A stretch of 64,000 nt of DNA, taken from NCBI GenBank assembly GCA_001899305.1, contig MKWL01000015.1:124001-188000 (forward strand). The letters run 5' to 3'. Below are positions 1 to 64,000 of the stretch, in pieces; the stretch's first letter is position 1; every line of letters starts with the position of its first letter. The position numbers were made by a program, and so were the translations under genes. A model generated the notes under the pieces. The model was given only the letters and a program-made list of their open reading frames with translations. It was not told the DNA's origin and did not search any database. The DNA comes from Thiobacillus sp. 0-1251. GTDB lineage: Bacteria > Pseudomonadota > Gammaproteobacteria > Burkholderiales > Thiobacillaceae.

Positions 1-2
1 AG

Positions 3-2144
3 GTCGCGCTCGATACCCCGCTGCACCGGCTGTTCGACTATCGCCTGCCGGAGCAGCTGGGTCCGGTGCAGCCGGGTAGCCTGGTCGAAGTCCCGTTCGG
101 CCGAACGCTACAAATCGGCGTCGCCCTGGAACGGCAGAGCGATAGCGCCATCGTGGCGGACAAGCTGCGCGACGTCATCCGCGTGCTGGACGATCGCCCC
201 GCGCTGTCGCCCGACATCCTCCGCCTGGCACAGTTTTGCGCCGACTATTACCACTATCCGCTGGGTGCGATCCTGCTCGCCACGCTACCGCCACGCCTGC
301 GCAATGCTGCGCCATTTGCCGCGGACACGCCCTGGCTGGTCGTGACCGAGGCAGGGCGGACGACCGAACCCCCCGCTCGTGCCCGTGCACAACGCGCCCT
401 GCTCGACGTCTTGCGCGCGGCGCCGCAGGCGCGTGCGACATTGCGTGAACAGAAACAAGGCCGCCACGCCGCAGCGCTGGTTGCGGCCGGCTGGGCGGAA
501 TGGTCGCGATTGCCGCCCGCTGCCGGCCATGCGCCACCGACCCAGGCGGCCCCTGCAGCGACCGTCGAGCAACAGGCTGCGCTCGACCGCCTGCTACCCG
601 TGCTGAGGCCATTCGGCGTCCACCTCATACACGGCGTCACCGGCAGCGGCAAGACCGAGCTGTATCTGCGCCTGATCGATGTGGTGTTGGCAACAGGCCG
701 GCAGGTGCTGGTGCTGATCCCCGAAATCGCCCTCACTCCGCAACTGGAACAACATTTCCGCCGTCGTTTTCCCGGGCGGCGCATCGCCACCCTGCACAGC
801 GGCTTGAGCGAAACCGCGCGCGCGGAAAACTGGCTCGCCGCACCCGACTGCGACGTCCTGCTCGGCACCCGACTGTCCGTGTTCACGCCGCTTCCCCGGC
901 TGGGATTGATCGTCGTCGACGAAGAGCACGACGCCTCGTTCAAGCAGCAGGACGGCCTGCGCTATTCGGCACGCGACGTCGCCATCGCCCGTGGGAAGCA
1001 GGCCGATATTCCTGTGATACTCGGCTCGGCCACGCCTTCGCTGGAAAGCTATGCGCAGGCCCTGAATGGCCGCTACCAGCTGATCGACCTGAAACAGCGC
1101 GCGATCAGCCAGGCGCAACTGCCGGACATCGAGCTCGTCGACCTGAAGCACATTCCGGTCGACAACGGCCTGACACGGCCCGCGCTACAGGCGCTGACTG
1201 ACACCCTGGCGCGCGGCGAGCAGAGCCTGGTCTTTCTCAACCGGCGCGGCTATGCCCCGGCGCTGTACTGCCCGAGCTGCGCGTGGGTGTCGCCCTGCCC
1301 GCGCTGCTCGGCGCGGCTGGTGCTGCACCGCACCTCGCACCGGCTGAAGTGCCATCACTGCGGATTCGAGACGCGCATCCCGCCCGAGTGCCCGAGTTGC
1401 GGCAACCCCGACCTCAAAGCCCTCGGCCAGGGGACGCAGCGACTGGAGGAAACGCTGGCCGCCTTCCTGCCTGCCGCACGCATTCGCCGCATCGACCGCG
1501 ACACCATGCGACCGCGCGCCTGGGCCGAGCTCGGCGAAGCGGTGCATGGCGGCGAAGTCGACATCCTGGTTGGCACGCAAATGCTGGCCAAGGGCCACGA
1601 TTTTCCCAACATGACGCTGGCGCTGATCCTCGACACCGACGGCGCCCTCTACAGCCCGGATTTCCGCGCCACCGAGCGCCTGTTCGCCCAACTGATGCAG
1701 GTAGCCGGGCGCGCCGGACGCGCCGACAAACCCGGCCGCGTACTGATCCAGACCGCTTTCCCCGACCACCCCTTGTTCCGCTATCTGCAGCGCCACGACT
1801 ACGCCGGCTATGCCCACACGCTGCTGGCCGAGCGCAAGCAGCTCGATCTGCCACCGTTCACCCGCCAGGTGCTGCTGCGCGCCGAAGCGACGACGATGGA
1901 TGCGGCGCTGGCCTTCCTGCAACACGCTGCGGCGCGGGCCCCGGACACGGCCGGCGTCAGCGTATTCGGCGCCACGCCGGCGCCGATGGCGCGCGTGGCC
2001 AATCTCGAACGTGCACAACTTCTGATCCAGTCGGCGCAGCGTCAGGCCCTGCAAGCCTTCGTTCGCGATTGGCGGCCGCAACTCGACAGCATCAAACCGC
2101 GTATCGCACGCTGGTCGCTTGACGTCGATCCGCTGGTGTTCTAG
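3..2144 (+). CDS. priA: Primosomal protein N' (replication restart helicase PriA), 5'-truncated
   Basis: Superfamily 2 DNA helicase that binds stalled forks and D-loops and reloads the replisome. The frame is open to the window edge: the residues before the first possible internal start (GTG at 66) read ALDTPLHRLFDYRLP, typical of the PriA N-terminal DNA-binding domain, so the true start lies upstream. Visible motifs are Walker A GVTGSGKTE, the DEEH box, and a cysteine-rich zinc-binding insert (CPSC, CPRC, CHHC, CPSC pairs) between the helicase lobes, followed by the QVAGRAGR motif of helicase lobe 2. About 713 residues are present, close to the full family length. The next gene starts 109 bases downstream. 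Identity is secure. Confidence 0.96.
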   Translation, partial: VALDTPLHRLFDYRLPEQLGPVQPGSLVEVPFGRTLQIGVALERQSDSAIVADKLRDVIRVLDDRPALSPDILRLAQFCADYYHYPLGAILLATLPPRLRNAAPFAADTPWLVVTEAGRTTEPPARARAQRALLDVLRAAPQARATLREQKQGRHAAALVAAGWAEWSRLPPAAGHAPPTQAAPAATVEQQAALDRLLPVLRPFGVHLIHGVTGSGKTELYLRLIDVVLATGRQVLVLIPEIALTPQLEQHFRRRFPGRRIATLHSGLSETARAENWLAAPDCDVLLGTRLSVFTPLPRLGLIVVDEEHDASFKQQDGLRYSARDVAIARGKQADIPVILGSATPSLESYAQALNGRYQLIDLKQRAISQAQLPDIELVDLKHIPVDNGLTRPALQALTDTLARGEQSLVFLNRRGYAPALYCPSCAWVSPCPRCSARLVLHRTSHRLKCHHCGFETRIPPECPSCGNPDLKALGQGTQRLEETLAAFLPAARIRRIDRDTMRPRAWAELGEAVHGGEVDILVGTQMLAKGHDFPNMTLALILDTDGALYSPDFRATERLFAQLMQVAGRAGRADKPGRVLIQTAFPDHPLFRYLQRHDYAGYAHTLLAERKQLDLPPFTRQVLLRAEATTMDAALAFLQHAAARAPDTAGVSVFGATPAPMARVANLERAQLLIQSAQRQALQAFVRDWRPQLDSIKPRIARWSLDVDPLVF

Positions 2145-2253
2145 CGGCCCTTCCTATGTCGAAAACCCTCAATTAGACCGGTTTCCGTTCGATAACGTAT
2201 CTTGGGGCGCGGATTTAACACAGCATCGAAGCCCACACGATGGCGGAACACCG

Positions 2254-3543
2254 ATGAGCGAACACTACGACGAGCACTACATCAATAGCGTGACCGCGCT
2301 GGGCGATACCCACGAGGTCGTCACGACCCAGGCAATATTCACCCGCAACGGCATCAAGCTGATCGACCGCGGAGCACGCATCAACTCGGCCATGCGTGAA
2401 AAGCTGGTGAAGCACAAGCTGATTCCGGCCATCGACGAATGCCTCTCCGTCACCGATGGCGTCACCAACGCCAGCCTGCGCGACCGCGCTCGCGAGATCC
2501 TGGATAACGAGCCCCGCTTCCAGTTTTTCCACTCCGCCCTGCCCGGAACCGCGCGATTGCTCAATGCCATCTATGCCATGCCGCTCAACGCGCCGCTCGC
2601 GTTCAAACTCACGGTGGCGCGCGAGCGTCGCCCTGAGATTTTCGAGCACAGTGTGCAGATGACGCTGATCGCGCTCATCCTCGCCATCAAAAGCCGTCTG
2701 CCCGAACGCGATCTCGCAAGCGTCGCCGCGGCGGGCATGCTTCACGATATCGGCGAACTGCATATCGATCCCGCCCTGCTGCGACCCGGCCATCCGCTCG
2801 ATCCCGATGCGATGCGCCATGTCTACGCCCATCCGATGACGGCTTATCTCATCCTGCAAACCTATCCCATGTTCCATCCGGAAATCAGCACAGCCGTATT
2901 CGAGCACCACGAACGGCTGGATGGCAGCGGCTACCCGCGCGGGCTCAAGGGCGAGGAAATCGGCCGCCTAGGCCAGATTCTGATGCTGGCCGAGGCCGTC
3001 AACGCCCTGTTCGAAAAGAGCTGGCACACCCACGGCGCCGCTCGCCTGGCGGTGATGCTGAAAATGAATCGCCGCAAATTCGACCGCGAATTGATCAATC
3101 ATCTCGTCAGGCTGCTCAACAGCGGCGGGCGGGCGGAGCCGGGCGGGCGGGCGGACAACATCTCGTCCGAATCGGTGGCGGCTCAGCTCAACCAGTTGGC
3201 CGAAGTGTTCCGCTTGTGGCACCACGCACACCACACCTGTCCGCCCGAGGTGGCCGAGGAACCGCTGGTGACATTCGTCAACCAGCGCCTGACCGACCTG
3301 GAACGCACCCTGCTGGAGACCGGTTTCCATCCGGACGCGCTGGCCGCCTTCACGACTGGAATCGAGAACGACACGGCCGTGCTGGCCGAAATACAACTCA
3401 TGACCAGCGAATCACACCGGCAGGTCTGCGACATCCTGAAAGAGGTCCGTCGTCGCTGGGCGGCTCTTCGCGACGACAGCGCCGGCCGCGCCGCCGTGGA
3501 GTTCTGGGTCGCACGCGCGCAGACGCTGCTCCAGGCAGGCTGA
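2254..3543 (+). CDS. HD-GYP domain protein, probable cyclic-di-GMP phosphodiesterase
   Basis: Predicted to hydrolyse cyclic di-GMP. The catalytic part shows the HD pair in MLHDIGELHID and then HHERLDGSGYPRGLKGEEI, the signature that separates HD-GYP proteins from other HD hydrolases. The N-terminal 130 residues have no domain I recognise and no membrane segment, so the protein looks cytosolic. I start at ATG 2254 (MSEHYDEHY); the frame is open further back, but that would overlap priA. A G-rich in-frame direct repeat at 3124-3154 encodes GGRAEPGGRAD between the catalytic domain and the C-terminal helical region. It lies alone between priA and argS on the same strand. The inducing signal is unknown. 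Confidence 0.85.
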   Translation: MSEHYDEHYINSVTALGDTHEVVTTQAIFTRNGIKLIDRGARINSAMREKLVKHKLIPAIDECLSVTDGVTNASLRDRAREILDNEPRFQFFHSALPGTARLLNAIYAMPLNAPLAFKLTVARERRPEIFEHSVQMTLIALILAIKSRLPERDLASVAAAGMLHDIGELHIDPALLRPGHPLDPDAMRHVYAHPMTAYLILQTYPMFHPEISTAVFEHHERLDGSGYPRGLKGEEIGRLGQILMLAEAVNALFEKSWHTHGAARLAVMLKMNRRKFDRELINHLVRLLNSGGRAEPGGRADNISSESVAAQLNQLAEVFRLWHHAHHTCPPEVAEEPLVTFVNQRLTDLERTLLETGFHPDALAAFTTGIENDTAVLAEIQLMTSESHRQVCDILKEVRRRWAALRDDSAGRAAVEFWVARAQTLLQAG

Positions 3544-3570
3544 CTCGCCGGCTCACTCGTCGTCTGGCGT

Positions 3571-3599
3571 TTGGCCGCCTCGCACGTGGCGCATATAAT
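3571..3599 (+). promoter_or_regulatory. Predicted sigma-70 promoter for argS
   Basis: The -35 hexamer TTGGCC (3571-3576) and a perfect -10 TATAAT (3594-3599) are separated by 17 bases, about 60 bases before the argS start. It would drive argS, the SPOR gene and dsbA. Confidence 0.6.
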
Positions 3600-3658
3600 C
3601 GCGTGCTACCCATTCTAAACACTGAAGATGCCTGCCAGACCCCATCTTCAATGTAACC

Positions 3659-5332
3659 ATGTCCAACACCCATCCGCTTAAAGACCAGATCGCCCTGCTG
3701 ATCGGCGAAGCCCTCGAAACGGTGGCACCCGACACGCCGGTCAGCCTCGAGATCGAACGCCCGAAGAACCCCGCCCACGGCGACTTTTCCAGCAATGCCG
3801 CGATGCAGTTGGCGCGGCCGCTGAAGAAGAATCCGCGCGAACTGGCGCAGCGGATCCTCACCGAGCTGCCGAAATCGCCCTTGGTCGCCAAAACCGAGAT
3901 CGCCGGCGCCGGCTTCATCAACTTCCACCTCGCGCCGGCCGCCTGGCACGGGATCGTGCCGCAGATCCGTTCGGCCGGCGTGCAATTCGGCTGCGCAGAA
4001 ACCGGCAAGGGACACAAGGTCCTGGTCGAGTTCGTGTCGGCCAATCCGACCGGCCCGCTGCACGTCGGCCACGGCCGTCAGGCCGCGCTCGGCGACGCGA
4101 TCTGCAATCTCTACGCCGCACAGGGCTGGGGCGTCTACCGCGAGTTTTACTACAACGACGCCGGCGTGCAGATCGCGACGCTCGCCAACAGCGTGCAGGC
4201 GCGCGCCAGGGGCCTGAAGCCGGGCGACGCCGCGTGGCCCGAAGCCGCCTACAACGGCGACTACATCGCCGACATCGCGGCTGATTTCCTCGCCAGGAAG
4301 ACCGTGAAGTCGGACGACCGCGAATTCACCGCGTCGGGCGACGTCGACGACCTCGACTCGATCCGCCAGTTCGCCGTCGCCTACCTGCGCCACGAGCAGG
4401 ACCTCGACCTCAAGGCCTTCGCGGTACGCTTCGACAACTACTACCTGGAATCGAGCCTCTACACCGACGGCCGCGTCGAGGCAACGGTGCAGAAGCTCAT
4501 CGACGCCGGCAAGACCTACGAGCAGGACGGCGCGCTGTGGCTGCGCACCACCGACTACGGCGACGACAAGGACCGCGTGATGAAGAAGTCCGACGGCACC
4601 TACACCTACTTCGTGCCGGATGTCGCCTACCACATCGCCAAGTGGGAGCGCGGCTACGACCGGGCCATCAACATCCAGGGTTCCGACCACCACGGCACCA
4701 TCGCGCGCGTGCGGGCCGGTCTGCAAGCAGCGGATGTGGGGATCGCCAAGGGGTATCCGGATTACCTACTGCACACCATGGTGCGCGTGATGCGCGGCGG
4801 CGAGGAGGTGAAGATCTCCAAGCGCGCCGGCAGCTATGTCACGTTGCGCGATCTCATCGAGTGGACCAGCAAGGACGCGGTGCGATTCTTCCTGCTCTCG
4901 CGCAAGCCCGACACCGAATACATCTTCGACGTCGACCTCGCACTCGCCAAGAACAACGACAACCCGGTGTACTACGTACAGTATGCGCACGCACGCATCT
5001 GCCGGGTGTTCGAGGAATGGGGTGGCATGTCCGACGTGCTCGACGGCGCCGACCTTGCGCCGCTGACCGCTCAGCATGAACTGGCCCTTTTGCAGCGTCT
5101 GGCCGAATATCCGGAAACGATCGCCACCGCCGCACGCGAACTGGCGCCGCACCTGCTGGTGCATTACCTGCAGATGCTGGCGGGCGATTTCCATTCCTGG
5201 TACAACGCCGAAAAATTCCTGGTCGACGATGCATCGACGAAACTTGCCCGACTGACTCTGGCTGATGCCACGCGCATTGCAATCGTCAACGGCCTGGCCT
5301 TGCTCGGCGTATCCGCCCCGGAGAAAATGTAG
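3659..5332 (+). CDS. argS: Arginine--tRNA ligase
   Basis: Class I aminoacyl-tRNA synthetase charging tRNA-Arg in the cytosol. The N-terminal Add-1 domain is present (residues about 1-110), then the catalytic Rossmann domain with the HIGH-type motif HVGHGRQ near residue 130 and the KMSKS-type motif KISKRAGSY. The C-terminal DALR anticodon-binding region has [10 protein letters not shown]. The length of 557 aa matches the family. The start ATG 3659 is 60 bases after a good promoter. The stop lies two bases before the SPOR-domain gene, so the two are cotranscribed. Confidence 0.97.
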
Positions 5333-5334
5333 TC

Positions 5335-5874
5335 ATGGCAAAACCCGCTTCCCGCAAGTCCGGCCGCTCAGGCGGCCGCTCCATTTTCACCGGCGTACTG
5401 ATCGGCCTCATCATCGGCGCAATCCTCGCCGTGGGCGTAGCGCTGTGGGCGACCGGCGTCAACCCGTTCAAACTCGGCAAACACGCAAACGCGCCCACCA
5501 AGCCCGTTGCGCCCGCATCCCCCGCACCCGACACCGCACCCAGCTTCGATTTCTACAAGGTGCTGCCGGATAACACGTCGAGCGCATTGCCCGCCACCCC
5601 GGCCCCTGCCGACACCGCACCCCGGCTTTATCTGCAAGCAGGCGCGTTCCAGCGGGCCGACGAAGCCGACAACCTGAAAGCCCAACTGGCCTTGCTGGGT
5701 GTCGAGGCGGTCATACAGACCAGCGAGGTCGCCAACAAGGGCGTGCTGCACCGCGTACGCATCGGCCCGTTCCACACCGCTGACGAAGCAAACCGTACCC
5801 GCAGCCTGCTCGCGCAGAACAATATCCCGGTCACGCTGGTCAAAGAAGTTCCCACTCAACAGGAGACGCCTTGA
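5335..5874 (+). CDS. SPOR-domain membrane protein (FtsN-like)
   Basis: Bitopic inner-membrane protein with a short basic cytoplasmic tail, one membrane segment (about residues 19-42, VLIGLIIGAILAVGVALW), a Pro/Ala-rich periplasmic linker and a C-terminal SPOR domain (from YLQAGAFQRADEAD to the end). SPOR domains bind denuded septal peptidoglycan, so a role in cell division or septal wall is likely. FtsN itself also needs an essential juxtamembrane helix that I cannot identify here. The gene sits two bases after argS and its TGA overlaps the dsbA ATG (TGATG), so the three form a tight operon. Confidence 0.85.
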   Translation: MAKPASRKSGRSGGRSIFTGVLIGLIIGAILAVGVALWATGVNPFKLGKHANAPTKPVAPASPAPDTAPSFDFYKVLPDNTSSALPATPAPADTAPRLYLQAGAFQRADEADNLKAQLALLGVEAVIQTSEVANKGVLHRVRIGPFHTADEANRTRSLLAQNNIPVTLVKEVPTQQETP

Positions 5875-6524
5875 TGTTTGCCCGCACTTTGGCTTTTTTT
5901 GCCGCCGCCGTATTGTCCTTGTCCGCCATTGCCGCGCCCGAAGAGGCATTCGAAGGGCGCGACTACACGCGCGTCAGCGTGCCGCAGCCGGTTGCGACCG
6001 GGAAGAAGATCGAGGTGCTGGAGTTCTTCTGGTATCGCTGCCCGCATTGCAACGCGCTTGAACCCGGTCTCAATGCGTGGCTGAAGAAACTGCCCAAGGA
6101 CGCCCAGGTTCGCCGCGTCCCGGCCGTGTTCCGCGACGACTGGATGCCCGGCGCCAAGATCTATTACACCCTGCAGCAAATGGATCTGTTGAGCCGCCTG
6201 CACGACAAGGTATTCGACGCCTACCACGTGGACAACCTCAACCTCAACGACCCGGCCGTGCTGGGCAGCTGGATCGCGAAGCAGGGCGTGGACCGCAAGA
6301 AATTCGAGAGCATCTACAACTCCTTCTCCACCCAGTCCAAGGCCATGCAAGGCGCACGGCTTGCCACCACCTACGGCGTCATGGGCGTGCCGGCCTTTAT
6401 CATCGACGGCAAATACACCACTTCGGAGTCGATGACCGGCAGCGAACCCCGCCTGTTCGAGGTTCTCGACCAGCTGATCGTCAAGGCACGCGATGAGCGC
6501 GGCGGCAAGAAACCCGCGAAGTAA
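5874..6524 (+). CDS. dsbA: Periplasmic thiol:disulfide interchange protein DsbA
   Basis: Oxidises cysteine pairs of exported proteins in the periplasm and is reoxidised by DsbB. A signal peptide (MFARTLAFFAAAVLSLSAIA) is cleaved around residue 20-21. The thioredoxin-fold active site is C56-P-H-C59, the canonical DsbA CPHC, and the cis-proline loop is GVMGVPAFIIDG. I start at ATG 5874, which overlaps the SPOR-gene stop by one base, rather than the in-frame TTG three bases earlier. The length of 216 aa is usual. No dsbB is in the window. Confidence 0.95.
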   Translation: MFARTLAFFAAAVLSLSAIAAPEEAFEGRDYTRVSVPQPVATGKKIEVLEFFWYRCPHCNALEPGLNAWLKKLPKDAQVRRVPAVFRDDWMPGAKIYYTLQQMDLLSRLHDKVFDAYHVDNLNLNDPAVLGSWIAKQGVDRKKFESIYNSFSTQSKAMQGARLATTYGVMGVPAFIIDGKYTTSESMTGSEPRLFEVLDQLIVKARDERGGKKPAK

Positions 6525-6529
6525 GCCTG

Positions 6530-7339
6530 TTGCCTCCCCCCGCCCCACTCAAGGTAGCGAATAGGCCCTTGCGGGTTTTGAATAAACCCCTCAGGGTCTT
6601 CATCACCGGGGCCAGTTCCGGCCTCGGTGCTGCGTTGGCGCGACACTATGGCGCAGCAGGCGCGCAACTGGGGCTGGCCGGACGCCGCCTGGATGGCTTG
6701 CAGAACACCGCCACCGGGTTGAATGCACACCTCTATCAAGCCGATGTGCGCGACGCGGCAGCCATGCAGCAGGCTGCCACGGCATTTTTGAGCGATGTCG
6801 GCGCACCCGACATCGTCATTGCTGCGGCCGGGATCAGCGTCGGCACACTCACCGAATTCGCCGAAGATGCGCCGGTGTTCCGCGCGGTGATGGACGCCAA
6901 CGTGCTGGGGCTGGTCCACACTTTTCAGCCGTTCATCGGCGCCCTGCAGCCGGGCGGCGTGCTGTGCGGCATTTCCAGCGTGGCCGGGATACGCGGGCTG
7001 CCGGGCGGCAGCGCCTATTCGGCGTCGAAGGCGGCGGCCACGGTCTATCTCGAAGCCCTGCGGCTCGAATTGAAAGCACGGGACATTGCCGTGGTCACGG
7101 TGGCGCCAGGCTATATCGACACGCCCATGACGCGGGTCAATCCCTATGCCATGCCTTTCCGGATGACGGTACAGACTGCTGCCGCCAAAGTAGCTCGCTG
7201 CATCGCCCACCGTCGCCGTTTCACGGTGATTCCCTGGCAGATGGCCTGGGTGGCGCGGATGCTGAAATGGCTTCCCATTCCGGTCTATGATGCAGTTTTC
7301 GAAAAAGCGCCACGCAAGCCGCGCAATCTGCCAACATAA
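6530..7339 (+). CDS. Short-chain dehydrogenase/reductase (SDR family)
   Basis: NAD(P)-dependent oxidoreductase of unknown substrate. The classical SDR pattern is complete: cofactor motif TGASSGLG near the N-terminus, NAG-like position replaced by AAG (VIAAAGIS), catalytic Ser in GISSVAG, and YSASK containing the catalytic Tyr and Lys. The C-terminal region (RFTVIPWQMAWVARMLKWLP) resembles membrane-associated YbbO/DltE-type SDRs. The start is uncertain. The frame begins at TTG 6530, but TTG 6569 or 6578 would give a more usual N-terminus just before RVFITGASSG, and a hairpin (6566-6596) covers both. It follows dsbA by five bases. Confidence 0.85.
   Translation: MPPPAPLKVANRPLRVLNKPLRVFITGASSGLGAALARHYGAAGAQLGLAGRRLDGLQNTATGLNAHLYQADVRDAAAMQQAATAFLSDVGAPDIVIAAAGISVGTLTEFAEDAPVFRAVMDANVLGLVHTFQPFIGALQPGGVLCGISSVAGIRGLPGGSAYSASKAAATVYLEALRLELKARDIAVVTVAPGYIDTPMTRVNPYAMPFRMTVQTAAAKVARCIAHRRRFTVIPWQMAWVARMLKWLPIPVYDAVFEKAPRKPRNLPT
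6566..6596 (+). promoter_or_regulatory. Hairpin over the SDR gene start region
   Basis: Arms 6566-6578 and 6584-6596 pair at 11 of 13 positions around a five-base loop. No T-run follows, so it is not a convincing terminator. It overlaps two alternative TTG starts of the dehydrogenase and could limit translation or mark a processing site. Confidence 0.4.
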
Positions 7340-7370
7340 TGTGCATCGCATAAAACGTATCGGAGAAGCA

Positions 7371-8003
7371 ATGCCTGCCCCCCTGAACATCATCCTCATC
7401 GACGATCATCCGCTCCTGCGCATGGGTGTGGCGGGCTATATCGAGCAGGAACCGGATCTGCGCCTCACCGCGCAACTGGCCAACGCCGCCGAACTGCGTG
7501 CCTGGATCGAAGCTGGCAACCGGGCCGATGCGGCACTGCTCGACCGCTCCCTCCCCGATGCCGACGGCCTCGACCTGGTCTCCGATCTACGCGATCTGGG
7601 CATCAAAGTCATCATGCTGACCATTGCCGACTCCGACGAGGAAATCTCCGAGGCCATCTCTTCCGGTGTCGACGGCTACGTCGTCAAATCCAGCGATCCC
7701 GACCAGGTCCTGGCCGCCATCCGCAGCGTGTGCGACGGTCAAAGCAGCTTTCCCCTCAACATCATGCAGAAGATGGCGCGCGGCGAACTCAACAACAATG
7801 CCTTGTCGGCGCTGACCGCGCGGGAAATGGAAATCGTCGACCACGTGAAAGAAGGGCTTTCCAACAAAGCCATCGCCTACAAGATGACCCTGTCGGAAAA
7901 CACCGTGCGCAACCACCTGCGCAACATCATGGAAAAGCTCGGCCTGCGCAATCGCGTTCAGGTCGCTACCCTGGCGCTGAAGGAAGATCGCAAGCGGCAC
8001 TAG
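7371..8003 (+). CDS. NarL/LuxR-type two-component response regulator
   Basis: DNA-binding response regulator. The receiver domain has the acidic pair D11-D12, the phosphoacceptor D58 (ALLDRSLPDADG), the switch Thr in MLTIAD and the conserved Lys in YVVKSS. The C-terminal LuxR helix-turn-helix is LTAREMEIVDHVKEGLSNKAIAYKM...TVRNHLRNIMEKL. I chose ATG 7371 because a GGAG ribosome site lies seven bases upstream; the frame is open further back inside the dehydrogenase. No sensor kinase gene is adjacent, so its partner is elsewhere. A strong terminator follows. Confidence 0.92.
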   Translation: MPAPLNIILIDDHPLLRMGVAGYIEQEPDLRLTAQLANAAELRAWIEAGNRADAALLDRSLPDADGLDLVSDLRDLGIKVIMLTIADSDEEISEAISSGVDGYVVKSSDPDQVLAAIRSVCDGQSSFPLNIMQKMARGELNNNALSALTAREMEIVDHVKEGLSNKAIAYKMTLSENTVRNHLRNIMEKLGLRNRVQVATLALKEDRKRH

Positions 8004-8036
8004 GCGGCACAACAAGCCATTTTCCACGAATAAAAA

Positions 8037-8063
8037 CGCGGCCGCCGGGGCCGCGCTTTTTTT
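8037..8063 (+). terminator. Bidirectional rho-independent terminator
   Basis: Perfect 7-bp GC stem CGCGGCC/GGCCGCG with loop GCCGG, followed by seven T on the plus strand and preceded by five A, which serve as the T-run on the minus strand. It lies between the convergent response regulator and glmS. Confidence 0.9.
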
Positions 8064-8080
8064 GTGCCTGCCGAACCGAA

Positions 8081-9910
<1,830 letters not shown>

Positions 9911-9930
9911 GTTCAGCGCTCCGCGTTGAA

Positions 9931-10049
9931 TGAGGAGTGAGGGGTGAGGGGTGAGGCGTCGAGCCCCGAACCGCCACCGTTTTGCTTGCTTAGATTTACC
10001 ATGATTTCCAAACCTCCCATTATTTACACCTCACGCCTCACCCCTCACG
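9931..10049. repeat. GTGAGGG-type repeats flanking the glmU-glmS gap
   Basis: At 9937-9957 three tandem heptamers (GTGAGGG, GTGAGGG, GTGAGGC) occur. The inverted copy CCTCACGCCTCACCCCTCACG lies at 10029-10049 and includes the glmU stop codon. The pair could form a long-loop hairpin between glmU and glmS. The same motif recurs at 14106-14167. Confidence 0.7.
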
Positions 10050-11415
10050 ATTTCTTCACCGGCCGTTTCCAGCCATTGACGGTAAGCTGCTTCGCCCGCG
10101 ATAACGTCAACTCGCCGGCTGGAGCATCGCGTGTCAGCGTCGTACCCGCGCCCAGCGTCGCGCCCTGGCCGACAGTGACGGGCGCCACCAGTTGCGTGTC
10201 GGACCCCACGAAAACATCGTCCTCAATGACCGTGCGGTGCTTGTTGGCACCATCGTAATTGCAGGTAATGGTGCCCGCGCCGATGTTGACCCGCTTGCCC
10301 ATGGTGGTATCGCCGACGTAGGACAGGTGGTTGATCTTGGCACCGTCGTCGATCTGGCTGTTCTTGATCTCGACGAAGTTGCCAACGTGGACGTCGCGCG
10401 CCAGAGAGGTGCCCGGGCGAATGCGCGAGAACGGCCCCAGCCGATTGGCCTCGCCAATGACGGCGTCGTCGATCAGAGTGAACGCGTCGATGCGGGTGGC
10501 CGCGGCAATCTTCACGTTCCGCAGCACGCAGTTGGCGCCCACTTGCACGCCGTCGCCCAATTCCACAAAGCCTTCGAATACGCAATTGACGTCGATCACG
10601 ACGTCGCGCCCGCATGCCAGCATGCCGCGCACGTCAAGCCGGGCAGGATCCATCAAGGTAACGCCGGCGTCGAGCAGTCCCTGCGCGATCTCGCCCTGGT
10701 GGATGCGTTCGAGTTCGGCCAACTGGGCCTTGCTGTTGACGCCGAGCACTTCCCATTCATATGCGGGATGGTGGGTTTCCACTGTCAGGCCATCGCGCAC
10801 CGCCAGCGCGATGATGTCGGTAAGGTAGTACTCACCTTGTGCGTTGTCGTTCTTCAGTTCATCAATCCACTGCCTGAGATGACGGGTCGCCACTGCAAGG
10901 ATGCCGGTGTTGACTTCATGGATCGTCCGCTCGTCAGGGGTCGCGTCCTTGTGTTCGACGATGCGTCGTACCCGACCGTCGGCATTCCGCACGATGCGCC
11001 CATAGCCGTCGGGCTGCGCCAGCTTGACCGTAAGGAGCCCCAGTTTGCCTGCCTGGGCCGCGCTCACGAGCGGTCGCAAGGTACGCGTATGCGTCAACGG
11101 CACGTCACCATACAACACCAGTGTCACACTGTCGTCGGACAGTTGCGGCAACGCCTGCTTCACGGCGTGGCCCGTGCCGTGCTGTTCGGCCTGTAGCACA
11201 AACGTCAGTTTGTCGTCAGCCATCGCCTGCGGCACGGCCTCGCCGCCAAAGCCGTAGACAACGCAGGTTTGAGCTGCACCCAACGCATGGGCTGTATCGA
11301 CGACATGGCCCAGCAGGGGTTTGCCCGCCAGCTTGTGCAGCACCTTGGGCTGGTCGGACCGCATCCGGGTGCCCTTGCCCGCCGCGAGTATCAGGATTTC
11401 AAGCTTGGAATGCAT
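10045..11415 (-). CDS. glmU: Bifunctional GlcN-1-P acetyltransferase / GlcNAc-1-P uridyltransferase
   Basis: Catalyses the last two steps to UDP-GlcNAc, so with the neighbouring glmS it supplies cell-wall amino sugar. The N-terminal pyrophosphorylase carries [26 protein letters not shown]. The C-terminal half is a left-handed beta-helix of hexapeptide repeats, with [10 protein letters not shown] and [13 protein letters not shown], the acetyl-CoA/trimer region. The length of 456 aa is as in E. coli. The stop codon is embedded in a GTGAGGG-type repeat. A candidate promoter lies about 55 bases upstream. Confidence 0.97.
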
Positions 11416-11471
11416 TCGGGTCGTCCGGGTGTGTGAATCGCATCAGCAGAATGAGAGCAAATCGCGCGCCA

Positions 11472-11500
11472 AGTATAAAGCCTGGACGGGGCCGCCAAAA
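11472..11500 (-). promoter_or_regulatory. Candidate glmU promoter
   Basis: On the minus strand, -35 TTTTGG (11495-11500) and -10 TATACT (11472-11477) are 17 bases apart, about 57 bases before the glmU ATG. The -35 is weak. It directly abuts the terminator of the upstream gene. Confidence 0.4.
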
Positions 11501-11502
11501 TG

Positions 11503-11528
11503 AAAAGGCAACCCGAAGGTTGCCTTTT
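11503..11528 (-). terminator. Rho-independent terminator of the OmpA-family gene
   Basis: Perfect 11-bp stem AAAAGGCAACC/GGTTGCCTTTT with a four-base loop, 78 bases after the stop at 11607. The outer A/T pairs give a T-run on either strand. Confidence 0.85.
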
Positions 11529-11606
11529 CTATTTTCGCGCGTGGGATCACCTACCTGCGATACGGGGCCACGCCCCGTACGCCGGCTCACGTTTCCGCAA
11601 CCAAGC

Positions 11607-12386
11607 TCAATTGAGCGGCTGCAATTCGACTCGGCGGTTCTTGAAGCGGCCGTCCTCCGTCTTGTTGTCGGCGACCGGCTGGGATTCGCCGTAAGCCTTG
11701 ACTACCAGGCGATCTGCCGCAATCCCCTTGCTGACCAGGTAATCGCGTACCGCTTCTGCGCGGCGGAGCGAGAGGCGCATGTTGTAAGCCGCGGTTCCCC
11801 GATTGTCGGTATGGCCCGCAACTTCCACTTTACCGTCGCCCCATTCCTTCAGGCTGGCTACCGCTTCATCCAGGGTGGTGTGCGCTTCCGGCCGCAGGGT
11901 GGCTTTGTCGTAATTGAAATTGACATCGTTCAATACCAGCTTTTTGGGAGCCGGGGCGGCAACAGGCGCGGCCGGGGCAGCAGGCGCAACAGGCGCGGCC
12001 ACCACCGCCGGGCAGCCATCGTCCGTTTTGGCATAAACCGTGGGGCATTTGTCATCGCCATCCACAATCCCGTCGCCATCACTGTCCAGTTCGCATCCAT
12101 CGGCGTTGACCTTGCGGCCGGCCGGCGTATCGGGACATTTGTCCTTGCTGTCGACTACACCGTCGCCGTCGCTATCGACCTCCTTGGGCACGGCGCAGGG
12201 CTGATCCAGAAGCTGCTTGCCCGGACAACCAATGGTCCTGTAGAGCTCGTAACCGATCGTTTTCCCGGTCGAACTCGCCGCATTGCTGGGATCGTAGTAA
12301 ACGCCTTGGCCTGCTTGGGCCGTGATCGCACCGGCAGACATCAGCGTAGCCGCGCTGGCACAGAGAAGTAGACGGGTTGTTCGCAT
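11607..12386 (-). CDS. OmpA-family outer-membrane protein with thrombospondin type 3 repeats
   Basis: Envelope protein that probably ties the outer membrane to peptidoglycan. A signal peptide (about residues 1-25, ending AQA) is followed by a short region with two Cys, then calcium-binding-type Asp-rich repeats (DSDGDGVVDSKDKCPDTPAG and DSDGDGIVDGDDKCP), an Ala/Pro linker, and a C-terminal OmpA-like domain with the peptidoglycan-binding motif GHTDNRGTAAYNMRLSLRRA. No N-terminal eight-strand barrel is present, so this is the short type found in many beta- and gammaproteobacteria. An AAGGA ribosome site precedes the ATG by eight bases. Monocistronic, with its own terminator. Confidence 0.88.
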   Translation of the reverse strand: MRTTRLLLCASAATLMSAGAITAQAGQGVYYDPSNAASSTGKTIGYELYRTIGCPGKQLLDQPCAVPKEVDSDGDGVVDSKDKCPDTPAGRKVNADGCELDSDGDGIVDGDDKCPTVYAKTDDGCPAVVAAPVAPAAPAAPVAAPAPKKLVLNDVNFNYDKATLRPEAHTTLDEAVASLKEWGDGKVEVAGHTDNRGTAAYNMRLSLRRAEAVRDYLVSKGIAADRLVVKAYGESQPVADNKTEDGRFKNRRVELQPLN

Positions 12387-12766
12387 ATTTATATTCCTTT
12401 GATGATGTAAAAACCACAGAAACGAAAATGCTCGTGATTTTCGTATTCCCCTGGAAGCACATCACTGGATCGGACGATTGTTATGCCCTATCCTGTGTGC
12501 ACATTACCAATCTAGCGCATTCGCTGACTTTTGTTGTCGGCCAGTCACCCTACTTTATCATGGGGACACTCCGTCAATGCAGGCCCCCTGTCGCCCATCC
12601 GCGTAGGCGACCAAATCCTGGGTACGGATTGCGCCAATGAACAACGTCTCGTGCCTTACATAGCCTGAGGGATTGCCGGCTCCGCACATGGGCCACCTGC
12701 CAACCCGTAAAAATATAGTCAAAAGAAGCCGTTAAAATTTTGCGTTGTGTACCGCATAAAGACTCC
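12387..12766. other. Intergenic region between the divergent OmpA-family and receiver genes
   Basis: This 380-base stretch has no convincing gene. It must hold the promoters of both flanking genes. A perfect 8-bp inverted repeat, ACGAAAAT (12422-12429) and ATTTTCGT (12437-12444), lies in the leader of the OmpA-family gene. Before the receiver gene there is a TAAAAT -10-like element at 12733-12738, without a clear -35. Confidence 0.6.
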
Positions 12767-13138
12767 ATGATGATACGGGCGATCAAAGCCATCATTGCTG
12801 ATGACGACAGCGTGACCCGTCATCTTCTGCGCACGCTATTGCGCCAGCACAACGTCGAAGTCGTCGGCGAAGCGTGCAATGGCAAGGAAGCGTTGCAAAA
12901 GTGTGTCGCCGAGATTCCCGACATCCTTTTTCTGGACATCAATATGCAGGAGATGGATGGCTTTGAGACACTGCAACACGCCCGGCATGCCATACCGGGC
13001 CTTGCCGTCATCATGATCAGTTCGGACTCGACCGTAGGCAATGTACAAAAGGCACATGCCCTTGGCGCCGACGGCTTTATCGTCAAGCCATTCAGCGCGG
13101 CGCGAGTGATGGAGGCCATTACGTGTTCCTGCCCATAA
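12767..13138 (+). CDS. Single-domain response regulator (CheY-like receiver)
   Basis: Stand-alone receiver of 123 aa with no output domain. The acidic pocket is D12-D14, the phosphoacceptor D57 (ILFLDINMQEMDG), the switch Ser in VIMISSDS and the Lys in FIVKPFSA. All residues needed for phosphorylation are present. Two adjacent ATG codons (12767, 12770) could start it. The convergent neighbour encodes a stand-alone HPt protein, so the two may be partners in one phosphorelay. No chemotaxis gene is nearby, so a CheY role is not supported. Confidence 0.88.
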   Translation: MMIRAIKAIIADDDSVTRHLLRTLLRQHNVEVVGEACNGKEALQKCVAEIPDILFLDINMQEMDGFETLQHARHAIPGLAVIMISSDSTVGNVQKAHALGADGFIVKPFSAARVMEAITCSCP

Positions 13139-13165
13139 GCCCCTTTCGGGGTGCCGCCGATTTAT

Positions 13166-13534
13166 TCAATAGATAGGGTCGCCATCCGCAGCCGGCAGGT
13201 GCCCCGATTGCCTCAAATGCATCAGACGGTCGATATGGTGAAGTACCGCGTTCACCGGCTCCCGGAGAGCGCTGGCATTTTCATGCAGGCATAATGCCTC
13301 CAGCTGCTTGGCTGAGGCATGCACGGCGACTGTTCCACAATAGCTGGATGCACCAGACAGGCCATGTGCCACGCGGTGCATGCGTGCGATATCTCCGGTT
13401 TTCAGGGCTGCACGGAGATTGTCGGCATATTCCGGCAACAGGCCGTACAGCAGATCCAGCGCTTCGCGCCACGTGACCGGATCACCATAGGTGCACTCAA
13501 CGCCAAGCCTGGGATCAAGTACGGGATGTGCCAT
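13166..13534 (-). CDS. Stand-alone histidine phosphotransfer (HPt) protein
   Basis: Small helical protein of 122 aa with the HPt signature around H57 (VAHGLSGASSYCG). The usual HxLKG(S/A)S has Ser in place of Lys. His57 is the expected phosphorylated residue, passing phosphate between receiver domains. It ends 27 bases from the stop of a convergent CheY-like receiver, suggesting a joint role. No hybrid kinase is in the window. Confidence 0.8.
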   Translation of the reverse strand: MAHPVLDPRLGVECTYGDPVTWREALDLLYGLLPEYADNLRAALKTGDIARMHRVAHGLSGASSYCGTVAVHASAKQLEALCLHENASALREPVNAVLHHIDRLMHLRQSGHLPAADGDPIY

Positions 13535-13622
13535 GACGCGTCAGCGCGTAACTCCAGAGTGGATTAACGGTTGACCCTTCGCTGGTTCATAAATGGCAGG
13601 GCTGTAGGTTGTTCTTGCCAAC

Positions 13623-13653
13623 AAAAAGGGCAACCCGTAGGTTGCCCTTTTTT
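13623..13653 (-). terminator. Rho-independent terminator of the atp operon
   Basis: Perfect 13-bp stem AAAAAGGGCAACC/GGTTGCCCTTTTT with loop CGTA, 21 bases after the atpC stop. It is nearly the same hairpin as the one after the OmpA-family gene. Confidence 0.9.
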
Positions 13654-13673
13654 ACGTCAAAAACACCGACGAA

Positions 13674-14096
13674 TCAAGTCAGTTTGCGCAGCTTCTTGAT
13701 TGCCGCCAACTGGGCCACGGCCTGCGCCAGTTCGGCCTGCGCTTGCGCGTAGTCCATCGTGGCGGCCTTGTCTTTCATCGCCTCTTCGGCGGCGCGCTTT
13801 GCTTCCAGCGCTTTCGCTTCATCGAGGTCGGCGCCACGGATGGCGGAGTCAGACAGAATGGTGACGACGTGGGGCTGCACTTCGAGAATGCCGCCGGACA
13901 CGTAGACCAGCTCTTCCTCGGCCTGATTCGGCACCTTGATGCGCACCGCACCGGGTTTGAGTGTGGTCAGCAGCGGGGTGTGCCGCGGGTAAATGCCGAG
14001 TTCGCCGCGCTGCCCGGGGGCAATCACCACTTCGGCGGTACCGGAGTAGAGCGATTTTTCTGCGCTGACGATGTCGACGTGGATAGTCATGGCCAT
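13674..14096 (-). CDS. atpC: ATP synthase F1 subunit epsilon
   Basis: Rotor-stalk subunit that couples gamma to the c-ring and inhibits ATP hydrolysis. The N-terminal beta-sandwich ([45 protein letters not shown]) and the C-terminal helical hairpin (about residues 90-140) are both present. The length of 140 aa is normal. A second in-frame ATG (MTIHV) two codons on is an equally good start. It is the last gene of the operon. The gap to atpD holds a GTGAGG-type inverted repeat. Confidence 0.96.
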
Positions 14097-14104
14097 ATTA
14101 AACC

Positions 14105-14167
14105 TCGTGAGGCGTAAGGTGTAAGGCGTGAGGTGCGGCTATTTCGCCTCACGCCTCACCCCTTACG
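14105..14167. repeat. Imperfect inverted GTGAGG/GTAAGG repeat between atpD and atpC
   Basis: Left arm about 14106-14137 and right arm about 14145-14167 are built from the heptamer-like units GTGAGGC, GTAAGGT, GTAAGGC and GTGAGGT and their complements, around a short loop. It is the same family as the 9931-10049 repeats. No T-run follows, so it is more likely an mRNA-stabilising or translation-tuning hairpin than a terminator. Confidence 0.65.
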
Positions 14168-14170
14168 GCT

Positions 14171-15559
<1,389 letters not shown>

Positions 15560-15605
15560 CTATTTAAATTAAATCTTGGCCTAATCAATTAAATTCTGTT
15601 GGGCC

Positions 15606-16478
15606 TTAAACCGCGGCTGCACCGGCGACGATCTCGGACAGTTCCTTGGTAATCGCGGCCTGACGGGTCTTGTTGTAGACCAGCTTCAGCTCGCCGATCA
15701 CGTTCTTGGCGTTGTCGGAGGCGGCCTTCATCGCCACCATCCGCGCCGACTGTTCGCACGCGATGTTCTCGGCCACGCCCTGGTACACCAGCGATTCGAT
15801 GTAGCGCATCAGCATGCCGTCGACTACCGGCTTGGCATCGGGCTCGTAGATGTAGTCCCAGTGCGTCTTCAGGCTGGCTTCCTCGGCGTCTTCCATCTGC
15901 GCCAGCGGCAGCAGCTGGGTCAGCGTCGGCTCCTGCTTCATCGTGTTGATGAAGCGGTTGTAGACGATATACAGCGCGTCGATGCGGCCTTCCAGATACG
16001 CGTCCAGCATGATCTTGACCGGGCCGATCAGCTTATCCATGTGCGGCGTATCGCCGATGCCGGTCAGCTGCGACACCACGTTGGTGCCCAGGCGCTGGAC
16101 AAAACCCAGCCCCTTGTTGCCGATCGCGGTGACGTCGATGCCGACACCGGCAGCTTCCCACTGCTTCATCTGGTTGATCATCATGCGGAAGGCGTTGGTG
16201 TTGAGGCCTCCGCACAGGCCCTTGTCCGACGAAACCACAATCAGGCCGACGCGCTTGACGTTTTCACGCGCAATCACGAAGGGGTGCTTGTATTCCGTGT
16301 GGGCATACGCCAGGTGGGTCGCCACGCGGGCGATCTTCTCGGCGTACGGGCGCGCGGCCTTCATGCGCTCCTGCGCCTTGCGCATCTTGGACGCCGCGAC
16401 CATTTCCATGGCCTTGGTGATCTTGCGCGTGTTTTCCACGCTCTTGATCTTGGTCCGTATCTCTTTTCCGGCTGCCAT
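15606..16478 (-). CDS. atpG: ATP synthase F1 subunit gamma
   Basis: Central rotating shaft of F1. The N-terminal helix [36 protein letters not shown] and the C-terminal coiled coil [36 protein letters not shown] are the most conserved gamma regions and both are intact. The length of 290 aa matches the family. Preceded closely by atpA. Confidence 0.97.
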
Positions 16479-16507
16479 CGTGGCTCCTAACTAATCAGCG
16501 CGGCCTA

Positions 16508-18049
16508 TCAATAGACGCCGGTTTTCTTGAACTCGTCCACCGCGGTGGTCAGCGCCTTCTCGGTCGCGTCGTCCAGGTTGCCGCTGGTCTCGATGGTGTC
16601 CATGATGCTGGCGTACTTGGACTTCATGAACGCCATCAGCGCGGATTCGAACGGCAGGATCTTGGTGACTTCGACGTCGTCCATGTAGCCCTTGTTGACG
16701 GCGAACAGGGTCAGCGCCATCTGCGACACCGACATCGGCGAGTACTGCGCCTGCTTCATCAGTTCAGTCACGCGCCGGCCGCGCTCGAGCTGCTTGCGGG
16801 TCGCCTCGTCGAGGTCCGAGGCAAACTGCGCGAAGGCCGCCAGTTCGCGGTACTGCGCCAGCGCCAGACGGACACCGCCGCCGAGCTTCTTGATCACCTT
16901 GGTCTGCGCGGCGCCGCCGACGCGGGACACGGACAGACCGGCGTTGATCGCGGGACGGATGCCGGCGTTGAAGAGGTCGGTCTCCAGGAAGATCTGGCCG
17001 TCGGTAATCGAGATCACGTTGGTCGGCACGAAGGCGGACACGTCGCCGGCCTGCGTTTCGATGATCGGTAGTGCAGTCAGCGAGCCGGTCTTGCCCTTGA
17101 CAGCACCCTTGGTGAGCTTTTCGACGTAGTCGGCGTTGACACGCGCGGCACGTTCCAGCAGACGCGAGTGCAGGTAGAACACGTCGCCCGGGTAGGCTTC
17201 GCGGCCCGGCGGACGGCGCAGCAGCAGCGAGACCTGACGGTAGGCCCAGGCCTGCTTGGTCAAATCGTCGTACACGATCAGCGCGTCTTCGCCGATGTCG
17301 CGGAAGTACTCGCCCATGGTGCAGCCGGAATACGGCGCAATGTACTGCATGGCCGCCGCATCGGAAGCGGTCGCGGCCACGACGATGGTGTGGTCCATCG
17401 CGCCGTGCTCTTCCAGCTTGCGCACCACGTTGGCCACCGACGACGCCTTCTGGCCGACGGCGACGTAGATACACTTCACGCCGGTGCCCTTCTGGTTGAT
17501 GATGGCGTCGATCGCAACCGCGGTCTTGCCGGTCTGGCGGTCGCCGATGATCAATTCGCGCTGGCCGCGGCCGACGGGGACCATGGCGTCGATCGACTTG
17601 AGGCCGGTCTGCACCGGCTGGTCAACCGATTTACGCTCGATCACGCCGGGCGCAATGCGCTCAATCGGCATGGTGGTGTCGGCGGCGATGGGGCCCTTGC
17701 CGTCGATCGGCTGGCCCAGCGAGTTCACCACACGGCCGAGCAGGCCGCGGCCCACCGGCACTTCGAGAATGCGGCCGGTGCACTTGGCAACGTCGCCTTC
17801 CGTGATGTGTTCGTAATCACCCAGGATCACCGCGCCGACCGAGTCGCGCTCGAGGTTGAGCGCCACGCCGAAGGTGTTGCCCGGCATCTCGATCATTTCA
17901 CCCGACATCACGTCGGACAAACCATGAATGCGGACGATGCCGTCGGTGACGGACACGATCGTGCCCTGAGTGCGCAATTCGCTCGACGCACCGAGGTTCT
18001 CGATCTTGGCTTTAATCAGTTCGCTGATTTCGCTTGGATTCAATTGCAT
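16508..18049 (-). CDS. atpA: ATP synthase F1 subunit alpha
   Basis: Non-catalytic nucleotide-binding F1 subunit. It begins [19 protein letters not shown] and carries P-loop GDRQTGKT and the arginine-finger region [29 protein letters not shown]. The length of 513 aa is exact for the family. Confidence 0.98.
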
Positions 18050-18094
18050 GTCTGTTCTCCGAACCGTGAGGTTCCGATAATTTTGAGTTCGTGA

Positions 18095-18631
18095 TTAGCC
18101 TTGCAGCGCGAAAGCCATGCGCTGCAGCCGTCCCTTGACCGAGCCGTCTATCACCTGGTCGCCGATGGCGATCACCGCGCCGCCGATCAGTTCGGGATCG
18201 ACCGCAACCTGCACGTTCACTGAGCGGTTGAATTTGGCCTTGAGTCCTGCGACCAGATCGTCGACCTGCGCCTGCGTCAGCTCCTGCGCGCTGGTGATGG
18301 TGGCCTCGAGGGTGCCTTCGGCGTTGGCCTTCAGCGTCTCGAATTGCGTGCAAACTTCCGGCAGCAGCGACAAGCGGTCGTTCTCGGCCAGCACCTTGAC
18401 GAAGTTGGCGCCGCGCTCGCCAAGGTCGCCACCGGCGACGTCGATGACGAGGCCGGCCACCCGCTCGGCCGAAACGGCCGGATCGGTGATCAGGCGTGCC
18501 ACCTGGGCGTCGGAAACGATGGCCGCCAGCGTAGCGACACGGCTCGACCAGCCTGCCAGGTCATTTTCGCCCTGCGCCATACGGAATACCGCTTCGGCGT
18601 AGGGGCGAGCCAGGGTAGACAGTTCGCTCAT
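18095..18631 (-). CDS. atpH: ATP synthase F1 subunit delta
   Basis: Peripheral-stalk subunit (OSCP homologue) that holds F1 to the b-subunits. The N-terminal six-helix bundle begins [17 protein letters not shown]. The C-terminal motif [29 protein letters not shown] is diagnostic. The length of 178 aa is normal. It starts three bases after the atpF stop. Confidence 0.96.
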
Positions 18632-18634
18632 GGT

Positions 18635-19105
18635 TTACAGCTCGGCTTTCAGCTGGCCCAGCAGGTCAGCGTGGGTTTGCGCATTGACCTCGCGGCGCAG
18701 GATTTTCTCCGCGCCAGCCACAGCCAGCCCGGCCACCTGCTCGCGCAGGCTTTCGCGCGCACGGTTGGTTTCCTGTGCAATATTGGCCTGGGCAGCAGCC
18801 AGTTGACGATCGCCTTCTTCCTTGGCGGCCACTTTTGCTTCTTCGATGATCTGCGCCGCACGCTTTTCAGCCTGGGCGATCACTTCGGCAGCCTGTGCCT
18901 TGGCGTCGCGCATGTTGTCGCCGGCCTTCTTGGCAGCCAGTTCGAGCTCATGCTTGCCGCGATCCGCAGCAGCCAAGCCATCGGCGATCTGCTTTTTACG
19001 CGTTTCGAGCGCATTCATGATCGGCGGCCACACGAACTTCATGCAGAACCACACGAAGAAGATGAACGTGATGGACTGGCCGATCAAAGTTGCGTTGAAG
19101 TTCAT
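18635..19105 (-). CDS. atpF: ATP synthase Fo subunit b
   Basis: Peripheral stalk. One N-terminal membrane helix (about residues 5-25, LIGQSITFIFFVWFCMKFVW) is followed by PPIMNALETRKKQIADGLA and a long charged, Ala-rich coiled coil to the C-terminus. The length of 156 aa is the E. coli b length. Confidence 0.96.
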   Translation of the reverse strand: MNFNATLIGQSITFIFFVWFCMKFVWPPIMNALETRKKQIADGLAAADRGKHELELAAKKAGDNMRDAKAQAAEVIAQAEKRAAQIIEEAKVAAKEEGDRQLAAAQANIAQETNRARESLREQVAGLAVAGAEKILRREVNAQTHADLLGQLKAEL

Positions 19106-19157
19106 ATCCGCACCTTTTAATGACGGGGGTTAGACAAGTTCCGTAGCAACCCGCGAA

Positions 19158-19406
<249 letters not shown>

Positions 19407-19475
19407 CTAGAAGTAAAAATTAAAGTTGAAAACAAGAAACCAGAAAATTAAATTTGACTGAAATCAGGGGATCGC

Positions 19476-20324
<849 letters not shown>

Positions 20325-20404
20325 CTATTTCAATAAGTGGGTTTTGGATGAACACGCGGGGCGTTCCCATTCAAAACCAACCTTGGCAAAACTTCGCCCT
20401 TCGG

Positions 20405-20782
20405 CTATTTGCCGCTTCGGCCTGCCGCAGCAGCCAGCCAGGCAAACTGGGCCAGCACCAAGCCAAGCAGCAAGGGCAGCGGGTCCAGCTTCAACACGCC
20501 GAGCCCCAGGCTCAACAAGGCAACCAGCAGGATCAGGCGCTCGACGCTGACGCGAACAAACATCTTCAACAATCGATGCTGATCCCATTCCGGGTGAGCC
20601 ATCGACTGCTGCTCACGCCAGACCAGTACCGCACTCACGGCCAGCGCGACGAACACGCCATATGCAGCCGCCAGCCCCGCATCCATCCCTGCAATCGCAG
20701 CGCCGCTTAACGCGGCCACGAACACGAGCACCGACTGCGCCCGAACAACCCGTCGGGTGCCGGTTGTGATGCCGTTAAACAT
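20405..20782 (-). CDS. atpI: ATP synthase subunit I (AtpI)
   Basis: Small membrane protein of 125 aa with four hydrophobic stretches, first in the atp operon. AtpI-type proteins are not part of the mature enzyme and are thought to help assemble the c-ring. The sequence is poorly conserved across the family, so the call rests mainly on position, size and membrane topology. No ribosome-binding site is evident before the ATG, and a promoter-like pair lies so close that the message could be nearly leaderless. Confidence 0.85.
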   Translation of the reverse strand: MFNGITTGTRRVVRAQSVLVFVAALSGAAIAGMDAGLAAAYGVFVALAVSAVLVWREQQSMAHPEWDQHRLLKMFVRVSVERLILLVALLSLGLGVLKLDPLPLLLGLVLAQFAWLAAAAGRSGK

Positions 20783-20792
20783 TTAGCCAATC

Positions 20793-20822
20793 ATGATACT
20801 AGAATTAGTGCGGTCTATGCAA
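20793..20822 (-). promoter_or_regulatory. Candidate atp operon promoter
   Basis: On the minus strand, -35 TTGCAT (20817-20822) and -10 TATCAT (20793-20798) have an 18-base spacer. Transcription would begin only a few bases before the atpI ATG. Read-through from parAB is an alternative. Confidence 0.35.
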
Positions 20823-20878
20823 TCATCAGGCTGCTTGATGATGAATTTCAGTACGTAGTGATGTTGCTGGCGAGCCCG

Positions 20879-21730
20879 CTACAACTGGATTCCCAGACGT
20901 TGCAGCAGACCCTGCAACTCTTCCGCGCTGGCGAAATGGAGTGTGAGTTTGCCACTGCCTTTGCTGTTGGTTCGCACGTGGGCCGTCATGCCCAGGGCAT
21001 CCGACAGCGCCTCTTCCAGGCGAAGCGTGTCACGCGAAACGGTCCGGCCGGCTGGCGCGGTAGCAACGTCCTTCAAGCGCGCCACCCGACGCTCGACCTC
21101 GCGCACCGACAGGCCTTTGGTTTCGATTTCGTGCGCCAACTCGCGCTGTGCGCCTGCATGCAAGGGCAGCAGTGCACGCGCATGACCCATCTCGATCAAT
21201 CCGGCGGTGAGCATATCCTGCACCGGATGCGACAAGTTCAGCAGACGCAACAGGTTGGATACGGCCGCCCGTGATTTTCCGACCGCCTGTGCGGCCGCAT
21301 CGTGGGTCATGCCGAATTCGTGGATCAGACGCTGCAGGCCATGCGCTTCATCAATGGCATTGAGGTCTTCGCGCTGGATGTTCTCGATCAGCGCCATCGC
21401 CGCCACCGCGTCGTCGGCGACTTCGCGTACCAGCACCGGGATTTCGTTCAATCCGGCCAGTTGCGCTGCACGCCAGCGCCGTTCGCCGGCAATGATCTCA
21501 TAGCCGCTGGCGACTTCACGTACCAGGATCGGCTGCATCAGACCCTGCGCGCGGATGGAATCGGCGAGTTCCTGCAGCGACTCGCTGTCCATCTGGGTAC
21601 GCGGCTGATACTTGCCGGGCGCCAGTTGCCCGACCTTCATCATGCGCAGATCGCCTTGCGGCGGCGCGGCATTGTCTTCCCCGCCGAGCAACGCATCGAG
21701 CCCGCGCCCGAGTCCCTTGAGTTTGGCCAT
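20879..21730 (-). CDS. parB: Chromosome-partitioning protein ParB
   Basis: CTP-dependent DNA clamp that loads at parS and spreads, organising the origin region for segregation. It begins [17 protein letters not shown], typical of chromosomal ParB/Spo0J. The nuclease-like CTP-binding domain has GERRWRAAQLAG, and the helix-turn-helix is THDAAAQAVGKSRAAVSNLLRLLNL. I start at 21730, where the ATG overlaps the parA stop by one base. 283 aa. Three perfect parS sites lie 1.9-5.6 kb upstream. Confidence 0.97.
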   Translation of the reverse strand: MAKLKGLGRGLDALLGGEDNAAPPQGDLRMMKVGQLAPGKYQPRTQMDSESLQELADSIRAQGLMQPILVREVASGYEIIAGERRWRAAQLAGLNEIPVLVREVADDAVAAMALIENIQREDLNAIDEAHGLQRLIHEFGMTHDAAAQAVGKSRAAVSNLLRLLNLSHPVQDMLTAGLIEMGHARALLPLHAGAQRELAHEIETKGLSVREVERRVARLKDVATAPAGRTVSRDTLRLEEALSDALGMTAHVRTNSKGSGKLTLHFASAEELQGLLQRLGIQL

Positions 21731-22515
21731 TATGCTGTCTCCCCCACTGTTATACCTGCACGCCGCAACGTTTCTTCTGCGAGCTCCATATACGCCTTGG
21801 CCCCCTTGCACTGGCGGTCGTAGGCCAGCACGGGCAGGCCGTGGCTGGGTGCCTCTGCAAGTCGCACGTTGCGCGGAATCACGGTGTCGTACACCTTGTT
21901 GCCGAAATGCTGCTTGATCTGGTCCGACACCTGCTGCGCCAGCGTGCTGCGCGGATCGAACATCACGCGCAGCAACCCTTCGATCTCGATCGAAGGATTC
22001 AAGCGCTGCTTGACCTTCTTGATGGTGGCCACCAGATCAGTCAGCCCTTCCAGGGCGTAGTACTCGCACTGCATCGGGATCAGCACCGATTGCGCGGAAG
22101 CAAAGGCATTGACGGTCAGCAGATTCAAGGTCGGCGGGCAGTCCATCAGGATGAAATCATAGTCGTCGGCCACCTGTGCCAGCGCGACTTTCAGCCGCAG
22201 GTCGCGCTGTTCCAGATTCACCAGATCGATTTCCGCGCCGGCGAGTTCGCGGTTCGCCGGAATGACGTCAAAATGCCCCGGCGTCGAGCGCATCCGCGCC
22301 TCGCGCACGCTCACCTGATTGAGCAGGATCTGGTAGACGGTCGGCAGTGCCGTGCGCTTTTCGATCCCCGCTCCCATGGTCGCGTTGCCCTGCGGATCGA
22401 GATCGGCCAGCAGCACGCGCTGCCCAAGTTCAGCCAGGCTCGCGGCCAGATTCACCGCTGTCGTCGTCTTGCCGACGCCGCCTTTTTGATTGGCAATTGC
22501 CAGGATTCGGCTCAT
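21730..22515 (-). CDS. parA: Chromosome-partitioning ATPase ParA (Soj)
   Basis: Deviant-Walker ATPase that works with ParB to move newly replicated origins. The deviant Walker A is [17 protein letters not shown] with the signature Lys; [13 protein letters not shown] and [13 protein letters not shown] follow. At 261 aa with no N-terminal helix-turn-helix it is of the chromosomal type rather than the plasmid type. Its stop overlaps the parB start, and its start overlaps the rsmG stop by four bases. Confidence 0.97.
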
Positions 22516-23138
22516 TCAACAGGCTCCAGAACAATCAAGTGGCGGGTCGCATCCAGACCCGGAACGACCAGCAAATGGTCAGCGCTTACTTTCACTCCAA
22601 TCGGTAATAAAGCAAGCTCTTCGTGTGGATATAAGCCCTTCATGGCGAGCCAGCGGCCCGTCGGCTTGAGCAGATGGCGGGTCAAGGCGACGAATTCCTT
22701 GAGATCGGAAAATGCTCGCGAGGTAATGAGGTCGAATCCCGTTTCGGGCCGATAATCCTCCACCCGATTCGTCACCACGCTCAGATTATCCAGACCAAGT
22801 TCCGTTTTGGCCTGCAGGAGGAAAGCGGTCTTCTTGGCAATGCTGTCGATCAGCGTCACCTGCAAATCCGGCCGCGCGATCGCCAGCGGAATGCCCGGCA
22901 AACCGCCGCCGCTACCCACGTCTAGCACGCGCCCGCCCGGGAAAAAAGGGACGGCTGCCAGAGAATCGAGCAAATGATGGCTGACCATGCGCTCGGTATC
23001 GCGCACCGCGGTCAGGTTGTATACGCGGTTCCATTTGTCCAGCAGCGCAAGATAGGCCAGCAGCTTCGCCTCGGCATCCGCGGGCAATGCCAGCCCGAGG
23101 GCGGCGATTCCCGCCGCGAGTTGCGCCTGGAGGGTCAT
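22512..23138 (-). CDS. rsmG: 16S rRNA (guanine(527)-N7)-methyltransferase RsmG
   Basis: SAM-dependent methyltransferase modifying G527 in the 530 loop of 16S rRNA. The SAM-binding motif is [17 protein letters not shown], preceded by VYNLTAVRD and the family HHLLDSLA. The length of 208 aa is typical. It overlaps mnmG and parA by four bases on each side, so all four genes read as one operon. Confidence 0.96.
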
Positions 23139-25033
23139 GCGCTTTTCTTCTGCTCGTCGGGCTTGAAGCCGCGCTTGGCATACACCAGCAGCACCGAGAT
23201 CGCTGCCGGGGTAATGCCCTGCAAGCGGGACGCCTGGCCCAGCGTTTCGGGACGCGCTTTCTGCAGACGCTGGCGAACCTCCATCGACAGACCGGTCAGT
23301 AGGCTGTAATCGAGATCCGCGGGCAGGCGCAGGTTTTCCTGTTCACGCTGCTTGTCGACTTCCTCATTCTGGCGATCGATGTAGCCCTGGTATTTGGCGG
23401 CGATTTCGACCTGTTCGGCGACATGCGCGTCAACCTCCCCTGCGCCGCCGCCCGGCAGGGCCACCACCTGCGTGTAACTCAGATTGGGCCGGCGCAGCAG
23501 TTCGAACAAGCTGTATTCGTGCTCGATCGGCTGACCAATCAGGCGGGTGGCAGCCTCGGCAGGCAGAATGGCCGGATGGACCCAGATCGATTTCAGGCGT
23601 GCGGTTTCACGTGAAACAGCATCCCTTTTCCGATTGAACGCATCCCAGCGGACATCATCCACCACACCAAGGTCGCGCCCGACTTCAGTCAGCCGCATGT
23701 CTGCATTGTCCTCACGCAGCTGCAGCCGGTATTCGGCGCGACTGGTGAACATGCGATAAGGCTCCGACACGCCACGGGTGATGAGGTCGTCGACCAGCAC
23801 GCCGAGATAGGCCTCGTGGCGACCCGGGCTCCAGGCCGCCTTCTCCTGCACCCGCAATCCCGCGTTGATTCCCGCGAGCAGACCCTGAGCGGCGGCCTCC
23901 TCGTAGCCCGTGGTGCCGTTGATCTGGCCTGCGAAGAAAAGCCCGGCGATCGACTTGGTCTCCAGCGAGGCCTTGAGGTTGCGCGGATCGTAGTAGTCGT
24001 ACTCGATGGCGTAGCCGGGGCGCAGGATGTGCGCCTGTTCCAGTCCGGGGATCGAGCGCACGATGGCAAGCTGAACGTCGAACGGCAAGGAGGTCGAGAT
24101 GCCGTTGGGATAGATCTCGTGTGTGGTCAGTCCCTCGGGCTCGAGGAAAATCTGGTGGCTGGCCTTGTCGGCAAAGCGGGTGATCTTGTCCTCGATCGAC
24201 GGGCAGTAGCGCGGCCCCACCCCTTCGATGACGCCGGTGTACATCGGCGAGCGGTCGAGTCCGCCGCGGATGATCTCGTGCGTTTCCGCAGTGGTATGGG
24301 TAATCCAGCAAGGACGCTGCTCGGGATGCATCGCCGCACGCCCCATGAAGGAAAACACGGGCGCCGGATCGTCGCCCGGCTGCACCTGGGTCTGGCTGTA
24401 ATCGATGGTACGGCCATCGATGCGCGGCGGGGTACCTGTTTTCAGCCGCCCTACGGGCAGATTCAGTTCGCGCAGTCGTGCGGCAAGTGACACCGCAGGT
24501 GGATCGCCCATGCGCCCTGCTTGAAAATTTTCCAGGCCGACATGGACCAGGCCGGCCAGGAACGTGCCGGTGGTCAGCACCACCGCGCGGCCACTGAACA
24601 CGATACCGAGTTGGGTTTTCACGCCAACGACGCGGTCGCCATCGAGCACCAGATCGTCGACCGCCTGCTGGAACAGCGTGAGATTGGGTTGATTCTCAAG
24701 CCGTGTCCGGATCGCCGCCTTGTACAACACGCGGTCGGCCTGGGCACGGGTGGCCCGTACCGCCGGCCCCTTGGACGAATTGAGCGTGCGGAACTGGATC
24801 CCTGCCTCGTCGGTGGCCAAGGCCATTGCGCCGCCAAGCGCATCGACTTCCTTGACCAGATGCCCCTTGCCGATGCCGCCGATCGACGGATTGCACGACA
24901 TGGCGCCCAGGGTCTCGATATTGTGCGTCAGCAGCAGCGTCTTCACGCCCATGCGAGCGGCCGCCAACGCGGCCTCGGTGCCGGCATGGCCACCGCCGAC
25001 GACGATGACATCGAAGGATTCGGGGAATTTCAT
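23135..25033 (-). CDS. mnmG: tRNA uridine-5-carboxymethylaminomethyl modification enzyme MnmG (GidA)
   Basis: FAD-binding subunit of the MnmEG complex that makes (c)mnm5U at tRNA wobble U34. Its partner mnmE is also in this window. The FAD-binding Rossmann motif is [21 protein letters not shown] near the N-terminus, with [14 protein letters not shown] and [16 protein letters not shown] further on. I start at ATG 25033 (MKFPESFDV), giving 632 aa as in the family. A perfect parS (23604-23617) lies inside the gene and encodes the residues VSRET. Confidence 0.97.
23604..23617. other. parS site inside mnmG
   Basis: Perfect palindrome GTTTCACGTGAAAC, the conserved core of the bacterial ParB-binding parS site. 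It lies in the mnmG coding sequence, 1.9 kb from parB. Confidence 0.92.
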
Positions 25034-25065
25034 GATGGCCGCCATTCTACCCGTTGCCGGGCTCC

Positions 25066-25079
25066 GTTTCACGTGAAAC
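25066..25079. other. parS site between uup and mnmG
   Basis: Perfect GTTTCACGTGAAAC followed by A, matching the parS consensus. It is the only one of the three sites in an intergenic gap, 33 bases upstream of the mnmG start. Confidence 0.94.
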
Positions 25080-25123
25080 AGGCAATGCGAAAATGGCTAC
25101 GCTCCTCCACCACTCACTCCATG

Positions 25124-27073
25124 TCAGCCCGCGGACGCTTTCGCCTCCAGCATTTCCCAGCGTGTCAGCGCTTCGAGCAGTTCGGCTTCGATCGCTTCCG
25201 AGCGCGCCTGCAGCGCCACCGCATCCTGTGGGCTCGATTGATACAACAGCGGATCCGCCAGCCGCTCGGCGATCTGTGCCTGCTCGATCTCGAGCGCCTC
25301 GATCTGTGCCGGCAACGCTTCGAGCTCCCGTGTCTCTTTGAAAGTGAGTTTACTTTTGGATGCGGGCTTGGCCGGCGCAGTCTGGACAGCCGCCTTGGGG
25401 GCGGCCCCGCGCGGTGCCTCGGCTGTGGCCCGCTGCCGCTGCTGCCAGGCGCGCCAGTCGGCATAGCCGCCGACGATCTCGGTCAGCTGACCTTCGCCTT
25501 CGAACGCGATCGACTGGGTGACAACGTTGTCCAGGAACGCACGGTCATGCGAAACGATGATGACGGTGCCGCCATAGTCCTGCAGCAGTTGTTCCAGCAG
25601 CTCCAGGGTATCGATGTCGAGATCATTGGTCGGCTCGTCCAGCACCAGCAGGTTGGCGGGGCGGGCGAACAGGCGTGCCAGCAACAGCCGGTTGCGCTCG
25701 CCCCCGGACAGCGCCGACACCTTGGCACGGGCGCGCTCGGCAGGAAACAAAAAATCCTCCAGATAGCTGATGACGTGTTTTTTCTGGCCGCCGATTTCAA
25801 CGTAGTCGGAGCCGGGCGAAATCGTGTCGATCAGCGTCGCCTCGTCGTTCAACTGGTTGCGGAACTGGTCGAAATACGCGACCTCGAGCTTGGTCCCCTG
25901 TTTGATCCAGCCCGATTGCGGCTTCAACTCGCCCAGGATCAGCCGGATCAGCGTGGTCTTGCCGACGCCGTTGGGGCCAAGGAGGCCGAGCTTGTCCCCG
26001 CGCAGGATGGTAGCGGAGAAATCGCGGATTATGTCCTTGGCGCGACTCGCGCCGGGGACGGTATCCCCCGTGGGCAACACACGGCTGTCGTAACCGTAGC
26101 TGACGTGATCGAGCTCGGCCACCACCTTGCCGGAGCGATCGCCGGCGTCGATCTGGAACCCCACCTGCCCCGCATGGGCGATGCGCGCCTCGCGGGTGCG
26201 CCGCAGCGCCTCCAGCCGGCGCACCCGGCCTTCGTTGCGGGTGCGGCGCGCCTCGACCCCCTTGCGGATCCAGGCTTCCTCCTGTTTCCAGAACTTGTCG
26301 AATTTTCGATTATGAACCGCCTCGACCTCCAGCTGCTCGGCCTTCTTGAGCTGATAGGCGCTGAAGTTGCCCTGGTATTCGCGCAACTGACCGCGATCGA
26401 GCTCGACGATGCGATTGGCGACGTTGTCCAGGAAACGTCGGTCGTGGGTGATGAAAAGCAGCGCGCCGCGATAATCGTTGAGCAGGGTCTCCAGCCATTC
26501 GATGGCGGAGAAATCCAGATGGTTGGTCGGCTCGTCCAGCAGCAGCAGTTCGGGGTCGGTCACCAGCGCGCGCGCCAGCGCCACCCGCTTTTTCAGTCCC
26601 CCAGACAGCGTTTCCACTGCCGCGTCGGCATTGAGGCCCAAACGTTGCAGCGTTTCTTCCACCCGGCTGTTGAGCCGCCAGGCGTCCGCCACTTCCAGCG
26701 CATGCGACAGCCGCTCGAAATCGGCATAGACCGTCTCATCGCCTTCCGCCATGGCATGCGCCACGGCATGGTATTCGGCCAGCAGGGTCTGTGCCGCGCC
26801 GACGCCTTCCGCCACCGCCTCGAACACACTGTGGCCGGCCTGGAACTGCGGCTCCTGGGGCACATAGGCCAGCTTCAAGCCAGGCGCGCGCCACACCTCG
26901 CCCGCATCCGCCAGGCTCTCGCCGGCAATGATCTTCAGCAGACTGGATTTGCCCGTGCCGTTGCGGCCGATCAGGCCGATCCGCTCGCCCGCCTCGACCA
27001 CCAGCGAAGCGCCATCGAGCAGCGGCCAGTGGCCATAGGCCAGTTCAAGTCGGTCAAGCGTAAGGAGGGGCAT
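25124..27073 (-). CDS. uup: ABC-F family ATP-binding protein Uup
   Basis: Soluble ATPase with two ABC cassettes and no membrane domain. The Walker A motifs are GRNGTGKSS and GPNGVGKTT, and the signatures SGGLKKRVALARAL and SGGERNRLLLARL are each followed by LDEPTNHLD or LDEPTNDLD. The C-terminal 100 residues form a charged coiled coil (about 550-640), which distinguishes Uup from other ABC-F proteins. Members act on ribosomes, and Uup is linked to precise excision of transposons and DNA structure binding. It lies 30 bases after pxpA on the same strand. Confidence 0.92.
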   Translation of the reverse strand: MPLLTLDRLELAYGHWPLLDGASLVVEAGERIGLIGRNGTGKSSLLKIIAGESLADAGEVWRAPGLKLAYVPQEPQFQAGHSVFEAVAEGVGAAQTLLAEYHAVAHAMAEGDETVYADFERLSHALEVADAWRLNSRVEETLQRLGLNADAAVETLSGGLKKRVALARALVTDPELLLLDEPTNHLDFSAIEWLETLLNDYRGALLFITHDRRFLDNVANRIVELDRGQLREYQGNFSAYQLKKAEQLEVEAVHNRKFDKFWKQEEAWIRKGVEARRTRNEGRVRRLEALRRTREARIAHAGQVGFQIDAGDRSGKVVAELDHVSYGYDSRVLPTGDTVPGASRAKDIIRDFSATILRGDKLGLLGPNGVGKTTLIRLILGELKPQSGWIKQGTKLEVAYFDQFRNQLNDEATLIDTISPGSDYVEIGGQKKHVISYLEDFLFPAERARAKVSALSGGERNRLLLARLFARPANLLVLDEPTNDLDIDTLELLEQLLQDYGGTVIIVSHDRAFLDNVVTQSIAFEGEGQLTEIVGGYADWRAWQQRQRATAEAPRGAAPKAAVQTAPAKPASKSKLTFKETRELEALPAQIEALEIEQAQIAERLADPLLYQSSPQDAVALQARSEAIEAELLEALTRWEMLEAKASAG

Positions 27074-27103
27074 GGTATGGACGATGAAACAACGAGCGCG
27101 GAA

Positions 27104-27814
27104 TTATCCGCGATTGAGGGCCGCATGGACGGCTCGCGCAATATTTAATGCATGGGGGGTGTCACTGTGCAGGCAGAGGGTTTCGGCCCGAATCCGGAGG
27201 GGCGTGCCATCCAGCGCGGTAACTTCCCCACCCTGCGCAAGTGCGCGCGCCTGCTGTGCCGCGCCGTCGGGGTCGGCCACCAATGCGCCTTCGGTTTCAC
27301 GTGAAACAAGCCGGCCATTGGATTGGTAGCGGCGATCGGCAAACGCTTCATTCAATACCATCAGTCCAGCCGCCCGACCGGCAGCGACCAATTGCGACTC
27401 TGCCAACCCGACCAGTGTCAGACCGGGGTCGAATGCCGTGACCGCCTGCACAATGGCCTGGGCCACATTGCGGTCCTGAGCCGCCACATTGTAGAGCGCA
27501 CCATGCGGCTTCACATGCACCAACCGCAAGCCCAACCGTGCGGCCTGTTCGGCCAGCGCTTCCGTCTGCTGCGTAACCCAAGCCGCAATATCTTCCGCGG
27601 AAGCGGCCAACGCGCGGCGGCCAAATCCGATGCGGTCCGGATAGCTCGGGTGTGCGCCTACCGCTACGCCATGCTCGACCGCCAGCCGCAATGCTGCCGT
27701 CATGCTCACGGCATCGCCGGTGTGCCCACCGCAGGCGATGGACACGCGCGACAGATACGGCATCAGTGCGCCGTCATCGCAGCCCTCGCCGATATCTGCA
27801 TTCAACTCGATCAT
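27104..27814 (-). CDS. pxpA: 5-oxoprolinase subunit A (LamB/YcsF family)
   Basis: With PxpBC it performs ATP-dependent opening of 5-oxoproline (pyroglutamate) to glutamate, a metabolite-repair function. Diagnostic motifs are IELNADIGEG at the N-terminus, SIACGGHTGD, GAHPSYPDRIGFGRR and VKPHGALYN. I start at ATG 27814, overlapping the pxpC stop by four bases. The length of 236 aa is close to the family norm. A perfect parS (27294-27307) lies in the coding sequence, again encoding VSRET. Confidence 0.95.
   Translation of the reverse strand: MIELNADIGEGCDDGALMPYLSRVSIACGGHTGDAVSMTAALRLAVEHGVAVGAHPSYPDRIGFGRRALAASAEDIAAWVTQQTEALAEQAARLGLRLVHVKPHGALYNVAAQDRNVAQAIVQAVTAFDPGLTLVGLAESQLVAAGRAAGLMVLNEAFADRRYQSNGRLVSRETEGALVADPDGAAQQARALAQGGEVTALDGTPLRIRAETLCLHSDTPHALNIARAVHAALNRG
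27294..27307. other. parS site inside pxpA
   Basis: Perfect GTTTCACGTGAAAC palindrome in the pxpA coding sequence, 5.6 kb from parB; the most distal of the three sites in this window. Confidence 0.92.
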
Positions 27815-28722
27815 GCCAGCTCCTTGAACGTCCACTGCGCTGCTGCCAGTTCACACGCCGCCTCGACCTCGATCGTCACGAACCGGACCGCATCGCCGGG
27901 CTTCAATTGCGCCAGCCGGGGCACGTCCGCCGTAATCACCCCGGCAATCACCGGATAACCGCCGGTCACCGGCCCATCCCATCCCAGGATGATCGGTTGA
28001 CCGTCCGGCGGGATCTGTACGCTGCCGGGCAGCACGCCCTGCGACGGCAACTCGGCCCGGCGATGGCTGACCGGCGTCCCGGCCAGGCGTACACCCCGCC
28101 GATCCGATGCCGCATCGACCCGATATGGCGTGCCGAAAAATGCGGCCAAGCCGACATCATCGAACTGCCCAGCCTGCGGCCCTGCCACCACCCGCAGGTC
28201 GCCCTCCGCCTCGCCGGCCGGGGGACTGACACGCAGCAGTTTCATTTCATTCGCCGGCACACCGCAGTGCAGAACATCCCCGGCCTGCAGGGCCCGCCCG
28301 CCATGTCCGCCAAACCCCGACGGCAGAAAGGTGCTGCGGCTACCCATCACCGACGGGACCGCCAGCCCGCCGCGCAGTGCCAGCCAGCAGCGGCAGCCTG
28401 ACTCGGGACGGTCCAAGCTCAACACTTCGCCTGCCGCCAGCACCAGCGTCTCATTCCACGCCACGGGCGCGCCACTGCTGCGACGGGCGGCAAAACGGGC
28501 GCCCGTGAGCGCCGCCACCCCGCCTTGCGGAAACTGCAGCCGGGGCCCGGACAACGCGATCTCCAGCCCGGCTGCCGCCGCGTCATTACCCACCAGGCGG
28601 TTGGCCGCTGCCAGTGCCGCCGGATCGGCCGCCCCGCCCGCCGGCACGCCAAGCATCCGCCGGCCCGGGCGTCCCACATCCATCACCAGGTCGCACAGAC
28701 CTGCACGCAGAACCTCGATCAT
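27811..28722 (-). CDS. pxpC: 5-oxoprolinase subunit C (biotin-dependent carboxyltransferase/AHS2 family)
   Basis: AHS2-domain subunit of the PxpABC 5-oxoprolinase. Visible family features are DVGRPGRRMLGVPAGGAADPAALAAANRLVGN near the start, ALRGGLAVPSVMGSRSTFLPSGFGGHGGRAL in the middle and LGWDGPVTGGYPVIAGVI near the end. I start at ATG 28722 (MIEVLRAG), overlapping the pxpB stop by four bases; the frame is open much further back but that part runs over pxpB. About 303 aa. Confidence 0.93.
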   Translation of the reverse strand: MIEVLRAGLCDLVMDVGRPGRRMLGVPAGGAADPAALAAANRLVGNDAAAAGLEIALSGPRLQFPQGGVAALTGARFAARRSSGAPVAWNETLVLAAGEVLSLDRPESGCRCWLALRGGLAVPSVMGSRSTFLPSGFGGHGGRALQAGDVLHCGVPANEMKLLRVSPPAGEAEGDLRVVAGPQAGQFDDVGLAAFFGTPYRVDAASDRRGVRLAGTPVSHRRAELPSQGVLPGSVQIPPDGQPIILGWDGPVTGGYPVIAGVITADVPRLAQLKPGDAVRFVTIEVEAACELAAAQWTFKELA

Positions 28723-29369
28723 GCGGGAACGAAACATACCCGATCGCCCGGCATCAGCAAGGCCGGCGCCGCCCGCTGGGGATCGAACAACACGGTATCG
28801 GTTCGCCCGATCACATGCCAGCCGCCCGGCCCACCTGTCGGGTAGATCCCGGTATAGCGCCCGCCGATCGCCACGCTGCCCGCCGCGACCTGTTGCCGTG
28901 GCGACGCCCGGCGCGCTGCCTGCAGCGTGGGCGGCAACCCCTGCAGATACGGGAATCCCGGCTGGAATCCCAAAAACGCCACCGTATATTCCGTCGCGGC
29001 GTGGCAATCGATGTAGGCTGCCACACTCATGCCCGCGCGCTTGGCCAATGCCGGCAGATCCGGCCCCGCCGCGCCGCCATAGTCGACGACGATCTCATGC
29101 CGTTTCCCTTTCACTGCCGTCTGCGCAACGTCCAGGGGCGCACTCAACGCCGCCCGCACCTCTGGCGACACCCTCGCAGTCCGCCGCAATATCAACAACA
29201 AGCTTCCATCTGCAGGAATAATGTCTTCTACGTCTGTTAAATTCTTCGAAATTAACAGATTGTAGTATGCCAGCGTCATGGCGCCCGTCTCGACCCTCAG
29301 GCCGCGCTCGCCGACCCAGCGCCAACCATTTGAGGCGACGAGAGGTTGACCGGTTGTCTGCTTTCCCAT
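28719..29369 (-). CDS. pxpB: 5-oxoprolinase subunit B (KipI/AHS1 family)
   Basis: AHS1-domain subunit of 5-oxoprolinase, cyclophilin-like fold. Diagnostic segments are FLGFQPGFPYLQGLP and VAIGGRYTGIYPTGGPGGWHVIGRT. I start at ATG 29369, which has a GGGA ribosome site nine bases upstream; this gives 216 aa. It is first in the operon pxpB-pxpC-pxpA, with four-base overlaps at both junctions, so the three subunits are translationally coupled. Confidence 0.92.
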   Translation of the reverse strand: MGKQTTGQPLVASNGWRWVGERGLRVETGAMTLAYYNLLISKNLTDVEDIIPADGSLLLILRRTARVSPEVRAALSAPLDVAQTAVKGKRHEIVVDYGGAAGPDLPALAKRAGMSVAAYIDCHAATEYTVAFLGFQPGFPYLQGLPPTLQAARRASPRQQVAAGSVAIGGRYTGIYPTGGPGGWHVIGRTDTVLFDPQRAAPALLMPGDRVCFVPA

Positions 29370-29620
29370 AGGGTGAAGTCCCTTTTCGGAGTTTCGCATG
29401 ATGCGACGGATCGTAAGCAGCGCTATGCTGAAAGATGCCAGTGTAAAGGCAATACCGGCGCTTGCAGTCCCCGCACAAACCCCCCGCAGGCCGTCTAGCG
29501 CCCTCCAGGTGAGGATTACGTCGCCAAGGCGGAAACACCCGCCCTCGCGGAGATCGGTCGTGTATCGCAACCGCCCTGCCCTTCCCCGCGCCTGACGGAA
29601 TATCGCGTCTCATCTCTCCG

Positions 29621-30577
29621 ATGGAAATCTACCAGCACATCTTTGAATACACACCTGATGCCCTGTTCGTCATCGACCGGGCCGGGCGCATCGTTCTGGC
29701 GAACGCGCAGGCGGAAACCTTGTTCGGCTACGACCGAAGCAAGCTGATCAACCAGCCTGTCGAAATGTTGATCCCGGCCCGCTTCGCTGCCCTCCATACC
29801 GGCCATCGCGGCCGCTATATCACCGACGCACACACCCGATCGATGGGCGGCGACGCCGAGCTTTTCGCCCTGCACAAGGACGGCAGCGAGTTTCCGGTCG
29901 ACATCATGCTGAGCCCGATGATGCTTCATGGCGACCAACTGGTCCTCTGTGTCGTGCGCGACATCACCGAGCGCAAGGCCGCCCAGGATGCGCTCGCGCG
30001 ACAAACCACCGAGCTCCGGCGATTGCATGCGGAACTGGAACTGCTCGCCAATCATGACGGCCTGACCGGCCTGTATAACTGGCGCGCATTTTACGAATAC
30101 GCCGAACAAATGCTCAAAACCGCTCACCGCCGGCAGGAAAATGCAACGCTGTTGATGATCGATCTGGATCATTTCAAACAGATCAACGACCGTTTCGGCC
30201 ATGCCGAAGGCGATCGCGTCCTGCAAGCCGTCGCATCCACCCTCAAGGCCGCAGCCCGGGATAACGACATCGTGGCGCGACATGGCGGCGAGGAATTTGT
30301 CGTGGCTGCGCTCGGATTGAGCGAAGCGGAAAGCCTGGTCGCGGCCGAACGGCTGCGCGCGGCCGTGGCGGCCATCGAAAACATGAAAACCCGCATCACA
30401 ACCAGCATCGGCATTGCCACGCTCATCCCGCAAACGCAGAAACACGAAACGCGCCGAATACTGGCCGAACTGCTCGACAAGGCCGACCAGGCACTCTACG
30501 CAGCCAAACACAATGGCCGGAACCAGGTCTGCCACTTCAACCGTCTCACGGATCTGGCACAACCCGCCACGTCGTAA
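29621..30577 (+). CDS. PAS-GGDEF diguanylate cyclase
   Basis: Predicted to make cyclic di-GMP from two GTP. An N-terminal PAS domain (residues about 1-115, FEYTPDALFVIDRAGRIVLAN to VVRDITERK) senses an unknown signal, and a short coiled linker leads to the GGDEF domain (NHDGLTGLYNWRAF onward). The active site is GGEEF at residues 222-226, a functional variant. The inhibitory I-site R213-D-N-D216 lies five residues before it, so product inhibition is expected. No membrane segment is seen. It is divergent from pxpBCA and convergent with the helicase gene. Confidence 0.92.
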   Translation: MEIYQHIFEYTPDALFVIDRAGRIVLANAQAETLFGYDRSKLINQPVEMLIPARFAALHTGHRGRYITDAHTRSMGGDAELFALHKDGSEFPVDIMLSPMMLHGDQLVLCVVRDITERKAAQDALARQTTELRRLHAELELLANHDGLTGLYNWRAFYEYAEQMLKTAHRRQENATLLMIDLDHFKQINDRFGHAEGDRVLQAVASTLKAAARDNDIVARHGGEEFVVAALGLSEAESLVAAERLRAAVAAIENMKTRITTSIGIATLIPQTQKHETRRILAELLDKADQALYAAKHNGRNQVCHFNRLTDLAQPATS

Positions 30578-30630
30578 TGGACCGCCTCGTGTCAGCCGCG
30601 CCCCGGCGCGGTCCGGATACGCCAGAGACA

Positions 30631-30656
30631 ACAAAAAAGGGGGCATCTGCCCCCTT
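30631..30656. terminator. Rho-independent terminator between GGDEF and helicase genes
   Basis: The stem AAGGGGGCA/TGCCCCCTT has a minimal two-base loop. On the minus strand it is followed by a T-run, making it a good terminator for the helicase gene; on the plus strand the tail is only TTCTCTCT. Confidence 0.75.
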
Positions 30657-30682
30657 CTCTCTCCGGCCGGACATCCGCGCAA

Positions 30683-32356
30683 TCAGTCCTTGAACCGGCC
30701 CCGTACGCCGACGCGGTTGGCGCCACCCCGGTTGTCGTTGCCACGTGGCTGCGCTGCGCCCGCGCGCGCGCCGGGCGCACGATTGCCGTAGCTGCGGGTC
30801 GCCGCGGCCGCTGCCTTGGCCTTGGCTTCGCGCTCGCGCTTCTCCCAATATTCGACGCTGTTGCCGTTGATTTCACCGTTCGGCTCGCGCGGCACGTCAC
30901 CACCGCGGAACCCTTCGTGGCGTGGCGGACGATCGCCGGTCATGCGAGGCACGTCGGACGGGCCACGCACGGCGGCCTGTTCAAAACGGTTGCCGCGCGG
31001 CGCATCGCTGCGGGCAGGACGCGCGTCGGCACGGTAGCTGCGATCGCGGTTGTCACGGCTGTCGCCACGCGGCGGACGGTCACCATAGCTGCGCGGTTCG
31101 TTGCGGTCGCCGAAACTGCGCTTCTGCCCGTCCGGGCGCCTGTCGCCGAACCCGCCGCGCGGGCCGTTGTTGCTGCGCGGACGACCCGACGATGACGGGC
31201 GCCCGGAGGCCGGCTTCTGGGTCGGCTCCAGCCCTGGCAGCGTGTGCACCTCGATGCGGTTGCCGGTGTAGCGTTCGATGTTCTTCACCAGCCCGCCTTC
31301 ACGCATGCCGGCAAAGCTCACCGCGATGCCGGTGCGGCCGGCGCGGCCGGTACGACCGATACGGTGGACGTAGTCCTCGGCCTGGCGCGGCAGGTCAAAG
31401 TTGATGACATGGCTGATGGTCGCCACGTCGATGCCGCGCGCGGCGACGTCGGTGGCCACCAGCACGCGGGTACGGCCTTCGCGCAGACGCTGCAACGCGC
31501 GGTTGCGCTGGCCCTGCTGCATGTCGCCATGCAGCGCGTCGGACGCGAAGCCGCTGTCGGCCAGCAGGTCGGAAATTTCCTCGGTGCTGCGCTTGGTCGA
31601 GGCGAACACGATCGCCTGCACCATGTCCACGTCGCGCAGCAGCGCGTCGAGCAGACGGTTCTTGTGGTCCATGTTGTCGGCAAACAGCAGACGCTGTTCG
31701 ATCTTGGATTCCTTGTGCGGCACGGCCTCGATCTCGATTCGCTGGGCGTCGCGGGTCAGTTCGCGTGCCAGGTTGCCCACCACGCCGTCGAGCGTGGCCG
31801 AGAACAGCAGCGTCTGGCGCTCGGCCGGACAGCGCCCGGCGATGGCCTTGATGTCGTCGACGAAGCCCATGTCCAGCATGCGGTCGGCTTCATCCAGCAC
31901 CAGCACTTCGAGGCGCGAGAAGTCGATCTTGCCGCGCTCCAGGTGATCGATCAGGCGGCCCGGGGTCGCCACCACCACGTCGACCGGCTGCGACAGCCGC
32001 TTCAACTGCAGGCCGTAAGGCGCGCCGCCGACCAGACAGGCCGTGCGGAAACGGCGCAGATCCTTGCCATAGGTCATGGCAGCCTTTTCGACCTGCAGCG
32101 CGAGTTCGCGCGTCGGCGTCAGCACCAGCACGCGCGGGCCCATGCTCTTGACGGTCGGCTCGGCCTGCAGGCGCTGGATCGACGGTAGCAGGAAAGCCGC
32201 CGTCTTGCCGCTGCCGGTGTGCGAGGATACCAACAGATCGCGCCCGCTCAATGCGGCGGGTATCGCCTGCATTTGAACCGGCGTGGCGTTTTCATAGCCT
32301 GCGGCCAGAACGGATTTAAGGATGAGGGGATCAAGCCCCAGTTCGGAAAAGCTCAT
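30683..32356 (-). CDS. rhlE: DEAD-box ATP-dependent RNA helicase, RhlE type
   Basis: Unwinds RNA duplexes in ribosome assembly and RNA decay. All DEAD-box motifs are present: Q motif (FSELGLDPLILKSVLAAGYENATPVQMQAIP), SSHTGSGKT, TPTRELA, DEADRMLDMGF, SATLDG, VLVATDVAARGID and HRIGRTGRAGRTG. After residue about 370 comes a 190-residue Arg/Gly/Asp-rich disordered tail (SGRPSSSGRPRSNN, GDRNEPRSYGDRPPRGD), typical of RhlE-like proteins. 557 aa. It has an unusually long upstream region (330 bases) without a gene. Confidence 0.92.
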   Translation of the reverse strand: MSFSELGLDPLILKSVLAAGYENATPVQMQAIPAALSGRDLLVSSHTGSGKTAAFLLPSIQRLQAEPTVKSMGPRVLVLTPTRELALQVEKAAMTYGKDLRRFRTACLVGGAPYGLQLKRLSQPVDVVVATPGRLIDHLERGKIDFSRLEVLVLDEADRMLDMGFVDDIKAIAGRCPAERQTLLFSATLDGVVGNLARELTRDAQRIEIEAVPHKESKIEQRLLFADNMDHKNRLLDALLRDVDMVQAIVFASTKRSTEEISDLLADSGFASDALHGDMQQGQRNRALQRLREGRTRVLVATDVAARGIDVATISHVINFDLPRQAEDYVHRIGRTGRAGRTGIAVSFAGMREGGLVKNIERYTGNRIEVHTLPGLEPTQKPASGRPSSSGRPRSNNGPRGGFGDRRPDGQKRSFGDRNEPRSYGDRPPRGDSRDNRDRSYRADARPARSDAPRGNRFEQAAVRGPSDVPRMTGDRPPRHEGFRGGDVPREPNGEINGNSVEYWEKREREAKAKAAAAATRSYGNRAPGARAGAAQPRGNDNRGGANRVGVRGRFKD

Positions 32357-32686
32357 GGCAAACCTTTTAAAGTGCGCTCAAACGCGCAAATCAGACCTGC
32401 GCCCGGCACCAAGCCAGACAGGCCACAAAATACGAACCGGAAATAAGCAGCGTTTGGAATCGGTTGATTCCTGCACGCCCAACGGGTCGCGTCGATCACA
32501 TCGGCGCCAACCACAAGACTTGTCACTGCCGGCTGCAAAAAATAACCGGCGGCACAAAAGAGAGGTCGAAGACGATGGGGCTGTGAGAACAGTCCCGAGG
32601 CACGGCGGCAAAAGCCTGACCTGCCCACTGCTGTATGCACAACTGCGCGCAGTGTATCAGAAAACGCTGATTTTCCCGAACAGTAT
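32357..32686. other. Gene-free region upstream of the helicase gene (possible long 5' leader)
   Basis: The 330 bases between the ABC exporter stop and the helicase start hold no convincing gene. An inverted repeat GCCGG/CCGGC (32528-32532, 32546-32550) encloses an A-rich loop. The region may be a long regulatory 5' untranslated leader, but no promoter is clear enough to prove it. Confidence 0.4.
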
Positions 32687-34480
32687 TTACGCGTGGTGGT
32701 ACAGCTTGTGATACAACCCGCCGCGGCCAATCAATTCGTCATGGCCGCCTTCCTCCACCACACGGCCGTTCTCGAACACCAGGATGCGGTCCGCCTGTTT
32801 CACGGCCGACAGACGGTGGGCGATGATGAGCGTCGTGCGCCCCGCCAGGAAGCCGCCGAGCGCCTGGTGCAGCCGCCGTTCGGTATCGGTATCGAGCGCC
32901 GACGTGGCCTCGTCGAGGATCACGATCTGCGGATGGGCGACGATCATGCGTGCAATGGCCAGCCGTTGACGCTGTCCACCGGACAGCCGTACCCCCTGCT
33001 TCCCGACTAGCGTATCCAGCCCGTGCGGCAGGGCAGCGATGATGTCCTTCAACTGCGCGATTTCCAGCGCTTGCCACAGCGTGCCATCATCGGCTGCGCG
33101 GCCGAGCGTGAGATTGGCCCGCACGCTGTCGTTGAACAGTACCGGGTGCTGCAATACCACGCCCACATGCTCGCGCACGGCTTCCCAGCCGATCTCGGTG
33201 ACCGGCACCGTCCCATACAGGATCCGGCCGGATTTCACCGGATAGAGCCCCAGCAAGGCCTGCACCAGCGTCGACTTGCCGCCGCCGGATGCTCCGACCA
33301 GCGCCACCTTTTCGCCCGCCGCCACCTCGATACTGACGTCGTCCAGCACCGTCTCGCCATCCGCATAGGCAAAGCTCACGTGCTCGAGCGCGATCCCAAC
33401 GGTCGGCTGGCCGACGAACGGGTCGCACCGCGCGGAATGCTGCGGTTCGCTGTGCAGACCGAGCAGCGCATTGATGCGGCCCAGTGCCGCATTGGCGGCG
33501 AACCAGGCATATTGCAGGTTCACCAGCTCCTGTACCGGCGTCATCATGAACCAGAGGTAGCCGAACACCGCCAGCATCTCGCCGAGGGTGAGATTGGAAA
33601 ACACCACCATCAGCATCGCGCCGGCGCGGAAGGCATCGAAGCCTGCAAGAAACACGAAGAACGAAATCCGGCTCATCGCGTCCGACTTCCAGGCGAACGC
33701 GGCGGCGTGCCGACGAATGTCGGCCGCCTTGTCCGTTACCCGCATCAGGTAATGCTTTTCGCGGTTCATCGCCCGGATCTGGGTCAGCGCGTCGAGCGTT
33801 TCGGACAGCGCATCCTGGAACACCTCGAACGCGCGGTTTTCGTGTCGCTTCAGATCCTTCACCCGCTTGCCGAGCCGGGTGGAAAACAGGATCACCACCG
33901 GGTTCAGCAGGAGGATGAACAGCGCCAGCTGCCAGTGCATCCAGAACAGCACCGCCGCCACCCCAATCAGGGTCAGCACCGACACCACCAGGCCCGAAAC
34001 CGATGCCCCGAGGAAGCTGTCGATGGCATTGAGGTCGGTCACGAAATGCGAAGTGACCCGACCCGCGCCTACCGTCTCGAACTCCGACAGCGCGATACGC
34101 GACAGCCGGGCGAGCATCCTTACCCGAATGCGGTAGACCACATCCTTGGCCAGCAGGGAAAATGTGCGCCCCTGCCAGACGTTGAGCAGGATCGATGTCA
34201 GCCGAAGCGCGACCGTCAACAGCAGCGCCATACCGATGAACAGCACCGGCCCGTGCCAGGCAGCGGGAAAGACCGCGCCGATCCTGCCTACGAAGGCCCC
34301 CGGATGATGCAGCAGCACCTCGTCCACCATCAATGGCAGCAGCAGCGGCACCGGTACGGCGGCCGCCACTGCCAGCAGGGCAATGACGTTGGCCTGCAGC
34401 AGACGCGTGCGATGGATTTTGAGCTCGTCGGCGATGCCGCGCCACGTCAGCATGAGGGGCCGTCCTGAAGGAAGTAACAC
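32687..34480 (-). CDS. ABC-type exporter, fused membrane and ATP-binding domains
   Basis: Half-transporter that would dimerise in the inner membrane. Six predicted membrane helices occupy residues about 25-310. The nucleotide-binding domain has Walker A GASGGGKST, the ABC signature RLSGGQRQRLAIARMIV, Walker B VILDEATSALD and the switch His in IIAHRLS. The layout is that of MsbA/LmrA-type lipid or drug exporters. The substrate cannot be told from sequence. The alternative start MLTWRGI, nine codons in, is plausible. No accessory secretion gene is adjacent. Confidence 0.88.
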   Translation of the reverse strand: MLLPSGRPLMLTWRGIADELKIHRTRLLQANVIALLAVAAAVPVPLLLPLMVDEVLLHHPGAFVGRIGAVFPAAWHGPVLFIGMALLLTVALRLTSILLNVWQGRTFSLLAKDVVYRIRVRMLARLSRIALSEFETVGAGRVTSHFVTDLNAIDSFLGASVSGLVVSVLTLIGVAAVLFWMHWQLALFILLLNPVVILFSTRLGKRVKDLKRHENRAFEVFQDALSETLDALTQIRAMNREKHYLMRVTDKAADIRRHAAAFAWKSDAMSRISFFVFLAGFDAFRAGAMLMVVFSNLTLGEMLAVFGYLWFMMTPVQELVNLQYAWFAANAALGRINALLGLHSEPQHSARCDPFVGQPTVGIALEHVSFAYADGETVLDDVSIEVAAGEKVALVGASGGGKSTLVQALLGLYPVKSGRILYGTVPVTEIGWEAVREHVGVVLQHPVLFNDSVRANLTLGRAADDGTLWQALEIAQLKDIIAALPHGLDTLVGKQGVRLSGGQRQRLAIARMIVAHPQIVILDEATSALDTDTERRLHQALGGFLAGRTTLIIAHRLSAVKQADRILVFENGRVVEEGGHDELIGRGGLYHKLYHHA

Positions 34481-34545
34481 GCGGCAAGCATAAGCGTTGC
34501 CGTGTCCGGATAAAAGCGCCGGGAACCGGCCCGCTCGTGAACGAC

Positions 34546-35232
34546 TTATAGACCTGAAATGCCGCCGCCCATCCAGAGCAGCGCATAAACGAGCGCCACG
34601 GTCAAACCCAACAGCACGAGCGCCCGCCAGCTCGACACCATGCGCCCGGCCGTCGCACCCGCCATCCCGACCTTCATGCCGGAGAACATCGCTTTGATCA
34701 TGTCGTCACGGCGCAGCAACTGATGGGCCAACACAGCCGCAACATGCAGACCGATCAAGGCCAGCAGCAAATCAAAGTTGTAGGTATGCAGGGTAGTGAT
34801 GAGACTGCTGGTATCGTGGTCGAGCCAATGCGAGAGCGGCGCCTCGTAATCGCTGTCATCGTTACCGAACAGACCGGTCATCGCCTGCACCACCAACAGC
34901 AGCAACAGGCTCACGATCATCCATCCGCCCAGCGGGTTGTGCCCCAGATAAGCCTTCGGCTGGCGTTGCAACACACTGCGAAAATACGCGTAGCTGGCGC
35001 GCGGCCCCCGCACGAAATGCGCAAAACGCGCCGTGTCGCTGCCCACAAGCCCCCAGACAATACGGAACAGCACCAGCGTAAGAATGGCAAGCCCCGACCA
35101 GGCATGGTATTCCATCCACTGGTTCCCCTGCTCCCCGCTCCACCAGGAGAATCCGAACAAGGCCAGCAGCAGCCAGTGAAACAGCCGCACCGGGACATCC
35201 CATACCCTGACCCGTATAGACGGCTGCGTCAT
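34546..35232 (-). CDS. Cytochrome b561-family membrane protein
   Basis: Diheme-type membrane cytochrome b that passes electrons between quinol and a periplasmic acceptor. At least four membrane helices and membrane histidines suited to heme ligation are visible (VRLFHWLLLALFGFSWW, EYHAWSGLAILTLVLFRIVWG, LLLALIGLHVAAVLAHQLLRRDDMIKAMFSG). RLFHW and HxxAVLxHQ fit the prokaryotic cytochrome b561/Ni-Fe hydrogenase b-subunit families. 228 aa. Its start overlaps the stop of the cytochrome c' gene by four bases, so the two are coupled and probably form one electron path. Confidence 0.85.
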   Translation of the reverse strand: MTQPSIRVRVWDVPVRLFHWLLLALFGFSWWSGEQGNQWMEYHAWSGLAILTLVLFRIVWGLVGSDTARFAHFVRGPRASYAYFRSVLQRQPKAYLGHNPLGGWMIVSLLLLLVVQAMTGLFGNDDSDYEAPLSHWLDHDTSSLITTLHTYNFDLLLALIGLHVAAVLAHQLLRRDDMIKAMFSGMKVGMAGATAGRMVSSWRALVLLGLTVALVYALLWMGGGISGL

Positions 35233-35711
35233 AACACCGACGGCCCCCGGAACGTTTTATGACAGGCGGCGCAGCTGTCGCTCACGTGCATATAGGCCGG
35301 GCGGATCGCGTCTAGATTGCCGGTCTTGGCCGTCGCGGCGAGGCCGGACACCGCCTTGATGTAGATGTCCTGCGCCTGTTTGAATTGCGCGGCTTGTTGC
35401 CACACTGCGGGTTTGGCACGACTCGGCGCATAGGTGCTGCCCGGCGGAAAATAGGGCCACGGCTGGGTGCTCAGGCTTTGAAGCTTGTCGGCGAGCGCAA
35501 GGAATTTCGCTGCGACATAAGGCGTTTTGCCACGCACCATGATCCCCATCGGCTCAAAGGTACGCAGGGTTTCCTGCAACAGCGCGCGGCGCTTGGTCAC
35601 CGGCTGGCCGGGATGCGTATCGGCCTTGGGGCCGCATCCGGCCAGCATCAGGGCGGCACCCATCAATAACGGCGCAGCGCGCCAATAGGGTTTGAGCGAA
35701 ATCATGGTCAT
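35229..35711 (-). CDS. Cytochrome c'-type lipoprotein
   Basis: Small heme c protein with the single C-terminal binding site C147-A-A-C150-H151 (DSCAACHKTFR), the placement characteristic of class II cytochromes c'. The N-terminus has a lipobox (ALMLAGC) instead of a plain signal peptide, so the mature protein should be lipid-anchored, which is unusual for this family. The body is alpha-helical as expected for a four-helix bundle. Two starts (35711, 35705) are possible. Coupled to the downstream cytochrome b561. Cytochromes c' bind NO or serve in electron transfer; the exact role here is not evident. Confidence 0.82.
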   Translation of the reverse strand: MTMISLKPYWRAAPLLMGAALMLAGCGPKADTHPGQPVTKRRALLQETLRTFEPMGIMVRGKTPYVAAKFLALADKLQSLSTQPWPYFPPGSTYAPSRAKPAVWQQAAQFKQAQDIYIKAVSGLAATAKTGNLDAIRPAYMHVSDSCAACHKTFRGPSVL

Positions 35712-35845
35712 TCCTGGCCGAGGGCAGAAAACGGCAAAGGTCTATGGATAGCGTAAACATATGTCGAGTTCCCCAGGGCACGCAGGGGCTCGCAAATAAT
35801 GCGGATCGCGCCCGCAAAGCGGGGCAGGCAGACGCACAAGACCCT

Positions 35846-37186
35846 TTACTTTCCGATGCAGAACGAACTGAAAATCTCACCCAACAGATCGTCAGCCGTA
35901 AACTCGCCGGTGATTTCCGACAAGGCAGCCTGCGCCAGCCGCAGTTCTTCGGCAAACAATTCCAGCTGGCCGGTCGATTCACGCGCAACGGCAAGATGGC
36001 CGGCGGCACGCCCCAGCGCATCCAGATGACGCGCGCGCGCCATGAACGTGCCCTCGCCTGCCGCCTGCCAACCCACCGATGCCAGCAGCTTGGCGCGCAG
36101 GAGATCGATCCCGGCACCGGTCCGGGCGGAAAGCCAGACCTCGTCGCCTGCCACGCGTGGCGCTTCGCCGGTGACATCGATCTTGTTGTGGATCGTGAGC
36201 CGCACCCCTGGCGGCAGGCGCGCCAGGATCGCCGCCTCGCGTTCGCTGAGGCCATGTGCCGCGTCCACCAGCAGCAACGCCACGTCGGCCCTCTCCGCCG
36301 CCTCCCAGGTGCGGGCGATGCCGAGCCTCTCCACCGTGTCGTTGGTCTCACGCAGGCCTGCGGTATCGACGATGTGCAACGGTACGCCTTCAATCTGGAT
36401 CGCCTCGCGTACGGTATCGCGCGTGGTGCCCGCGATCTCGGTGACGATCGCGGCCTCGAATCCGGCCAGTTGATTCAGCAAACTCGACTTGCCCACGTTC
36501 GGCTGGCCGATCAGCACCACGGTCAAACCTTCGCGCAGCAGCGCGCCTTGTTTTGCCTGCGATCGCACCGCAGCCAGACTGGCGTCAATCGCATCGAGGC
36601 GCCCGAAGGCGTCGGCCTGTTTGAGAAAATCGATCTCCTCTTCGGGAAAGTCGAGCGTGGCCTCGACCAACATGCGCAGACGCGTCAGCGCGTCGACCAG
36701 TTCCCCGATCCGCGCCGAGAAGGCACCTGCCAGCGAACGCACCGCCGAGCGCGCCGCCTCGGTGGAAGCCGCGTCGATCAGATCGGCCACCGCCTCGGCC
36801 TGGGTCAGATCGAGCCTGCCGTTCAGAAAGGCGCGACGGGAGAACTCACCCGGCTCGGCCAGCCGCGCACCGAGTTCCAGACAACGTTGCAGGATCAGGT
36901 TCAACACCACCGGTCCGCCGTGGCCTTGCAGTTCCAGCACGTGCTCGCCGGTAAACGAATGGGGGGCGACAAAATGGAGAGCGATCCCCTCGTCGAGGGC
37001 TTCGCCATCGCGATCGAGAAAGCGACAGAACGTCGCATGGCGCGGCGCGGGCACGCGCCCAAGCATGGCTTGGGCAAGCGGGACGATATCCGCCCCTGAT
37101 ACCCGTACCACACCCACGCCACCGCGTCCGGGAGCGGTGGCGATGGCTGCAATCAAATCAGGCTTTGCCGGAGGCGGGCTTGCCAC
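35846..37186 (-). CDS. mnmE: tRNA uridine-5-carboxymethylaminomethyl GTPase MnmE (TrmE)
   Basis: GTPase partner of MnmG in wobble-uridine modification. The N-terminal tetrahydrofolate-binding domain ([20 protein letters not shown]) is followed by a helical domain and an inserted G domain with [12 protein letters not shown], the effector loop [23 protein letters not shown] and the family-specific C-terminus CIGK, whose Cys is the conserved functional residue. 446 aa. The start is a GTG at 37186 that lies 29 bases inside the yidC 3' end. Confidence 0.95.
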
Positions 37187-38801
37187 CGTCCTGAACCTGT
37201 TTGTTGATCACCCATTGCTGGGTAATGGACAGGATGTTGTTGACGATCCAGTACAGCACCAGGCCGGCCGGGAAAAAGACGAACATCACGGTAAACGCTA
37301 CCGGCATGATCATCATGATCTTGGCCTGCATCGGATCCATCGGCTGCGGATTGAGCTTGACCTGCAGGATCGACGTGATGCCCATGATGATCGGCAGGAT
37401 GAAGAAAGGATCGGGCGCGGTCAGGTCGTGGATCCAGCCCAGCCACGGCGCGCCGCGCATTTCCACCGCCGCCAGCAGCACCCAGTACAACGCGATGAAC
37501 ACGGGAATCTGGATCAGGATCGGGAAGCAGCCGCCGAGCGGATTGATTTTCTCGGTCTTGTACATCTCCGCCATCGCTTGATGCAGCTTGGCGCGGTCGT
37601 CGCCATAGGTTTCCTTCAGCTTCTGCAGGCGCGGCGTGAGTTTCTTCATCTTGGCCATCGACTTGTAGCCGGCGGCCGACAGCGGGAACAACGCCAGTTT
37701 GAGGAGGATGGTCAGGATGATGATGGCCCATCCCCAGTTGCCGACGAAGTGCTCGATTTTTGCCAGCGACCAGTAAATGGGGAAGGCCAGCGGCGTAAGC
37801 CAGCCGTAATCGCGCGCGAGATCCAGGCCGGGGGCGGCCGCTTCGAGCAATTTCTGCGTCTGCGGTCCCGCGTACAAGGGCACGGTAAAGACTTTCTGCT
37901 GGCCAGGCGCCAGGGTGCCCTCCGCCAGAATGACGCCGGCGGAATAGAGATCATGCCCCAGAGCGCGTGCGTAATACTCGCGCTTGACAGTGCCCTCGGG
38001 CAGCCAGGCCGCCACAAAGTGATGCTGCACCAAACTCACCCATCCGTCGTCGGCCGTTTTTTCAAACTCGGCCTTGCCTTCCTGGATGGCTTTGAACGTG
38101 ACCTTCTGGAATTTCTTGGCGTCCGTGTAGAACGCCGGGCCGGTAAAGGTATGCAGGAAGAAAGACGCGCCGCGCGGTGCGCCGGAATGGCGGGTGAACT
38201 GGTAATACGGGGTCAGGTCGACAGGCTGGGTCCCGTTGTTGATGACCCGGGTTCTGAGGGCAATCTCATAGCTGTTGCGCTTGAAGATATAGGTCTTCTC
38301 GACGCGCACGCCCGTGGCGGGATCATTCCACACCAGGGGGACCTCCACTTGCGAAGCGCCCCGGGTCAGACGGTAGGTGCCGGGATTCAACTGAAAAACG
38401 CTGCGATGTGTCGGCAGATCCTTGCCAAGCAGACCGCTCTGCGCAAGATAGGGCTGGGCCGGATCGTCTTCAAACAGCGTGAAGATCTCGTTGCGTGCTT
38501 CCGTCTCGCGATAGGTCAGCAGTTGAAGCTGGCGGAGGTCACCGCCATTGGCATCGATCGTGGCGCGCAACACATCGGTTTCCACCACCGCACGCGCACC
38601 CTTCACAAATCCGGCTTGGGCTGGCGCGGCGGCGGGGGCGTTCAGCCCCTGACTTGGAATAGGCGGCGTGCTCGTGCTGGCCGGCGCGTTCGTCGCCGTG
38701 ACAGCTGGTGGCGGCGGCGCATGCTTGTCCTGCCAGGCCTCCCACAACAAAAGCAGGGAGAAGGAAAAGACGATGAAAAGAATCAGCCGCTGGTTATCCA
38801 T
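37158..38801 (-). CDS. yidC: Membrane protein insertase YidC
   Basis: Inserts and folds inner-membrane proteins, alone or with SecYEG; the Fo subunits encoded in this window are classic clients. It starts at ATG 38801 ([24 protein letters not shown]) with the N-terminal membrane anchor, a large periplasmic domain (about 60-330) and the conserved C-terminal five-helix core ([32 protein letters not shown]). 547 aa, the normal Gram-negative length. It begins only 11 bases after rnpA; the usual yidD gene is missing between them. Confidence 0.96.
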
Positions 38802-38812
38802 GGAACGGGGCG

Positions 38813-39211
38813 CTATGAGTTGGGATGGGGTTCCGGAGTGGCAATCAGGGGGTCGCCTGCTGCCATGGCGGGCCATTTTGCCATGGCTCGATGGCCCGCA
38901 CGTGCGAACGTGCGCAACAAATCCCGTGCCTCATCGCCCGGAACCGGCTTGGCAATGAGACGAACGACAAAGTCGCAGGCGGGCAGTTCCGGCAAAGCCT
39001 GTCGAAAGCTTTCGCGCACACACCGCTTGACGCGGTTGCGATCCACCGCACGCGCAAGCAAGCGCTTGGCAACGACCATACCCAACCGGGGATATCCCAC
39101 CTGATTAGGCCGCGCCATCACCATCAGATAATCCGTTCGTGCGCGTTGATTGTCGGCAAATACCCGATCGAAATCGGCCTTGTCGACCAGCCGCGCATCG
39201 CGGAGGCGCAC
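38813..39211 (-). CDS. rnpA: Ribonuclease P protein component
   Basis: Protein subunit of RNase P that helps the RNA process tRNA 5' ends. The family core is KRLLARAVDRNRVKRCVRESFRQ with the RNR motif, preceded by RLRDARLVDKADFDRVFADN. I start at GTG 39211, 29 bases after rpmH; the frame is open further back but would overlap rpmH. 132 aa, slightly long because of the C-terminal extension after ARDLLRTFARAG. Confidence 0.92.
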   Translation of the reverse strand: MRLRDARLVDKADFDRVFADNQRARTDYLMVMARPNQVGYPRLGMVVAKRLLARAVDRNRVKRCVRESFRQALPELPACDFVVRLIAKPVPGDEARDLLRTFARAGHRAMAKWPAMAAGDPLIATPEPHPNS

Positions 39212-39240
39212 GCCACCCGCTGAGTTGAGATGCGCGTTGA

Positions 39241-39375
39241 TTAGACAGCCAGACGTGCGCGACCCTTGGCGCGACGCGCGTTGATCACGGCACGGCCTGC
39301 CTTGGTTTTCATGCGGGCGCGGAAACCGTGGGTGCGCTTGCGGCGGACGGTGGAAGGCTGGTAAGTGCGTTTCAT
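39241..39375 (-). CDS. rpmH: 50S ribosomal protein L34
   Basis: Very small basic ribosomal protein of 44 aa: it begins [20 protein letters not shown] and ends GRARLAV. All conserved L34 residues are in place. AGAAAGGA provides the ribosome site. It is transcribed divergently from dnaA and is the first gene of rpmH-rnpA-yidC-mnmE. A strong promoter lies about 80 bases upstream. Confidence 0.97.
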
Positions 39376-39455
39376 GGCATATCCTTTCTGGCAGGCATCG
39401 GCCCATCCCGCAGTGCGGGCGGGCCAAACACAAAAAATCTGTTGAAAAACCGCAT

Positions 39456-39485
39456 ATTAGACCCGCCCTACCGGGGGGGTGTCAA
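39456..39485 (-). promoter_or_regulatory. rpmH operon promoter
   Basis: On the minus strand, -35 TTGACA (39480-39485, consensus) and -10 TCTAAT (39456-39461, one mismatch) have an 18-base spacer. The spacer begins with a run of seven C. Confidence 0.7.
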
Positions 39486-39526
39486 GCTCAGCGGAGAATG
39501 CCCCGCAATGTCCGGGGGATCCTGCC

Positions 39527-39535
39527 TGTGGATAA
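39527..39535 (-). other. DnaA box upstream of dnaA
   Basis: Perfect consensus TTATCCACA on the minus strand, between the rpmH promoter and dnaA; a likely autoregulatory DnaA-binding site. Confidence 0.75.
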
Positions 39536-39602
39536 CCTTGCCGAAGGGGAGTAAGATTCGCGTTTGAATCCCATGCTGCTTTCCGCCCCTCTCCCCTCGA
39601 CT

Positions 39603-40946
39603 ATGGATTCCTTCTGGGACCTTTGCCAAGAGCGCTTTCGCGCCAACCTGACCCAGCAGCAGTTCAGCACATGGATCAAACCCCTGGTGTTTGAGGATGC
39701 TGACGGCGAGGTCCGCATCCTGGCACCCAATCATTTCGTAATGGACTGGGTCCGCGAGAAATTTGCTGAACATATCGATGGCTGGGCGCAAGAGTTCTAT
39801 GCCCACCCTGTCTCCATTACCTATGCACTGGGTAAAAAACCCAGTGCGCCGCGTACGCACACGACACCATCTACCGTCGCTGCGCCCGTGCCGCTGCCCG
39901 CCAGCGTGGCAGTTCCCGCTCAGATGGGGATGCGCATCAACCCCGGCTTCACTTTCGACAATTTCGTCTCTGGCCGCGCCAACCAGTTGGCACGGGCGGC
40001 GGCTCTGCAGATCGCCGACAACCCCGGCGTGGCCTACAACCCGCTGTTCGTCTATGGCGGCGTCGGACTGGGAAAAACCCACCTGTTGCAAGCCATCGGC
40101 AATACCGTGCGTCAGGCCAATCCCGATGCGCGAATCAGCTACATCCATGCCAACGATTATGTGGATGACGTGGTCAAGGCCTATCTCAACAAGCAGTTCG
40201 ACGACCTCAAGCGGCGCTACATGTCGCTCGATCTGCTGCTGATCGACGACATCCAATTTCTCGCCAAGAAGGACCGTACCCAGGAAGAGTTTTTCTACGT
40301 CTTCAACTCGCTAATCGAGAACAAGAAGCAGATCGTCATCACCTGCGACACCTTTCCCAAGGAAATCAGTGGCCTCGACGACCGTCTGAAATCCCGTTTC
40401 GCCTGGGGCCTGACCGTCGCCGTCGAGCCGCCGGAACTGGAAATGCGGGTCGCGATCCTGCTGGCCAAGGCGCAGGCGGAAAACGTCAAGCTCGACGAGA
40501 ACGTCGCTTTCTTCATTGCCAAGCAGGTGCGTTCCAATGTACGTGAACTCGAAGGTGCGCTGAAACGGGTGATCGCTTTTTCCCGCTTCCACGAAAAACC
40601 CATCACCCTGGAACTGGTAAAGGAAGCACTGCGGGATCTCATCGCCTCGACCTCGCGCATCGTCTCGATCGAGAACATCCAGAAAACCGTCGCCGACTTC
40701 TACAAGATCAAGGTTGCCGACATGTTCTCCAAGAAACGGACGCGCAACCTGGCACGCCCCCGTCAGATCGCCATGGCGCTGGCCAAGGAACTCACCAACC
40801 AGAGCCTGCCGGAAATCGGCGAATCCTTCGGCGGACGCGACCACACCACGGTGATCCACGCCTGCCGCAAGGTCGCCGAACTGCGGGAGACCGAAGCGGA
40901 TATCGGTCGTGATTATCTGGTGTTGTTACAAAGCCTGACAGGCTGA
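39603..40946 (+). CDS. dnaA: Chromosomal replication initiator protein DnaA
   Basis: AAA+ ATPase that melts oriC. Domain I starts [28 protein letters not shown], domain II is a short Pro/Ala linker, domain III has Walker [14 protein letters not shown] and Walker [11 protein letters not shown], and domain IV carries the DNA-binding signature [16 protein letters not shown] start at ATG 39603, which gives the usual N-terminus; upstream in-frame ATG 39573 and TTG 39564 are possible, and the latter has a better-placed GGAG. About 447 aa. Confidence 0.96.
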
Positions 40947-41125
40947 GGATGAAATGTGGATAAAGCAGGTCAAGCGTACAAAGCGAGGAATCCATCCCCT
41001 TTCCTCCCGTGTTTCCCCGCTGTTATCCACACCCAAAAACAAGTAACAAGTAGATGTTTTAATTGAGTAAAAAGGCTTACCCCCAATTTCAGGCTGCCTT
41101 TATTATGATTCTCAGGAATATATAA
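40947..41125. other. Probable origin of replication (oriC) between dnaA and dnaN
   Basis: The 179-base gap has two perfect DnaA boxes in opposite orientation (TGTGGATAA 40955-40963; TTATCCACA 41023-41031), followed by an AT-rich stretch (about 41035-41125) suitable as the unwinding element, directly before dnaN. Position next to dnaA and within 20 kb of parS fits. Only two exact boxes are visible, so weaker boxes or a second half upstream of dnaA may contribute. Confidence 0.7.
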
Positions 41126-42229
41126 ATGCTATTAGTACAAAGCGAACGCAACACACTCCTGGCTTCCCTCACCGCCGTTGTTGGGGTAGTCGAACGCCGC
41201 CATACGCTCCCCATCCTGTCCAATCTCCTGCTGGAGAAAAAAGGCAGCAAGCTGACCCTGCTGGCGACCGACCTGGAATTGCAGGTGAGCACGCAGCTGG
41301 ATGTGCAGGCCGGTGAGGATTTCGCCATCACCATCGCGGCACGCAAGCTGTTTGACATCGTGCGTGCGCTGCCGGATTCCGCCAAGGTCAAGCTCGATTC
41401 CAAGGACAGCCAGGTCGTGGTCAGCGCAGGCAAGTCCCGCTTCACACTGCAAACCCTGCCGGCTGCCGATTTTCCGCGGGTCGAGACCGGAGCCGGCCTG
41501 GGCGAAGCCATCAGCCTGCCGCAAAAAACGCTGAAGCGCCTGCTGCAACTGGTGCAGTTCGCCATGGCCAGCCAGGACATCCGGTATTACCTCAACGGCA
41601 TGCTGCTGGTACTGGACGGCAAGCAGTTGCGCGTCGTCGCGACCGACGGGCACCGGCTGAGCTATGCCGAAACCCAACTGGAAACCGAAGCCGAAGCGCG
41701 CGAAGTCATCATTCCCCGCAAGACCGTGGTCGAGCTTTCGAAGCTGCTTGGCGATGTGGACGATCCGGTCGAGCTGCGCATCGGCACCAACCAGGTCACC
41801 ATCACCCTGCCCGGTACCGAACTGGTGACCAAGGTGGTCGACGGAAAATTCCCCGACTACCAGCGCGTCATCCCTACCAATCAGCCGCGTCACCTCAAGG
41901 CCAACCGTCAGAGCGTGATACAGGCCCTGCAGCGCGCGGCAATCCTGTCGAACGAGAAATTTCGCGGCGTCCGTCTGGTGATGAGCGAGAACACCCTGGG
42001 CATCGTCTGCAACAACAACGAGCAGGAAGAAGCCGCCGACGAAATCGAAGTCAGCTACAACGGCGATCCGCTCGACGTCGGCTTCAACGTGACCTATCTG
42101 CTGGACGGCCTCGGCGCAGTCAATACCGACGAAATCACGCTGTCGCTGGGCGACGCCAACAGCAGCATGCTCTTGACCAGCGAAGGCGAAGCCGGTTTCA
42201 AGTACGTCGTGATGCCGATGCGGATCTGA
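41126..42229 (+). CDS. dnaN: DNA polymerase III subunit beta (sliding clamp)
   Basis: Dimeric ring that tethers DNA polymerase III to DNA. It begins MLLVQSERNTLLASLTAVVGVVERRHTLPILSNLLLE; ATDGHRLSY in the middle and the C-terminus YVVMPMRI are the most conserved segments. 367 aa with three repeated clamp domains. It follows the putative oriC and precedes gyrB. Confidence 0.97.
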   Translation: MLLVQSERNTLLASLTAVVGVVERRHTLPILSNLLLEKKGSKLTLLATDLELQVSTQLDVQAGEDFAITIAARKLFDIVRALPDSAKVKLDSKDSQVVVSAGKSRFTLQTLPAADFPRVETGAGLGEAISLPQKTLKRLLQLVQFAMASQDIRYYLNGMLLVLDGKQLRVVATDGHRLSYAETQLETEAEAREVIIPRKTVVELSKLLGDVDDPVELRIGTNQVTITLPGTELVTKVVDGKFPDYQRVIPTNQPRHLKANRQSVIQALQRAAILSNEKFRGVRLVMSENTLGIVCNNNEQEEAADEIEVSYNGDPLDVGFNVTYLLDGLGAVNTDEITLSLGDANSSMLLTSEGEAGFKYVVMPMRI

Positions 42230-42240
42230 TCCTGAACAAG

Positions 42241-42352
42241 GCCCTTCGACAAGCTCAGGGCGAGCGGATGGTGGTTGATTCCGTTCATGGTGAGCCTTTC
42301 GACAGGCTCAGGACAGGCCAGTCGAATGCTCTCATGACTGAAGTCGAAGGGC
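42241..42352. repeat. REP-like palindromic repeats between dnaN and gyrB
   Basis: CCCTTCGACAAGCTCAGGG (42242-42260) and a second direct, degenerate copy GCCTTTCGACAGGCTCAGGAC (from 42294) occur here, and GTCGAAGGGC (42343-42352) is the exact inverse of the first ten bases at 42241-42250. This motif type is common as a dispersed intergenic repeat in proteobacteria. Confidence 0.75.
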
Positions 42353-42356
42353 ATGA

Positions 42357-44897
<2,541 letters not shown>

Positions 44898-44979
44898 GTT
44901 GTGGTTCTTGTGCGTAAACGGAAATAGCGTCACGAGAAGCCATTCTACGGGACAGAATTTCTGAAATTGGCAACGCCTT

Positions 44980-45008
44980 AAGGCCAACCAATCTGGTTGG
45001 CCTTTTCT
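44980..45008 (+). terminator. Rho-independent terminator of gyrB
   Basis: Perfect 10-bp stem AAGGCCAACC/GGTTGGCCTT with loop AATCT, followed by TTCTTT, about 80 bases after the gyrB stop. Confidence 0.88.
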
Positions 45009-45068
45009 TTGGCGCAATGAAGAAGCAAAGAAAACGCAGACATGGGATTGGCCGAAGGCTATCCACCA

Positions 45069-45761
45069 TCATTCCCAATGGTCCGGGCCAGAGGCCGCAG
45101 CGTGCATTTCCGGACTCTCAATGTAAATTCTGCGGTTTTCCAGGCTTAGAAAGCCTCTCCGCTTTAGCTTGCTGAGCATCCCGGTAACCGTTTGGCGTGT
45201 GGTGCCAACCATATCGGCAATTTCTTGGTGGGTAAGCGTGATGTCGAGGTGGATATCCTGCCCAACGTGGACGCCATGGCGCGCACTCAAACGTAGGATC
45301 AACTTCATGATGCGGGTCTCAACGTCATCATTGACCAGATTGACGATGACTTCACTCAGGGTGCGCATACGGCACGACAGTACCTGCATGACGAGATGCA
45401 GGGAATCAGGATGGTCGCGAAGAAACCCGGAAAACTGGCTTTGCGACAATTTAAGTACCTCCGATGCTTCGCACACGTGCGCATGCACCACGCGTCCTCC
45501 CCCCTGTGCCACTTCTGCAAGGCCGAACATTTCACCTGCAAAGCAGAACCACAGAATGACTTCCTTGCCGGTATGCGCCGGCTGGCAAATTTTGACTCGA
45601 CCTTTGCGAAGGAAATAGACGTGCTTGCCCGGCGCCCCTGCACGGAACACGAATTCGCCCTTGGAAAAACGCTGCATCGTGCCAAGGGAAAGTAACGCCT
45701 CCCGGTCTTCCCCGCTCATGCGGGCGAGTATGTCGGTTTGCTGATCAAGTGGCATGTGCAT
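45069..45761 (-). CDS. Crp/Fnr-family transcriptional regulator
   Basis: The N-terminal cyclic-nucleotide-binding-type sensor barrel (residues about 20-130, KGEFVFRAGAPGKHVYFLRKGRVKICQ) is joined by a long helix to a C-terminal winged helix-turn-helix (LTHQEIADMVGTTRQTVTGMLSKLKRRGFL). The four-cysteine iron-sulphur motif of FNR is absent, so it is not an oxygen sensor of that type; the ligand is unknown. ATG 45761 and ATG 45755 are both possible starts. It is divergent from the Cache/DASS/PHP cluster and shares its promoter region, so control of that cluster is the natural inference. Confidence 0.9.
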   Translation of the reverse strand: MHMPLDQQTDILARMSGEDREALLSLGTMQRFSKGEFVFRAGAPGKHVYFLRKGRVKICQPAHTGKEVILWFCFAGEMFGLAEVAQGGGRVVHAHVCEASEVLKLSQSQFSGFLRDHPDSLHLVMQVLSCRMRTLSEVIVNLVNDDVETRIMKLILRLSARHGVHVGQDIHLDITLTHQEIADMVGTTRQTVTGMLSKLKRRGFLSLENRRIYIESPEMHAAASGPDHWE

Positions 45762-45810
45762 CCTCTGTTGGATTGCCGTGCCTTAAACGACATTTTCTTT
45801 AATGCCGGAA

Positions 45811-45828
45811 ATGTCAGTTGGCCGACAT
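45811..45828. promoter_or_regulatory. Candidate regulator-binding dyad 1
   Basis: ATGTC at the left and GACAT at the right of an 18-base partial palindrome with two more symmetric positions inside. It lies 50 bases from the regulator's start codon, in the divergent promoter region. Confidence 0.35.
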
Positions 45829-45918
45829 ACTTTCCCCGAGATGGCCAGAATACTACTTATGCCGCTTCGGGAGTGTAAAGGGGTTGGTGTCCGAGGTCGG
45901 AGAACCACAAAACAGGAA

Positions 45919-45939
45919 AGGGACATTGTCGGTGTCCCT
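45919..45939. promoter_or_regulatory. Candidate regulator-binding dyad 2
   Basis: Perfect 7-base inverted repeat AGGGACA-N7-TGTCCCT, 32 bases before the start codon of the Cache-like gene. No T-run follows, so an operator or leader hairpin is more likely than a terminator. Confidence 0.4.
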
Positions 45940-45971
45940 CATAGCGGAGTTCTACCCTGATGGAGGTTACG

Positions 45972-46559
45972 ATGCCTTACGACTCTCGAATCCGATGCTT
46001 CTCTTCTTCCCTTTTCCTCAATATTTGGATGCTGTTGGCTGCAGTGATCGTCACGACCCCTGTAAGGGCGGCTGACGTGACACCCAAGATGCAGCCCAAG
46101 ATCGATACCTATAAAAAGCAGGCAGCCATGTGGGCCATGGATCCTGTCATTGTGAAAGCCGTGAAGGAATCCAACGCCAAAGGCCCGATTCCCATGTTGG
46201 GCAATGCCAAGTGGCGGGAGTTGAAGGAAAGCGATCCCATCGTCAAAGGCTTGGTCGACAATCCGGCCGGGCAGCGCCTGACCAAGTGGATGAATGCCGA
46301 CCCCAAGGGGATCAATAAGATCGTACTCTCGGGCGACAAGAGCCATCGCGTCGCTTTTACGTCCATGCCAGCGATTTATATCGGCAAGGGCAAGCCAAAC
46401 TTCGACGAATCGTTCAGCGGAAAAGTGTGGCAACAGGGTGAATCCAAACCCGACCCCAGCACCAATATCGAATCGGTGCAAATTTCCGCACCCGTGAAAA
46501 ATGGCAATGATGTGATCGGCGTGCTGCTGGTGTCGCTGACTGCAGCCAATCTGCAATAG
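45972..46559 (+). CDS. Secreted single-Cache (PDC)-like protein
   Basis: Exported protein of 195 aa with a hydrophobic signal segment (LFLNIWMLLAAVIVTTPVRA, cleavage near residue 34). The mature part (MQPKIDTYKKQAAMWAMDPVIVKAVKESN ... NIESVQISAPVKNGNDVIGVLLVSLTAANL) resembles the periplasmic Cache/PDC sensor domains of receptors, but no membrane or signalling domain follows. It may be a free ligand-binding protein for the transporter encoded next. I start at ATG 45972, which has a GGAGG ribosome site seven bases upstream. The gap to the transporter gene is eight bases. The fold call is by resemblance only. Confidence 0.6.
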   Translation: MPYDSRIRCFSSSLFLNIWMLLAAVIVTTPVRAADVTPKMQPKIDTYKKQAAMWAMDPVIVKAVKESNAKGPIPMLGNAKWRELKESDPIVKGLVDNPAGQRLTKWMNADPKGINKIVLSGDKSHRVAFTSMPAIYIGKGKPNFDESFSGKVWQQGESKPDPSTNIESVQISAPVKNGNDVIGVLLVSLTAANLQ

Positions 46560-46567
46560 GGGGCCTT

Positions 46568-48076
46568 ATGAGCGAACAAGTTCAGAGCGGCGGTTTTATC
46601 GCCAACTGGGGCAGCAACATTCGTGATTCCGGCCGATCGCCCGGCAAGTGTGCGTGCGGGTTCATTGCTGCCTGGATCGCGTTCTTTTTGATTCTTTGGG
46701 TGATGCCCGCGCCAGAAGGGCTTTCCACCGCGGGCAAGGCAACGCTGGCAGTCATGGTATGGGCGTGTCTCATGTGGATTACCGAAGCGATCCCGGTCGG
46801 CGTATCCGGAATGTTGATCCCTATGCTGCTGGTGATGACTGGTGCGATCGACAAGTTTCCCAAAGCGGCCAGCGGTTTTTCTACGCCGGTGGTGTTTCTG
46901 TGTCTGGCGGCATTTATTTTTGCTGCTGTGATGCAGGCAGCCGGTCTGGATCGACGCATCGCACTGGGGATGCTGCACAAGCTCAAGGTACGAACGGTCA
47001 ATGGCGTGATCTGGGCGATGTTCGGTGCCAACTTGCTGTTGTCGTTGATCATTCCTGCAGCCAACGCACGTGCCGCGACGCTGTTGCCGGTGGTGAACGG
47101 CATTACGAATATGTTCGGCGATACACCGGAAGAACGAGCCGGCAAGAAGGCCATCGTCATCCAGACGCTGGTTTATGGTTCGATGATCAGCGGCATGTGC
47201 ATCATGACCGCGCACCTGCCCAATCTGGTGATCGTCGGCCTGCTCGACACCGAGCTCGCACTACACCTGTCCTATATCGACTGGTTCAAGCTGCAATGGC
47301 CCTATCTCGGCATGTTTGTCATCACCCAGTGGTGGATGCAGCGCTACTTCAAAACGCATGGCGTGGGCGTACATGGGGGCTATGAGGCAGTGCAGAAGCA
47401 GTACGCGGAACAGCCGAAGACCAGCCAGGCGGAATGGCTCATTCTCGTGGTATTCGGCGTGATCGCGCTATTGTGGGTGACGGAATCCTGGCACGGCATC
47501 AAATCGCACAATGCGGCGCTGATGGGGTTGGCGGTGTTGTTCATGCCCGGCATGTTCGGCTTCAAATGGAAAGAACTGCAGGATCGCACGATCTGGGGCA
47601 CCTTCCTGTTGCTTGCGGGCGCGCTTTCGATGTCGTCCGCGATGGGCAGTACCGGGCTTGCGCAATGGCTGTCGGACATTATTCATCCGCTGGCGACGGG
47701 CCATCCGTGGTGGATGGTGCTGCTGATCCTGATGGCGGGCACGCATGTGATCCGGCTCGGCATGCTGTCGAATGTGGCGGCAATCACCATGCTGGCACCG
47801 ATCCTGCTGGCGCTTGCACCCAAGCTTGGATTGCACCCGGTGGCGTTCACCATGCTTGTATCCGACACTGACACCTTCGCCTACATCCTGCCCACGCAAA
47901 TCACGGCGGCGGTCATCGCCTATAGCAGTGGCACCTTCAGCATGGCTGACTACGCGAAAGTGGGTTGGGTATCCGTGCTGATCGCGATCGCCTACGGCAT
48001 CTGTGTCATGGCGCCATGGTATGCATTCATGGGTATCCCGGTGTGGGATCCAACAGCACCTTGGCCCTTCCAATAA
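46568..48076 (+). CDS. DASS/SLC13-family anion transporter
   Basis: Inner-membrane secondary transporter of 502 aa with about 11-12 membrane helices. MWITEAIPVGVSGMLIPMLLV near the N-terminus and the paired helix-hairpin regions mark the divalent-anion:sodium symporter family, which carries dicarboxylates, sulfate or related anions. The two signature loops are altered: the first reads PAANARAATLLPVV instead of a SNT-type motif and the second LSNVAAITMLAP. Substrate cannot be inferred. It lies between a secreted Cache-like protein and a PHP-domain enzyme. A 17-bp hairpin follows its stop. Confidence 0.82.
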   Translation: MSEQVQSGGFIANWGSNIRDSGRSPGKCACGFIAAWIAFFLILWVMPAPEGLSTAGKATLAVMVWACLMWITEAIPVGVSGMLIPMLLVMTGAIDKFPKAASGFSTPVVFLCLAAFIFAAVMQAAGLDRRIALGMLHKLKVRTVNGVIWAMFGANLLLSLIIPAANARAATLLPVVNGITNMFGDTPEERAGKKAIVIQTLVYGSMISGMCIMTAHLPNLVIVGLLDTELALHLSYIDWFKLQWPYLGMFVITQWWMQRYFKTHGVGVHGGYEAVQKQYAEQPKTSQAEWLILVVFGVIALLWVTESWHGIKSHNAALMGLAVLFMPGMFGFKWKELQDRTIWGTFLLLAGALSMSSAMGSTGLAQWLSDIIHPLATGHPWWMVLLILMAGTHVIRLGMLSNVAAITMLAPILLALAPKLGLHPVAFTMLVSDTDTFAYILPTQITAAVIAYSSGTFSMADYAKVGWVSVLIAIAYGICVMAPWYAFMGIPVWDPTAPWPFQ

Positions 48077-48089
48077 ATCTGCTCTGATC

Positions 48090-48130
48090 GGCACATCCCC
48101 AACCGACGTCCATTCGGCTGGGGATGTGCC
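48090..48130 (+). promoter_or_regulatory. Long hairpin between transporter and PHP genes
   Basis: Arms 48090-48106 and 48114-48130 pair at 16 of 17 positions around loop CGTCCAT. No run of T follows (TGGTCGTATTTG). It is probably an mRNA-processing or partial-termination structure that sets different levels for the genes on each side. Confidence 0.6.
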
Positions 48131-48160
48131 TGGTCGTATTTGTAAAACGAGGAAGACAAC

Positions 48161-50548
48161 ATGAAGAAAATGACCGACGCCGAACTGAAAGAAAAACTCG
48201 GCGACTACATTGCGCCGCAAGGCCTGTATCAGATCACCAAGGACATGCCTTTCCTGGGAAAAGTCTCGTGCAACATCGAGCGCATGGAGGCGGGTTCCTG
48301 GCAAGAAATCGTCATCGACTACGAACTCGGTGCCTCGGGCATGGCCGACGGATCCTGGTTCAAGGCAACGTTTCGCTTCTATTCCGACTGGGCGCTGTTC
48401 CAGAACACCGATCCGGCTGGCGCCAACTACATCTCTGCCGAATATCACGCCGCGCCGACCATTCCCGGCCAGTCACCGGCGACCGTGCAGAAACTCAGCG
48501 TGCGTTTTGATCAGAAGGGCCATGAACGACCATTCCAGAAAGCGGTGATCGTCGATACTTACGACGGTTACCTCAAGGCTGGCGACCACATCATCATCCG
48601 CCTGGGCGACCGGCGTTTTGGCGGTGCCGGTACGCGCGTGCAGACTTTCGTCGAGGAGAGTTTCCGCATCCGCTGCTATGTCGACCCCCTCGGCACCTCG
48701 CGCTTCGCCTCCATTGGCGAAGACCTGGTGATCGATATCAAACCCGGCGCACCGGCGCAACTGATGTGGGCCGGCTCTCGCATCGTTCGCGCGAATGAAA
48801 AATTTCCGCTGCGGCTGCGCAGCGAGGATCAATGGGGGAACACCTGCTGGAATCGCGGCGACAAGGTGCGGATCAACGCGACGCTGAACGGCAGGTCGAT
48901 GTACAGTAAAGAAGTGACACTGGCGGAAAAAGGCTGGGCCGTATTGTTGCTGGACGACTTGCCGACACAGGAAGCCGGCGAATTGGCGGTCACCGCCCAT
49001 CTATCCGAGCACCCCTGGGTCAAGCCGGCGGTCTTTTACGTCACAGTGGACGAGGCGTTGGCGGTGCCGCGTATTTACTACTGCGATCTGCATGTGCATT
49101 CCGAAGACACGATCGGCACCAATACCACGAGCTACAACCTCACCTACGGTCGCGATGTAAGCGGTCTGGATATCCTGGCCTTTGCGCATAATGACTTCAA
49201 TATCACCACGGAGAAATGGAAAAGTACGGTCGAATTGATTCATTCGATCACCACGGACGGCAGCTTCGTGGCTTATCCCGGCACCGAGTGGTGCGGATCG
49301 AGCTGTGCAGGCGGCGATCACAACGTGGTGTTTCTGCACGACGGGGAACCGGAATTCCCCTACCTCAAGACCGGCGAGCATGTGCGATCGGTGGAATGGA
49401 ACGAAGACATGCGCTCGGCCACCGTCGAGCCGGGTGCCTGGCCGCTGGAAGAGTTATGGGTGGCCTATGCGAAAGATCCGGATGGCCACCTGCTGATTCC
49501 GCACGTGGGCGGTCGACGCTGCATTCTCGACTGGCATCATCCCAAGTTGGAGCGGCTGATCGAGATCGGCTCCAGCTGGGGCCATTTCGGCTGGCTGTAT
49601 CAGGAGGCGATGACTCGCGGTTACAAGATCGGTGCGTCCATGGCCGGTGATGAACATCGCGGCCGCTGTGGCGGCGGCGTGCCCGGCACGGCGGTGTTTG
49701 GCACCAAGGGCGGTATCTCCGGCGTCATCGCGCCGGAGCTTTCCCGAAAGGCCATCGCGCAGGCTCTGCGTGCGCGCCACACCTTTGCGTCCACCGGCGA
49801 ACGCAGCTACGGTCTGATTCGCTGCAATGAGCACATCATGGGCGATGAGTTCGCGCACAAAGGCCCGGCGACGGTTGACTATCGTTTCCTTGGCGATGCG
49901 GGCTGGGACGAAATCATCGCCTTCGATCACACCGGCGAAATCTGGCGCCGCAATTTGCAACAGGAACTCGGCTACTCTGAGCGCAAGATTCGCTTTCGTT
50001 GGGGCGGCGCGCGGGTCAAGGATCGCTATCGCTGGGCAGCTTGGAAGGGAAAGGTCACCATCACCAATGCGGTAATCAACGATTTCACCGGCCGCGGCTT
50101 CGAACACCTCGAAGAAACCTGCTGGCGCGAATCGGCCACCACGGTGGGGTTCAAGAGTGATACCTATGGCGACGTGGATGCCATCGAGCTCGACGTGTCG
50201 CACCTGGCCACGGCAAGGATTCGCGTCGAAGGCACGATAGACGGTTATGTGAAAGTTGGCGATCCGCTCAAGGGTAATCCCTTTGTGCACTGCCCGACAT
50301 TCGAATGGGAGATCACAGGGGCGGAACTGCTGGAAGCAGCGCGGCTCAAGAAGGATCTGCCGGGGGTGGAGATGTTTCTCGCTTTCGAGCGGATGAGTGA
50401 TTCACCCGCACCGCGGGAAGTCAGCGGTACGCTCAACATCGACCCGCATAATGGCCCGCACGGTCATCGCCCGGTTTACTTTTTTGGGAGGCAGATCGAT
50501 GATGCAAAGGTATGGACATCAGCGTTGTTCATCGCCTTTGATGGATGA
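48161..50548 (+). CDS. PHP-domain protein, putative metal-dependent phosphoesterase
   Basis: Large protein of 795 aa, no signal peptide or membrane helix. Residues about 1-300 are beta-rich and include an immunoglobulin-like stretch (DKVRINATLNG...). A PHP-type metal-binding domain follows: H311 and H313 (CDLHVHSED), H343 (AHNDF), E376 (YPGTEW), H387 (GGDHNVVF), H448 (IPHVGG) and D497/H499 (GDEHRGR). The spacing fits a three-metal PHP centre. The C-terminal 250 residues are unassigned. It resembles DUF3604-like proteins, but I cannot confirm the family. PHP enzymes hydrolyse phosphate esters; the substrate is unknown. Its stop overlaps the next start (ATGA). Confidence 0.65.
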   Translation: MKKMTDAELKEKLGDYIAPQGLYQITKDMPFLGKVSCNIERMEAGSWQEIVIDYELGASGMADGSWFKATFRFYSDWALFQNTDPAGANYISAEYHAAPTIPGQSPATVQKLSVRFDQKGHERPFQKAVIVDTYDGYLKAGDHIIIRLGDRRFGGAGTRVQTFVEESFRIRCYVDPLGTSRFASIGEDLVIDIKPGAPAQLMWAGSRIVRANEKFPLRLRSEDQWGNTCWNRGDKVRINATLNGRSMYSKEVTLAEKGWAVLLLDDLPTQEAGELAVTAHLSEHPWVKPAVFYVTVDEALAVPRIYYCDLHVHSEDTIGTNTTSYNLTYGRDVSGLDILAFAHNDFNITTEKWKSTVELIHSITTDGSFVAYPGTEWCGSSCAGGDHNVVFLHDGEPEFPYLKTGEHVRSVEWNEDMRSATVEPGAWPLEELWVAYAKDPDGHLLIPHVGGRRCILDWHHPKLERLIEIGSSWGHFGWLYQEAMTRGYKIGASMAGDEHRGRCGGGVPGTAVFGTKGGISGVIAPELSRKAIAQALRARHTFASTGERSYGLIRCNEHIMGDEFAHKGPATVDYRFLGDAGWDEIIAFDHTGEIWRRNLQQELGYSERKIRFRWGGARVKDRYRWAAWKGKVTITNAVINDFTGRGFEHLEETCWRESATTVGFKSDTYGDVDAIELDVSHLATARIRVEGTIDGYVKVGDPLKGNPFVHCPTFEWEITGAELLEAARLKKDLPGVEMFLAFERMSDSPAPREVSGTLNIDPHNGPHGHRPVYFFGRQIDDAKVWTSALFIAFDG

Positions 50549-51549
50549 ACGGCTTCTCTCACACGGGGCGCAACGGGTTGCCAAGGGAAGATCCACCCGC
50601 CTTCCTTCCCGATGCCCTTGCGTCCCTGGCGGATAACAGTTTTGCCATGCCCATGAATCCACTGCGCTGGCCGGACGAAACCGCCCGGCCAAGGAACCAT
50701 GAGGAGCCGGGCTTTTCGCAGCCTGGCTCGAATATCTGCCTGGATTTTCACGGCGATCCAATGCGTGCGCGGCTGGTGGTTTTTTCCGACGGCAACCATC
50801 ATATGGCGCTGCAGGAAACATTGCGTGCCTTTCTGTTGAAATTCCCCGAGGTGGAGGATGTCTTCTATGTCACCACCCCACCGCGCGTGGCGCTGCAAAT
50901 GCTTCAGGCGGGGTGTCTGAATATCGGCAATCTCAGACTGTCGGTAACGCCGCATGTCTTCATCAGCCCATCGGCTGTGCTCGACCAACTGATAGCGGAG
51001 AAACGCATGACCGCTTATCGGCCCTTCATGCATAGCCGCGGTGTGGTGCTACTCGTACGCAAAGGTAACCCTAAGAACATCAGCGGTCTCCGGGATTTGC
51101 TGCGAGAGGATGTGGGGGTGTTTTTATCCAATCCCGTCAATGAAAAAGTCAGCTATCAGATATACACGGATTGCCTACGGCGACTGGCCATGCATGAAAA
51201 TGTCCCGCTAGATTTTCTCGCCAGCCCACCGGGTCATCCGGGCGCGTCCAACGTGATTTACGGCGATACCATTCATCATCGCGAAGCGCCGCAGGCCTTG
51301 ATGGATGGACGAGCAGATGCGGCAGTGGTGTTCTATCATCTGGCGCTGCGCTATCAGCGTATCTTTCCTGAACTGTTTGATTCAGTTTGGCCAACGGGTT
51401 CCCAGGGTAATCAGTATTGCGCTACCAGCCGCTTTGGTTTCGGCTTGGTGGGTGATGGCGGGCCGTGGGGCAGCAAGCTAGATACGTTCCTGATGACCGA
51501 TGAAGTGACGTCTATCTATGCCGCGCATGGCTTGGAACGCGCCGGGTGA
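50545..51549 (+). CDS. Substrate-binding-fold (PBP2-like) protein without signal peptide
   Basis: 334 aa. The central and C-terminal part resembles type 2 periplasmic binding proteins of the ModA/extracellular solute-binding class: ARLVVFSDGNHHMALQETLRAFLLKF, then RGVVLLVRKGNPKNISGLRDLLREDVGVFLSNPVNEKVSYQIY and ADAAVVFYHLALRYQ. The first 70 residues are polar and show no export signal, so the protein should stay in the cytosol, unusual for this fold. An internal start at MRARLVV (near residue 73) would remove the odd N-terminus. ATG 50545 overlaps the PHP gene stop, so the two are translationally coupled. Confidence 0.55.
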   Translation: MNGFSHTGRNGLPREDPPAFLPDALASLADNSFAMPMNPLRWPDETARPRNHEEPGFSQPGSNICLDFHGDPMRARLVVFSDGNHHMALQETLRAFLLKFPEVEDVFYVTTPPRVALQMLQAGCLNIGNLRLSVTPHVFISPSAVLDQLIAEKRMTAYRPFMHSRGVVLLVRKGNPKNISGLRDLLREDVGVFLSNPVNEKVSYQIYTDCLRRLAMHENVPLDFLASPPGHPGASNVIYGDTIHHREAPQALMDGRADAAVVFYHLALRYQRIFPELFDSVWPTGSQGNQYCATSRFGFGLVGDGGPWGSKLDTFLMTDEVTSIYAAHGLERAG

Positions 51550-51761
51550 AACCCGTTATAGCTGTGATCAGCTCATCGATTCAGGATGTGTTCCGCCAAC
51601 TCATCAAGCTCCGACTTGCGCTTTCACCAATCCGTACAAGGGCATTTACCCTGTTGATTCTTCCGGGACCGTTGCGACACTAGTTTCGTGTGCCGCCAAA
51701 GCCTTCCAAATCGCAGTTCTCTAAACAGTAGACGCCAGAGCCCATCTGCGCGGACCGTTGC

Positions 51762-52112
51762 TCAGGGACGACATTTGTAGATCGCGAAGGTGCGCTTGCC
51801 AATCTCGGGTCTGTCGCCAGGTACAACCGTGTCGCCGCCCTGGTTCACGGCTTCGTTTCGTGCCAGTTGCAGCAGGTTGGCGTCGACATTGTCGATGCCC
51901 CGGCTGATGAATCCCACCTCAGCCAGGACGCTGACCGTGGTCTTTCCGATGGCTTTGCACTGGCTCACCTGATCGGCCTGGGCAACGGCAACCTGCTCGG
52001 ACCCTGGCCGGACTTCGATCAAGCTGCTGGCGCAACCGCCCAATGCCAGGGGCATCAGGACGGCGGCGACAAGCTTTCCTTGGGTGATTTGCATGAACGC
52101 ATTCATTTTCAT
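51762..52112 (-). CDS. DUF4156-type lipoprotein
   Basis: Small envelope lipoprotein of 116 aa. The N-terminus has a signal peptide ending in the lipobox ALGGC. The mature part has the spaced elements seen in DUF4156 proteins such as YjeI: VRPGSEQVAV, QCKAIGKTTVSV, NLLQLARNEAVNQGGDTVV and a C-terminal YKC. Function of the family is unknown. It stands alone between the accessory cluster and topA; the 212-base gap on its 3' side shows nothing coding. Confidence 0.75.
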   Translation of the reverse strand: MKMNAFMQITQGKLVAAVLMPLALGGCASSLIEVRPGSEQVAVAQADQVSQCKAIGKTTVSVLAEVGFISRGIDNVDANLLQLARNEAVNQGGDTVVPGDRPEIGKRTFAIYKCRP

Positions 52113-52240
52113 TTAAGTGCTCCGTCCTTATCCACACGATTCTGGTCTGACGGACAAACATGCCATTCGTTCAGGCAGCCTGCATCACGCAACGGCCCGG
52201 CATCGCAAGGCCCATTCATGCTTGATAGTTGAACGGCGCG

Positions 52241-52639
52241 TCAAATTGGAGAGGGAGGGGCTTCCAGCCAGGCTTGCAGCGTGGCGCGCAAGCGATCCTC
52301 CTGCACCGGCAGCGTCAGGGCGGCGTCGATGCGCAGGCGCGCGCTGACCTTGTCGAGCACGGCCTGGTGGGCCGCTTCGTAGAAAACCAGGATGCGGGTG
52401 CCCGGCGCGCTTTGCACGGCGGCCAGCAGCGATTCGAGGTTGGACAGCCGGTCGCGGAAATCCGTCTGGTGGTAAAAGTCCGCGACGATGACGGCGGGTG
52501 GGGTCTTGCGTACCAGGCTGATGGCCTTGCGTTCCGACCATTCGCTGACGACGCTGAAACCCAGTTCCTGATAAAGCTTCTTGTAGCCAGCCGTGCCGAT
52601 GAAGGCATTGAGCATGAGCAGCCGGGGCGGCGTGCTCAT
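52241..52639 (-). CDS. Degenerate receiver-like protein of unknown function
   Basis: 132 aa. The alternating pattern of hydrophobic strands and helices looks like a response-regulator receiver: LLMLNAF, VIVADFYHQ, ILVFYEA and ALTLPVQ sit where the acidic pair, phosphoacceptor, Thr/Ser and Lys loops would be. An Asp occurs at the phosphoacceptor-like place, but the acidic pair and the Lys are missing, so a pseudo-receiver is more likely than a working one. Its start overlaps the topA stop by four bases, so it is coupled to topA. Confidence 0.55.
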   Translation of the reverse strand: MSTPPRLLMLNAFIGTAGYKKLYQELGFSVVSEWSERKAISLVRKTPPAVIVADFYHQTDFRDRLSNLESLLAAVQSAPGTRILVFYEAAHQAVLDKVSARLRIDAALTLPVQEDRLRATLQAWLEAPPSPI

Positions 52640-55230
52640 GCAGCAGGTTTCTTGCTGGCCGGTTTCTTGGTGGCAGCGGGTTTGGTTGTCGCTTTCTTGG
52701 TCGTGGCCTTTTTGGCGGCCGGCTTTTTCGCAGCGGGTTTCTTCGGTTCGTCCGCGTCGGCCGCCTTGGCTTTCTTCGCTGCCGCCGGTTTGGCGGCCGC
52801 CCTGCGTGCCGGTTTCTTGGCCGGGCCTTTGGCCACGCGCGCGGCGATCAGCCCGAGCGCCTCGTCCAGTGTGATCTCTTCCGGCGTGATGTCCTTGGGC
52901 AATGTGGCGTTGGTGCTGCCGTGCTTCACGTAGGGGCCATAGCGGCCGCTGCGCACGGTGATGTCCTTGCCGTCTTCCGGGTGCGGGCCCAGATTCTTCA
53001 GCACCGAGGCGGCGGAGTCGGCGCCGCGCGGCGCGCGTTCCATCGCCAGGACTTCGAGTGCGCGTGGCAGGTCGATCTCATACACGCTGTCGGTCTTGGG
53101 GATCGACTTGAATTTGCCGTCGTGCAGCAGATACGGACCGAAGCGGCCATTGTTGGCGACGATCGGCAGGCCGGTCGTCGGGTGGTGTCCGACTTCGCGC
53201 GGCAGCGAGAGGAATTTCAGCGCCAGTTCGAGCGTGGCGTTTTCCAGCGGGATGTCCTTGGGCCACGAGGCGCGGCGCGGCTTGGGCGCTTTCTTGTCCT
53301 CGGGCATCTCGCCGATCTGTACATAGGGCCCGAAGCGGCCCGACAACAGCTTGACGTCGAGCCCGCTGGCCGGATCCTGGCCCAGGATGTTGTCGCCCTC
53401 GGCGGTGGCCGCATGCAACGGGCGCGTGTAATCGCACTCCGGATAGCCCGAGCAGCCGATGAAGAGGCCACGCTTGCTCGCCTGCATGAAGAGCGGCTTG
53501 CCGCACTTGGGGCAGGCTTCGAGGATGGGGCAGCCGCGTTCGACGTCCTGCTTGGCTTTCAGTTCGCCGTCGAAGCCCTTCCAGAATTCGCCCAGCAGCT
53601 GTGACCATACGCGCTTGCCGTTGGAAACATCGTCGAGCTTGTCTTCCAGCTTGGCGGTGAAGTCGTAATCGACGTAATGGGTGAAATGCCGGGTCAGGAA
53701 GCAGTTGACCAGGCGGCCGATGTCGGTCGGTTGAAAGCGCTTCTTCTCCAGCACCACGTACTCGCGGTCCTGCAGGGTCGAGATGATGCTGGCGTAGGTC
53801 GAGGGGCGGCCGATGCCATATTCCTCCAGGGCTTTGACGAGACTCGCCTCGGTGTAGCGCGGCGGCGGCTGGGTGAAGTGCTGTTCGCCATAGAGCTTGT
53901 CGACCGGCAGGGTTTCGCCCTCGGTCAGTGCCGGCAGTTTCGACTCCTCTTCATCCTCGTCGTCCTGGTAGACGGCCAGGAAGCCGGCGAATGCCAGGGT
54001 CTGTCCGGTGGCGCGGAAGGTTCCCTCGCCTACCGTGATGTCGGCGGCGACCGTGTCGAATTGTGCGGGCGTCATCTGGCAGGCGACGGTGCGCTTCCAG
54101 ATCAACTCATAGAGTTTGGCCTGGTCATGCGACAGAAATTGCTTCACCGCTTCCGGCGTACGCGTCACGGAAGTCGGACGCACTGCCTCGTGCGCTTCCT
54201 GTGCGTTTTTGGTCTTGGCCTTGTAGGCGATCGCCGAGGGCGGCAGATAGTCCTTGTCGAAGTTGGCGCCCACATACTTGCGGATGTCAGTGATCGCTTC
54301 CTGCGCCAGGTTCACCGAGTCGGTCCGCATGTAGGTGATGAGACCGACCGGGCCTTCGCCGAGGTCGATCCCTTCGTACAACTGTTGAGCGGTACGCATC
54401 ACGCGGTCGGTGGTCATGCCGAGCTGGCGCACCCCGGCCTGCTGCAACGTCGACGTGGTGAACGGGGCGCCGGGATGGCGGGCGCGGCGTTTCTTCTCGA
54501 TGCGCATGACGCGGGCATCCTTGCCCTCCAGCATGGCCAGCCATTCCTTGCTGCGCGCCTCGTGTTCGACCGAGAACTGTTCGAGCTTTTCGCCCTTGAA
54601 GTGGGTGAGCTTGGCAGTGAACGGCTGCGCACCTTTATGCGTGTCGAGATGCAGCGTCCAGTATTCGCGCGGCACGAAGGCTTCGATCTCTTCCTCGCGT
54701 TCGACGATCATCCGCAGGGCGGGCGATTGCACGCGCCCTGCGCTCAAACCCGGGCTGATCTTGCGCCACAGCAGCGGCGACAGGTTGAAGCCGACCAGAT
54801 AATCGAGCGCGCGCCGGGCCTGTTGCGCGTCGACCAGGTCGGTCGCGATTTCGCGCGGGTGGCGCACGGCGTCCTGGATAGCCGATTCGGTGATCTCGTA
54901 GAAGGCCACGCGCTTCATCGGCGTCTTGACCTTGCGTTCCTTGAGGATTTCGCTGATATGCCAGGAAATCGCTTCGCCTTCTCTATCCGGGTCGGTGGCC
55001 AGCAGCACTTCGTCGGCCTTCTTGGCAGCCTTGACGATGGCCTCGACGTGCTTGGCGTTGCGCTCGATGACCTGGTATTTCATGCCGAAAGTTTCGGTAT
55101 CGACGGCGCCGGTTTTCGGCTCCAGGTCGCGCACGTGGCCGTAGCTGGCAAGGATGTCGTAGTCGGCGCCGAGGTATTTTTTCAGCGATTTGGATTTCGA
55201 CGGCGATTCGACGATAACGAGTTTGGACAT
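52636..55230 (-). CDS. topA: DNA topoisomerase I
   Basis: Type IA topoisomerase that relaxes negative supercoils, opposing the gyrase encoded nearby. It begins MSKLVIVESPSKSKSLKKYLG (TOPRIM), with the metal site ATDPDREGEAI and the catalytic Tyr in GLITYMRTDSVNLA. One four-cysteine zinc finger (CPILEACPKCGK...CSGYPEC) and further C-terminal repeats of the FGPY-type motif follow. The last 60 residues are a Lys/Ala/Pro tail (KKPAAKKPAAKKATTKKATT), histone-H1-like. 864 aa. The start codon lies one base from the end of a MITE-like element, so its leader comes from that element. Confidence 0.96.
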   Translation of the reverse strand: MSKLVIVESPSKSKSLKKYLGADYDILASYGHVRDLEPKTGAVDTETFGMKYQVIERNAKHVEAIVKAAKKADEVLLATDPDREGEAISWHISEILKERKVKTPMKRVAFYEITESAIQDAVRHPREIATDLVDAQQARRALDYLVGFNLSPLLWRKISPGLSAGRVQSPALRMIVEREEEIEAFVPREYWTLHLDTHKGAQPFTAKLTHFKGEKLEQFSVEHEARSKEWLAMLEGKDARVMRIEKKRRARHPGAPFTTSTLQQAGVRQLGMTTDRVMRTAQQLYEGIDLGEGPVGLITYMRTDSVNLAQEAITDIRKYVGANFDKDYLPPSAIAYKAKTKNAQEAHEAVRPTSVTRTPEAVKQFLSHDQAKLYELIWKRTVACQMTPAQFDTVAADITVGEGTFRATGQTLAFAGFLAVYQDDEDEEESKLPALTEGETLPVDKLYGEQHFTQPPPRYTEASLVKALEEYGIGRPSTYASIISTLQDREYVVLEKKRFQPTDIGRLVNCFLTRHFTHYVDYDFTAKLEDKLDDVSNGKRVWSQLLGEFWKGFDGELKAKQDVERGCPILEACPKCGKPLFMQASKRGLFIGCSGYPECDYTRPLHAATAEGDNILGQDPASGLDVKLLSGRFGPYVQIGEMPEDKKAPKPRRASWPKDIPLENATLELALKFLSLPREVGHHPTTGLPIVANNGRFGPYLLHDGKFKSIPKTDSVYEIDLPRALEVLAMERAPRGADSAASVLKNLGPHPEDGKDITVRSGRYGPYVKHGSTNATLPKDITPEEITLDEALGLIAARVAKGPAKKPARRAAAKPAAAKKAKAADADEPKKPAAKKPAAKKATTKKATTKPAATKKPASKKPAA

Positions 55231-55231
55231 G

Positions 55232-55502
55232 TTAGGGCGTATTAACTCTGGTTTCGCGCTCGCGTTGCTGCGAGAAAGCGATGGATGCAAGGCGTGTCGC
55301 GCCGGCAAGGGTCATCCCTTGCCAAGAGACGCAACGTAGCAGACGCGCTTTCTCACAGCAACCCGAAGGGACGGGACGATTCGGGCACATCCCTTTGTCG
55401 CGAGCCGCTTGCTGTGAATGGCACAGCGGCACGTCTCGCTTCGCGGCCTGTGTCCCGAATCGTCCTCGTCGCGAGTGTGAAATCAGAGTTAACACGCCCT
55501 AA
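55232..55502. mobile_element. MITE-like element with nested palindromes between smg and topA
   Basis: 271 bases, no gene. The ends are 19-base inverted repeats with one mismatch (55232-55250 TTAGGGCGTATTAACTCTG; 55484-55502), extending to 33 bases with four mismatches. Inside lie further inverted repeats: 55265-55280 with 55346-55361 (15/16), a perfect hairpin GGCAAGGG/CCCTTGCC (55304-55323), 55374-55389 with 55449-55465, and GCTGTG/CACAGC (55411-55427). The terminal TA could be a TA target duplication. It fills the gap exactly, from two bases beyond the smg stop to one base before the topA ATG. Confidence 0.75.
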
Positions 55503-55503
55503 A

Positions 55504-55950
55504 TTAATGTAGACGTCCCGGCTCGTGATTCAACAGCATGTCTTCCAGATGCGTGAAATGTTCAATCAGGCCGCGGCTCCACAGCACGATCAGGGTCATC
55601 CAGCGTACGTGATCGGGCTCGATGTCTTCACCGCCCAAGGCCATCAGACCGGAAATCACCCATTCGCGCGATTCCGGGTCGAGTATCTCGGCGCCGACCA
55701 GGAACGCGAGTTCACTGCGGCAGGCCTCGTTGAGGCGTTCCAGCTCTTCGGCGGCGTAATGACGATCATAGGCCAGCGCGAGCCGCTCATGGGTGGCGCT
55801 ACCGGTCAGGTTGGCATACCAGTCCAGGGCGGCGTTGATGTCGGATTCTTCGAACCCGGCGGCAAACAGGCGCTTTTCAAGCGCATCGCGATCGGGCGCC
55901 AGCTCCGCCATGCGGAAGCTTTCATATAGGTAAACCAGGATGTCGAGCAT
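55504..55950 (-). CDS. smg: Smg family protein (DUF494)
   Basis: 148 aa, acidic and largely helical, conserved next to dprA and topA in proteobacteria; biochemical role unknown. It begins MLDILVYLYESFRMAEL and contains LEKRLFAAGFEESDINAALDWYANL and the C-terminal EPDHVRWMTLIVLWSRG, typical Smg segments. I start at ATG 55950 because the extension upstream would overlap dprA. The start is four bases from the dprA stop. Confidence 0.92.
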   Translation of the reverse strand: MLDILVYLYESFRMAELAPDRDALEKRLFAAGFEESDINAALDWYANLTGSATHERLALAYDRHYAAEELERLNEACRSELAFLVGAEILDPESREWVISGLMALGGEDIEPDHVRWMTLIVLWSRGLIEHFTHLEDMLLNHEPGRLH

Positions 55951-55954
55951 AGTG

Positions 55955-57067
55955 TCAGTGAATTTTTTGGTAGCGCCCGCCTGGCAAGGAAGCAATTCGC
56001 CCATCCAGTTCAAGCGTCAACAGCTTCGCTGAAAGCGCATCCAGCGTCAACCCGGTTCTTTGTGCAAGGGTATCGAGTGTGGTGGGCGCACCATCGAGCG
56101 CATCCAGCACCGGGTCGGCTGCGGCATGTCCCGACGCGGGATCCTCCGCGCGCCCCTCGCTAGGGGGACGGTCATGGCGCAGCCCGGGCGGGGTCAGCCG
56201 CTGCTGCCAGGCCAGTTCGTCGAGAATGTCGGCGGCGGACTCGACCAGCTTGGCGCCCTGCTTGATCAGGGCATGGCAGCCGCGCGCCAGTGGGGAATGA
56301 ATCGAACCGGGAATGGCGAACACCTCGCGCCCCTGTTCGGTGGCCACCCGGGCGGTGATCAGCGAACCACTGTCGGGCGCGGCCTCCACCACCAGCACGC
56401 CGCGACTCAAGCCGCTGATCAGCCGGTTGCGGCGTGGGAAATGGCCGGGCAGGGGTGGCGTGCCGAGCGCAAACTCCGACACGATCAACCCGGTTTCGGC
56501 CAACTGATGCGCCAGCGCCTTGTTGCGTGCGGGGTAAATGCGGTCGAGCCCGGTACCGATGACGGCCACGCTGGATCCGGCGCCTGCGAGCCCGCCCCGG
56601 TGGGCTGCCGCATCGATGCCGAGCGCCAGCCCGCTGACGATGGTGAGCCCGGCGTCCGACAGGGCGTGAGCGAAGGCTTCGGCATCGCGCACCCCCTGTG
56701 GAGTCGCGTTGCGGCTGCCGACGATGCCAAGCGCAGGCTGGTTGAGCAGGGCGCGCCGTCCCTTGCAATACAGCATGGCAGGCGGATCCGGGATCTCGAG
56801 CAGGATCTTTGGATAGTCCGCGTCCGCCAGCGTCATCAGGCTGTTGTCGGGCTGGTCGAGCCAGGCCAGGGCGGCGTCAAGCTGCGCGGCATCGGGTTCG
56901 GCCAGCAGGGCGTCGCATTGGGCGGGCGTGAGGTGGGCCGCCAGCGCGTGGCGGCTGGACGATAAAACGGCCTCCGGAGATCCGAAGGCCGTGAGCAGGC
57001 GGATCAGGCTGGTGTTGCCCACCCCCGGAACGAGGGCGAGGTGCAGCCAGGGATCACGTGCGTTCAA
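55955..57067 (-). CDS. dprA: DNA-processing protein DprA
   Basis: Protects incoming single-stranded DNA and loads RecA during natural transformation. The Rossmann-fold core is present: LGIVGSRNATPQGVRDAEAFAHALSDAG, TIVSGLALGIDAAAHRGGLAG, YPARNKAL, PLPGHFPRRNRLISGLSRGVLVVEA and GSLITARVATEQGREVFAIPGSI. A short C-terminal winged-helix domain (about 305-370) is also present. 370 aa. Its start overlaps the stop of the LysM gene by four bases. Confidence 0.95.
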   Translation of the reverse strand: MNARDPWLHLALVPGVGNTSLIRLLTAFGSPEAVLSSSRHALAAHLTPAQCDALLAEPDAAQLDAALAWLDQPDNSLMTLADADYPKILLEIPDPPAMLYCKGRRALLNQPALGIVGSRNATPQGVRDAEAFAHALSDAGLTIVSGLALGIDAAAHRGGLAGAGSSVAVIGTGLDRIYPARNKALAHQLAETGLIVSEFALGTPPLPGHFPRRNRLISGLSRGVLVVEAAPDSGSLITARVATEQGREVFAIPGSIHSPLARGCHALIKQGAKLVESAADILDELAWQQRLTPPGLRHDRPPSEGRAEDPASGHAAADPVLDALDGAPTTLDTLAQRTGLTLDALSAKLLTLELDGRIASLPGGRYQKIH

Positions 57068-58263
57068 TCAGGATTTTTCACGCTATCGAGCAGGTAGACC
57101 GGGCCATCCGACTGCATGATGAGCGCGTAGGACACGCGGTCGTACACGCGGTAGACCATCACCAGGCCGCTGCGGGTATCGGGCAGCTTGACGGCGTTAT
57201 CGCTGTTGTTGCCGAGGCAGGTGCTGCGGAAGGAGTTGCGCACGTCGACGATTTGATCATACGTGGCCTTGCCGTCCTCCTTCAGGCAGCGCACATCGCT
57301 GTACAGCCAGGCGCCGCCATCGGGAATGCCCGCGGATTTTTCCTTGACCCAGGCCATGCGGTCCTTTTCGTCGCGGGTCAGCGTCACGGCCAGACCTTCG
57401 CGGTATACCGCTAGCACGTGGCCCGGCTCCAGGCCGTCGCGACTGCCGCGGTTGATGACGACCGTCTGGTAGCGGCCGCTGTCGGACAGTCCGCCGTAGG
57501 CCGAGATGATGCGGCCGCGGATCTTGTTTTCCGGGGCGTGCGGGACGTATTCGAAGGGAGTGCTGCTGTCCGCTTCCACCAGCTTGTCCTTGGGCAGGAT
57601 TTCTCGCACCGACTGGGTGATGCGGATTTTTTGCGGGGCACCTTCCACCAGCGTGCGGGCGTCACCGAGGTATTCGACTTCATAGCCCAGGACTTCGCCG
57701 GTTTCCGGATCTTTCAGCGCCTTGCCCGGGCGCAGCACGTTCCAGCGGGTGACGCCGGGCTTGCCGCCGGTGGCAAAGGCATCGTCACCCGAGCCCAGCA
57801 CCACCCGCTCGACGTTGCTGCCCAGAATGAAAGGCGCATCGTCGAGCGCGCCCTTGGCCACCACACGCGGTTGCGACAGGAAGGGGTGGATCACCCGGAT
57901 GGGAATGGACGGGACCGCCTCATTGCGGATTTCGGTTGCACGTACGCCGGGGGACAGCTTGACCGTCTCCATGCCGTCTTTGCTGCCCTTGACCAGCGAC
58001 AGGTGCGGTTCCTTGCCGCTGCGGTCGAGCACGATCATGTCGCCGGGATAAATCCAGTGCGGGTTCTTGATCTCCTCGCGGTTCATCTTCCAGATCTGGG
58101 GCCAGCGCCACGGGTCCTTGAGAAATTTGCCGGAAATGTCCCATAGCGTGTCGCCTTTGACCACGACGTACTTGTCCGGCGCGTTGTCCTGCAGTTTAAG
58201 GGTATCGGCCAACGCGGGAGCGGTGGCCAGCAGCAGGGCGAGAGAAACTACGAGTTGACGCAC
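57064..58263 (-). CDS. LysM peptidoglycan-binding domain protein
   Basis: Exported protein. A signal peptide (RQLVVSLALLLATAPALA) is followed directly by one LysM domain (YVVVKGDTLWDISGKFLKDPWRWPQIWKMN...IYPGDMIVL, about residues 31-80) and a long C-terminal domain with no recognised family apart from its frequent link with LysM in betaproteobacteria. I prefer GTG 58263 to the ATG 15 bases upstream, because GGAGGG lies seven bases before the GTG and overlaps the upstream ATG. It heads the operon LysM-dprA-smg. A cell-wall role is likely. Confidence 0.88.
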   Translation of the reverse strand: MRQLVVSLALLLATAPALADTLKLQDNAPDKYVVVKGDTLWDISGKFLKDPWRWPQIWKMNREEIKNPHWIYPGDMIVLDRSGKEPHLSLVKGSKDGMETVKLSPGVRATEIRNEAVPSIPIRVIHPFLSQPRVVAKGALDDAPFILGSNVERVVLGSGDDAFATGGKPGVTRWNVLRPGKALKDPETGEVLGYEVEYLGDARTLVEGAPQKIRITQSVREILPKDKLVEADSSTPFEYVPHAPENKIRGRIISAYGGLSDSGRYQTVVINRGSRDGLEPGHVLAVYREGLAVTLTRDEKDRMAWVKEKSAGIPDGGAWLYSDVRCLKEDGKATYDQIVDVRNSFRSTCLGNNSDNAVKLPDTRSGLVMVYRVYDRVSYALIMQSDGPVYLLDSVKNPD

Positions 58264-58285
58264 GGGGGAACCCTCCATTTAGACC

Positions 58286-58315
58286 TTGTCTAATTTTCAG
58301 CGTTGAAAATATACT
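58286..58315 (+). promoter_or_regulatory. Predicted def-fmt promoter
   Basis: -35 TTGTCT (58286-58291) and -10 TATACT (58310-58315) with an 18-base spacer. The spacer holds the inverted repeat TTTTCA-GCGT-TGAAAA. It lies about 105 bases before def. Confidence 0.55.
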
Positions 58316-58425
58316 GTGCGCTTAGCTTACGGCTATCCGCCGCCTTATATTTAGGGTTGCGCGCAACTAAACGCAGATTCTGCATCAAAGTGCGCGCCCA
58401 GCCCATTCAATTCTTAGACTTTGTT

Positions 58426-58959
58426 ATGGCCAGACTCGACATTTTGCATTACCCCGATGCGCGCCTGCACACCGTCGCCAAGCCGGTGAAGGTGGTGGAC
58501 GACCGCATCCGCACGCTGGTCGACGACATGGCCGAGACCATGTACGCGGCGCCCGGCATCGGCCTGGCCGCCACCCAGGTCGACGTCCACGAGCGCGTCA
58601 TCGTCATCGACGTATCCGAAACCCATGACCAACTGCGTGTCTTCATCAATCCGGAGCTCATCGCCCAGTCCGGCACCGAGGAAAGCGAAGAGGGTTGCCT
58701 GTCGGTGCCGGGGATCTTCGACAAGGTCGTGCGCGCCGAGCGCGTCACCGTGCGTGCGCTGGACCGCGACGGCAAGTCGTTCGAACTCGACGCCGACGGC
58801 CTGCTGGCCGTGTGCATCCAGCACGAAATGGATCATCTGAAGGGCAAGGTCTTCGTCGACTACCTGTCCAACCTCAAACGCAATCGCATCAAGGCCAAGC
58901 TGCTGAAGCAGGCGCGTGAGCATCGGCCCGACGCGGCGCCGGTGCGCGCCTCGCTCTGA
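58426..58959 (+). CDS. def: Peptide deformylase
   Basis: Metalloenzyme removing the N-formyl group from nascent proteins. All three motifs are present: [14 protein letters not shown] with the metal Cys, and QHEMDHL with the two metal His and catalytic Glu. I start at ATG 58426 ([11 protein letters not shown]), giving 177 aa; upstream extension would run over the promoter. It is followed 12 bases later by fmt, the enzyme that adds the formyl group to initiator tRNA. Confidence 0.97.
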
Positions 58960-58971
58960 GTTTTCGCGCCC

Positions 58972-59892
58972 GTGCGCATCATCTTTGCCGGCACGCCGCC
59001 GTTTGCGGCGGCCGCACTCAACGCTCTGGCGGACGCCGGGCATGACATCGCCCTGGTGCTGACCCAGCCCGATCGTCCGGCCGGGCGCGGCATGAAACTC
59101 ATGCCCAGTGCGGTCAAGCAGGCCGCCTTGGCGCGCGGTCTGCCGGTGTCGCAGCCGCCGAGCCTGAAATCGCCCGAAGCCCAGACCGAGCTGCGTGCCG
59201 TGGATGCCGACGTCATGGTGGTCGCGGCCTATGGCCTGATCCTGCCGCAAGCCGTGCTGGACCTGCCGCGCCTCGGCTGCCTCAACATTCATGCCTCGCT
59301 GCTGCCGCGCTGGCGCGGCGCGGCGCCGATCCAGCGCGCGATCCTGGCGGGAGACGTGGAGACCGGCATCACCATCATGCAAATGGATGCGGGCCTCGAT
59401 ACCGGGGCGATGCTGTCGAAAACCATGGTGCCGATTCGCGACGACGACACGGCCGCCAGTCTGCATGACGTGCTGGCCGCGGCGGGCGCGTCCGCCATCG
59501 TCGCGGCGCTGGCGAATTACGCTACGCTTGTTCCGGCTGCACAGGACGACGCCCAGGCCACGTATGCGGCCAAGCTCAGCAAGGACGAGGCGCAGCTCGA
59601 CTGGAACCAGCCTGCCGATGCCCTGGCGCGTGCGGTGCGCGCCTACAATCCGGCGCCCGGCGCATGGACGCTGCTGGAGGGCGCACCGCTGAAAGTGTGG
59701 ATGGCAGCGACCGCAACGGGCGCCGGCGACCCGGGTACCGTCCTGCGCGCCGACGCGGAGGGACTGGTCGTCGCCTGCGGCAGCGGCGCGCTGGCCTTGC
59801 GGGAGATCCAGCCGGCAGGCAGCAAGCGGATGAGCGCCGCCGCATTTCTCGCCGGGCGGCCGGTGCCACCGGGGTCCCGGCTCGGCCATTGA
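58972..59892 (+). CDS. fmt: Methionyl-tRNA formyltransferase
   Basis: Transfers formyl from 10-formyltetrahydrofolate to Met-tRNA. GTG start (MRIIFAGTPPFAAAAL); the catalytic segment is LGCLNIHASLLPRWRGAAPIQRAI with the Asn/His pair, followed by TGITIMQMDAGLDTG containing the essential Asp. The C-terminal tRNA-binding domain begins near residue 205. 306 aa. Pairs functionally with def just upstream. Confidence 0.96.
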   Translation: MRIIFAGTPPFAAAALNALADAGHDIALVLTQPDRPAGRGMKLMPSAVKQAALARGLPVSQPPSLKSPEAQTELRAVDADVMVVAAYGLILPQAVLDLPRLGCLNIHASLLPRWRGAAPIQRAILAGDVETGITIMQMDAGLDTGAMLSKTMVPIRDDDTAASLHDVLAAAGASAIVAALANYATLVPAAQDDAQATYAAKLSKDEAQLDWNQPADALARAVRAYNPAPGAWTLLEGAPLKVWMAATATGAGDPGTVLRADAEGLVVACGSGALALREIQPAGSKRMSAAAFLAGRPVPPGSRLGH

Positions 59893-59960
59893 AACCTGGC
59901 CGGCCGATCCCCATCTAACGCTCGTCGACGCGCCCTTGGGCACGTTTTAAGGAGCCTCAC

Positions 59961-60812
59961 ATGTTCGGTAACTGGGTCAAGACTTCCATTCTGTTTGCCG
60001 GGATCATTGCGCTGTTCGGCGCCATCGGTGCGGCCATCGGCGGCGCCCAGGGCATGCTGATCGCCTTGCTGTTCGGTGCAGGCATGAACCTGTTCGCCTA
60101 CTGGAATTCCGACCGAATGGTGCTCTCCATGTACCATGCGCGCGAAGTGGACGCCAGCAGCGGCGGCCGTTTCTACGCGATGGTGCAGGAACTGTCCGCG
60201 CGCGCCGGGCTGCCGATGCCGCGTGTGTATATCATCGACGAGGCGCAGCCGAACGCGTTTGCCACGGGCCGCAATCCGGAACACGCGGCCGTGGCGGCCA
60301 CCACCGGCATCATGCAGTTGTTGAGCGAACGCGAACTGCGCGGCGTGATGGCGCACGAACTGACCCATGTGAAAAACCGCGACACGCTGATTTCCACCAT
60401 CTCCGCGTCGATCGCCGGCGCGATCTCGGCGCTGGCCAACTTCGGCATGTTTTTCGGCGGTCGCGATAGCGAAGGGCGTTCGGCCAATCCGCTCTTGGCC
60501 ATCGCGATCATGGTCGTTGCGCCGATTGCGGCGATGCTGATCCAGATGGCGATCTCGCGCGCCCGCGAATTCGGCGCCGACGCCGGTGGCGCCGAGATCT
60601 CGGGCGATCCGCAGGCGCTCGCGAGTGCATTGCGGAAGATCGAGGCCTATGCCAAGGGCCTGCCGATGCCGACGGCCGAGGCCCATCCGGAGACGGCGCA
60701 GATGATGATCATCAATCCCTTGTCCGGTGGCGGGTTGGCCGGACTGTTTTCGACACACCCCGCCACCGAGGAGCGCGTCGCGCGGCTGTTGCAGATGACA
60801 CGCACGGCCTGA
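59961..60812 (+). CDS. htpX: Membrane-bound zinc metalloprotease HtpX
   Basis: Inner-membrane quality-control protease that works with FtsH. Two N-terminal membrane helices (about 7-55), the zinc motif HELTH ([14 protein letters not shown]), two further helices in the middle and the third-ligand region [15 protein letters not shown] are visible. 283 aa, normal length. GGAG precedes the ATG. Confidence 0.95.
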
Positions 60813-60895
60813 CGTCGTCGCCTGTTATCATCCGCCGCTCCCCGCAGCAGGCGTAACCCCGATGAATCAGCAAGCACTTTCCGGCCATTTCCTCC

Positions 60896-62152
60896 ATGCG
60901 TAAGCTGCAGAAGCTGGCGGCCGGCGTGCTGGAAACGGTGCTTGCCGGCACCGCTCTGCATCAGGCCCTGCCGCAAGGCCTTCAGCAACTGCACACGCCG
61001 GGGGAGCGCGGCGCACTGCAGGACATCGTCTACGGCAGCCTGCGCCAGCTGGGCCGGCTCGACGCCTGGCTGGCGGCCCTGCTCGAACGCCCGCTGACCG
61101 ATCCGCAACTGGGCTGGCTGCTGCGCGTGGCGCTGTATCAGCTGGCCTATACGCGCGCACCGGCCCATGCAGTGGTACACAATGCTGTCACGGCAGCCGG
61201 CCAGGGGTGGCGGCGCGGACTGACCAACGCGGTGCTGCGCAACTTCCTGCGCCGTCGCGCCGAGCTGGACGAGATCGCCAGTGCCCAGCCATCCGCGCAC
61301 TGGTCGCATCCCGACTGGTGGATCGACAAGCTCAAAGCCGAGCACCCGCATCATTGGCAGGGCATTCTCGAAGCCAGCCTGCTGCACCCGCCGTTTACCC
61401 TACGCGTCAATTCCCGCCACGGCGACGTGGCGGGCTATTTGCGGCGCCTCAACGAGGCTGGCTTGCCCGCGCATCAGGCCGGCCCGGATGCCGTCACCCT
61501 CGACAAGGCGGTACCCGTGCATACGCTCCCCGGTTTTGATTTGGGCCATGTATCGGTGCAGGACGCCGGCGCGCAGTGGGCGGCGCGCCTGCTCGATGCA
61601 CAGCCAGGAGAACGGGTACTCGATGCCTGCGCGGCACCCGGCGGCAAGACCGGCCATATCATGGAACGCACGGATGTGGCGCTGACCGCGCTCGATATCG
61701 ATGCGGCGCGGCTGGCACGGGTACAGGAAAATCTCGACCGGCTGCACCTCGCCGCCACCCTGGTGGAGGGCGATGCCGCGCATCCCGAGCGCTGGTGGGA
61801 CAAGCAGCCCTTCGACCGCATCCTGGCTGACGTGCCCTGCAGCGCTTCCGGCGTGGTGCGCCGCAATCCGGACATCAAATGGCTGCGTCGTCCCGAGGAC
61901 ATCGCTCAATTTGCCGCGCAACAGGCCGTTATGCTGGATGCGCTCTGGCGGCTGTTGGCCCCGGGTGGTACATTGCTTTACGCCACCTGCTCGATATTCA
62001 ATGAAGAAAACGACGGGCAAGTGCGTGCGTTCCTGGCGCGTCATCCAGACGACGCGGAACGCTGTACGTTTCCTGAACCTTTGTCAGACGGGTCGCTGCT
62101 GCCAGATGCCGAGCATGATGGTTTCTTTTACGCCCTGTTGCGCAAGACGTGA
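60896..62152 (+). CDS. rsmB: 16S rRNA (cytosine(967)-C5)-methyltransferase RsmB
   Basis: SAM-dependent methyltransferase acting on C967 of 16S rRNA. The N-terminal NusB-like domain (residues about 1-130) precedes the catalytic domain with SAM motif VLDACAAPGGKTGHIME and the two catalytic cysteines in DVPCSASGVVRRNPDIKW and LLYATCSIFNEEN. 418 aa. The next gene probably starts inside its 3' end. Confidence 0.95.
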   Translation: MRKLQKLAAGVLETVLAGTALHQALPQGLQQLHTPGERGALQDIVYGSLRQLGRLDAWLAALLERPLTDPQLGWLLRVALYQLAYTRAPAHAVVHNAVTAAGQGWRRGLTNAVLRNFLRRRAELDEIASAQPSAHWSHPDWWIDKLKAEHPHHWQGILEASLLHPPFTLRVNSRHGDVAGYLRRLNEAGLPAHQAGPDAVTLDKAVPVHTLPGFDLGHVSVQDAGAQWAARLLDAQPGERVLDACAAPGGKTGHIMERTDVALTALDIDAARLARVQENLDRLHLAATLVEGDAAHPERWWDKQPFDRILADVPCSASGVVRRNPDIKWLRRPEDIAQFAAQQAVMLDALWRLLAPGGTLLYATCSIFNEENDGQVRAFLARHPDDAERCTFPEPLSDGSLLPDAEHDGFFYALLRKT

Positions 62153-62741
62153 TTCCACCCTTCGCGGGCTGGCCGGGCTGCTGCTGGTTTTCTGGCTGAC
62201 GGTCGCGGGCAGCGCGCTGGCCAGCGATAAAAGCGCGGTCAGCCAGGCCGCCATCCGTGTGACCCCACAAGGCTACGTGCTGGACGGCGATGTCAACATC
62301 GTGCTCAACAGCACGCTGGAGGACGCACTCAGCCGGGGCATCAACCTGTACTTCCTGCTCGAGCTTGAACTGTCCCGGCCGCGTAACTGGTGGTTCGATG
62401 AAGACATCGCCGACCCGGTGCGCAAGATGCGGATCTATTACCACCTGCTGCTGCGACGCTATGTGGTCGAAACCGGATACACCACGCGCACCGCCGCCAC
62501 GTTGAGCGAAGCCCTGGCCATGCTGGGGCGGGTAGACGGATGGCAGGTGCTGGAGCGGGGTGCGCTCAAGACCGGTCAACGCTACGATGCGCGCCTGCGT
62601 CTGCGCCTCGATACCTCGCAACTTCCCAAGCCGCTGTCCATCGGCGCGGTCGGGGGCGACCGCTGGGAACTGGTCACACCCTGGTACGACTGGTCGTTCG
62701 ATGCACCCGTGGCTCCGGCTCCGCCCGCACCTTTGCCCTGA
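62118..62741 (+). CDS. DUF4390 domain protein, exported
   Basis: About 207 aa, function unknown. An N-terminal signal or anchor segment (LAGLLLVFWLTVAGSALA) is followed by a beta-rich domain (YVLDGDVNIVLNSTLEDALSRGINLYFLLELELSRPRNWWFDEDIADPVRKMRIYYHLLLRRYVVET), the conserved DUF4390 core. The start is ATG 62118 or 62115, either overlapping rsmB by about 35 bases. Its TGA overlaps the ATG of the sensor kinase (TGATG), and this pairing with NtrYX is widespread in betaproteobacteria, suggesting an envelope role tied to that kinase. Confidence 0.82.
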   Translation: MVSFTPCCARRDSTLRGLAGLLLVFWLTVAGSALASDKSAVSQAAIRVTPQGYVLDGDVNIVLNSTLEDALSRGINLYFLLELELSRPRNWWFDEDIADPVRKMRIYYHLLLRRYVVETGYTTRTAATLSEALAMLGRVDGWQVLERGALKTGQRYDARLRLRLDTSQLPKPLSIGAVGGDRWELVTPWYDWSFDAPVAPAPPAPLP

Positions 62742-64000
62742 TGCGCAGTCTGATTGTCGTCGCCCTGATCCTGGGTATCGTGCTCCTGTCGTTGCTGTTT
62801 TATGCCAGCGGCGGCAGCAGCGCCTTTTCCGACACGCTGCCCACGCTTTTCATCGGCGGCGGCATCCTGGGCGTGGCCTTGCTGGTACTGCTGGGCTGGC
62901 GCATGTGGTGGCTGCAGAAGCGCATCCGTCGTGGCGTGTTCGGCGCCAAGCTCACGCTGAAATTGCTGTTGATGTTTGGGGTGGTTGCCATGCTGCCCGG
63001 CCTGGTGGTGTACGGCGCGTCGGTGTTCTTCCTCAATCGTTCGATCGAGACCTGGTTCGACGTGCGGGTGGACAATGCGCTGGCCTCCGGCGTCAACCTC
63101 GGGCAGGCCGCACTGGACGACCTGCTGCGCGATCTCGATAAAAAAGCCCAGCGCATGGCGCTGGCTCTGTCGGACGAAGGCATGGGCTCGGTCATCACCA
63201 GCCTGTCCACGCTGCGCGAGCAGAGCTCGGTGCAGGAACTGACGCTGTTCGACGAGCGTGGCGGCGTGGTTGCCCACGTCAGCGGCGAACGCGAAACCCT
63301 GTTGCCGGTGCTGCCCGACCGCAATGTGCTGTGGCAGGTCCGGCAGCAGCAGCCCTATAGCCGCATCGAGGAGGTGCCGGAACGCGGCCTGATCATGCAT
63401 GTGATCGTGCCGGTGTATACCAGCTCGCTGACCGGCGAGACGCGCGTGTTGCAGCTGGTGCAGCCGGTGCCGGCCCGGCTCGCGCACGATGCCCAGGCGG
63501 TCCAGTTGGCGTACCAGGAATACCAGCAGATCTCGGTCTCGCGGCTGGGCCTGAAACGCATCTACGGCGTGGCGCTCACCCTCACCCTGATGCTGGCCTT
63601 GCTGATGACCTTCGTGATCGCCTACCTGCTGTCGGAACGGCTCGGCGCGCCGCTGCGGACGCTGGCGCGCGGTACCCGCGCCGTGGCCAAGGGCGACTTC
63701 TCGCAGATGCCGTCGGTATCCAGCCGTGACGAGCTGGGCGTGCTGATTCAGTCGTTCAACCGTATGACCCGCCAGCTTTCCGACGCGCGCGAACAAGTTG
63801 CGCAGAACCATCAGCAGACCGAGCAGGCCAAGGCTTTTCTCGAACGGGTGCTGGCGAACCTGTCGTCCGGCGTGGTCGTGCTGGACGAGGCTTTGCGGGT
63901 GCGTACGGCCAACAGCGCCGCGGCGCAGATTCTGGGCGTGGACGCTTCGATTCTGGATGCCCAGCCGCTGGCGGAACTGGGTCAGCCGGGCGAGGCGTTG
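62741..64000 (+). CDS. ntrY: NtrY-type sensor histidine kinase, 3' end outside window
   Basis: Membrane sensor kinase of the NtrYX type, open at the window edge with 420 residues visible. Two N-terminal membrane helices (about 1-22 and 32-52) and a third (72-93) precede a periplasmic sensor region. Then come a further helix (YGVALTLTLMLALLMTFVIAYLL), a HAMP domain (LSERLGAPLRTLARGTRAVAKGDFSQMP...ELGVLIQSFNRMTRQL) and the beginning of a PAS domain (VLANLSSGVVVLDEALRVRTAN). The kinase core is not in view, so the call rests on topology and the neighbouring genes. Confidence 0.85.
   Translation, partial: MRSLIVVALILGIVLLSLLFYASGGSSAFSDTLPTLFIGGGILGVALLVLLGWRMWWLQKRIRRGVFGAKLTLKLLLMFGVVAMLPGLVVYGASVFFLNRSIETWFDVRVDNALASGVNLGQAALDDLLRDLDKKAQRMALALSDEGMGSVITSLSTLREQSSVQELTLFDERGGVVAHVSGERETLLPVLPDRNVLWQVRQQQPYSRIEEVPERGLIMHVIVPVYTSSLTGETRVLQLVQPVPARLAHDAQAVQLAYQEYQQISVSRLGLKRIYGVALTLTLMLALLMTFVIAYLLSERLGAPLRTLARGTRAVAKGDFSQMPSVSSRDELGVLIQSFNRMTRQLSDAREQVAQNHQQTEQAKAFLERVLANLSSGVVVLDEALRVRTANSAAAQILGVDASILDAQPLAELGQPGEAL

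What the first reader, a model, noticed from the sequence alone, without database searches (positions are those of the whole stretch)
45069..51549. Uncharacterised regulator-transporter-phosphoesterase cluster
The sequence shows a Crp/Fnr-type regulator divergent from four tightly packed same-strand genes: a secreted Cache-like protein, a DASS/SLC13-type transporter, a 795-aa PHP-domain protein with a full set of metal ligands, and a substrate-binding-fold protein lacking a signal peptide. DASS proteins import anions and PHP proteins hydrolyse phosphate esters (established for the families). The inference is that the set senses, imports and processes one unknown, perhaps phosphorylated or sulfonated, organic anion. 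I know of no named pathway with this combination, and it sits among core genes next to the origin.
Basis: partly seen in the sequence, partly recalled or inferred. Interest (0 to 1): 0.75.

Follow-up and report, generated by a model that had tools for sequence, protein, structure and literature searches.

The report
Uptake-and-hydrolysis operon of sulfur bacteria
A sulfur-oxidising bacterium carries a small, separately controlled gene set that appears to import one unknown organic anion, probably a sulfur compound, and split it with a never-studied metal enzyme; the same set recurs across many related bacteria with different importers plugged in.

Summary
The window is from a Thiobacillus. All five genes are real and recur together in 13 of 76 genome loci. 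The constant core is regulator, anion importer and PHP enzyme. The enzyme stays 63-98% identical in those loci while the importer beside it changes type about nine times (parsimony, quick tree): two DASS types, a tripartite tricarboxylate transporter, an SsuA-type (sulfonate-type) ABC transporter. A palindrome TGTC-N8-GACA lies upstream of the Crp gene in 48 of 56 loci (expected 0.017 each); its consensus occurs once in the window genome, which suggests a dedicated local regulon.

Evidence points to sulfur rather than phosphate: dsrA in 37 of 49 host genomes (class sample 73 of 229); sulfur-metabolism genes near heterotroph plasmid versions in 6 of 12 regions (control stretches 0 of 15); ABC-version binding proteins fit SsuA best in 11 of 11. 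Against: more diverged carriers in the same order lack dsrA (6 of 6).

Best reading: a substrate-induced uptake-and-hydrolysis module for a small organosulfur anion. Substrate and product are not shown. The place beside gyrB is a variable insertion site. Ten searches of the held literature found no description.

The parts
45069..45761 (-). Crp/Fnr-type regulator, 230 aa; likely dedicated regulator of the set
   Evidence: ORF; cNMP_binding and HTH_Crp_2 over cut-offs; a relative lies near the enzyme gene in 49 of 56 genome-contig loci with at least 4 kb upstream
45812..45827 (.). Predicted operator TGTCAGTTGGCCGACA in the divergent intergenic region
   Evidence: TGTC-N8-GACA upstream of the Crp gene in 48 of 56 other loci; consensus with up to 1 mismatch found once in the whole window genome. 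In the window taken alone one such match is expected by chance (mean 0.88)
45960..46559 (+). Secreted Cache/extracytoplasmic-PAS protein, 199 aa with an N-terminal signal-like helix; possible periplasmic ligand binder
46568..48076 (+). DASS-family anion transporter, 502 aa, with a changed first SNT motif (PAANARAATLLP)
   Evidence: PF00939 E 1.2e-67, TIGR00785 222.8 bits over cut-off 198.6; alignment with VcINDY; motif in relatives
48161..50548 (+). PHP-domain metallohydrolase of a DUF3604/CehA-McbA-like subfamily, 795 aa, no signal peptide: N-terminal beta domain about 31-190, Ig-like domain about 197-300, PHP domain about 305-545, C-terminal beta domain
50647..51549 (+). Substrate-binding-fold protein without signal peptide, about 300 aa (start corrected from 50545); likely cytoplasmic anion sensor
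   Evidence: SBP_bac_11 E 7.4e-14; weak hits to AcfC and sulfate-binding proteins; most relatives begin near residue 30-40 of the long ORF

Best explanation
The cluster is a dedicated uptake-and-hydrolysis operon for one small organosulfur anion, most likely a sulfonate. A Crp-type regulator reads a TGTC-N8-GACA operator between itself and the operon (shown: conserved site; inferred: binding). The importer, DASS here and TTT or ABC elsewhere, brings the anion into the cytoplasm (inferred from family and swapping). The cytoplasmic PHP-domain metalloenzyme splits it hydrolytically (family inference, conserved metal site). The secreted Cache protein and the cytoplasmic substrate-binding-fold protein sense the anion or its product outside and inside (inference). 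In sulfur oxidisers the released sulfur, probably sulfite or something that becomes sulfite, would enter the cytoplasmic Apr/Sat-type oxidation that follows Dsr; in heterotrophs it would serve as a sulfur source (inference).
For: Importer swap around a conserved enzyme: 9 changes by parsimony on an 84-row quick tree; 55 of 56 genome-contig loci with at least 4 kb upstream have one of four importer types within 3.5-4 kb of the enzyme. Binding proteins of the ABC version: the SsuA (aliphatic sulfonate) family is the best NCBIfam match in 11 of 11 tested and over its cut-off in 7 of 11. Hosts: dsrA over cut-off in 37 of 49 against 73 of 229 class genomes and 49 of 250 order genomes; aprA over cut-off in 33 of 49, at E below 1e-40 in 39 of 49. 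Heterotroph plasmid regions with sulfur genes within about 10 kb: 6 of 12 (soxC; sfnB/sfnG/msuE; ssuD/sfnG/msuE/sulfonate SBP; NtaA/DmoA monooxygenase; sulfite exporter; msuE), against 0 of 15 control 20-kb stretches. The fifth gene's nearest solved relatives include sulfate-binding proteins (weak). Dedicated regulon: one consensus operator in the window genome. TTT carriers are named as putative sulfolactate importers in Taurinivorans (PMC10507020, passages seen).
Against: No substrate or product is known. No known desulfonating enzyme is in the operon. SsuA-type ABC, TTT and DASS carriers also move non-sulfur anions. Six of 12 plasmid regions (Klebsiella, Pantoea x2, Azospirillum x3) have no sulfur gene by my rule. 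The more diverged carriers of the same order (53-74% identity) lack dsrA in 6 of 6, and only 6 of 56 Thiobacillus species carry the enzyme, so dsr hosts do not need it. Host counts are not corrected for relatedness. The importer change count rests on a quick tree with many weak branches (40 of 81 inner branches starred). Hydrolytic cleavage of an ordinary C-S bond by a PHP enzyme has no precedent that I know of (recalled).
Confidence: 0.5

Rival explanations
1. The module handles a sulfur-free organic anion (a carboxylate ester, amide or lactone) as a carbon source; the PHP enzyme is an ester/amide hydrolase like CehA, and the sulfur surroundings are coincidental to the hosts.
For: CehA/McbA is the nearest described enzyme family and is a carbamate esterase in which four His are important (PMC8292978, passages seen); P0004 has likely counterparts H311, H313, H448, H499. 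DASS and TTT typically move carboxylates (recalled). Some remote DUF3604 relatives (27-36%) sit beside TTT or ABC importers among SDR, amidase or CoA genes. The diverged order members without dsrA would fit.
Against: SsuA-type binding proteins; sulfur-gene neighbours in 6 of 12 heterotroph regions against 0 of 15 control stretches; dsrA enrichment. Remote relatives have a changed metal site (HxQ in 8 of 8 examined), so their contexts need not transfer.
Confidence: 0.28
2. One reading: the PHP enzyme is a phosphoesterase for a phosphorylated organic anion.
For: Classical PHP enzymes are phosphoesterases (established for the superfamily); the best fold match 3e38 is labelled PHP-like phosphoesterase; the GntR-UTRA regulator of one DASS-type relative (L102) scores to HutC and PhnF models, all under cut-off. 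PhnD-like binding-protein genes lie near the enzyme in some loci.
Against: Apart from those PhnD-like genes, no phosphate or phosphonate gene was seen in the neighbourhoods that I read (one search's output was cut); the ABC-version binding proteins fit SsuA better than phosphonate models.
Confidence: 0.1
3. A PHP-type sulfatase: the enzyme hydrolyses organic sulfate esters (or sulfamates) to sulfate as a sulfur source.
For: Chemistry close to phosphoester hydrolysis; SsuA-type importers fit alkyl sulfates as well as sulfonates (recalled); one remote relative lies near a type I sulfatase gene (L106).
Against: Sulfate gives no energy and should not be limiting in sulfur oxidisers, where many close relatives are found.
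Confidence: 0.1

Closest known systems
CehA/McbA carbamate hydrolases (NF038032) and DUF3604 (PF12228)
   Same: PHP fold; HxH, a middle His and a DxH pair
   Different: Only 31.3 bits against a cut-off of 80 for NF038032; own signature HVH..D and DEH invariant in 84 of 84 sequences, whereas 8 of 8 remote DUF3604 relatives have HxQ and none has DEH (DGH, DDH or DSH)
Sulfonate uptake systems SsuABC/TauABC and Sfn/Msu sulfur-scavenging loci
   Same: The ABC version of the module uses SsuA-family binding proteins, and SfnG/MsuE/SsuD genes lie beside the enzyme in some alphaproteobacteria
   Different: The processing enzyme is a predicted metal hydrolase, not a flavin or 2-oxoglutarate oxygenase; the window version uses DASS and a Crp regulator
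Sulfolactate/DHPS catabolic loci (slcHFG, suyAB, hpsN)
   Same: Tripartite tricarboxylate importer beside a dedicated catabolic enzyme (PMC10507020, passages seen)
   Different: No SuyAB-, ComC-, SlcC- or HpsN-like protein among the five of the operon; only remote relatives lie near ComA- or histidinol-dehydrogenase-like genes
DASS family (VcINDY, LaINDY, SLC13)
   Same: Full-length family match; TIGR00785 over cut-off
   Different: First SNT motif replaced by ANAR (35) or AVAR (3) in the 38 DASS-1 sequences aligned and by VVNE in the 7 DASS-2 sequences

Membership tests
PHP superfamily | PHP fold with HxH, E, H, DxH metal ligands (ligand set recalled) | tested here: met
CehA/McbA metallohydrolase (NF038032) | Curated score cut-off | tested here: not met
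   31.3 bits against 80
DUF3604 (PF12228) | Gathering score | tested here: met
   25.7 bits against 20.4, but only 34 residues matched; some relatives are annotated DUF3604 in their records, most as hypothetical protein
DASS transporters | Curated family cut-off | tested here: met
   TIGR00785 222.8 bits against 198.6
DASS transporters | Canonical first SNT motif of sodium-coupled members (definition recalled) | tested here: not met
   PAANARAATLLP aligned with SNTATAAMMLP of VcINDY
Crp/Fnr regulators | cNMP-binding-type domain plus Crp-type HTH | tested here: met
   PF00027 and PF13545 over cut-offs
Cache/extracytoplasmic PAS sensor domains | Fold | tested here: met
SsuA sulfonate-binding proteins (ABC version of the module, in relatives) | TIGR01728 cut-off | tested here: inconclusive
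   Best family in 11 of 11, over the cut-off in 7 of 11; one of the 11 is from a remote relative
Known sulfonate catabolic operons | A known desulfonating enzyme in the operon | tested here: not met
   None among the five proteins in Pfam or NCBIfam
Organosulfonate hydrolase (proposed) | Release of sulfite or another sulfur species | not testable with these tools
   Needs enzyme assay

The most novel reading that the evidence does not exclude
The PHP enzyme is the first hydrolytic (non-oxygenase, non-lyase) enzyme that sets sulfite free from a small organosulfonate, for instance an alpha-hydroxysulfonate such as an aldehyde-bisulfite adduct, inside the cytoplasm. Dsr-type sulfur oxidisers, which already oxidise cytoplasmic sulfite, could then use an organic sulfur compound as electron donor through a portable import-and-split module, and heterotrophs could use the same module to scavenge sulfur.
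Probability: 0.2. Interest if true: 0.85.

Novelty: new variant of a known kind. Interest (0 to 1): 0.6.

Why it matters
An enzyme that stays 63-98% identical across 76 loci of beta- and gammaproteobacterial records, nearly always beside an anion importer and usually beside its own regulator, is a strong sign of a widely used but undescribed reaction. If the substrate is an organosulfur anion, sulfur lithotrophs would have a direct link between organic and inorganic sulfur that I do not know from current maps of the sulfur cycle. The question can be tested directly: one operon, one operator, one candidate enzyme, and culturable hosts such as Thiobacillus thioparus DSM 505 and Methylosinus trichosporium OB3b.

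Tried and rejected
Thiocyanate. T. thioparus is a known thiocyanate user (recalled), so I tested NHase_alpha (the family of thiocyanate hydrolase) against the enzyme. Within Thiobacillus 5 of 6 enzyme-positive species have it and 8 of 50 negative ones do (Fisher p 0.0018, not corrected for relatedness), but only 15 of 49 hosts overall have it. Rejected as the general substrate; a local link is possible.

Obligate link to Dsr. Rejected: 12 of 49 hosts lack a dsrA over the cut-off (some have fragments), 8 of 14 further carriers lack it, and 50 of 56 Thiobacillus species lack the enzyme.

Core or origin-linked function. Rejected: in 11 enzyme-negative Thiobacillus the stretch fetched behind gyrB matches none of the five genes; in one the next gene matches after about 80 bases, in five others about 1.3-4.7 kb lies between, and in five topA was not reached.

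Sequence search of the PDB with the enzyme: no hit at E up to 1. Foldseek's own top 50 for the enzyme was filled with complement, Ig-like and sugar-enzyme matches; the PHP match came from the second aligner. The C-terminal domain (about 550-795) was barely covered by those rows and was not searched alone.

Rfam (gathering threshold) and tRNA scans of the window: nothing. The hairpin between the DASS and PHP genes is strong in the window (z -4.96) but not in the near relative L025 (z -0.6), so I give it no role.

Hydroxymethanesulfonate: of 4 papers that hold that word together with 'bacteri' and 'sulfite', none is about bacterial use of it by title and abstract start (listing only); kept only inside the novel case.

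Literature: ten searches, (listings). 'DUF3604' occurs in 1 held paper, on Chlamydia mutants. No paper describing this gene set was seen; subscription journals are mostly absent from the library. Passages read: PMC10507020, PMC8292978.

Full report

HOW COMMON. A scan of the collection of 84,980 species genomes with the enzyme gave 76 loci at 63-98% identity, some of them contig-end fragments (the scan's peptide patterns favour close relatives). Record titles are mainly of beta- and gammaproteobacteria, with one Rhodomicrobium and one MAG titled Rhizobium; named ones include Thiobacillus, Sulfuritalea, Thiohalocapsa, Ectothiorhodospiraceae and Acidiferrobacteraceae, and many are named only to class or phylum. 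Within the window's order 24 of 399 genomes match at all, 12 of them (window included) at 53% identity or more over nearly the whole length. Within Thiobacillus it is 6 of 56 species, and in a phylum sample 9 of 398 match, 5 of them at 51% or more.

SYNTENY. All five genes occur together in 13 of the 76 loci. Of the 56 loci with at least 4 kb of sequence upstream of the enzyme, 55 have an importer within 3.5-4 kb: DASS like the window's 27, tripartite tricarboxylate (TctABC) 18, a second DASS type 6, SsuA-type ABC 4; in the one without (L066) the contig ends 4.3 kb upstream. A Crp relative is near in 49 of these 56. The cytoplasmic SBP-like gene lies within 5 kb in 40 of 76 (thresholds as set). 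On an 84-row quick tree of the enzyme the importer label needs 9 changes by parsimony and the regulator label (Crp or GntR-UTRA) 2. Only 40 of 81 inner branches are well supported and long branches are flagged, so the count is approximate; well-supported branches alone force 6, 3, 4 and 1 changes for the four importer labels taken singly. Different importers serving one conserved enzyme is what one expects if the enzyme's substrate is what is imported.

REGULATION. A palindrome TGTC-N8-GACA (typical form TGTCGGCTGGCCGACA) lies within 350 bases upstream of the Crp gene in 48 of 56 loci, with importers of all kinds. The same pattern occurs 83 times in all 1,706,300 bases of the loci (these 48 included), that is 0.017 per 350 bases; spacings 4-7 and 9-11 occur in 0 or 1 loci and spacing 12 in 10 (unexplained). 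In the window it is at 45812-45827. A fuller consensus with up to one mismatch occurs once in the window's genome (backward control 0) and one to four times, counting both strands, in each of 11 others (backward controls 0 to 3). The window alone would not make the site significant (0.88 expected); conservation does. I read this as a regulator dedicated to this operon.

WHY SULFUR. (1) Hosts: dsrA over the curated cut-off in 37 of 49 enzyme-bearing genomes (49 of the 76 loci were submitted), against 73 of 229 class genomes (Fisher p 3e-8, not corrected for relatedness) and 49 of 250 order genomes. aprA is over cut-off in 33 of 49 and at E below 1e-40 in 39 of 49 (no background measured). Against this: among 14 other carriers 6 have dsrA; in the order the enzymes at 84% identity or more are in dsr genomes (5 of 5, plus the window genome), and those at 53-74% are not (0 of 6). 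(2) Importers: the ABC version's binding protein has SsuA_fam (aliphatic sulfonate) as best NCBIfam match in 11 of 11, over cut-off in 7 of 11. (3) Neighbours in heterotrophs: of 58 plasmid records with a match, 46 hold a relative at 45% identity or more, two of these only in part. I looked at 12 of the 46, chosen to spread over genera, and counted a region as positive if within about 10 kb a product name holds 'sulf' or a gene is sfn, ssu, msu, sox or NtaA/DmoA (rule made after looking). Six are positive: Methylosinus (SoxC-type sulfite dehydrogenase plus cytochrome c), R. etli NXC12 (SfnB, SfnG, MsuE), Azospirillum B510 (SsuD, SfnG, MsuE, sulfonate SBP), Rhizobium C104 (NtaA/DmoA), Rhizobium N324 (sulfite exporter), R. 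etli IE4771 (MsuE, LLM oxidoreductase). Six are not (Klebsiella, two Pantoea, three Azospirillum; one of the last has cysteine dioxygenase and rhodanese genes 7-8 kb away). Six 50-kb control stretches on the six positive plasmids, 15 stretches of 20 kb, have none (Fisher p 0.003; controls were picked after the result and only on positive plasmids). (4) In Klebsiella and Pantoea the unit is just GntR, ABC importer and enzyme, so the enzyme's product should be useful without further dedicated genes, as sulfite or sulfate would be (inference). (5) Some remote relatives at 27-36% also have TTT or ABC importers beside them; one lies next to a ComA and near a TauD homologue (L104), one near a sulfatase gene (L106). 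Their metal site differs (HxQ instead of HxH in 8 of 8), so I use them only as weak hints.

MECHANISM PROPOSED. The importer brings the anion in; the PHP enzyme, cytoplasmic and with a conserved metal site, hydrolyses it; the sulfur product joins cytoplasmic sulfite oxidation in lithotrophs or assimilation in heterotrophs; Crp (or GntR) opens the operon when the compound, sensed by the Cache and SBP-like proteins or by the regulator itself, is present. Shown: gene order, its conservation, operator conservation, families, metal-site conservation. Inferred: direction of transport, hydrolysis, identity of substrate and product, roles of the two sensors. The four His found important in a CehA (His313, 315, 453, 495; PMC8292978, passages seen) have plausible counterparts H311, H313, H448, H499 here, by motif and spacing.

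PLACE IN THE GENOME. In L025, L026 and L031 the cluster lies between gyrB and topA, and in L033 beside topA. In 11 Thiobacillus without the enzyme, the stretch fetched behind gyrB matches none of the five genes; in one the next gene follows after about 80 bases. The cluster is an accessory insert at a variable site.

VERDICT. A real, recurrent operon type, undescribed as far as ten searches of the held literature show; best read as an organosulfur-anion uptake-and-hydrolysis module, confidence 0.5.

Noticed in passing
L125 (Klebsiella pneumoniae plasmid NZ_CP043587.1), L127 and L135 (Pantoea plasmids): A five-gene form of the module (GntR regulator, ABC ATPase, SsuA-type binding protein, permease, then the PHP enzyme) lies on enterobacterial plasmids, in the Klebsiella record on a conjugative IncFIB/IncFII plasmid with IS1 on both sides; the enzyme is annotated only as hypothetical.
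   Followed up: partly
G000:C1, C18, C21 (window genome): Three separate dsrA genes over the curated cut-off in the window genome; the T. thioparus DSM 505 genome also shows three, one of them split in the search.
   Followed up: no
window 48090-48130: Strong hairpin (z -4.96) between the DASS and PHP genes; hairpins of other sequence occur at the same place in some relatives (L036, L040) but hardly in L025.
   Followed up: partly
L039 12784-14781; L043 12693-14631: Two tandem binding-protein genes downstream of the PHP gene in some gammaproteobacteria; the one tested (L039 13852-14781) is PhnD-like (PF12974). The protein cluster is found in 9 loci in all.
   Followed up: partly
window 46568-48076 and DASS relatives: The DASS importers of this operon have an Arg-containing ANAR or AVAR in place of the first SNT motif (38 of 38 aligned), and the second DASS type has VVNE and SAV (7 of 7), so cation coupling or substrate contact may differ from known DASS proteins.
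   Followed up: partly
window 44897-52241 region across Thiobacillus: The gap between gyrB and topA is a variable insertion site in Thiobacillus: about 80 bases in one species, 1.3 to 4.7 kb of other DNA in five, and topA not reached in the stretch fetched in five more.
   Followed up: partly
Thiobacillus genomes: Species with the PHP enzyme have the NHase_alpha (thiocyanate hydrolase family) gene in 5 of 6 cases against 8 of 50 without it.
   Followed up: partly
55 of the 56 loci region upstream of Crp: Besides spacing 8, the half-sites TGTC and GACA also occur at spacing 12 in 10 of the 56 upstream regions; I did not find out why.
   Followed up: no
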